A stretch of DNA of 29,972 bases from IMG/VR virus record IMGVR_UViG_3300049491_000169, positions 1 to 29,972 of that record; one strand, given 5' to 3'. Shown piece after piece: positions 1-29,972 of this stretch. Origin of the DNA: a virus. Position 1 is the first letter of the stretch, and every line of letters begins with the position of its first letter. A model generated the notes under the pieces. That model made no database searches. It was not told the DNA's origin and was given only the letters and a program-made list of their open reading frames with translations. The translations under genes were made by a program, and so were the position numbers.

Positions 1-101
1 TTCCACGAGGTGGCTGAGGTCTTGGTGACCGGAGTCGTGCTGGACGTTGCCGCGTAGTCGCTTCCGAGAGGCGTCCCGGCGAGGTAGCTGCCGCCGAGCA
101 T
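1..101 (-). CDS. Partial tail-region protein, N-terminus only
   Basis: An open frame starts at ATG (101-99) and runs off the left window edge after 33 codons, beginning MLGGSYLAGTPLGSDY. It starts 3 nt after the stop of the preceding fibre gene, in the arrangement TAG-CTC-ATG. The same junction occurs between the tape measure and the Dit-like gene, which supports this as a real coupled start. The LGGSYL..TPLG opening resembles the start of short proteins found among actinophage minor tail genes, but too little is visible to assign a function. No Shine-Dalgarno sequence is evident; re-initiation after the upstream stop is the likely mode. Confidence 0.55.
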   Translation of the reverse strand, partial: MLGGSYLAGTPLGSDYAATSSTTPVTKTSATSW

Positions 102-104
102 GAG

Positions 105-1157
105 CTACTGCCCCAGTGGGAATCGGTCGAGAAGGAAAGAGAAGAGATCCATGCCGACCGCGAGCGCTGTTGCGTTGTTCGTGCGGTATCCCCAGATCGG
201 CGAGAGGGCGGCGTTGTTCAGCGGCATCGTGACGCCCGCGGTTCCCGGGCCGAGTACGTTCGTTGCCTCGAACAGCAATGTGCCCGACGTGTTGAACCGA
301 CGCACGACGACGGTCGTCGCAGTCGATCCCGGGAGGTTCCAGATCTCCACCTCGTAGATGTCCGCAGACAGCGTGTTGGCGGGGAAGTTCGCCCCAAGGT
401 CAATCGGGGTCTGTGCCGCCGAGCCGCCGTAGTAGATCTTGAGGTTGGTGTCCGCTGCACCGTGGCCGACCCCGATGCAGTTCAGGAGGGTCGACGGCTC
501 GACGTTCGTCGGCGCACCCGTTGTCGTCGAGATGCCGGTGAACTGCCGAGCTCCCGCGACCGTTGCGGCGTCGGATGCCATGAAAACATGTCGCACGCGG
601 AACCCGCCGAGGGTGCCGTTGCCGAGCGAGACGATACCGCCGCCGAAGCGCCACGAGCACAGCGATCCCGTCGTCGAAGCAGAAGGGTAATTGACTCGCG
701 CCTGCCGCGTCAGCCAGTTCGTCGTCGCAAAGTTGCGCGCGACTGGGGTGCCGACGAACGTCAGCGCCGCGATGCCGAAGGAGCCCGGGACCGCGGTCGA
801 GTTTCCGACTGCGCGCCAGACGCCATATCGGGTGAAGATCTCCTCCATCTGATCGACAGAATCGAACCCGGCCTCGGTGAAGCCGTACATGATCTGATCG
901 CCGACGACAACAGTGCGCGCCGGGCTGCCCTCTTGTGCGCGCGTGATCGTCATGGTGTCGCTCGAGCGGTCGATGCACATGCCGATCTCGGCATTGGTGA
1001 CGGTGGGGCGCACGCCTGTCGGCCAGATGATGACCGGGAACGGAGCTACGGGAAAGTTTGCGCCCTCACCGGAGGCCACCACGAGCGAGGTGCCCGAGGT
1101 GGCCGGAGAAGGTGCTGTTGCGACTGTCGAGATCGCAAAGTTCTTGCGATGCGACAT
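105..1157 (-). CDS. Tail fibre / minor tail protein, 350 aa
   Basis: Residues about 12-95 form a domain I recognise from many phage tail fibres: a GTSLVVASGEG..FPVAPFPVIIWP opening, then EIGMCIDR, then ITRAQEGSPAR and VVGDQIMYG. A linker around 95-105 leads to a long beta-rich C-terminal region. That region holds APTNVEPSTLLNCIGVGHG, YYGGSAAQTPIDLGANFP and YRTNNATALAVGMD, motifs shared by fibre tip or lectin-like domains of unrelated phages. The protein is therefore probably at the tail tip and contacts the cell surface; the ligand is unknown. It starts 4 nt below the stop of the preceding gene. Family membership is recalled from motif patterns, not from a search. Confidence 0.75.
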   Translation of the reverse strand: MSHRKNFAISTVATAPSPATSGTSLVVASGEGANFPVAPFPVIIWPTGVRPTVTNAEIGMCIDRSSDTMTITRAQEGSPARTVVVGDQIMYGFTEAGFDSVDQMEEIFTRYGVWRAVGNSTAVPGSFGIAALTFVGTPVARNFATTNWLTRQARVNYPSASTTGSLCSWRFGGGIVSLGNGTLGGFRVRHVFMASDAATVAGARQFTGISTTTGAPTNVEPSTLLNCIGVGHGAADTNLKIYYGGSAAQTPIDLGANFPANTLSADIYEVEIWNLPGSTATTVVVRRFNTSGTLLFEATNVLGPGTAGVTMPLNNAALSPIWGYRTNNATALAVGMDLFSFLLDRFPLGQ

Positions 1158-1160
1158 GGA

Positions 1161-1703
1161 CTACGCCGCCGTGTCGCAGGAGATTCCGAAGGTCACGCCG
1201 TCGGCGTCGAGGGCCGCGGTGTTCGCTGCGGTGCGCCGGACCCAGAACGCCTTGACCTGACCTGCCGCGATGTTGCCGAGCGAAACGCCCGTGCCTGCCG
1301 TGGTGGGCGAAGAGAACGTCAGCGGTCCAGCGGGGGCCGTGGTCTCGCTGGCAATCTGCAACGCCTGAGCGGAAGCGTTCGCAAGGGCCGAAGCTGCGGT
1401 CGAGTCGGCGGCGACAGCGATGGCAGCGCCGCCCGCGACCTCTGCGGACAGGTAGACCACGGTGTTCTCCATGGTCAGCGTGGCGTGAGAGTTGTGCACG
1501 AACACACAGCGGTAGTCGACAGTCGACGCCGCGTTCTCCGCACCAGAGATGTTGTCGTAGAGGCCATTGAGCGCCGTGCCCAGAGCAGTCGTGGAGATGT
1601 ACTTGCCGAGAGATGCGTTGGGATCGGCCTGAGCCGTCGAGTTGCCTGCAGCGCCCGCGGTGGTCGCGAGCTTGAGGAGAATGTCTGCCGCGATGATCGC
1701 CAT
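1161..1703 (-). CDS. Minor tail / virion-associated protein, 180 aa
   Basis: The product begins MAIIAADILLKLATTAG, then has a SLGKYISTTAL segment and a YRCVFVHNSHATLTMENTVVYLS segment. This is an architecture I associate with phage minor tail proteins that sit beside the fibre genes. It is rich in Ala, Thr and Ser, with no transmembrane segment or signal peptide. The gene has a clear ribosome binding site, AAGGAG, 7 nt before the ATG, and a 69-nt gap separates it from the gene upstream. It is followed after 3 nt by the fibre gene, so the two probably act together at the tail tip. The biochemical role is unknown. Confidence 0.65.
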   Translation of the reverse strand: MAIIAADILLKLATTAGAAGNSTAQADPNASLGKYISTTALGTALNGLYDNISGAENAASTVDYRCVFVHNSHATLTMENTVVYLSAEVAGGAAIAVAADSTAASALANASAQALQIASETTAPAGPLTFSSPTTAGTGVSLGNIAAGQVKAFWVRRTAANTAALDADGVTFGISCDTAA

Positions 1704-1772
1704 GGTGAGCTCCTTAGAAACTTGTCGCTGTCAGCATACCGGCGTGCATAGCACACAGCGAGGTGATTTTGG

Positions 1773-3950
1773 TTAGACCTTGAGAATCCGTGCCGGGGTC
1801 GCCACGCCGAAGCTGATGACTCGACCGTCCGTGGCGGGTAGAACCGTCACTGAAACATCATCCGTGACAGTGCCGTTTGTGGCACGGAATACGAGCGCGC
1901 CGCCCACGAAATCTGCCGGGGCGACGAAGCTGCGGGCGAGCAAGCCCGAGCCGAGCAGGGTGACCGGCGTGCCAGAGACCTGAGACCAGACGGCAGATCC
2001 CGAGCTCGAGACCGCAGTCAGAGTGACGCTTGCCCATGGCTCCACGCTCGCCTGATCGACACCCGCATTCACGGAGCCGGCGAAGGCCAGTACTCCTACG
2101 GATACGTCGTCAGTCGTCGATCCGTTCGTAGCGCGGAACACGAGCGTTGACCCCGAGGGGCCAGATGGCGTGGTGAACGTCGCGACGTTGCCCACCTGCG
2201 TGAGGCTGACAACCGTTCCCGAGACCTGAGACCACACCACCGTCCCGCGCGATGTCGTAGCCGAGAGAGTGGCGAGTGATCCCGCCGCGAGCCCTGACTG
2301 ATCGGCGCCAGCGCTGACGTCGATGCCCTCAGAGCGGATGGCGAAGAGGAAGCCCTCACCAGAGCCGACGTTCGTGCCATCGGAAAGCCCGAATGCGCGC
2401 GCACCGGTGGCCCCCGCTGCAGAGAGCGCCTGCTGGTAAACCTCGAGTGTCGAGTCGCTGGTGCCCGTGGCCGTTTGTCCGCGGCCGACGAGAGTGAGAG
2501 CGGTCGACTCGGTGAACGTGCGTGGCGCGTTGGCCGTGGTGTTGTTGCCGAGGACCGCGACGAGAAGCTCGTTCGTGTCGATCGGCGAGATGCTCGTGAG
2601 GCTGAGCGCGGCCCCCGACGTGTTCGTGCCGGTGATTGTCGACACCGTGCCGACAGCCTCGACGACGCTCGCGGTGTATTCCCCATCGAGAATGCTCACG
2701 ATCGCGACGTGACGGCCCGAAGCCCCCGCTGCCCATGTGTACGTGGACGCGCCGCTGGTCGCGACCGGGTGCGTGTAGACCCCGATCCAGCCGACGGTCG
2801 TTGTCGCGCTCTCCGCGATCTTTGTCCACCCCGACTGAGGCGTGCCGTACTCCGCAGTGCCGACACGGTTCCACACGAACGCGATGAGCGTGTCGCCGAT
2901 GACCGCGTTGCCCGGCTTGGCAACCGAGACTGACGTACCCGATCCCGCGACCCCCGTGGTGACGTTGCCGGCACCCGTGCGGATCGCTGCCTGACTTGAC
3001 GAGGGCGGGGGCACGAAAGCATCGACGCTGATCGTCACGTCGTCGGTTGCCGCACCGTTTGTGGCTCGGAAGACGAGCGTGGCAGGGCTGCCGCCCGAAG
3101 GCGCGACGAACGTGGCAGTGAGCGCACCAGTCGACGTGATGGTGACCGCACCGCCCGAGACCTGTGACCACGAAGCTGCACCGCTCGAGCTTGTGGCCGC
3201 GAGGTAGACGACTGCCCCTGCAGGAATGGCCGACTGATCGGCGCCAGCGTCCACCGTGTCAGTCGTCGTGCCGTTGAGTACGAACATGAAGCCCTGCCCG
3301 GACGAGTTGTTCGCCCCAGCATCGACGACAAGGTGACGGTTGCCCGTAGCGCCTGAGACAGAGAGCGCCTCTTGCCCGACGTACAGCGAAGAGTCTGAGG
3401 CGGTCGTCGACGTCGCCACTGCCGCAACGTCCGTCATGCCGGCAGGTGGGTCGAAGCTGTGCGGGGCGGCCCCCGTGGTGTTCTGTCCACCGACCGCGAC
3501 GAGGAGCCCGCCGTTGTTCGCCGGTGAGATCGTCGGGAGGTTGAGCTCAGCCGCCGTGGTGCCGACGTTGATCAGGGTCGCGTAGCCGCCCGCGATGTCG
3601 AGCAGGCTCGCGTTGTTCGCATCATCGAGGATGCCGATCATGCCCGTGAGTCGGCCGCTCGTGGTGCCCGTCCATGCGTGGGTCGATGCCTCACCCGCCC
3701 CCGCGAGCTTGGCGTAGACGCCCATCCAACCGACGCTTGTCGCCGCACCGCTCGTGGTGATCAGGTTCCAGCCGGAGGGGATGCCGGTGAAGCCAGCCGT
3801 GGTGCCGTTGCGCGACCAGAGGATCGCGATCATCATGTCGCCCGTGACGACGTTCGCTGGCTTCGCGAGGGTCAGCGAAGTGGCCCCGCTCGCCGCGCCG
3901 GTAGAGGCGGTGGTGACGTTGCCAGTGCCGGTGCGAAGTGACGGGCTCAT
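1773..3950 (-). CDS. Modular tail protein with duplicated domain and three Ig/PKD-like repeats, 725 aa
   Basis: The protein is built from repeats. A domain of about 215-220 residues occurs twice, at 5-226 and 324-538. Both copies share RTG.GNVTT, SGWTKI/SGWNLI, VGW.GVY and ISP..N.LLVAV. Three Ig/PKD-like domains lie at about 233-310, 544-620 and 627-704. Each has (V/I).AG.DQ, then W.SQVSG-type WSQVSG, then LVFRATNG..TDDVS. The order is A-Ig-A'-Ig-Ig plus a short C-terminal tail. Ig-like modules on phage tails are known to bind carbohydrate weakly on the host surface, so an adhesin or tail-surface role is inferred. There is no catalytic motif. The start lies 7 nt below the stop of the tailspike gene. 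Confidence 0.7.
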   Translation of the reverse strand: MSPSLRTGTGNVTTASTGAASGATSLTLAKPANVVTGDMMIAILWSRNGTTAGFTGIPSGWNLITTSGAATSVGWMGVYAKLAGAGEASTHAWTGTTSGRLTGMIGILDDANNASLLDIAGGYATLINVGTTAAELNLPTISPANNGGLLVAVGGQNTTGAAPHSFDPPAGMTDVAAVATSTTASDSSLYVGQEALSVSGATGNRHLVVDAGANNSSGQGFMFVLNGTTTDTVDAGADQSAIPAGAVVYLAATSSSGAASWSQVSGGAVTITSTGALTATFVAPSGGSPATLVFRATNGAATDDVTISVDAFVPPPSSSQAAIRTGAGNVTTGVAGSGTSVSVAKPGNAVIGDTLIAFVWNRVGTAEYGTPQSGWTKIAESATTTVGWIGVYTHPVATSGASTYTWAAGASGRHVAIVSILDGEYTASVVEAVGTVSTITGTNTSGAALSLTSISPIDTNELLVAVLGNNTTANAPRTFTESTALTLVGRGQTATGTSDSTLEVYQQALSAAGATGARAFGLSDGTNVGSGEGFLFAIRSEGIDVSAGADQSGLAAGSLATLSATTSRGTVVWSQVSGTVVSLTQVGNVATFTTPSGPSGSTLVFRATNGSTTDDVSVGVLAFAGSVNAGVDQASVEPWASVTLTAVSSSGSAVWSQVSGTPVTLLGSGLLARSFVAPADFVGGALVFRATNGTVTDDVSVTVLPATDGRVISFGVATPARILKV

Positions 3951-3957
3951 GAGACTC

Positions 3958-5166
3958 CTATGCGGTGAGGACCGAGGTCTGCGGGTCGATCGTCAGGATA
4001 CGGCCAGCGGACGCCTGACGCAGCACGCCATCGTAGCCAGTGAAGCCATTGAGCCCCACCTTGATCGCGCCAGCCGCGACAGCCGAGCTCGCGTAGACGA
4101 GAGGCGTGGACGCCGGAGCCGCCGAGCCCGAGTTCGAGAAGTTGTTCCCCTGAATCACGATGCCGTTGCCACCCGTGACGTGGATGAAGCCGCGGTTGTT
4201 CGACTCGCCGCCGCTGCCGCCTGCCGGGTTGTTCATGCCGCCCTTGAACGAGCACTCCGTGATGAGGATGCGCGAGCCACCCGAGATGCGGAGGTTGGCG
4301 CCGGACACGGGATCGCTCGACTGGGAATCGAACTCGATCCCAGTGATGACCATGTTGTTCCCGCCCTCGATGGAGATCTGCCACGACTGCCCACGCGCGG
4401 TCGGCATGCACTGACCACCGATGTAGGACTTCTCCGCGATCGAGCGCACGAATGCCTTGGCGGTCGCCCCCCAGCCAGTGTTGTCCATGAACGACTGCCC
4501 ACCAACAAAGATCGCGTTCTCCGAGCCGCCGAAGAAGAACGGGCTCTCGGACATTGCCTGAGCGTGGAAGACGCCAGACACGGTGACACCGGTGCCGTAG
4601 CCCCACCAGAACGTGCGCATGTTCTTCACGCCACAGTTGTGAATGTTGAAGTACCAGAGCGTTGCACCCGCGAAGTCTCCGGTCATCGCGCGCTTGGGGA
4701 ACACGTCAGTCGACGAGCCGCCCACGAACATGATGCCGCTGATGTTGCCATCTCGAGGTGAGCCGTCGGAGGGGTAGCCCTGTGATGTCTGGCCCTCCGT
4801 CGGGAAGATGAAGATCGACGTGTTGGCCGCGCCCTGCCAGTTGATCGTGGTCTTGCGCGTGTACTCGCGCACCGGGCCGGGAGCGCCAACAAGCTGCAGC
4901 CCCGAGAAGAGCTTGATCGGCACCGAGATGTTGATCTGGCGTGCCGGGAAGTACACCGGGTTCAGGATGCCGCCCGCGTGTGCTTGGTGGTAGGCGTTCA
5001 TCGCGGTGACGCGCTCGTTGTCGGTCGCGCCGAAGCTGTCGAACGACTTCTGCCCCACGACGGTAGCCGGGGGCGTGGCAATGAGCGCGCGCACCTCGGC
5101 GTCGAGGCTCGTCGCGTAGTCGTACCACGAGGTGTCACCCGAGGTCGGGAAAGTGATGAGTGCCAT
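3958..5166 (-). CDS. Right-handed beta-helix tailspike-like protein, 402 aa
   Basis: Residues 40-100 carry the pectate-lyase-superfamily entry pattern: KSFDSFGATDNERVTAMNAY, then VYFPARQINISVPIKLFSGL and LVGAPGP. The remainder has repeated short strands with N/G turns, for example NISGIMFVGGS, ISIEGGNNMVITGIEF, LRISGGSRILITECSFKGG and ITGNGIVIQGNNF-like coils, as expected of a parallel beta-helix. Such phage proteins are usually trimeric tailspikes that bind or cleave surface polysaccharide. No catalytic residues can be named from sequence alone, so enzymatic activity is only a possibility. It sits between a 47-aa Gly-rich protein and the Ig-repeat protein in the receptor-binding cluster. Confidence 0.75.
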   Translation of the reverse strand: MALITFPTSGDTSWYDYATSLDAEVRALIATPPATVVGQKSFDSFGATDNERVTAMNAYHQAHAGGILNPVYFPARQINISVPIKLFSGLQLVGAPGPVREYTRKTTINWQGAANTSIFIFPTEGQTSQGYPSDGSPRDGNISGIMFVGGSSTDVFPKRAMTGDFAGATLWYFNIHNCGVKNMRTFWWGYGTGVTVSGVFHAQAMSESPFFFGGSENAIFVGGQSFMDNTGWGATAKAFVRSIAEKSYIGGQCMPTARGQSWQISIEGGNNMVITGIEFDSQSSDPVSGANLRISGGSRILITECSFKGGMNNPAGGSGGESNNRGFIHVTGGNGIVIQGNNFSNSGSAAPASTPLVYASSAVAAGAIKVGLNGFTGYDGVLRQASAGRILTIDPQTSVLTA

Positions 5167-5169
5167 TGC

Positions 5170-5313
5170 TTATCCTCCGAATGAAGTTGTGCCGAAAGCC
5201 TGTAGGCCAAAGCCCGCACCACCGCCGCCACCGGGGGCGACGTCGACAGGGATAGATGCTCGATCGCGTCGCTCGGCGTCGGGGAGGCGGACGACGTATG
5301 TTGCGCCGGCCAT
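5170..5313 (-). CDS. Small Gly-rich tail-cluster protein, 47 aa
   Basis: This short gene begins MAGATYVVRLPDAERRDRAS and ends with a low-complexity tail containing five consecutive Gly and then GFGLQAFGTTSFGG. Its ATG shares one base with the TAA stop of the upstream fibre gene (TAATG). Its TAA lies 3 nt before the ATG of the tailspike gene. The tight fit between two coupled genes is the main evidence that it is translated. Function is unknown. A flexible Gly tail suggests a linker or small virion-associated protein rather than an enzyme. Confidence 0.65.
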   Translation of the reverse strand: MAGATYVVRLPDAERRDRASIPVDVAPGGGGGAGFGLQAFGTTSFGG

Positions 5314-6197
5314 TAGCCCTGAATCCAGACGTCATTGGTGGCTGCCCACGAGGGAAGCGTGCCACCGGGGTTGCCGATGAAGGCCGCGGTGTCAGTCGAG
5401 GTGATGTCTGAGGGGCGACCCGAGACCGCCACGCCCTTGTAGGCCCACGCCGATCCCGTCCAGATGATGGGCACGAGAACCGCGGGGCGAACGCCGCCGA
5501 TGTTCGCATCCACGTAGTCCTTCGTCGCGATGCTGCTACCCACGGTGGGGGCAGGAGCGGTCGGAACGCCGGTCAGCGCGGGGCTGGCGAGTGGGGCGAG
5601 GAGGGCGAGGGTCGCGGCGAGGCCGGAGACCTTGGCTTGCGCGAAGCTGGCGTCGGGGACGACTGGTGCGCTCGAGAAGGTCTTTATCCCCGCGATTGTC
5701 TGAGCGCCGGTGAGCTTGACCACGGCCGAGTCAGCCGCAGCGCCACCGATGATGACGCGCTCTGCAGCCGTCAGCCACTTGCGGGTCGCGGATTCCGCGA
5801 TGTTGTCCGCGCCGAGCACGACGACACCGGTCTGGCTGTTGACCGAAGAGACGGCCCCGCCGCCACCGCCGCCGACTGCCGCAAACGTCCACTGCGCGCC
5901 ATCCCAGATGAGCCCCTCGCCAGTTGCGGGAGTGCCACCCTCAACGTCTGTGAGATCGAGAAGTCCGAGAGAGGCGGTCGCCGACAGGATGAACGGGTCT
6001 CCCGTGGTGCCCGACCCGAGCAGGGTCATGTTGACGCTCAGCGTGTCGTCGATCGTGAAGATGTCCGCGAGGTCCGGCGCGACCGCCGAGATGACGAACG
6101 GGTTCGCCGCCGTGCCAATGCCGGTGATCGTGATGCCGCCACCCGCGGTGAGCAGGCAGCCGCAGGATGAACCGGCGCAATTGCAGCCCTTTGCCAT
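5313..6197 (-). CDS. Tail fibre protein with N-terminal Cys motif, 294 aa
   Basis: The N-terminus, MAKGCNCAGSSCGCL, is Cys-rich (C5, C7, C12, C14). It is followed by GGGITITGIGTAANPFVIS and LLGSGTTGDPFILSA strands. The next gene upstream encodes a paralogue of this first 110 residues. After a seven-Gly run near residue 112 comes SSVNSQTGVVVLGADNI, a phage tail fibre motif. A TAERVIIGGAA..AVVKLTGAQTIAGIKTFSSAP region and a PLASPALTGVPTAPAP..GSSIATKDYVDANI segment follow, both common in fibre shafts. An AAGGAG-type site lies 6 nt before the ATG. The role is inferred to be a tail fibre or side-fibre component. Confidence 0.75.
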   Translation of the reverse strand: MAKGCNCAGSSCGCLLTAGGGITITGIGTAANPFVISAVAPDLADIFTIDDTLSVNMTLLGSGTTGDPFILSATASLGLLDLTDVEGGTPATGEGLIWDGAQWTFAAVGGGGGGAVSSVNSQTGVVVLGADNIAESATRKWLTAAERVIIGGAAADSAVVKLTGAQTIAGIKTFSSAPVVPDASFAQAKVSGLAATLALLAPLASPALTGVPTAPAPTVGSSIATKDYVDANIGGVRPAVLVPIIWTGSAWAYKGVAVSGRPSDITSTDTAAFIGNPGGTLPSWAATNDVWIQG

Positions 6198-6205
6198 GAT
6201 GCTCC

Positions 6206-6940
6206 TTACGAGTAGAACCAGAGGTCACCCGCGGCAGGCGCCGGCGACGTGGGGGCGATGGATGATCCCGGCGTGGAGTAGATGCGGTGCCCCGCGATCT
6301 TCCCAACGTCGAGGTTCTGCGGGTCGGTGATGGCCGACGCGACGTGGGTGTGCGCGGATGGGGTGAAGGTCGTCGGCTTTCCGGCGATGTCCGCCCAGTT
6401 CACGGTGCCGACGCCGGGGCGCGCTCGGAGCTCGCCGGACGAGTCGAGGTAGATCTCGAGGCCGATGTCAGGGTCCGAGCCAAGGGTGTTGAGCGGAGCG
6501 ACTCCCCAGACGCCTGAGACCTTGACGAGCAGGGGGCTGCCGACCGAGCCGATGCCAGCGATGCCGCCCGTGGCATTGACCGCACCAGCCGGGGCGACGG
6601 GCGGAATGTCGAACTCCCAGTGGCCGTCAGCGCCGACGCCAACCCACACGGGAACGTCGCCCACGTCGGGGCCACCCTCGGGGTCGTCGACATCAGCAAG
6701 CGCAGTGAGGCGCAGCGTGGCGTTGGCTTGCAGGACGAACGGGTCTTCGACCTGACCGGAGCCGGTGAGTGTGAGGTTGACCGAGGTCGTGTCACGGACG
6801 GTGAGGGACTGAGCGAAGTCAGGGAGATCGGCGGTGATGACGTAGGGATTCGTCAGCGTGCCGGAGCCCGACACGGCGATGCCGTCGCCCCCGACGATCA
6901 GGCACGAGCACGTCGTCTGATCGCAGCATCCCTTTGCCAT
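6206..6940 (-). CDS. Tail fibre protein, paralogue of the downstream Cys-motif protein, 244 aa
   Basis: It opens MAKGCCDQTTCSCLIVGG (C5, C6, C11, C13) and then has GIAVSGSGTLTNPYVITADLP and NLTLTGSGQVEDPFVLQANA. These align with the first 110 residues of its downstream neighbour. The C-terminal part includes NWADIAGKPTTFTPSAHTH, a motif frequent in phage fibres, and ends PAAGDLWFYS. I chose ATG 6940 over an in-frame GTG at 6952. The ATG gives the same MAKGC start as the paralogue, and a GAGGTGGGG site lies at suitable spacing. The stop is 8 nt from the next ATG. It is probably a fibre or baseplate-attached structural protein. Confidence 0.72.
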   Translation of the reverse strand: MAKGCCDQTTCSCLIVGGDGIAVSGSGTLTNPYVITADLPDFAQSLTVRDTTSVNLTLTGSGQVEDPFVLQANATLRLTALADVDDPEGGPDVGDVPVWVGVGADGHWEFDIPPVAPAGAVNATGGIAGIGSVGSPLLVKVSGVWGVAPLNTLGSDPDIGLEIYLDSSGELRARPGVGTVNWADIAGKPTTFTPSAHTHVASAITDPQNLDVGKIAGHRIYSTPGSSIAPTSPAPAAGDLWFYS

Positions 6941-6986
6941 CGTTGTCCCCACCTCACGCGGATAGTAGCTCTAGTACAGATACAGG

Positions 6987-7280
6987 CTAGACCCGAATCA
7001 TCCACTTGGTGCCCGACGGGGCCGTGAGATTCGGAAGATTGAACGTCGTCGTGCCGTTGCCGACGCCGTGGAAGGTGCCGATCGTGGCGAAGAGCGTGAC
7101 GTAAGTCGTCCGCGAAACAGCCGCTCCGTTGGCGTGCAGCCAGTTCGGAGGGATGAGGCCAGCGGTGAGCTTGCACTCGCCGACGACGGGGCCGGGAGTG
7201 CGCGAGCCCTCGAGCCCGCGGATGCGCTGCTCGATCTTGCGCATCCACTCGCGCATGCCAACGGGAACGGAATCACCCAT
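6987..7280 (-). CDS. Phage tail collar-domain protein, 97 aa
   Basis: Residues about 40-92 match the tail collar domain (PF07484 type): LIPPNWLHANGAAVSRTTY, LFATIGTFHGVGNGTTTF, then NLPNLTAP. In full-length fibres this domain caps the shaft and is preceded by long shaft repeats. Here only about 38 residues, including a charged stretch MREWMRKIEQRIRGLEG that may form a short coiled coil, precede it. The gene is therefore a stand-alone mini-collar, not a complete fibre. It starts one base after the stop of the hub-like gene. It probably plugs into another tail-tip component. Confidence 0.75.
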   Translation of the reverse strand: MGDSVPVGMREWMRKIEQRIRGLEGSRTPGPVVGECKLTAGLIPPNWLHANGAAVSRTTYVTLFATIGTFHGVGNGTTTFNLPNLTAPSGTKWMIRV

Positions 7281-7281
7281 C

Positions 7282-8370
7282 TCACACCTCCACGTCGTCG
7301 GACTCGGATGCCGGATACATGGTCACTTCGATCTTCTCGCCGCTGGCCTCTTCGGTGAACTTCACGGACTTGATCTTCTGCATTTGCTGGACGGGGCGGA
7401 TCTGCAGCGTCGCGCGCAGCGGCACGTAGACCCCCGGCACGAGGTCGGTGACCTTGAGCACCCCGTTCGGGTTGAGCGAGGAGTTGTCTGGCACTCGCAC
7501 CTGCAGCGGGGTCGGCAGGCGCCCGTCGAGGTTGCGCGCGGCCTGAGTCGCCATGATCGCAGCGCTCGGAGCGGAGCCATCCTCTTCCTCGTTGTACGGA
7601 GCAGACAGGATCTCGACCTCGCCGTAGTAAGCGTGGTTCCCGCCCGCCGATCCGTAGGTGCCCTGCTGGTCAGTGACGAATGCGGCCGTCGCGAGCTCCA
7701 TGCCGTAGACAGAGACGGTCATCTCGCCGAGGAAGTCGTTCTCGGTGACCACGCGCGTCATGCCGAGGGGTCGCGATGTGTCGATAAGGTGCACCGCGCG
7801 CCCGATCGTCACGTAATCCATGCCCGCCTTGGCAGCAAGCTGGTCGATGTGGTTGAACACGGTGTCCTGATACGGGTAGGTGTTCGTCGAAGTCTCGGCC
7901 TCATTCGGGAAGTGATGCTCGACGATGTGATCGAGCAGGTTGTAGCCGAGCGCCTCTTTGCGCGCGAGCTCGGCCATCATGATCCTGTACGCGCGACCGA
8001 CGACAGTCTCCGTGAGTGGGTGACGCGAGTCGTATCCGGCGTGCATGACCGTGCGGTACGAGTAGTGCATGACGTCGCGCGAGAACACGCCGACCCCCTC
8101 ACGGGTGTAGGCCAGTCGAGTGATCGGCCCCTCCCACACGCGCTCGTCACCACGGAAGATCGCGATCTCGTGACGCCCGGGCTCGATGAAGTTCAGCGTG
8201 TCGGCCTGAGCGGAGCAATACTGGCCCACGATGTTGACCGTGGACTCGCTGATCGCATCGCGTTCGCGGTTCCAGATCACCCGGCTCATGTCCTTGAGCT
8301 CTCGCAGTCGGCGCGTGCCGCCGCGATCCATGAGGAAGACAGAGTGACCGTCAATGCAGTCGGTAGGCAT
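7282..8370 (-). CDS. Baseplate hub-like minor tail protein, 362 aa
   Basis: The gene lies directly below the Dit-like gene, where siphoviruses encode their tail-associated hub protein (Tal/gp27-like). Its pattern resembles the ReqiPepy6 Gp37-like minor tail proteins of actinophages: an N-terminal strand region with VFLMDRGGTRRLRELKDMSR and WNRERDAIS; AQADTLNFIEPGRHEIAIFRGDERVWEGPI (about 54-83); FSRDVMHYSYRT; a long helix region; and a late NLDGRLPTPLQVRVPD segment typical of hub domains. No peptidase or lysozyme motif is visible. The product probably forms the ring at the tail tip on which fibres sit. The family assignment is from memory of the pattern. Confidence 0.65.
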   Translation of the reverse strand: MPTDCIDGHSVFLMDRGGTRRLRELKDMSRVIWNRERDAISESTVNIVGQYCSAQADTLNFIEPGRHEIAIFRGDERVWEGPITRLAYTREGVGVFSRDVMHYSYRTVMHAGYDSRHPLTETVVGRAYRIMMAELARKEALGYNLLDHIVEHHFPNEAETSTNTYPYQDTVFNHIDQLAAKAGMDYVTIGRAVHLIDTSRPLGMTRVVTENDFLGEMTVSVYGMELATAAFVTDQQGTYGSAGGNHAYYGEVEILSAPYNEEEDGSAPSAAIMATQAARNLDGRLPTPLQVRVPDNSSLNPNGVLKVTDLVPGVYVPLRATLQIRPVQQMQKIKSVKFTEEASGEKIEVTMYPASESDDVEV

Positions 8371-8372
8371 GG

Positions 8373-10970
8373 CTACTCCCTTCGGGTCATCGCGAGTTCC
8401 ACCGTCAGGTTATCGGCATCCGTCGGGGGAATGTCCACCGTCATGACGTACCCGATTCCACAGGAGAGCTCGGGCCATGAGATCGGGACGCCGCCCGTGC
8501 CGTAGAGCAGGTGATCAGCGGGCTGCGCTGCTCCCCCGGCGACCTCTGCGATCGCGCGCTTGAGCATCCCATCGACGGTGAGCACGGTGTTGGCCGGCAG
8601 GTAGCTGATGATGAACTCGGAGCAGAACTCGAGCGGGTCCACCACGTCCACGTCGTAGTTGAACGGGTTCGGGTGGAAGCGCACGCGCACCTGCCGCACC
8701 TCGTCGGCCAGCGTGATGAGCTTGATCGTCGGCACAGTGCTCGACCACGACGAGACCTGATCGCGGGGGATCGCGGAGTAGTAGCGCGTCCATACGGTCG
8801 GCGACGCCACGCAGTCGAGGTCAATGATCGGCGGTCGAGGCGCGAGGGCGATCGGCGGGCAATCGGGGTCGAACAGTGGGTCGACTGGGATTGTGACCGG
8901 AGCCGCGTCCGTGAAGCCGGCAGTCAGTGGCGTGCCGAGGTCGATGTCGTGACTGTTCGCGAAGGCCCACGGGGTTGCCGCGGCGAAGAGCATCTCCACC
9001 TGATACATCGCGCCGAACTCGAGCGAGAAGCGGCCCGTGATCTTCGGCCCATCGATGCACACCACGTCGTGGTAGCGGCGCTGGTAGATGTCGAGGCAGT
9101 CGTCGACGTCTACCGACGTGAACTGGGTGACCTCAAGCTGTACGGGCTCGATGTTGCCCGTCTCGGCGGTGATGAATGGGCGCCAATCAGAGTCAGGGCG
9201 CATTGTGGCGGCAGCCCCCGTCCAGCGCATGCGTGATGCCGAGGCGTTGATCGGGCCAAGCCATGAGATCGCATAGTCTGTGGCTGGTGCGTGGCTGCCG
9301 TCAAAGTAGTCGCGCACGAACGTGCCGCTCTCGTCGAGAACGCCATCGATGTCGAAGGTGCCCTCGCCGACGATGACGATGCGCACGTTGCGGCCGAAGC
9401 CCGACGACAGGGAGTAGCGCTGCCACTCTGGGGTCAGCGCGATCGAGAGGGACGCGAGCACGCTGTCGTCGTTCACCGAGCGAAGCTGCAGCGATACGTC
9501 GGCACCGTCAGCCGAGCGGAGATACGGGGTCAGCGTGTTCGGGCCAGCGATGGCGTTCGTCTCGCCGGAGCGGAGCTCGACTGCACCCCGCGCGCCGTCC
9601 TGCTCGCGCGAGATCGAGTACGGAGTGCCGTCGAGGAAGTAGTAGCTCTTCGCGCCGACCGGAGCCATGTCGCCAACGATGAATCCGCCGAGAGTCGCGC
9701 CGCTCTCGATCAGGATGGCGTCGACGCGGAGCTCCTCGTCCCCAGCGCTGGTGAAGCGGATGATGTAGTTCTCGCCGAGGTTGGGCGTGGTGAAGCTCTT
9801 GCGGTTCCACGCGGAGCCGAAGCCCGTCAGAACCTCAGTGTCGACGAGTGCGCCAGTGTTGTCCGTGACCGTGACCGTGACGTCGGCAGTGCGCGCAGCC
9901 ACGTAGATCGACGCTGTGGCCTCACCTCTGGGGATAGGGCCGAGCGTGGAGACTTCCACCCACATGTCCGCTCCCGTGCCGTCAGGCGTGGCGAGGCCGA
10001 CGCGCGTGCCCGTTGGAGCGGTGCCGTCAGCTACAGACTCAAAGCTCAGGGCGTTGGTGCGCCAGTTCGCGAGCGCCGGGTCGCCGGAGAACGATGGGTC
10101 GGCCACCCAGTTCGTGCGCACGGTGGGCGGGGACGCCTCTGCCACGCGCCCGAACGCGCCGTCATCGAATCCGCCAGTCGCGACGCGCGAAAGGGTGCCG
10201 GTCGGCGCCTCCCACCACGAGGTGTCCACGGTAAAGCTCGAGTTGCGCGCGAAGTTGGTGCGCTGCAGAACGACAGGGCCGGACTGCTCGAGCACTGTGG
10301 AGCTATCGAGAGCGAGCGCCCCCCACAGCACGCTCGCTCCGTCGACGGCTGGCAGCACCCATTCCACTGATGCCGGGCCGTCCTGCTGAATGAACCTGTG
10401 GATGATCGGCGACGTCGATGGCGACAGTGAGCCAAACGAGAATGAGCCGAGCAGGGGAATCTCACTGTTGACCGCGTGGGGGTCGACCTGTGGCTCCGCG
10501 GCGAAGTAGCAGAAGTCGGCGCCGCCACACGTCGCACCGTGAGTGCCACACGCCTCGGGGTTGACCGCGCCGCGCAGCCACGTCAGGCCGCTCTCGAGCG
10601 CAAGCTGGTCATGGGCAATCAGGAGGGCCACGACGCGGATCTCTCGCGTGCCGTGGCGCACCTGCCCGATTGCGCCTCCGTCGAGGATGCTCTGCGACAC
10701 ATTCGCGGAACGTGTCGAGTCCCCTACACCCTCGACGGAGATTGGGTACACGCCGTAGAAGCGCGTGGTCGGAAGGTCGGAGACGTCCACCCATGGAGCG
10801 TCGTCGACGAGGGGCGATTCGTACTCAGCGTCGCCGAGCGCGAGGTGTAGGTCATCCCCCCCCCAGATATTCTTGAGCGGAAAGTTCGGAAGCTGGTGCT
10901 TGACGTAGGCCGCGGCGCGCGCGGCGTTGACAATCTCCCCGCCTCCAAGCTGCAGGTATCCCTCCCACAT
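8373..10970 (-). CDS. Dit-like minor tail protein with inserted carbohydrate-binding-like modules, 865 aa
   Basis: The position directly after the tape measure gene and the two-part structure suggest a distal tail (Dit) protein. Residues 1-200 form an N-terminal beta-rich part (MWEGYLQLGGGEIVNAARAA..YVKHQLPNF). Residues about 595-865 contain LEVTQFTSVDVDDCLDIYQRR, ITGRFSLEFGAMYQVEMLFA and ATPWAFANSHDIDLGTPL. Between them, from about 235 to 595, are modules opening RTNFARNSSF and RTNWVADPSF. Two DG-containing ends, YYFLDGTPYSIS and DYFDGSHAPATDYAISW, close them. This resembles carbohydrate-binding-module insertions in evolved Dit proteins. A Cys cluster lies at 141-154. It starts TAG-CTC-ATG after the tape measure stop, which suggests coupling. 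Confidence 0.65.
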   Translation of the reverse strand: MWEGYLQLGGGEIVNAARAAAYVKHQLPNFPLKNIWGGDDLHLALGDAEYESPLVDDAPWVDVSDLPTTRFYGVYPISVEGVGDSTRSANVSQSILDGGAIGQVRHGTREIRVVALLIAHDQLALESGLTWLRGAVNPEACGTHGATCGGADFCYFAAEPQVDPHAVNSEIPLLGSFSFGSLSPSTSPIIHRFIQQDGPASVEWVLPAVDGASVLWGALALDSSTVLEQSGPVVLQRTNFARNSSFTVDTSWWEAPTGTLSRVATGGFDDGAFGRVAEASPPTVRTNWVADPSFSGDPALANWRTNALSFESVADGTAPTGTRVGLATPDGTGADMWVEVSTLGPIPRGEATASIYVAARTADVTVTVTDNTGALVDTEVLTGFGSAWNRKSFTTPNLGENYIIRFTSAGDEELRVDAILIESGATLGGFIVGDMAPVGAKSYYFLDGTPYSISREQDGARGAVELRSGETNAIAGPNTLTPYLRSADGADVSLQLRSVNDDSVLASLSIALTPEWQRYSLSSGFGRNVRIVIVGEGTFDIDGVLDESGTFVRDYFDGSHAPATDYAISWLGPINASASRMRWTGAAATMRPDSDWRPFITAETGNIEPVQLEVTQFTSVDVDDCLDIYQRRYHDVVCIDGPKITGRFSLEFGAMYQVEMLFAAATPWAFANSHDIDLGTPLTAGFTDAAPVTIPVDPLFDPDCPPIALAPRPPIIDLDCVASPTVWTRYYSAIPRDQVSSWSSTVPTIKLITLADEVRQVRVRFHPNPFNYDVDVVDPLEFCSEFIISYLPANTVLTVDGMLKRAIAEVAGGAAQPADHLLYGTGGVPISWPELSCGIGYVMTVDIPPTDADNLTVELAMTRRE

Positions 10971-10973
10971 GAG

Positions 10974-13697
10974 CTACACCCCTCCGTCTGCGAGTTCGTC
11001 AATGACCATGCTTGCGACAATAGCGGGGTCCGACGCCGGCGTGACGATCGTGATGGCCCCCGCCTCGATGGTCGTGGTCTTGCCGTCGCCGTTTCCGCTC
11101 GACTTGCCCTGAGCGAACTCGGCCAGCGGGCGAACGGCTGGGTTGACCTGAGACAGTGGGCGATCGAGCGGTACGACAGCCTCGCGACCCGCCTCGCCGA
11201 TCTGGGCGAACATGGGGCCACTGGTGAGGTATCCCGATGCAAGTCGCGGGATGCGGAGGTCGACATCGAATCCGAGCGCCCCGCCCGAGATCGCGCGAAC
11301 CGTCTGGCCGAGATTGTCGAGCGCCTTGAAGAGCCCATTGAGCGTGTCAATGAGGAAGTTGACGGCGAGCTTGAGCGTGGCAACAATGCCATCCCATACT
11401 CCCTGAAAAATGCGGCCGACTCCGCTCCACGCGCGATCCCAGTCTCCAAGGAAAACACCAGCAAGGAAGTCTGCGAGTCCGCCGAACATGACGACCGCCG
11501 CGTCGATGATCGGAAGGAGCCCCTGAGCGAACAGGGTGATGATGTCGATGATCGGCGGGGCCAGAATGCGGATGGTTTCGATCAGTGGGAAGAGGCCGCC
11601 CTGCACGAGGGAGATCATGATCTCGAGAAGCGGTGGGAGAATTGCCGTCGCGATCTGCAGGAACGGCGGGATCAGGGCAAGGATCGAGGGCAGCAAGCCG
11701 ATCAGGGTCTCGACGAACATCTGCGTCACGGGCTGCATCGACAGGAACAGGTCGACGAGCAGGGGCAGGCTCTCCGCGATCAGCGGCGTGAGCGCGGTCG
11801 CGATGTCGAGGAAGGCGGGGGCCAAATCAGCTACTCCGCCAACGAGGGTCGCGATGGCGGGGACGAATCCCTCAAGCACGCCAGCCGCGAGGCCGGCGAT
11901 TCCCTGCAGAACTGGGGCGAGGAGGTCAATCAATGGCGGGAGGACGCTGCCGATGAGCTCGGTCACAACATCGACCACGGGGATAAAGGCTTCCGCGAGG
12001 GTGATCAGGACTGGGACGAGGGTCTCGAATGCCTTCATCAGCGCGCCGGAAACGGCCTTGAAGAGCAGGCCGAGTGACGGGAGAAGTGGCTCGATGACCT
12101 GCCCCACGGACAGGAGGGCGTCTGCGAGCAGGCCGAAGATGTTGAGGTCGCCGAGGGTGCTGAGAATCTCGCCGAGGATTGGCACAAACTCGGTGAGGGT
12201 CGCAAAGAACCCCGCCGTCTTATCGACCGACTCGTCAGTAACAAGCGAGGCGAGCGCCTGCCCGACGGACACGAGGAACGGGAGGATCGCCCCAATGATC
12301 TCCTGCCCGTGCTCGAAGAACTTGAGGATCATCGCACGACCCTCTTCGGACGATGACCAGAGGTTGAAGCTGGCCGCGATGTCGGCGATGGAATCAGAGA
12401 ACGCCTGAGCGAAAGGCAGGCCGATCACGAAGATGTTGCCAATGGCCCCACCGAAGTTGATGAAGGCGTGCCCGAGTGACTCAACGATCGGCTGGAACCC
12501 TGAGAGGAGCGCCTCGAAGTTGCTCAGCCCGAGATCGCTGGTCAGCGCCGCCGAGAGGTCGCCGAAAACTCGACCCACCGAGTCCGCAATGCCGGTAAGC
12601 CCCGTGTTCAACACGGGGAGGAGCGTGTTCGTGAGGTTCTGAATGGGGCCGGCGAGCTCGTCGAAGAGCGCGCCCTGAATCGAGTCCTGAATGAGCGAGA
12701 AGCCAGCGCCAAGTTCCTTGAGGGCGACCGCTGCCCCCCGCGCGCTTGGGGCAACCTTGTCGAGATCTCCGTTCATGCCGCGGAAGGCGGCGATGGTCAC
12801 GCCGACGGCTGTGCCGAGGCCCGTTGCCGCGATTGCGAGAACCGCCAGCGAGGAGCCAGCCACGGAGCCGAGTACCGCGATCTCCTGCCCCGCAGCGGCG
12901 ATGGCCGAGATGATGAGGGTCCACTGCCGGGCATTCGTCGACAGCCCGCGATACCACTCGCGGAGGCCACCATTGGACTTGTCGATCTTGCCATTGTTCT
13001 TGTCGATGGCGCCGGAGAACTCGGTCACGCGCTCGGTGAGTCGGTGGAACTCAAAGTCCCCGACCGCGCCGGATTCCTTCATTTTCTTGAGCGTGGTGTT
13101 CAGTCGCTCGGATGCCGATCCCGCGCTGCCCGTGTACCGCACATACGAGTCGTAGGCGTCCCTGTTGCTGATCGCCTTGTGGAACTCCTCGGTCGACTGG
13201 CGAAGCTTCTCCTGCTGCTCTCGGAAGGCGTTCGCGTTGTTCTCTGCGATCTGCGCTTTTGAGGCCCACTGCTGGATCTGGTCAGAGCCCTCTTTCCACT
13301 GATCGTTGGTGAGCACGTTCTCGTCACGAAGGGCGGCAAGGTCTCCCTGCAGCTTGTCGGATGCCGCGCTAACGCTGCCCATCTGAGCCACGAGGTCGTT
13401 GAACGCAGAGCCGTTCTTGTTGACGAGTAGGCGCGCGAGCTCGGAGCTCAGGCCGCTCAGCTTCGACTTGATCGCCGACTGGAAATCCTTTGAGAAACTG
13501 ATGCCGGCAAACTTGCCGTTCCTGCGCATCTCGTTCGAGACGTACTTGCCCATGGTCGAGAGGGACTTCTGGAACCCAGTGTTGAACTCCTTACCGGCAG
13601 CGAGGCCACCGGTCTTCCCGATTGCCTTGAGTTGAGCGGGGAGGGTCTTGCCGTCGGCGCCGACAACGAAGTCGATGCGACCAATGGTGCGAGCCAT
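10974..13697 (-). CDS. Tape measure protein, 907 aa
   Basis: This is the longest gene of the window, placed right after the tail chaperone pair. The first 250 residues are largely helical and coiled-coil-like. Residues about 260-305 form a long hydrophobic stretch (LIISAIAAAGQEIAVLG, then AVLAIAATGLGTAVGVTIAAF). A long series of amphipathic helices with Leu/Ile/Pro pattern fills 320-780. The C-terminus has SGYLTSGPMFAQIGEAGREA followed by VVPLDRPLS, a signature of actinophage tape measures. The protein sets tail length and may help DNA pass the host membrane. No peptidase motif was seen. At the usual 1.5 angstrom per residue it would suit a tail of about 135 nm. Confidence 0.92.
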   Translation of the reverse strand: MARTIGRIDFVVGADGKTLPAQLKAIGKTGGLAAGKEFNTGFQKSLSTMGKYVSNEMRRNGKFAGISFSKDFQSAIKSKLSGLSSELARLLVNKNGSAFNDLVAQMGSVSAASDKLQGDLAALRDENVLTNDQWKEGSDQIQQWASKAQIAENNANAFREQQEKLRQSTEEFHKAISNRDAYDSYVRYTGSAGSASERLNTTLKKMKESGAVGDFEFHRLTERVTEFSGAIDKNNGKIDKSNGGLREWYRGLSTNARQWTLIISAIAAAGQEIAVLGSVAGSSLAVLAIAATGLGTAVGVTIAAFRGMNGDLDKVAPSARGAAVALKELGAGFSLIQDSIQGALFDELAGPIQNLTNTLLPVLNTGLTGIADSVGRVFGDLSAALTSDLGLSNFEALLSGFQPIVESLGHAFINFGGAIGNIFVIGLPFAQAFSDSIADIAASFNLWSSSEEGRAMILKFFEHGQEIIGAILPFLVSVGQALASLVTDESVDKTAGFFATLTEFVPILGEILSTLGDLNIFGLLADALLSVGQVIEPLLPSLGLLFKAVSGALMKAFETLVPVLITLAEAFIPVVDVVTELIGSVLPPLIDLLAPVLQGIAGLAAGVLEGFVPAIATLVGGVADLAPAFLDIATALTPLIAESLPLLVDLFLSMQPVTQMFVETLIGLLPSILALIPPFLQIATAILPPLLEIMISLVQGGLFPLIETIRILAPPIIDIITLFAQGLLPIIDAAVVMFGGLADFLAGVFLGDWDRAWSGVGRIFQGVWDGIVATLKLAVNFLIDTLNGLFKALDNLGQTVRAISGGALGFDVDLRIPRLASGYLTSGPMFAQIGEAGREAVVPLDRPLSQVNPAVRPLAEFAQGKSSGNGDGKTTTIEAGAITIVTPASDPAIVASMVIDELADGGV

Positions 13698-13716
13698 CAG
13701 CGCGACCCTCCCTTCC

Positions 13717-14336
13717 CTAGATTCCTGCTGCTCTCTTGAACAATGCCATCTCTTCGTCGACGAGCGACTGCGACACTACGGGCTTTCTGCGTTGCCACGG
13801 CAGAGGATCGAGAAGCTCCGCCTGCCACTGTTCAATTTTGTCGCTCTCGATCCGGTCCACCGCCCAGCTATAGACGAGACTTAGGAAGCGGTTCGGGGTG
13901 AGCTTGAGCGGGTTGACCCCTTGCCGGGCGCACGCCCCGTCGATCTCTGCCCACCGGGACGCTGCGAGCGCATGTAGTCGGTAGGCAGTTTGGTAGGGCG
14001 GCCGACCCACTCCTCGAGGTAGCCCTCGATGAACTCCTGCAGGTTCGCCATGCCGAGCGCCGCGGGGTCGTCTTCATTGAGGTTGAGCCGCGCGCGAATA
14101 GCGAGGTAGCTCTTGCGGTCGAGGATGCCCTTGAAGAAGGTCATCAGTCCGGCCATCACGTCGCTCATCTCAGGGTCGCTGCCGCTCGACATGAGGAGGG
14201 CCACCTGCCCCTCGGTTGGGCGATAGCCAGTGTATTCGCCGATGCCGCCGATCGAGAACTCGATGGAGGGGAGAGCGAGTTCTTCGCCTTCCTCCTCCTC
14301 GATCACTTCCCGAGCGGAGATCTTGAAGTCTTTCAT
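13717..14336 (-). CDS. Tail assembly chaperone, long form made by frameshifting (about 206 aa)
   Basis: The second open frame, ending at 13717, is offset -1 (equivalently +2) relative to the first chaperone frame. It lacks a convincing ribosome binding site of its own. It overlaps the first frame between the frame-B stop at 14074-14076 and the frame-A stop at 13881-13883. The slip must happen within this stretch of about 190 nt. The encoded extension contains YRLHALAASRWAEIDGA, LKLTPNRFLSLVYSWAVDRI and a QWQAELLDPLPW end, typical of the G-T part of gpG/gpGT chaperones. The long form would coat the tape measure and recruit the major tail protein. I could not identify a canonical slippery heptamer. 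Confidence 0.75.
13881..14336 (-). CDS. Tail assembly chaperone, short form, 151 aa
   Basis: The ATG at 14336 starts MKDFKISAREVIEEEEGEEL, followed by LPSIEFSIGGIGEYTGYRPT, GQVALLMSSGSDPEMSDVM and FFKGILDRKSYLAIRARLNL. This is the usual profile of an actinophage tail assembly chaperone: an acidic N-terminus, 'something to assess, range over 0-frame' ELVALL-type helix, and FF..L. The last 30 residues after about Q120 are Arg/Ser/Gly-rich (RSTGRAPGKGSTRSSSPRT). They look like read-out of the alternative reading frame, as expected when the functional long form shifts frame upstream. An in-frame upstream extension to 14462 was rejected because it overlaps the preceding gene and the GAACGGAAAGA site favours 14336. 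It lies directly upstream of the tape measure gene. Confidence 0.8.
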   Translation of the reverse strand: MKDFKISAREVIEEEEGEELALPSIEFSIGGIGEYTGYRPTEGQVALLMSSGSDPEMSDVMAGLMTFFKGILDRKSYLAIRARLNLNEDDPAALGMANLQEFIEGYLEEWVGRPTKLPTDYMRSQRPGGQRSTGRAPGKGSTRSSSPRTAS

Positions 14337-14358
14337 CGAGTCTTTCCGTTCTCTGTTG

Positions 14359-14378
14359 GGCGCCCGGGGGTAGGCGCC
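14359..14378 (-). promoter_or_regulatory. GGCGCC hairpin before the tail chaperone gene
   Basis: Two GGCGCC arms enclose an 8-nt loop, about 23 nt upstream of the chaperone ATG, in the 67-nt gap after the gp10-like gene. It may be a weak attenuator or an mRNA stabiliser for the highly used tail genes. Confidence 0.35.
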
Positions 14379-14403
14379 TGAGTCGAGGATACCGCGTAGC
14401 TCG

Positions 14404-14841
14404 TCACTCGCGGAAAGCTTCGTTGACCGCATCGGCGAGCCATGGGTTCGCCGCCTGCCCACGGACCTTGCGTACGTTCCGAGTGAGGTTCGAGCTCAAG
14501 CTCGCCGCACGACTCACGCTATAGGTCACGCTCATCCGAGGAACGATCAGGAACTTCTTGCCCTTTGCCTTCGAGCCCTTGGTCCCCTCGTGCACATACT
14601 CCGCGTGGGGGGCGGTGTTGATCAGCGATGACGAGCCTTCATAGCGCCCGATTCTGCGGAAACCGTTGCGGAGGTGCGAGAACATGAGCTCGCCGCTGCG
14701 CTGCGGGGCGTTGCGAACGGCGATCGTGCGCGCGCGACCCATTCGCGAGTTCACCCAGTTGTTCACGGTCTCGCCGGGGCCGGGGGAGAACAGGCTCTGC
14801 ACGCGAGTGTCAAAGACGATGACGCGAGGTGGGCGTGCCAC
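14404..14841 (-). CDS. HK97 gp10-like head-tail completion / tail protein, 145 aa
   Basis: The GTG start at 14841 shares a base with the TAG of the preceding gene (TAGTG) and has AGCAGGAG 6 nt upstream. The protein starts VARPPRVIVFD. It then has WVNSRMGRARTIAVRNAPQR, SGELMFSHLRNGF, INTAPHAEYVHEGTKGSKAK and KKFLIVPR. The RNAP.RSGEL and APHA.YVHEGT motifs are characteristic of the HK97 gp10 family (PF04883 type). Members of that family act in the neck or tail-completion region. Many basic residues are consistent with a protein at the neck near DNA. A longer reading from 14955 overlaps the upstream gene heavily and was not used. Confidence 0.8.
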   Translation of the reverse strand: MARPPRVIVFDTRVQSLFSPGPGETVNNWVNSRMGRARTIAVRNAPQRSGELMFSHLRNGFRRIGRYEGSSSLINTAPHAEYVHEGTKGSKAKGKKFLIVPRMSVTYSVSRAASLSSNLTRNVRKVRGQAANPWLADAVNEAFRE

Positions 14842-15344
14842 TAGAACTCCTGCTGAATGCGGAAAGTCCACGTACCGCCGACGATGCCACCGAGGGGGCC
14901 GTAGGGGTTGTAGGTGCCGAGCACGTAGTTGCGATCGCCCGTGCCGAGGCAGCACCGAATTGCGCGGTGCATTGCCGCCATGTCAGCAAGCTGATTGCGC
15001 GTCGCAAGCAGATTGTCCTCAACGCTCGGAGGGTTGCCGCTGTCGTCGGCCACCGGGAGACAGCGAACGATCCCAACTTCGACCTCAAAGCCGAGAAGTG
15101 AGATGCAGGTTCCGACAGAATCGGGCTCCGGAAAGCTGTCGCCTGCAGGGTAAGCGTTGAGGAGCTTCACCCAGCCTTGCCCGCAGTCCTCGTCATTGCC
15201 GGCGTCGAAGGCAACCTCGAACCCGGGCATGAGTGCGAGGTAGCTGACAGGGTGAAGGCCGGACTCTTCCAACTCGGCCTCGAGGCACCCCGCGAGCTCG
15301 ATCAGGAGCGGGTAGATCCCAGCGTCCTCTCTAAACTCGGCCAT
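14841..15344 (-). CDS. Head-tail connector / neck protein, 167 aa
   Basis: I place the start at ATG 15344, which overlaps the TAA of the previous gene by one base (TAATG) and has GGAG 8 nt upstream. An extension to 15359 would have no advantage. Residues include MAEFREDAGIYPLLIELAGC, FEVAFDAGNDEDCGQGWVKL, a Cys-containing mid region and a C-terminal YNPYGPLGGIVGGTWTFRIQ. The position between the adaptor and the gp10-like gene, and the mixed alpha/beta profile ending in a strand pair, suit a connector or tail terminator. It has six Cys residues, unusual for a neck protein. The exact neck role cannot be settled from sequence. Confidence 0.6.
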   Translation of the reverse strand: MAEFREDAGIYPLLIELAGCLEAELEESGLHPVSYLALMPGFEVAFDAGNDEDCGQGWVKLLNAYPAGDSFPEPDSVGTCISLLGFEVEVGIVRCLPVADDSGNPPSVEDNLLATRNQLADMAAMHRAIRCCLGTGDRNYVLGTYNPYGPLGGIVGGTWTFRIQQEF

Positions 15345-16090
15345 TACGGTCGGCTCCACACGGTCGAGCGGCCACTGCGCATCGTGTCGATGGACGCGAC
15401 GCGCGCAGTCGAGCGCACCTGATTCGGGTTGTAGTAGCGAACCACGACGTCGACCTCAGTGATCCCGGTGAACCCGTTCTCGAACATGTTGCCCTGAATC
15501 TCGTAGGAGACACCCTGACGCACGACGCTCGTGACACCGTTGGGCAGGCGGCACTTCTTCCCGTTGCAGGCGAGCAGGTATTCCTTGGCGAGCACGCCGG
15601 CCGCGAAGTTCACGGCCACGTCAGCGGAGGCTCCGGCCACGTACTCGACGACGAAGGTGCCGGTCGCCCCCGCGGGCAAGTTCATGTCCTGACACGCCGG
15701 CCATGGTTCGCCATCCTGACGGACGAGACGGTTGCCGTTGTCGAGGCGGTAGGCGGAGGCGGGCACGAGGGTGCCATCGACCTCGACCGAGATGATGTTC
15801 CCGACGGGGCCGGGAAGCGTGACCTCGTTCACGAGGTAGCACCCGCACGAGTTGTACCAGTTGCCGTCGCGGAGGAAGGGCGCGAACGGGAACCCGCTGC
15901 TCCCCTCGCGGCATGGGCGGCGGGACGGGCGGTAGCTGGTGGGGCACGTCTTGATCGCGTGCGCGGTGAGCGACTCGAGCGTCATCCACGCGAAGAGCTC
16001 GGCGCGTTCCTTGACGTCAGGCTCGATGAGGGCGACCTCATCTGGCGCGCCGTAGCACGACCAGTCAGTGGTGCCGGGATTGCAAGTCAT
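15344..16090 (-). CDS. Head-to-tail adaptor-like protein, Cys-rich, 248 aa
   Basis: The first half has ERAELFAWMTLESLTAHAIKTC, a helical stretch typical of head-tail adaptors of the gp6/gp15 type. The second half is beta-rich: VTLPGPVGNIISVEVDGTLV, AYRLDNGNRLVRQDG, then VVEYVAG..VAVNFAAGVLAKEYLLAC. The pattern 'PV..I..V.VDG..V....YRLD....LVR.DG' occurs in virion connector proteins of many actinophages. At least ten Cys residues occur, including SCGCY and CNGKKC, so disulfides or metal binding in the assembled neck are possible. A hairpin terminator-like structure lies just upstream of the start. The order upstream of the connector and gp10-like genes supports the neck role. Confidence 0.65.
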   Translation of the reverse strand: MTCNPGTTDWSCYGAPDEVALIEPDVKERAELFAWMTLESLTAHAIKTCPTSYRPSRRPCREGSSGFPFAPFLRDGNWYNSCGCYLVNEVTLPGPVGNIISVEVDGTLVPASAYRLDNGNRLVRQDGEPWPACQDMNLPAGATGTFVVEYVAGASADVAVNFAAGVLAKEYLLACNGKKCRLPNGVTSVVRQGVSYEIQGNMFENGFTGITEVDVVVRYYNPNQVRSTARVASIDTMRSGRSTVWSRP

Positions 16091-16107
16091 AGCTCATCCT
16101 CTCGCAG

Positions 16108-16140
16108 AAAGGGGGCCGAGGCTATTGCCCCAGCCCCCTC
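16108..16140 (-). terminator. GC-rich hairpin after the candidate major tail gene
   Basis: Read on the minus strand, AGGGGGCTGGGGC, an AATA loop and GCCTCGGCCCCCT form a long stem with a 6-bp all-G/C base, followed by TTTCT. It lies in the 69-nt gap between the candidate major tail gene and the adaptor gene. The short T-run means it may be a weak or partial terminator, or an mRNA 3'-end stabiliser, rather than a full stop. Confidence 0.55.
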
Positions 16141-16159
16141 TCGTGGTTCTGCGTGTCGA

Positions 16160-17116
16160 CTAGACGCCGGGGACGGTGACTGTCGTGGTAACCCAGACAC
16201 CGTTCTGGCTGGCGCTGAGGGTGTAGGTGCCCGCGGTCGCGTACGTGTGCGTGGTGTCGCCACCGAGCACGTAGTCCCACGTTCCGTCGCCGAACTCGTA
16301 CCAGACGGGCTCGGTGAGGCTGGCATCCGGCACAACCGTGATCGTGGCGAGGAACGCATCTTCGGCGACGACTGCAGCAACGCTCGAGAGCGTGTCTGCG
16401 GCCGGGTCGAGCAGCGGCTTGAGGCCCGCGTACTCAGTGGGAGGTGCGATCTCGACGGCGATCATGAGGAGGTGATCGGTTGTCGACAGAGCGGTGACGA
16501 GCGGACCTGAGATCGGATCTGGCGTGCCCGCGTTGAGCATGACCTTGTATGGCCCCTTGCCCCATGCGTTGCCGTCCTTGGTGGAGGCTCCGGTGAGGGT
16601 GAAGGTGACCGCGCCGTTCTCGATCGTGAAGTCGCCGAGGATGCCGCCCTTGGCAAACGGCGTGAGCACGTAGCCGTAGGAGCCCTGAGCGTTCTCGTCG
16701 GTGCAGGCATCAGTCGACGGCGCTCCGGCCCACACCTCGAGCGCGAAGCCCTGAGTGGTGAGCCCGACGGCGGTGTCGACGGTGAAGCCGATCGCCTCGC
16801 CGAGGTAGTTGAGGTAGACCTCCTGCCCGGTGATCATCGAGAAGAACCCCGGGTCGACCTCGCAGAAGGTCATCTCGATGGCGTACCCGTTGAACGTGGT
16901 CTCCGCGGGCTCGAAAATGCAGGTCTCGCCGCCTGCATTCGTGACGCGGATTTCGTCGGAGTCACTCGTCTGCGCGGTGTACGCGCTCGTGATGAACCCC
17001 TTGGTGACGGCAACGGAGTCTTCTCCGTAGACGGGCCGGCCACAACCGTCGAGGCGCGTTGCGCGCATACGACGGCCCTTGACCAGCTTGATCGGCTTGG
17101 TGACCGGCTTCGACAT
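16160..17116 (-). CDS. Candidate major tail protein with C-terminal PKD domain, 318 aa
   Basis: Residues 1-240 have the feel of a siphovirus tail tube protein: KGRRMRATRLDGCGRPVYGE, then AYTAQTSDSDEIRVTNAGGE, TFNGYAIEMTFCEVDPGFFSMITGQ and NAWGKGPYKVMLNAG. Actinophage tail tube proteins share 'RATRLD.CG.P..G' and 'CEVDP..F..'. Residues about 253-318 form a PKD-type Ig-like domain with YEFGDGTWDYVLGGDTTHTY and ATAGTYTLSASQNG. Such C-terminal Ig domains decorate the outside of tail tubes. The gene is followed by a hairpin, suggesting high separate expression. Its position before, not after, the connector genes is unusual, so another virion role is possible. Confidence 0.65.
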   Translation of the reverse strand: MSKPVTKPIKLVKGRRMRATRLDGCGRPVYGEDSVAVTKGFITSAYTAQTSDSDEIRVTNAGGETCIFEPAETTFNGYAIEMTFCEVDPGFFSMITGQEVYLNYLGEAIGFTVDTAVGLTTQGFALEVWAGAPSTDACTDENAQGSYGYVLTPFAKGGILGDFTIENGAVTFTLTGASTKDGNAWGKGPYKVMLNAGTPDPISGPLVTALSTTDHLLMIAVEIAPPTEYAGLKPLLDPAADTLSSVAAVVAEDAFLATITVVPDASLTEPVWYEFGDGTWDYVLGGDTTHTYATAGTYTLSASQNGVWVTTTVTVPGV

Positions 17117-17141
17117 GACCTACTCCTGTTTCGTGATTTGG

Positions 17142-17495
17142 TTATTCGGACTCTGGGCCGTACTTGGCTTTGAGCTCATCCCGCTTGAGCTCGGCGTCAG
17201 CCGGTTCCCAGTTGGGCAGTGTTGCGGCGAACGCGAGCCACTCGGCCTTGCTCGCCCCTCCGTTGGGATATTCGACCACGCCTGCAGCCGGAACCCCGGC
17301 AGGCGCGACGGGCTCGGGCTGTCCCACTGGTGGGACGGACGGCTCACCGTTGAACGCATCGACGACCTCTTCGGGCACGTAGTACCCACCATTGGTCGCA
17401 CGAATCACGTCGACGGGGAAGCCGAGCTCAGAGGCAAGTCCGAGAAGGGTGCGTGCCTTCTCTTTGCCGCGTCCTGCAATGAATCCATCGGGCAT
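17142..17495 (-). CDS. Small acidic head-region protein, 117 aa
   Basis: The N-terminal 50 residues (MPDGFIAGRGKEKARTLLGL, then DVIRATNGGYYVPEEVVDAF) and the C-terminal 30 (NGGASKAEWLAFAATLPNW, then LKRDELKAKYGPE) are separated by a Pro/Val/Ala-rich linker around 55-80. The SKAEWL..FA......L.RDEL..KYG ending is a motif I recall from small actinophage proteins encoded among the capsid and connector genes. It resembles a three-helix SAP-like fold. The start lies 2 nt below the stop of the preceding gene. The function is unknown; a head-tail joining or capsid-accessory role is only inferred from position. Confidence 0.6.
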   Translation of the reverse strand: MPDGFIAGRGKEKARTLLGLASELGFPVDVIRATNGGYYVPEEVVDAFNGEPSVPPVGQPEPVAPAGVPAAGVVEYPNGGASKAEWLAFAATLPNWEPADAELKRDELKAKYGPESE

Positions 17496-17497
17496 GA

Positions 17498-18556
17498 TTA
17501 CTCCACCTTCATCAGGATGGCCGCGGCGAACTGCTCCACGACCACCACGTAGTAGCGCTCCGCGAGTGCGACGTGCTGGTTCGTCTCGAGGATGAATGCC
17601 TCGGAGACGGTTACGTCCCCGCGCCAGATGTGGACCGGCCCGGAGATGTAAAGCCAGAGCTCGCCAGCGCCAGCGACGACGCCACCGGGACCGAAAGGGC
17701 TGGTGTAGCCGTTGCCGTTCGCCACGAGGCTGCCGTTGACCGTCGACGTGATGCCGAGCTCGGTGTTGGCGATCTGCTGGGTCGCGAGCATGATCGCTCC
17801 GCGCTTGCCAGTGTGGACGACAGGGACGCCACCATAGATGGTGCCCGCGTACTCCTCGAGAATGCCCAGAGCCACGCGCGCCTCGACCGCCGTGCCTGAC
17901 ACGGGGGTCAGGTCGATAGCTGCCTTGGCGAGCTCGTAGTTCCAGACGCGCTCTTCGACTGCACGCTGCTCACCGATCTCAAGCGACCTCGTTGCCTTCG
18001 GCGCGTGCTCGGTGTGGTTGAACAGGTAGCACCCGATCCCCTTGTAGACCGGGAACGGGTCGCCATGCTGGTGCGTGAGCTCCGCGAAGATCTTCTCGGC
18101 AGTGGAGACCGTCTCAACGAGGTTGCCACCGGCAACCACGATGTCGATCGACTGACGGAAGTAGTCAGGCCCGGTCACCGTGATGGTGTAGGAGCCGTTC
18201 GCGACGTAGGTCAGATCCTTGACGTTGACGTTGCCGCCCACCTTGGTCTTCGAGTCGGGTGTTGCGACGACGAGCGTAACCGTGCCCGTGCCGTTGCCCT
18301 TGTCGATCGTGTAGGTGCCAGCGGCCCCGCCACGAACAGTCAGGTCAACGTGCAGGGCGACTGCGCCGTCGGTTGCTTCGATGGCACTCAGCGCACAGGG
18401 GTCCGGTGCGATCGTCGCGGTGCCAATCGAGTCGATCTCCATGTCCACGCCCGTGAGGTAGTGGTCGTCGGAGACGGTCTCGAGTGTTGCGGCCACGGCG
18501 AAGAGCCCACCGGAGGCGAGCGTCGTGGTTGGTGTTGGTACGAAGATTCCTACCAT
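17498..18556 (-). CDS. Second large capsid-region virion protein, 352 aa
   Basis: This gene lies directly below the major capsid gene. It combines an N-terminal part with an Ig-like insert (about 70-145: LTVRGGAAGTYTIDKGNGTG, then VANGSYTITVTGPDYF) and a conserved C-terminal part. The latter has LEIGEQRAVEERVWNYELAKA, VALGILEEYAGTIYGGVPVV, a WLYISGPVHIWRGDVTV strand set and HVALAERYYVVVVE. I recall related C-terminal regions in actinophage virion proteins next to the capsid gene. The helix-then-sheet order suggests a capsid-fold relative or vertex/decoration protein, but this is inference. The spacing from the capsid gene is filled by a perfect 15-bp hairpin. Confidence 0.6.
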   Translation of the reverse strand: MVGIFVPTPTTTLASGGLFAVAATLETVSDDHYLTGVDMEIDSIGTATIAPDPCALSAIEATDGAVALHVDLTVRGGAAGTYTIDKGNGTGTVTLVVATPDSKTKVGGNVNVKDLTYVANGSYTITVTGPDYFRQSIDIVVAGGNLVETVSTAEKIFAELTHQHGDPFPVYKGIGCYLFNHTEHAPKATRSLEIGEQRAVEERVWNYELAKAAIDLTPVSGTAVEARVALGILEEYAGTIYGGVPVVHTGKRGAIMLATQQIANTELGITSTVNGSLVANGNGYTSPFGPGGVVAGAGELWLYISGPVHIWRGDVTVSEAFILETNQHVALAERYYVVVVEQFAAAILMKVE

Positions 18557-18579
18557 GGCCTTCTCCTCTCAGAGGTTGG

Positions 18580-18614
18580 TCCCGAGGGAGCACTAGGCCA
18601 GTGCTCCCTCGGGA
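18580..18614 (-). terminator. Perfect 15-bp inverted repeat just after the major capsid gene
   Basis: The arms TCCCGAGGGAGCACT and AGTGCTCCCTCGGGA are exactly complementary around a 5-nt loop. They begin 4 nt past the TAA of the capsid gene. The element is followed on the minus strand by CCAACC, not a T-run. It may therefore act as an mRNA 3' stabiliser or RNase barrier as much as a terminator. Confidence 0.65.
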
Positions 18615-18618
18615 TCGG

Positions 18619-20268
18619 TTACGCCGGGTAGCCGGTGGTGAGGCTGGTGATGTCGGCGCGACCCACACGACCGTGGGTGTCGAGCGCGATGTCCACGAGC
18701 GTTCCGCCGCCGAACATGTTTGCAACGAGCAAGCCCTCCTCGAAGAAGATGGCCGTGTAGGTGTTCGTCTTGACGTCGGTCGAGTCGTAGATCGCGTCGA
18801 GCGAGATCACGTCGGTCGTGCCCTTGACGAATGCACCTGCGGGGTAGAGCGCGACCTGTGCGCTGGTCGGGGTGGCGACACCCGTTGCAGCGAGATCCTG
18901 CCAGTCATAAACCCACTGGATCGAGATGCCGCGGATCGCGAAGAACGCCGTCACCTGCGCGTCGGTGATGCTGAGGAAGTTCTCAACGCCCATGCGGTAC
19001 GCGAGGTCGCGACGGAACACGATGCGGAGCCACGCCGGGGCGAAGGCTTCGAGCGTGGCGCCGATGTTCAGGCGGTACTTGTAGCGGAGGCGCTCGGCCG
19101 CGAGCTCGAGGGCGTTCAGCGTGTCAGCGACAGCCGAGCCGTACTCGGTTGCGTTGACCGCGGTGCCGAGGAACGTCACGATCTTCGAGATGACGCGAGC
19201 GTTCACCTTGTGCTGGTGAGCGACGAGGCCGGCCTCGAGGTAGCGGCGAATGAGCTCCGGGTATCCGACGTTGGTCAGGATGCCGGCGCGGATGCCGTAG
19301 CCGATCGCGTCGAGACGAACCTCGGAGAAGTCGGGGCACTCGACGTCGATGATGTTCTTGACGGTCGCGGCCTCGGCCTCGGCCTCGGTCTGGACGAACC
19401 CGATGCTCGAGTAGATCGCGGAGAAGTCCGGACCCTGCGTGTAGTTGATGCCACCGCGCTTGATTCCCACCTCGGGAAGCGAGAGGATGCCGTCGACGGT
19501 CTCCCACGCCATGAGGTCGTAGATGGTCTCCGACGGGGCGCACCAGCCACCGGCTGCGACGAGCGAGTTGCCCGGGAGACGCTTCTCCTGAGCCGCGGCC
19601 ATGAGGGTCGCGTAGTTCTCGCCAACCGAGTCACCAAGCATGAACTCTGCCGGGATCTCGCGCTTGATCGAGAACACGCCGTAGCGGTCCTGACGCTCGC
19701 CGGAGCCCTTGGAGGTCGGGAACCCCTTGAGGCGAGCCTGCACTGCAGTCGCCGCCTTGGTGAGGTCGGTGATCTCGGTGCCTGCTGCAAAGCCGGCGAT
19801 GTCGATCGACGCGATGATGGTGTTCTTCGGGCGATCCGTGGCCTCGTCGACCGGAGCATCCGGCTCGACCTTGCGAGCGACACGGCTGACGACCTTGCGA
19901 CGTGTCCCTGCTGCTGCAGTCACGGATTCCCCCTCGAGGATTTCGGAGGCGTCGTCGGGAACAACGATGTCCTCGTCGCCCTCCGTCTCGGCCTCGGCTT
20001 CTGGCTCGACACTGGCAGCGTCGAGTGTTGCTCGCGCGGCAGCGATGCGTGCCGTGCGCTCATCTGCGGCTGCAGTGCGGGTGTCGCTCTCAGCCTGAAT
20101 CGTGTTGACGGCAGCGGCGAGACCCTCGAGGTCGTCGATCTGCTCGTCGGTCAGTTCGAGCTCGTCGATCGCGGTGAGCTCGGCGTATTCGGCCAGCGCG
20201 TCCGCGAGGAGAGCGTCGATTGCGGCGGTGTCGAGGGCACTGAGGCCGTCGGGAAGCTTGAACTTCAT
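18619..20268 (-). CDS. HK97-type major capsid protein with N-terminal scaffold-like domain, 549 aa
   Basis: Residues 1-100 are acidic and helical (IDELELTDEQIDDLEGLAAA, VNTIQAESDTRTAAADERTA) and resemble a delta-type internal scaffold that the phage protease would remove. Residues about 100-150 are a Glu/Asp-rich then basic linker. The remaining 400 residues fit an HK97-fold shell protein: GGWCAPSETIYDLMAWETVD, a long beta/helix core, FSEVRLDAIGYGIRAGILTN, VFRRDLAYRMGVENFLSITD, and a C-terminal ALDTHGRVGRADIT. The length exceeds a plain HK97 capsid protein, as expected of a fused scaffold. A promoter-like sequence lies about 100 nt upstream and a strong hairpin lies downstream. AGGAG precedes the ATG by 9 nt. 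Confidence 0.88.
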   Translation of the reverse strand: MKFKLPDGLSALDTAAIDALLADALAEYAELTAIDELELTDEQIDDLEGLAAAVNTIQAESDTRTAAADERTARIAAARATLDAASVEPEAEAETEGDEDIVVPDDASEILEGESVTAAAGTRRKVVSRVARKVEPDAPVDEATDRPKNTIIASIDIAGFAAGTEITDLTKAATAVQARLKGFPTSKGSGERQDRYGVFSIKREIPAEFMLGDSVGENYATLMAAAQEKRLPGNSLVAAGGWCAPSETIYDLMAWETVDGILSLPEVGIKRGGINYTQGPDFSAIYSSIGFVQTEAEAEAATVKNIIDVECPDFSEVRLDAIGYGIRAGILTNVGYPELIRRYLEAGLVAHQHKVNARVISKIVTFLGTAVNATEYGSAVADTLNALELAAERLRYKYRLNIGATLEAFAPAWLRIVFRRDLAYRMGVENFLSITDAQVTAFFAIRGISIQWVYDWQDLAATGVATPTSAQVALYPAGAFVKGTTDVISLDAIYDSTDVKTNTYTAIFFEEGLLVANMFGGGTLVDIALDTHGRVGRADITSLTTGYPA

Positions 20269-20370
20269 GGGAATGCTCCTACTGTCGGTAGAGATGGGTC
20301 TGGGAATTGGACGTGATTGTCAATTGCCACCCGCTCTACGGCAGGAGAGCCGTTACTGCTTCTGCGGCTC

Positions 20371-20399
20371 AGTATGCACGAAACGCCGACGGTCAGCAA
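20371..20399 (-). promoter_or_regulatory. Candidate sigma-70-type promoter upstream of the capsid gene
   Basis: On the minus strand TTGCTG (20399-20394) and CATACT (20376-20371) are separated by exactly 17 nt. They lie about 100 nt before the capsid ATG, in the second-longest intergenic gap of the window. The match is to the housekeeping consensus at 4 of 6 positions each. It is only a candidate. Confidence 0.4.
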
Positions 20400-20422
20400 C
20401 ATCAGACACGCCGGACATGGCG

Positions 20423-20476
20423 AAACCCCCGCGGTGCGCCTCCATCCGGGTATTCCCAGACGGTCCACGGGGGCTT
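20423..20476 (-). terminator. Long-range inverted repeat between protease operon and capsid gene
   Basis: Arms AAGCCCCCG and CGGGGGTTT (one G-U pair) flank a 36-nt loop that contains a small GGG-AATA-CCC stem. It lies 11 nt below the stop of the 47-aa gene and above the candidate capsid promoter. It could end the upstream transcript; the following T-run is only three bases. Confidence 0.4.
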
Positions 20477-20486
20477 CTCGCCAAGC

Positions 20487-20630
20487 TTAGTTCGCGCGGA
20501 AGGTGCCACCCACTCGCACGGCGGCGGCGCGCGCCTCGATCTCGGTGCGGTACGTCGACTTCGTGCCGTCAGGCTTGGTCACGGTCCACAGGCCGCTGGC
20601 ATTCTTCTTGTTCGCGCACGAGCACGCCAT
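20487..20630 (-). CDS. Small Cys-containing conserved phage protein, 47 aa
   Basis: The sequence starts MACSCANKKNASGLWTVTKP, continues DGTKSTYRTEIEARAAAVRV and ends GGTFRAN. The CxC start, 'W.V..PDG....Y.TE.EA.AA....G' core and 'GG.(F/Y)(R/K).N' end match a very short protein family I know from actinophage head gene clusters; no function is established. The ATG directly follows the TAG of the protease fusion (no gap), so it is read by re-initiation. A possible metal site at C3/C5 is speculative. The gene closes the protease transcript before a long intergenic gap. Confidence 0.75.
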   Translation of the reverse strand: MACSCANKKNASGLWTVTKPDGTKSTYRTEIEARAAAVRVGGTFRAN

Positions 20631-22973
20631 CTACTTGACCTTCGCCTTCGCTCGTTCGATGCGGAGGGTACGCATCTTGTCCCTGTCGCTCGCGATCGCA
20701 GCGAGGCGCTCCTTACGCTTGGCGCGGTGCTCCATCTCGTCTGCAACTGCAGCCACGAGGCCGACTGCCGAGTCCATGTCGAGCTTCACGCTCGCGACAA
20801 GCTCCTCGCGCTCCACGATTCCCGCGGCAATGAGCGACGTCTGCACGTTGCCCGACGCGGCGAGCGAGGTGCGAGGGACGGGGAAGCCTGGCACGTTGAC
20901 CGCGAGGGCTGCGACGAGCTCGAGGCTGCCACCGATACGACGCCAGTCGCCGGAGATCGGAGCCGCGCGGAACTCGCGAACCTGCTGCTCCGTGAGGCCG
21001 TCGCGCAGCGCACCGGCGACCCAGATGCCGTGCGCATCCTCGCCGCTGGTGACGTCGGCAACCACAGTGCCGGTGTTGTCGTAGTGCGCGATTGCCTTCT
21101 TCGCGTTCCACTGCTCCCCGGCGTGGCCGGTGGTCATCGTGATCTGCCCGACGGCGATCTCGCCCTTCTCGGTGAGGACGGCGCCGGTGCGGAACATGGC
21201 GTAGTTCGTCGCCGAGAATGGCGCGGTCGTGCAGACGCCGGAGAGCCCGATGTGGCAGACGCCCCACTTCGCGATGTGGCCGAAGACGCGACCCTCCTTG
21301 GTCACAGTCAGCGCCGTGGCCTTCGAGAGCTTCGGGTTGGCGAACCACTCGCTCGGGAGCGTGGTCTCGGCAGCCGGGTAGACGAGCCTGACTGACGGGG
21401 CAGAGGCGACGAGCGAGTGCGCGCCGGTCTCGCGACCCGGCCAGACGCCGAGAGCTTCCTTGTGCATGTTCGCGCACGCGCCGGCGAGCCACTGCGGGTT
21501 GGTGATGTACTTCGCAAGCTGCTTGCGGCAGCGGTTGAAGTCTCCCGGTTCACCCCAGCGGATCTTGGCTGCTCCCTTGCCGTGGGTCCAGTAGCGGCGA
21601 ATGCGCGCGGTGTCCTCGGGGTTGGTAATCCAGCCCGGTCCATCCTTGGTGCCGGGGGCGAAGGCGTCGACGACGGCAGACGCGACGACTCCCTCGATGC
21701 CCTTCGCCGCGAGGAAGGCAATCAGGTTCTCGAGAGTCTGCTCCTCGAGGGGGACGTCTGCGGCGTGAGTCTCGACGAGGGCGAGTGCAGGCGCAACGTG
21801 GATGCCATCGCCCTCTTCCTCGTTCGGGAACGGGTCGTCGATCTCGGAGTGATCGGCCATCTCGTCGGGGCAGTCGCATTCGCCGAGCGCGAGGTACGCC
21901 TCCTGAAACGCCGGGATCGCCACGACGGTCAGGCCGGCGATGCGCGCACGGGAGAACACCGTGATGGCCTCGCCCGACATGAAGGCATCGATGTCATCCA
22001 TCGGGGTCGACGCCTGCATGTCGATCGCGGACTGATCCACGTCCACGCTGACGCCACGAACCGAGCCGTCGATCAGGCCACTGATGACCTCTTCGACCTC
22101 GGGGGTCGAGTTGAAGGTTCCGCTGTACTGGATGAGGTTGGCCTCGTCGACCCACATCTTGTCGATCGCGCCGACGCGCACCGATCCACCGTGCCCGTCG
22201 TCGCTCGCGCGCTGGTAGAGCAGGGGGAACGGGAACTCGCGGAACTCGATCGAACCGATCGCGAACATGCGGCCGTCGCCCGATGGCACTCCGACCGGGG
22301 CCGCGACGCCGTGGAACGGGATCGGGAGCTCTTCGTCAACGGGTGCGTCCTCGGGAGCGACGGTCTCCTCGACCACCGGCTCCTCGACTGGCACATCTAC
22401 CGCAAAGGTAGTGCTCGTGTTGTTCATCGTTCTCCCTCTCCCCACGCCCTGCACGACACAGCGGCAGTTGATCCAGATTTCAGGCGGGCCGATTGGCTGC
22501 CCGGGATAGTCGAGCTCGTACCCGCCTACCTTGAACTTTGCACCGATTCTCACGGTCTGTCGAGCGGCCATGACGTGTGTGTCACGAACATCGCCGTCGC
22601 GCATGGTCACCCAGCGCTTGTTCGGAACGGAGTTGGCGCGGTGCGCGCTGACCGTCGCGTCGTTCACGGTGACGGTCCCGAGCCACATCGTGATGCGGTC
22701 GATCTGCCCGTCGCTCGGCGGCGTGTCGGGCGTCGACGTCTTCTCGAGCGAGCTTGTCAGCATCTTGGCGAAGTCGCGCAGCCCGTTGTCGGGGAAGGCG
22801 TCGGGCGACTCCTGCTGGAAGATCTCGAGCCAGAGCACAGAGGCAAGCTCCACGATGTCCCCGGCCCAGTCCCCGCCGAAGTTCGCGAGCGCCTTGGCGA
22901 CAATCGGGCGCATCTCCTTGTCGGCCGCCTCGAGCCGAGTGTTGCGCGACGCAGCGAACTCCTCGTAGTCCAT
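20631..22973 (-). CDS. MuF-like head protein fused to capsid maturation protease, 780 aa
   Basis: I start at ATG 22973, which shares one base with the portal stop (TGATG); the longer frame to 23126 lies inside portal. Residues 1-175 are MuF-like, ending in WVTMRDGDVRDTHVMAARQT, YELDYPGQPIGPPEIWINCR. Residues about 230-365 resemble an XkdF/prohead-type serine protease, with H261 (SDDGHGGSVRVGAI) and S309 (GSVRGVSVDVD). Residues about 445-515 form a helical domain (GPGWITNPEDTARIRRYW..HKEALGVWPG). Residues 530-702 form a second conserved domain with HYDNTGTVVADV, GEDAHGIWVAGAL, ISGDWRRIGGSLELVAALAV and VPGFPVP. The C-terminus is basic and helical. It should act in prohead maturation by cutting the capsid scaffold. 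An internal ribosome site at 22427 may produce the protease part alone. Confidence 0.82.
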   Translation of the reverse strand: MDYEEFAASRNTRLEAADKEMRPIVAKALANFGGDWAGDIVELASVLWLEIFQQESPDAFPDNGLRDFAKMLTSSLEKTSTPDTPPSDGQIDRITMWLGTVTVNDATVSAHRANSVPNKRWVTMRDGDVRDTHVMAARQTVRIGAKFKVGGYELDYPGQPIGPPEIWINCRCVVQGVGRGRTMNNTSTTFAVDVPVEEPVVEETVAPEDAPVDEELPIPFHGVAAPVGVPSGDGRMFAIGSIEFREFPFPLLYQRASDDGHGGSVRVGAIDKMWVDEANLIQYSGTFNSTPEVEEVISGLIDGSVRGVSVDVDQSAIDMQASTPMDDIDAFMSGEAITVFSRARIAGLTVVAIPAFQEAYLALGECDCPDEMADHSEIDDPFPNEEEGDGIHVAPALALVETHAADVPLEEQTLENLIAFLAAKGIEGVVASAVVDAFAPGTKDGPGWITNPEDTARIRRYWTHGKGAAKIRWGEPGDFNRCRKQLAKYITNPQWLAGACANMHKEALGVWPGRETGAHSLVASAPSVRLVYPAAETTLPSEWFANPKLSKATALTVTKEGRVFGHIAKWGVCHIGLSGVCTTAPFSATNYAMFRTGAVLTEKGEIAVGQITMTTGHAGEQWNAKKAIAHYDNTGTVVADVTSGEDAHGIWVAGALRDGLTEQQVREFRAAPISGDWRRIGGSLELVAALAVNVPGFPVPRTSLAASGNVQTSLIAAGIVEREELVASVKLDMDSAVGLVAAVADEMEHRAKRKERLAAIASDRDKMRTLRIERAKAKVK
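22427..22446 (-). promoter_or_regulatory. Internal ribosome binding site and in-frame ATG within the MuF-protease gene
   Basis: On the minus strand GGGGAGAGGGAGAACG immediately precedes an ATG at 22427 that is in frame (codon 183), exactly at the boundary between the MuF domain and the protease domain. This is a stronger site than many true starts in the window. It would give a 598-aa product starting MNNTSTTFAVDV. Confidence 0.6.
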
Positions 22974-24751
22974 CAGGCGGGCTCCTTGGCGAGCGCGAGG
23001 TATGAGCGCATCATCGTCATATCGTGGGGCGCGCGTGTCATGAGCAGAGACCGCGTGTAGCTGTCGACGCACTGCACGAACGCAGCCTTGTCGCACGCCA
23101 GGCTCATCCGGTCGACGGTCGACCACGCATCCTCAAGCAGGTCGTCGGCATCCGAGACCCCGAGCGTGACGTGCTGGTACAGATCCATGGCTACGACACC
23201 GGGTGGGCGCAGCCCGAACTTCGTCTTGATCTTGTTGCCGGCGCGCTCGAGTGCGCGGAACACCGCGGCTTCCGCTGCCGCAGCGATCGCGTCGTTGGCA
23301 GGATCAGTCGTATCGGTCGGGAGCTCCTGAACGGGGTGGTCGGCGATCGAGGGCTCGGGTCGCGCCTCGGTGGTCGGGGACGCGATCGGCTCGGGGAGAA
23401 CGAACTGGATGCCGAGCTCCTCGAGGGCTGCCTGCACGAGCTCGGGCGTAGTCGAACCGCTCGCGACCTTGCGGATGAACCAGCGCTTGAGCTCGTCCTC
23501 GCCCATAATGTCGGCCTCGTCGAACCCGTTCTCACGGAGCAGGACGGTCGCGGAGATCTCACCCTTCTCGTAGAGCTCCATGGCTTCCTTGGACCGGTTC
23601 GGGCGCAGACGCATCTCGGAGGTGTCGGCCTCGAAGGTGTAGCTCGAGAGCTCCTCTTCGGGAACCTCATCCTCGATCAGCGGGTGCAGGAACTTCTTGG
23701 TGAGCTCGCTGGTGATGATCTTGAGCAGGGGCTCAGTGTGCGACTTGATGCTCGCCTCTTCGACCTGCCATGAGCCCCAGTGGTTCATGTCGCCGGTGCC
23801 GGTGAGCACCTCGGGGGGCATGTCCATCCCCATCGCGAGTCGACCGATGGCTTCCTTGCGGAGCTCGACCGACTTTCCATCGAGCTCGGACCAGAACGTG
23901 AGGTTCTGGATCTTGTCGAGGAACTCGCCGGGCGCCTGCAGGATGATGGGCACGAGAGCCGACGGGTCAGAGCGGTCTTGGATCGCGAGAGCCATCGTCT
24001 GCATGAGCTCGTCGAGGAACGCGGCGGCGCGCTGCTGCTGCGACTGGTCTTCGTTCGAGTCGGAGGACGGGCCATTCGGAAAGCTGATCTCCTGTGGCAG
24101 GAGCAGAAGGCCGGCACCGGCGAGACGTGAGTCGAGTTGCGCGGCGACGTGCTGCGTGAGCTTGTAGATCTCCTGCAGAATGTCGAGCAGAGGGCGGCTC
24201 GGGGAGTTGGCCTGCTTCGGCTTGCGCGGGTGCTTGCGGTAGCACCGGATGACGAGCGGGTCGCTGTCCTCGATGGGGTCGGAGCCGATCTTGTAGCTGC
24301 TCGCGCCGTCGTACTTGAGCTCGGTGGAGGCGATGACCATCCACTCGTCCGCGAGTTCATCGTTGTCGTTCGACACGCCGATGATGTAGCCCTCGCCGGC
24401 GACGGTCATGTGGATGCCTAGCATGCGCAGCATCTCGGCCTGACCCTCGGGGCCGTCGAAGAGTGACGCGAGAGCGTCGAGCGCGAACTCGTCCTCGATG
24501 CGCACGCCGTCTTTGGCGATGTAGAGCTTGGCCTTCGAGAGGACGTTGCCCACCCAGTCGCACGAGAAGCGATACTCGGGGATGAGGTCGTACCATTCCC
24601 ACGCGCGCTTCTGGAAGTCTTCGACCTTGACCGTCTTGGGCTTCCGGCTGGCGGCTGCCGAGTTCGCTGCGGCCATACTCCGAGCCGATGCGATCAGCGA
24701 GTTCGCTGTCACAAGGGTCGCGGGCTGAGCGAACCTCTCAGTCCTTGGCAT
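22973..24751 (-). CDS. Portal protein, 592 aa
   Basis: The protein lies between the terminase and MuF genes and has a portal profile. There is an N-terminal region with YDLIPEYRFSCDWVGNVLSK, then IAKDG and LLHxHL-like SLFDGPEGQAEMLRMLGIHM. TVAGEGYIIGV follows in the wing. A long stretch holds RLAGAGLLLLPQEISFP and LMQTMALAIQDRSDPSALVP. Next is the clip/stem region ELRKEAIGRLAMGMDMPPEV with LTGTGDMNHWGSWQVEEASI. Actinophage portals share 'LTG..D.NHW..W..DE/EA.IK.H..P'. The C-terminus after 470 is Ala/Pro-rich and helical. Twelve copies would form the DNA channel at one vertex. GAGGGGGG precedes the ATG. Confidence 0.92.
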   Translation of the reverse strand: MPRTERFAQPATLVTANSLIASARSMAAANSAAASRKPKTVKVEDFQKRAWEWYDLIPEYRFSCDWVGNVLSKAKLYIAKDGVRIEDEFALDALASLFDGPEGQAEMLRMLGIHMTVAGEGYIIGVSNDNDELADEWMVIASTELKYDGASSYKIGSDPIEDSDPLVIRCYRKHPRKPKQANSPSRPLLDILQEIYKLTQHVAAQLDSRLAGAGLLLLPQEISFPNGPSSDSNEDQSQQQRAAAFLDELMQTMALAIQDRSDPSALVPIILQAPGEFLDKIQNLTFWSELDGKSVELRKEAIGRLAMGMDMPPEVLTGTGDMNHWGSWQVEEASIKSHTEPLLKIITSELTKKFLHPLIEDEVPEEELSSYTFEADTSEMRLRPNRSKEAMELYEKGEISATVLLRENGFDEADIMGEDELKRWFIRKVASGSTTPELVQAALEELGIQFVLPEPIASPTTEARPEPSIADHPVQELPTDTTDPANDAIAAAAEAAVFRALERAGNKIKTKFGLRPPGVVAMDLYQHVTLGVSDADDLLEDAWSTVDRMSLACDKAAFVQCVDSYTRSLLMTRAPHDMTMMRSYLALAKEPA

Positions 24752-24767
24752 GTGCCCCCCTCAGCGA

Positions 24768-25091
24768 TTACTCGCGCTGTTCGTCGCGGCCGATCAGAAT
24801 GCTTGAGAGGTAGGAGATTCCGAGCCAACCCCAGAACGCCCACCACGACCAATGCAATTCAGAGAATACCCCCCACGAGAGGCAAATGAGCATGATCCAT
24901 GGCGTGGCGCACCACTGACAACTCGCCAGCTTCGACCATGGGCCGTCTTTCGTGAGCTTGGCCCACTGCATTCTGACCCACACTGAGGGCGGGAAATCGT
25001 CGTAGGTGAGCACGCGCGAGAGGCGCCCGACGCCAGCGACAGCGACTGCGATGGCGGCGAGGATGAGGATCGGGTCGGTCGGGAAGTTCAT
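24768..25091 (-). CDS. Small membrane protein (DUF1360-like), 107 aa
   Basis: There is a hydrophobic segment at 7-21 (PILILAAIAVAVAGV). The motif RLSRVLTYDDFPPSVWVRMQ follows, then CQWCATPWIMLICLSWGVF at about 58-76 and a Trp-rich segment WSWWAFWGWLGISYLSSIL at 81-99. The R.lT.D..p...R and CxxC..PW pattern matches the DUF1360 family, which is frequent between terminase and portal genes of actinophages. It is an integral membrane protein with probably three segments and a possible CxxC metal or disulfide site. Function is unknown. Its ATG overlaps the terminase stop by 4 nt (ATGA), so expression is coupled to packaging genes. Confidence 0.78.
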   Translation of the reverse strand: MNFPTDPILILAAIAVAVAGVGRLSRVLTYDDFPPSVWVRMQWAKLTKDGPWSKLASCQWCATPWIMLICLSWGVFSELHWSWWAFWGWLGISYLSSILIGRDEQRE

Positions 25092-26500
25092 GCTGCTCTC
25101 CTTGCGTTGCCACGACCACGGGGGCTCGTAATCGTGAAAGTGCCGGCGTCGCCGACGAGTTCAGTGGCTGCCCAAACGAGGGCGTCGACCCGGTTCGGCG
25201 AGTCGCCCTCGCCGGGAACCCACGTCGTCATCTCGGTCTCGAGATCGGCCAGCGTCGAGCCTACGTGATAGACCCTCTTCTGCTCGTACTTGGCGACAAT
25301 CGGCTCCGCGCGCAGTTGCTTCGAGCGGGTAGCCGTGCGCACGAGAATGCGGGCGTCGGTGCGCATTTCCTTGAGCACGTTGACGATGGTGGCCTTGACC
25401 ATATCGCCGCCGTAGTTCTTCTCGGCGACGATCGCGTCGGCCTTCCACTTCGTGTAGAGCTTGATCGCCATCTCTGCCCACCCGTTGGGGCTGTACTTGC
25501 CGCTGGCATCTTCGAGCACGTAGAGGTTCTGGCCGATCTTGCCGACCACGACGATGCCCGTCTCGTCTGACTTGCGGTTGTTCGTGCCTGCCGGGTCGAT
25601 CGCGACGATGATGCGCTGCAGCTTGGTGATGTCGAAATCGAGCTCCGCGATGTGCTGCAGCATCTCGAGCTTCCAGAGCGAGCCCTCCACGTCCTCGAGG
25701 ATCTCACCGTGGAGTTCCTGACGACCAAGGCGGGTGCCCTCGTACTTGGCGAGGACGAGCTCGGCGAACTGGGGCGCAAGGTTCTTAATATTCGCGTAGG
25801 TCGACACTGCGGTTGACCGGGTGCCCTTGTCCTTGATCATCTTGCGCAGCCACTTTGTCGGCTTCGGCGTGGTGGTCATCGCGACGTGTGGACGGTCGCC
25901 GAGCCGGAGGCCGAACAGCGCCATGTCCCAGACGTCGGAGATCAGCGGAATATGGGCGGGCTCGTCGAGCCACATCGCGGCGTGCTGCGGGCCACGGAGT
26001 CGGTCAGGCTCCTCGCCCGAGAACGTGCCGGCGACAGCGCCCGACGGGAAGGTGATCTTGTGCTTCGAGGGCTCCCACTTGATCTCCTGCCCCTGAGCCA
26101 TGAACACGGCCTGCAGCCCGGACTCGCCCTCTACCATGACGTCGCGCACGGACGCGGTGGTCGGGCCGATCAGCGCGATGCGCTCGAACTTCTCGGACAG
26201 GCGGCGCACGTACTCGGCGCCGGCGCGGGTCTTGCCTGAGCCACGACCGCCACGAATGAGCCAGACGAACCAGTCGGTTCCGCGCGGGGGCCACTGGTCG
26301 CCGCGGGCATGAGGGTAGTCGAACCCCTCGTGCGCTTCGCCATCGCAGACGCGACCGCGGGTGCAGTACCACATGCGGCGTTCGCCCTCGAGCCGGGCGC
26401 GCAGCGTCTTCATCGCCTCGCCCTTGGCCTTCTCGCTCCACCCCTTGGTGTACCGGGTGAACTCGGCGAGCCCTTCGGGAGTACCGAGGTCAATCGCCAT
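25088..26500 (-). CDS. terL: Terminase large subunit, 470 aa
   Basis: The packaging ATPase and nuclease. Walker A is GGRGSGKT at 84-91. Walker B is AAMWLDEP at about 174-181 with D179/E180. A coupling motif TTTPKP lies at 209-214. The nuclease half has IIVAIDPAGTN with D302, a DAIVAEKNYGGDMVK segment with E360, and RVDALVWA with D439. These three acids are placed as expected for the RNase-H-like nuclease. Length is normal for the family. The start at 26500 overlaps the preceding RHH-like gene by 11 nt. It works with the small subunit (26830-27417) and docks on the portal. Confidence 0.95.
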   Translation of the reverse strand: MAIDLGTPEGLAEFTRYTKGWSEKAKGEAMKTLRARLEGERRMWYCTRGRVCDGEAHEGFDYPHARGDQWPPRGTDWFVWLIRGGRGSGKTRAGAEYVRRLSEKFERIALIGPTTASVRDVMVEGESGLQAVFMAQGQEIKWEPSKHKITFPSGAVAGTFSGEEPDRLRGPQHAAMWLDEPAHIPLISDVWDMALFGLRLGDRPHVAMTTTPKPTKWLRKMIKDKGTRSTAVSTYANIKNLAPQFAELVLAKYEGTRLGRQELHGEILEDVEGSLWKLEMLQHIAELDFDITKLQRIIVAIDPAGTNNRKSDETGIVVVGKIGQNLYVLEDASGKYSPNGWAEMAIKLYTKWKADAIVAEKNYGGDMVKATIVNVLKEMRTDARILVRTATRSKQLRAEPIVAKYEQKRVYHVGSTLADLETEMTTWVPGEGDSPNRVDALVWAATELVGDAGTFTITSPRGRGNARRAA

Positions 26501-26849
26501 AGTCGCTGAGCCCCTCGATCTTCCACGGGCCGAACCCTCGACCTCGTGGCTTCATCGTAGCGGTGGCCTTCTCGAGCGAGCCATAGATGTTCACGCCCCG
26601 CTCCTCCTCCATGAGCTCGAGGTAGTCCTCGCCGAGGTCGAATGAGATGAACGCGGCGAGCGCCCGGCGCGCATATGCGGCCAGTGACATGCCTCGAGCA
26701 CGGGCAGCGCGCTGTGCCGCAAGGTACAAGCTCAGGTTGAGGTTGAGGCCGATCGACTTGCGCTCTCCGCGTGTCTCTTCGGCGGCGGCGAGGGCCGCGT
26801 CGAGCAATTCGTAGGGCGTCTTGGGTCCGCTAGGAAGCTTGGGTCTCAT
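26490..26849 (-). CDS. Ribbon-helix-helix-like protein between the terminase genes, 119 aa
   Basis: I use ATG 26849, which has GAGGGGGACAG upstream; the longer frame to 26978 runs inside the small terminase gene. Residues about 30-72 (ERKSIGLNLNLSLYLAAQRA, then ARGMSLAAYARRALAAFIS) have the strand-helix-helix pattern of a CopG/Arc-like DNA-binding fold: a short strand with alternating residues, then helix A and helix B with 'G.S....ARRAL'. The C-terminal 35 residues are acidic then basic (EEERGVN, KPRGRGFGPWKIEG). The gene overlaps both terminase genes, so a role in packaging-site recognition or terminase control is plausible but not demonstrated. Confidence 0.65.
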   Translation of the reverse strand: MRPKLPSGPKTPYELLDAALAAAEETRGERKSIGLNLNLSLYLAAQRAARARGMSLAAYARRALAAFISFDLGEDYLELMEEERGVNIYGSLEKATATMKPRGRGFGPWKIEGLSDYGD

Positions 26850-27417
26850 CGCTGTCCCCCTCGGACTTCCACACCCCGTCGTCGTCCTCTTCGAGGTTGA
26901 AGATGTCGGCTTCCTGAGCCACGGTATGGCCGAGCTCGAGCGCGATGCGCTGGATGACCTCTTCAAACTCGCGCGCATCGGGATTGGTGACCTCGAGGCG
27001 CTGCGGAGCGTTCAGGCCGTGCAGAATCGCGATCTGCTTCGTGATTTCGAGGAACATGCGTGCGTATGCAAGGTGCTCGGGGTCTTTCGTGTCGAGTGCC
27101 TTCACTGCGACCGACCGGAGGAGCATCTCGTAGCGCTTCCCGGTCAGATTCCGCAGCGCAACCCAGTCATTGTCGCCCGCGGAGTCAGCGATGGCCTTTG
27201 TCGCCGCCATTCGAGCCGCTGCAGGGCTCACGTAGTTGAGTCGGGCCGCAATATCGGCCGGATCGTAGCCAACGGCGAGCATCTGGGCGGCAGCACGCGC
27301 CGTCGTCGGCCCCTTGCGGTCAGAATCGATGTTGTCGATCTCGCTCCCGACCTCGGAGCGCAGTTTCTTGAGGTCTGGGGAGTCTTTTCCCGTCCCACCG
27401 GTGGGATTCTCGGCCAT
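26830..27417 (-). CDS. terS: Terminase small subunit, 195 aa
   Basis: The protein has an N-terminal HTH-type region at about 38-76: TTARAAAQMLAVGYDPADIA, ARLNYVSPAAARMAATKAIA. Next come DNDWVALRNLTGKRYEMLLR and KALDTKDPEHLAYARMFLEI, then TKQIAILHGLNAPQRLEVTN. The end is acidic. The 'GYD...IA.RL.Y.S..AAR......A' and 'LHGL.APQ..EV' patterns are characteristic of actinophage small terminase subunits. It recognises the phage packaging site and loads the large subunit. The gene order TerS-RHH-TerL fits. It starts 4 nt below the stop of the ParB-like gene and overlaps the RHH-like gene by 20 nt. Assignment rests on recalled patterns and gene position. Confidence 0.78.
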   Translation of the reverse strand: MAENPTGGTGKDSPDLKKLRSEVGSEIDNIDSDRKGPTTARAAAQMLAVGYDPADIAARLNYVSPAAARMAATKAIADSAGDNDWVALRNLTGKRYEMLLRSVAVKALDTKDPEHLAYARMFLEITKQIAILHGLNAPQRLEVTNPDAREFEEVIQRIALELGHTVAQEADIFNLEEDDDGVWKSEGDSDETQAS

Positions 27418-27421
27418 GGGT

Positions 27422-28075
27422 CTACCTCTTCCAGTCGTCTACGTCGTAGGTGTCGAGTTCTTCGCGCGAGAGCGGCTGCTGACCGAACGCTTTGCGAATC
27501 ACGTTGAAGTCGTTGGCCGTCAGGTGCTTGTAGCTCGGCTTCGACACGTCAAAACGATAGACCTTGCCATCCTCTTCGATGACCGGCATGAGGGTGTAGT
27601 TCAGGTGCTTGCCCATGTGCTCGCCGACGGGCTCCATTTCGGGCTCGTCGGCGAGGTCGAGGGGCTCGGAGATCAGCTTCTCGAGCTTGGTGAAGTCGTC
27701 GAAGTTGTAGCCGGTGCCCGAGAGCCCGGCATCGGTGGCCTTCAGGTCTTCGAGGAGCTCGAGAAGCTGCGCCTCGTCGTCGAAACCGAGGCGAGTGATG
27801 CGGTTGTCGGCCACCATGATGCGCTTGGCCTCGAGATCGTCGACGTCAAGGTAGATCACGGGGATCGTCGCCATCTCCAGCTTCGTCGCGACGAGATACC
27901 GGTGGTTGCCGGCGATGATGTACCCGGTGGAAGCCTGCACGATGATCGGCGAGTAGAAGCCGTTCACCTCGATCGATTGCTCGAGCGCGTCGACGTCGCC
28001 ATTGTTGGCGTTATCGGGGTGCTGGTCGATCTCGTTGAGCGGGACCGACACGACTTCCAGCGGGTGCAGCTTCAT
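27422..28075 (-). CDS. ParB/Sulfiredoxin-domain protein, 217 aa
   Basis: The ATG at 28075 overlaps the upstream stop in an ATGA junction; the frame upstream of it is a shadow of the preceding gene. Residues 8-95 form a ParB-type nuclease/NTP-binding domain: PLNEIDQHPDNANNGDVDAL, SIEVNGFYSPIIVQ, GYIIAGNHRYLVA (GNHR at 56-59), IPVIYLDVDDLEAKRIMVAD. The rest (FNFDDFTKLEKLIS, then a C-terminal domain with YRFDVSKPSYKHLTANDFNV) is an unrecognised extension. Phage genes of this type near terminases are usually of unknown role. DNA binding, nuclease or NTP-dependent clamp activity are all possible. There is no accompanying ParA ATPase. Confidence 0.78.
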   Translation of the reverse strand: MKLHPLEVVSVPLNEIDQHPDNANNGDVDALEQSIEVNGFYSPIIVQASTGYIIAGNHRYLVATKLEMATIPVIYLDVDDLEAKRIMVADNRITRLGFDDEAQLLELLEDLKATDAGLSGTGYNFDDFTKLEKLISEPLDLADEPEMEPVGEHMGKHLNYTLMPVIEEDGKVYRFDVSKPSYKHLTANDFNVIRKAFGQQPLSREELDTYDVDDWKR

Positions 28076-28371
28076 CGAATCACCATGACTTCCGGCTTGG
28101 CGGCGGCGTCCGCGACCATCCCCGCGTCGGCCGCGAGGAAGGTGTCGAGGAACTCGGTGTTGTGGTAGACCATCCACTCGTTGGCGCCGACGTAGACCAC
28201 CCAGTCGCCGGGGTAGGCGCGGATGGACTCGGTGCCGTTGGAGATGTCGAGGAACGTGCCGCTGGTGCCCATGGTGTAGCGCCCGTGACACCAGTCGGTG
28301 ATCTCTCGCCAGACATCGTGACGCAGTTGCATGGCCTCGATGATGACCGGCTTGGTGACGTAGAGCGCCAT
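28072..28371 (-). CDS. Conserved phage protein of unknown function, 99 aa
   Basis: Begins MALYVTKPVIIEAMQLRHDV and contains IRAYPGDWVVYVGANEWMVY followed by NTEFLDTFLAAD. The 'KPV.IEA.Q' start and 'PGDWV......E......E.F...F' end form a small fold found in many phage genomes as an uncharacterised protein. No catalytic motif is visible. The start at 28371 lies 2 nt below the stop of its neighbour. Its stop overlaps the ParB-like gene start by 4 nt, so the pair is likely co-translated. Confidence 0.72.
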   Translation of the reverse strand: MALYVTKPVIIEAMQLRHDVWREITDWCHGRYTMGTSGTFLDISNGTESIRAYPGDWVVYVGANEWMVYHNTEFLDTFLAADAGMVADAAAKPEVMVIR

Positions 28372-28373
28372 GG

Positions 28374-28964
28374 CTAGATCAGGCCGGAGCGGACGGCGGA
28401 AGCGAGTTCCGTGCGGAAGGCGGCGAGGGCGCCGAGGGTCGTCGGGTGCTGGGGGTCTTCCTGCACCCCCGTCGCGGCAATTCTGTCGGCGAGGTCCGCA
28501 CGCGTGAGGTACTGGTCGGACACGGCTTCCGTTGTGTCGGGCTCGGCGAGCGGGTGCAGTGCCTCGGCCTCCTCGAGCATGGCGAACGTTTCGGCGCGGA
28601 GCTTGGCCGCACGACCGATGTCCTCGGGGGACGGCCCGTACTCGACGGAGCCATCGGTGTTCGTGATCGCGTGATCCTTGGCGTAGATCATCCTGTCGAG
28701 GTAGTCCTGAAACGGAGTGCCGGGGGAGAGCGGGTTGATGGTCTTGTTGGCCTCGTCGACCATTCCCGGCATGCCATAGCCGTGAATCCCGCCAGCGTAG
28801 ACCTCTGCATCGCCGCGGATCTTGCTCGCCTGCTCCCGGTAGAGGTAGGCGTCGTCGCGGAGGGATGCCGCGGTCTTCTCGGCGCGCTCGGCCTCGAGTT
28901 CGAGCCTCTGCGGTTCGCTGAGTTCGTCGTACTGCAGTTCGGTGTTCTCTTCGGTGGGGTTCAT
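28374..28964 (-). CDS. Unknown acidic helical protein, 196 aa
   Basis: The product is mostly helical and acidic. A Glu/Arg-rich N-terminal half (ELSEPQRLELEAERAEKTAA, SLRDDAYLYREQASKIRGDA) looks like a coiled coil. The middle contains GYGMPGMVDEANKTINPLSP, and the second half is another helical, Ala/Glu-rich stretch. No enzyme motif was recognised. Its ATG overlaps the RHH gene stop (ATGA), so it belongs to the same operon. Function is unknown. Confidence 0.65.
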   Translation of the reverse strand: MNPTEENTELQYDELSEPQRLELEAERAEKTAASLRDDAYLYREQASKIRGDAEVYAGGIHGYGMPGMVDEANKTINPLSPGTPFQDYLDRMIYAKDHAITNTDGSVEYGPSPEDIGRAAKLRAETFAMLEEAEALHPLAEPDTTEAVSDQYLTRADLADRIAATGVQEDPQHPTTLGALAAFRTELASAVRSGLI

Positions 28965-29131
28965 TTCGTGCTGTCCTTCCGGGTCTGCCCATCCTTGACG
29001 ATGAGGCGTGCGAGATAGTCGGCGCGGCTCATCTGGCCTCGCTGACGGTCGAGCGCGGCATGGGTCGACTTTGTTGCCCGGAAGGTAATGCTCTGATCCT
29101 TCGGGGTCGCTCCGTCCAGTGGTCGCGCCAT
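28961..29131 (-). CDS. Small ribbon-helix-helix-like protein, 56 aa
   Basis: The sequence MARPLDGATPKDQSITFRAT, KSTHAALDRQRGQMSRADYL, ARLIVKDGQ has the strand-helix-helix form of small RHH repressors: an alternating QSITFRAT strand, then a helix, a turn at GQMSR, then a helix. Three in-frame ATGs (29149, 29137, 29131) are possible and none has a clear ribosome site. I chose 29131 because it leaves the typical MARP..DG start. A hairpin lies 40 nt upstream. It probably binds DNA as a dimer, perhaps regulating this operon. Confidence 0.6.
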   Translation of the reverse strand: MARPLDGATPKDQSITFRATKSTHAALDRQRGQMSRADYLARLIVKDGQTRKDSTK

Positions 29132-29170
29132 GCGCATAATGTAACCCATAACTGGGCGGTGCGCATCTAC

Positions 29171-29199
29171 AGCGCGAAGCGCTCGCGATTTTTCGCGCT
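29171..29199 (-). promoter_or_regulatory. Hairpin between the small-protein gene and the RHH gene
   Basis: Arms AGCGCGAA and TTCGCGCT (8 bp, exact) flank a 13-nt loop. An alternative CGCGA-AAAA-TCGCG stem overlaps it. The element touches the stop codon of the upstream gene. It could be an attenuator, terminator or operator; there is no T-run. Confidence 0.4.
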
Positions 29200-29398
29200 A
29201 CGACGCTGCTCGTACTGCCTGCGCGAGGATGCGCTTGGCGAGGGCTTCATCGGCGATGATCCCGGTGCTGTAGTTGGCGAGGTGCGCGACAAGCTGCTTG
29301 GTGACGCCGTTCTGCAGGACGAACTCGCAGTAGTCGCGGAAGTGCTGCGCCGGCGTGGTGCTCTTCGCCTTCGAGCGGTGCAGAATCATTTCACCCAT
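29198..29398 (-). CDS. Unknown small basic protein, 66 aa
   Basis: The ATG at 29398 (MGEMILHRSKAKSTTPAQHF) overlaps the end of the winged-helix gene by 13 nt. A second candidate ATG at 29389 would give an ATGA junction and a 63-aa protein. The sequence continues YCEFVLQNGVTKQLVAHLAN, helical with a possible HTH-like turn around VTKQLVAHL. No domain was recognised with confidence. Its position next to a regulator suggests a transcriptional or small accessory function. Confidence 0.55.
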   Translation of the reverse strand: MGEMILHRSKAKSTTPAQHFRDYCEFVLQNGVTKQLVAHLANYSTGIIADEALAKRILAQAVRAAS

Positions 29399-29841
29399 TG
29401 CGGTTCGTCCTCTTCCTGACTGGTGGCGTCGTCCCATTCGGTGAGCCCGCCCCGGTAGAACAGGTGCGTGTTGACCCGCTGGATGCTGACACCGACGGGG
29501 ATGACGATGCTGCGCTCGCGGAGCCCGGCGAGGAGCCGAGCCACTGCGGGCTGGTGCATCCCCGTCGCCCGCGCAATCTCAGCGCCGGTGATGCGGGCCT
29601 CACCCGTCTCCATGTTGGTCGCCGCGAGGATCTGCGTGAGCACTTCCCACTCCTTCCCCGTCAGCTTGAGCTTGGCTGCCGCGGGCAGGTCGAGGTATCC
29701 GAACACGGGGTGACTCCTTCTGGTTCTCCGGGTTGGCCTGCGGAGCTCGAGCATCTCGACGTTCGCCACAACGTCGCCGTTCTCGAGATCCTTAGCCACT
29801 CCACGCTTGATAATGTGCGTGACATTGCTTTTCTGGGGCAA
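29386..29841 (-). CDS. Winged-helix DNA-binding protein, 151 aa
   Basis: The start is TTG at 29841, 5 nt after an AGGAG site; the first ATG is too far in. Residues about 55-120 read as a winged helix: KLKLTGKEWEVLTQILAATN, GEARITGAEIARATGMHQPA (HTH, AEIARATG as turn), VARLLAGLRERSIVIPVGVS, then a wing VNTHLFYRGG. It resembles RepL-type or MarR-type regulators. As the first gene of the operon behind a promoter/operator-like region, it is a good candidate for an autoregulated regulator of the late genes, but its target is unknown. It could also be an initiator-like protein. Confidence 0.7.
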   Translation of the reverse strand: MPQKSNVTHIIKRGVAKDLENGDVVANVEMLELRRPTRRTRRSHPVFGYLDLPAAAKLKLTGKEWEVLTQILAATNMETGEARITGAEIARATGMHQPAVARLLAGLRERSIVIPVGVSIQRVNTHLFYRGGLTEWDDATSQEEDEPQWVK

Positions 29842-29858
29842 GTGTGCTCCTGCTCTGA

Positions 29859-29867
29859 TCTATAACA
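29859..29867 (-). promoter_or_regulatory. Extended -10 promoter candidate for the operon head
   Basis: The minus strand reads TGTTATAGA, an extended -10 (TGN plus TATAGA), placed 18 nt above the TTG start and just upstream of AGGAG. No good -35 was found, as is common with extended -10 promoters. The surrounding 60 nt are much richer in A/T than the rest of the window. Confidence 0.45.
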
Positions 29868-29870
29868 AAT

Positions 29871-29897
29871 ACAGTATCAGGAATTACAGGTATCTGT
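29871..29897. promoter_or_regulatory. Operator-like near-palindrome with adjacent half-site
   Basis: ACAGGTATCTGT (29886-29897) pairs with its own complement at 10 of 12 positions. A related half-site, ACAGTATC, lies at 29871-29878. The repeats sit upstream of the -10 candidate, where a repressor or activator would bind. The winged-helix protein encoded next is a natural candidate. Confidence 0.45.
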
Positions 29898-29920
29898 TTT
29901 CTCGAATACCATTGGCTGTA

Positions 29921-29956
29921 TGGCCCATTTCGCACCAAAAGTGCTGGTCAGGGCCA
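29921..29956. repeat. Nested dyad at the right edge
   Basis: An outer inverted pair, TGGCCC and GGGCCA, encloses an inner pair, GCAC and GTGC, around a CAAAA loop. The nested symmetry could form a cruciform or protein site. It could also be the terminator of a gene outside the window; no T-run follows. Confidence 0.35.
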
Positions 29957-29972
29957 CTATCCCCCTCTAAAT

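Follow-up and report, generated by a model that had tools for sequence, protein, structure and literature searches.

Two predicted prohead-protease folds in tandem in a MuF-like fusion protein of actinophages, the second beyond the reach of Pfam

Background

By analogy, the nearest precedent for the arrangement described here is the pair of protease paralogues gp245 and gp117 of phage SPN3US, which are encoded by separate genes in giant Salmonella/Erwinia phages, are linked in sequence by HHsearch at 3e-17, and differ in that the second member has diverged in its active site (PMC5694885). The protein that we analyzed is similar in that one phage carries two protease-like units, the second with a diverged active site; unlike the SPN3US pair, both units, hereafter D1 and D2, reside in one polypeptide, and D2 has diverged past sequence recognition. 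Among the known prohead proteases, the S78 family (Pfam PF04586), which includes HK97 gp4, shares with D1 its fold, the Ser in a G-[MV]-S-V motif, the His preceding a V-G strand, and the closing P-A-[FN] motif, although D1, unlike S78, forms part of a fusion with MuF and precedes another domain of the protease fold. The likeness of D2 to S78 is confined to the predicted fold, with no detectable similarity in sequence; moreover, unlike S78, D2 has a helix preceding the strand that comes after the S78 catalytic His, and carries the extra invariant residues H574 and H617. T4 gp21 (S77) and herpesvirus assemblin resemble D1 at the level of fold only (model match at a probability close to 1, with a TM of about 0.5).

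The protein belongs to the group annotated by SEA-PHAGES as “capsid maturation protease and MuF-like fusion protein” (phrog_859, phrog_18402, phrog_21470, phrog_29860), in which D1 and D2 are not told apart. In the open-licence literature we found no description of D2, nor of such domains in tandem in one protein. Here we computed the architecture of this protein, its predicted folds and its pattern of conservation, and identified phages that carry D2 without D1.

Results and discussion

Architecture of the locus

The window, i.e. the whole stretch of DNA that was analyzed, is a viral record of 29,972 bases. Its head genes and the segments of the fusion protein are arranged as follows:

25088-26500, minus strand: terminase
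22973-24751, minus strand: portal, adjoining the fusion gene
20631..22973, minus strand: MuF / capsid maturation protease fusion, 780 aa, between portal and major capsid protein
22404..22676, minus strand: MuF-like head morphogenesis segment, residues about 100-190 (phrog_2468, E 6e-16)
21870..22340, minus strand: D1, S78 prohead serine protease domain, residues 212-368
21423..21617, minus strand: phrog_6439 domain with no assigned function, residues 453-517 (E 1.6e-24)
20856..21401, minus strand: D2, predicted prohead-protease-fold domain outside Pfam, residues 525-706
20634..20786, minus strand: charged C-terminal tail, residues about 730-780, read from the translation
18619-20268, minus strand: major capsid protein, after the fusion gene
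17498-18556, minus strand: phrog_779 protein, after the major capsid protein

The ATG of the 780-aa gene overlaps the portal stop codon by one base, and the translation yields the domain order MuF-like – D1 – phrog_6439 domain – D2 – charged tail. The MuF domain near the N-terminus is evident from the phrog_2468 match, with PF04233 reaching E 0.012, under its cut-off. In the PHROG scan, residues 260-359 weakly match the head maturation protease family phrog_3244, and the C-terminal domain is the one common to phrog_859/18402/29860/21406. These matches, together with the annotation of relatives, support the reading of the gene as a capsid-maturation / MuF fusion. The residues named in the preliminary description are all present in the translation: H261 (in SDDGHGGSV) and S309 (in VRGVSVDV, followed by VVAIPAFQEA) are 48 residues apart in D1, and H630 (in AHYDNTG) and S674 (in PISGDWR, followed by VNVPGFPVP) are 44 residues apart in D2. 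Judging by its conservation among non-redundant relatives, this residue pattern is beyond chance in both domains.

The phrog_779 protein is related to isolate genes occupying the same position (E 2e-20 to 4e-4), some of which, as in Dori and Coffee, are named “major capsid pentamer protein”.

Distribution and annotation of relatives

The whole fusion protein matches 1,020 phage records in tblastn searches, mostly from Mycobacterium, Gordonia and Microbacterium phages, and its relatives usually bear the annotation “capsid maturation protease”, to which “MuF-like fusion” is added in some cases. When the domains are searched separately, D2 is found in 848 phage records versus 176 for D1, and the mean column identity in the alignments is 55% for D2 versus 32% for D1, so that D2 is the better conserved of the two. 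It is widespread in actinophages and goes unrecognized by Pfam, and the genes bearing it are also named portal protein, RNA ligase, minor head protein, membrane protein, or hypothetical. D1 and D2 occupy a single ORF at 192 of 232 loci. The phrog_6439 domain accompanies D2, preceding it in some proteins, as in the window, and following it in others; the loci concerned include L109 and L218.

A 2H phosphoesterase (“2'-5' RNA ligase”) domain is also fused into MuF/protease proteins, where its position varies: it may be N-terminal, lie between MuF and phrog_6439, or come after D2. This accounts for the “RNA ligase” labels on capsid genes. Such fusions are found at the following loci:

L109:3935-6550
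L229:3941-7033
L108:2808-5411
L221:1235-4813
L024
L169

Several individual loci deserve mention. D2 is also present in MAG contigs labeled Myxococcaceae or Acidobacteria (L186, L202), which are possibly mis-binned actinophage contigs, and in L186 D2 is followed, in the same ORF, by one more region matching a “head maturation protease” PHROG. The D1 match in L183 comes in two pieces, 365-445 and 457-563, perhaps owing to an insertion inside D1. In L073 and L074, the open frame of the fusion runs to 1,737 aa, of which more than 500 lie beyond D2.

D1 is an S78 protease domain

The model of D1 (residues 212-368; AlphaFold2, 57 aligned relatives) has a pLDDT of 92.3, and its best matches in PDB, with probability of 0.97-1.0 and TM of about 0.5 for the best of them, include the HSV-2, KSHV and HCMV proteases and T4 gp21. 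Pfam PF04586 matches 13 of the 57 D1 relatives (best 7.8e-7), with D1 of the window, taken alone, falling under the Pfam threshold. In a comparison of profiles, hhalign joins D1 to S78 with an E-value of 5e-8, which none of 200 column shuffles came near. The S78 profile comprised nine sequences, HK97 gp4 and members from actinobacterial genomes, the latter being used because the relatives of HK97 gp4 in viral contigs were too close to each other.

Conservation of individual residues was counted in non-redundant relatives (less than 80% identity; n=125 for D1 and n=139 for D2). For D1, the two candidate catalytic residues are:

22047..22049, minus strand: S309, candidate nucleophile, present in 125/125
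22191..22193, minus strand: H261, candidate catalytic His, present in the exact column in 116/125

A His is found somewhere in residues 251-267 in all 125 relatives, and in the hhalign alignment S309 falls on the Ser of GMSVGF in HK97 gp4. D1 is thus an ordinary member of Peptidase_S78, on the basis of its profile match, predicted fold, and conserved Ser and His, and from its family membership it is almost certainly catalytically active.

The predicted fold of D2

D2 yields no such sequence match. None of its 59 members hits a credible Pfam family; in PHROG, no protease family matches D2 except for those defined by D2 itself; and its score against the S78 profile is not significant, being reached by 11 of 200 shuffles. 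Searches of PDB sequences with D1, D2 or the whole protein, by phmmer and with profiles, returned nothing real.

The model of D2 (residues 525-706; AlphaFold2, 59 relatives) has a pLDDT of 90.8. In BFVD, the informatively named matches that follow 12 orthologues are prohead proteases, or head proteins containing or accompanying a protease; the non-orthologous matches are mostly of probability 0.9-1.0 and E 1e-4 to 1e-2, and include P2-type scaffold, core scaffold, and capsid proteins that we took to be protease fusions. Against solved structures, Foldseek gave no significant match in PDB, T4 gp21 having the highest TM-score among the matches listed, a weak one (TM 0.35/0.38, prob 0.08). The AlphaFold2 models, matched in PDB for D1 and in BFVD for D2, therefore support the initial proposal of two prohead-protease-type folds in tandem, with the shared fold resting on structure prediction, since the profile similarity of D2 to both D1 and S78 is not significant.

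Candidate active-site residues of D2

The conserved Ser and His residues of D2 are as follows:

20952..20954, minus strand: S674, invariant (139/139), in the SGDWR motif
21123..21125, minus strand: H617, invariant (139/139), predicted to lie shortly past a strand
21252..21254, minus strand: H574, invariant (139/139)
21084..21086, minus strand: H630, 132/139, predicted to lie at the end of a helix

G609, G649 and G654 are also invariant in the 139 non-redundant sequences. S674 aligns with S309 of D1 once predicted secondary structure is added; H617 and H630 are the candidates for its His partner. The preliminary description had paired S674 with H630, and sequence alignments indeed place the S78 His position near H630-N633, yet the D2 region aligned to the S78 catalytic His reads H630-Y-D-N rather than the S78 His itself. 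Moreover, 7 of the 139 sequences, belonging to several lineages, have Y, F, A or Q in place of H630, and none lacks H617 or H574. As a catalytic His should not vary, the assignment of H630 is doubtful and H617 is the better candidate; judging by this conservation, the His of D2 is probably H617 rather than H630.

Two other functions were weighed against proteolysis. Most D2 members contain a C-H-x6-C pattern plus a His that resembles a metal site, and the weak PDB matches of D2 would also be compatible with some other fold or enzyme, for instance one binding metal through C573/H574/C581/H617, in which case the resemblance to proteases would be misleading. We consider this very improbable: both cysteines are absent in Vivi2, YorkOnyx, TP1604, phiSAJS1 and others, where H574 and H617 stay in place, and the informatively named non-orthologous matches in BFVD are proteases or protease-containing head proteins. 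The four-residue metal site was rejected because its cysteines are dispensable. In the Streptomyces phages TP1604 and phiSAJS1, which lack both of them, SGDWR has in addition changed to SYHMR or SYHMK, still with H574, H617 and S674 retained.

It is quite possible, though we would not favor it outright, that D2 is an inert pseudo-protease, with D1 alone doing the cutting. Its role would then be to bind the capsid protein at the scaffold-like N-terminal extension, or to anchor and oligomerize the fusion protein. H630 has been lost in several D1-containing lineages (it is absent from 12 of 157 sequences with D1 and D2 versus 0 of 25 with D2 only), and those D1 domains that we read at H630-replaced loci retain their His and Ser. 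D2 is always found within head-assembly genes, and the giant phage SPN3US provides an example of a diverged second protease-like protein with an unaligned catalytic His (PMC5694885). On the other hand, an inert module would not obviously need S674, H617 and H574, each of them invariant in 139 sequences, and the phages described below, which carry D2 with no D1 or S78 match, keep the capsid N-terminal extension.

Duplication or independent acquisition

The preliminary description regarded D1 and D2 as an internal duplication, pointing to a recurring pattern. In the secondary structure predicted for each domain, this pattern does recur, as a strand with G, a helix, the Ser, and a closing strand, but the similarity in sequence is by itself not significant: a score as high as the real D1-D2 one is obtained in 7 of 300 column shuffles. 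The origin of the tandem from a single S78 domain, which would fit either function of D2, agrees with the presence of both domains in one ORF at most loci and with an hhalign alignment that, with predicted secondary structure, pairs S309/S674, D311/D676, P354/P695 and H261/H630. However, an end-to-end register is sensible only once predicted secondary structure is included; without it, the similarity drops to shuffle level and the register differs. Nor do the two domains resemble one another more than they do the rest of the fold, the D1-D2 profile score being no better than that of D2 with S78 in general. Finally, D2 is found alone and in other domain orders, and therefore moves as an independent module. 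We consider duplication less likely than not as the origin of the tandem; as the profile similarity of D2 to either D1 or S78 is not significant, the second domain of this fold may equally well have been acquired independently.

Phages with D2 but without D1

Twenty-five D2 sequences come from ORFs with no detectable D1 and with a 5′ end that is not obviously cut. Their architectures include MuF-X-6439-D2 in viral contigs and D2-6439-2H-phosphoesterase in Gordonia phages. When whole records were searched, the D1 profile and PF04586 gave no match in eleven D2-only viral contigs, which may be fragments, most of the loci nevertheless spanning the stretch where D1 normally sits, and none in Gordonia phages Vivi2 and YorkOnyx, whose genomes are complete; three D1-bearing records included as a control were detected by the D1 profile in the same search. 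No D1 match was found anywhere in six bacterial genomes with D2-only prophages, two of which are MAGs and may be incomplete. ClpP, S49 and phrog_3244 were also without a match in the subset of D2-only records that was searched.

All 25 D2-only sequences retain H574, H617, H630, S674 and SGDW. Their capsid protein has its N-terminal extension just as that of D1-bearing phages does (median ORF length of 578.5 aa without D1 and 579 aa with it), and the capsid profile starts no later than position 20 in 152 of 155 cases with D1 and in 30 of 30 without it. Since the extension persists in the absence of D1, an agent other than D1 must cut it in these phages, if cutting is required, and D2 is the obvious candidate. 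Alternatively, D2-only phages might do without any maturation protease, or might have one too diverged for the profiles.

We considered whether D1 could reside in the C-terminus of the MuF protein of Vivi2 and YorkOnyx, which matches phrog_1752 (“head maturation protease”). The D1 and S78 profiles find nothing there, and visual reading of this segment revealed no protease motif. The main text of PMC7150772, on Rosebush-type phages, in which we sought mass-spectrometry evidence for capsid cleavage, mentions neither protease nor cleavage. The Vivi2 MuF-like minor capsid protein, gp14 (L109:435-3686), contains an apparent intein at residues about 290-607, as judged from PF14890 and NCBIfam intein models, all under cut-off; the related YorkOnyx protein has no intein match.

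A model for the two domains

The best explanation for these observations, to which we would give about an even chance, is that D1 is a canonical S78 protease and D2 a second serine protease of the same fold, diverged from it and using S674 and H617. The MuF-like part would bring the fusion protein into the procapsid, where it would cleave head proteins. D1 would act as the canonical S78 maturation protease, with S309 as its nucleophile and H261 as the general base. The highly diverged D2 would employ S674 as the nucleophile and the invariant H617, rather than H630, as the base, and the third member could be H574 or the variable H630. In phages that lost D1 or never had it, D2 may serve as the maturation protease; where both domains are present, they may divide the substrates, e.g. 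the capsid N-terminal extension versus the fusion protein itself.

Judging from the models and the conserved residues, D2 is probably either a second, divergent head protease (Ser674/His617) or a conserved pseudo-protease, and on balance we lean towards an active D2 with S674 as its nucleophile. We suggest, more tentatively, that D2 could found a new family of head-maturation serine proteases with a rewired Ser-His(-His) arrangement (S674/H617/H574), capable of replacing an S78 protease, but usually fused in tandem with one, so that a single chain would hold a maturation machine of two proteases.

Conclusions

Hundreds of sequenced actinophages carry D2 with no role assigned to it and under misleading names. 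If D2 is a protease, it would represent a second route to capsid maturation, and would show annotators which domain to name protease in those phages that seem to have none. If it is a conserved pseudo-protease, it would exemplify, unusually, the conversion of a capsid enzyme fold to a part of the assembly. Phages with D2 only, such as Vivi2, and those with both domains constitute a natural experiment.
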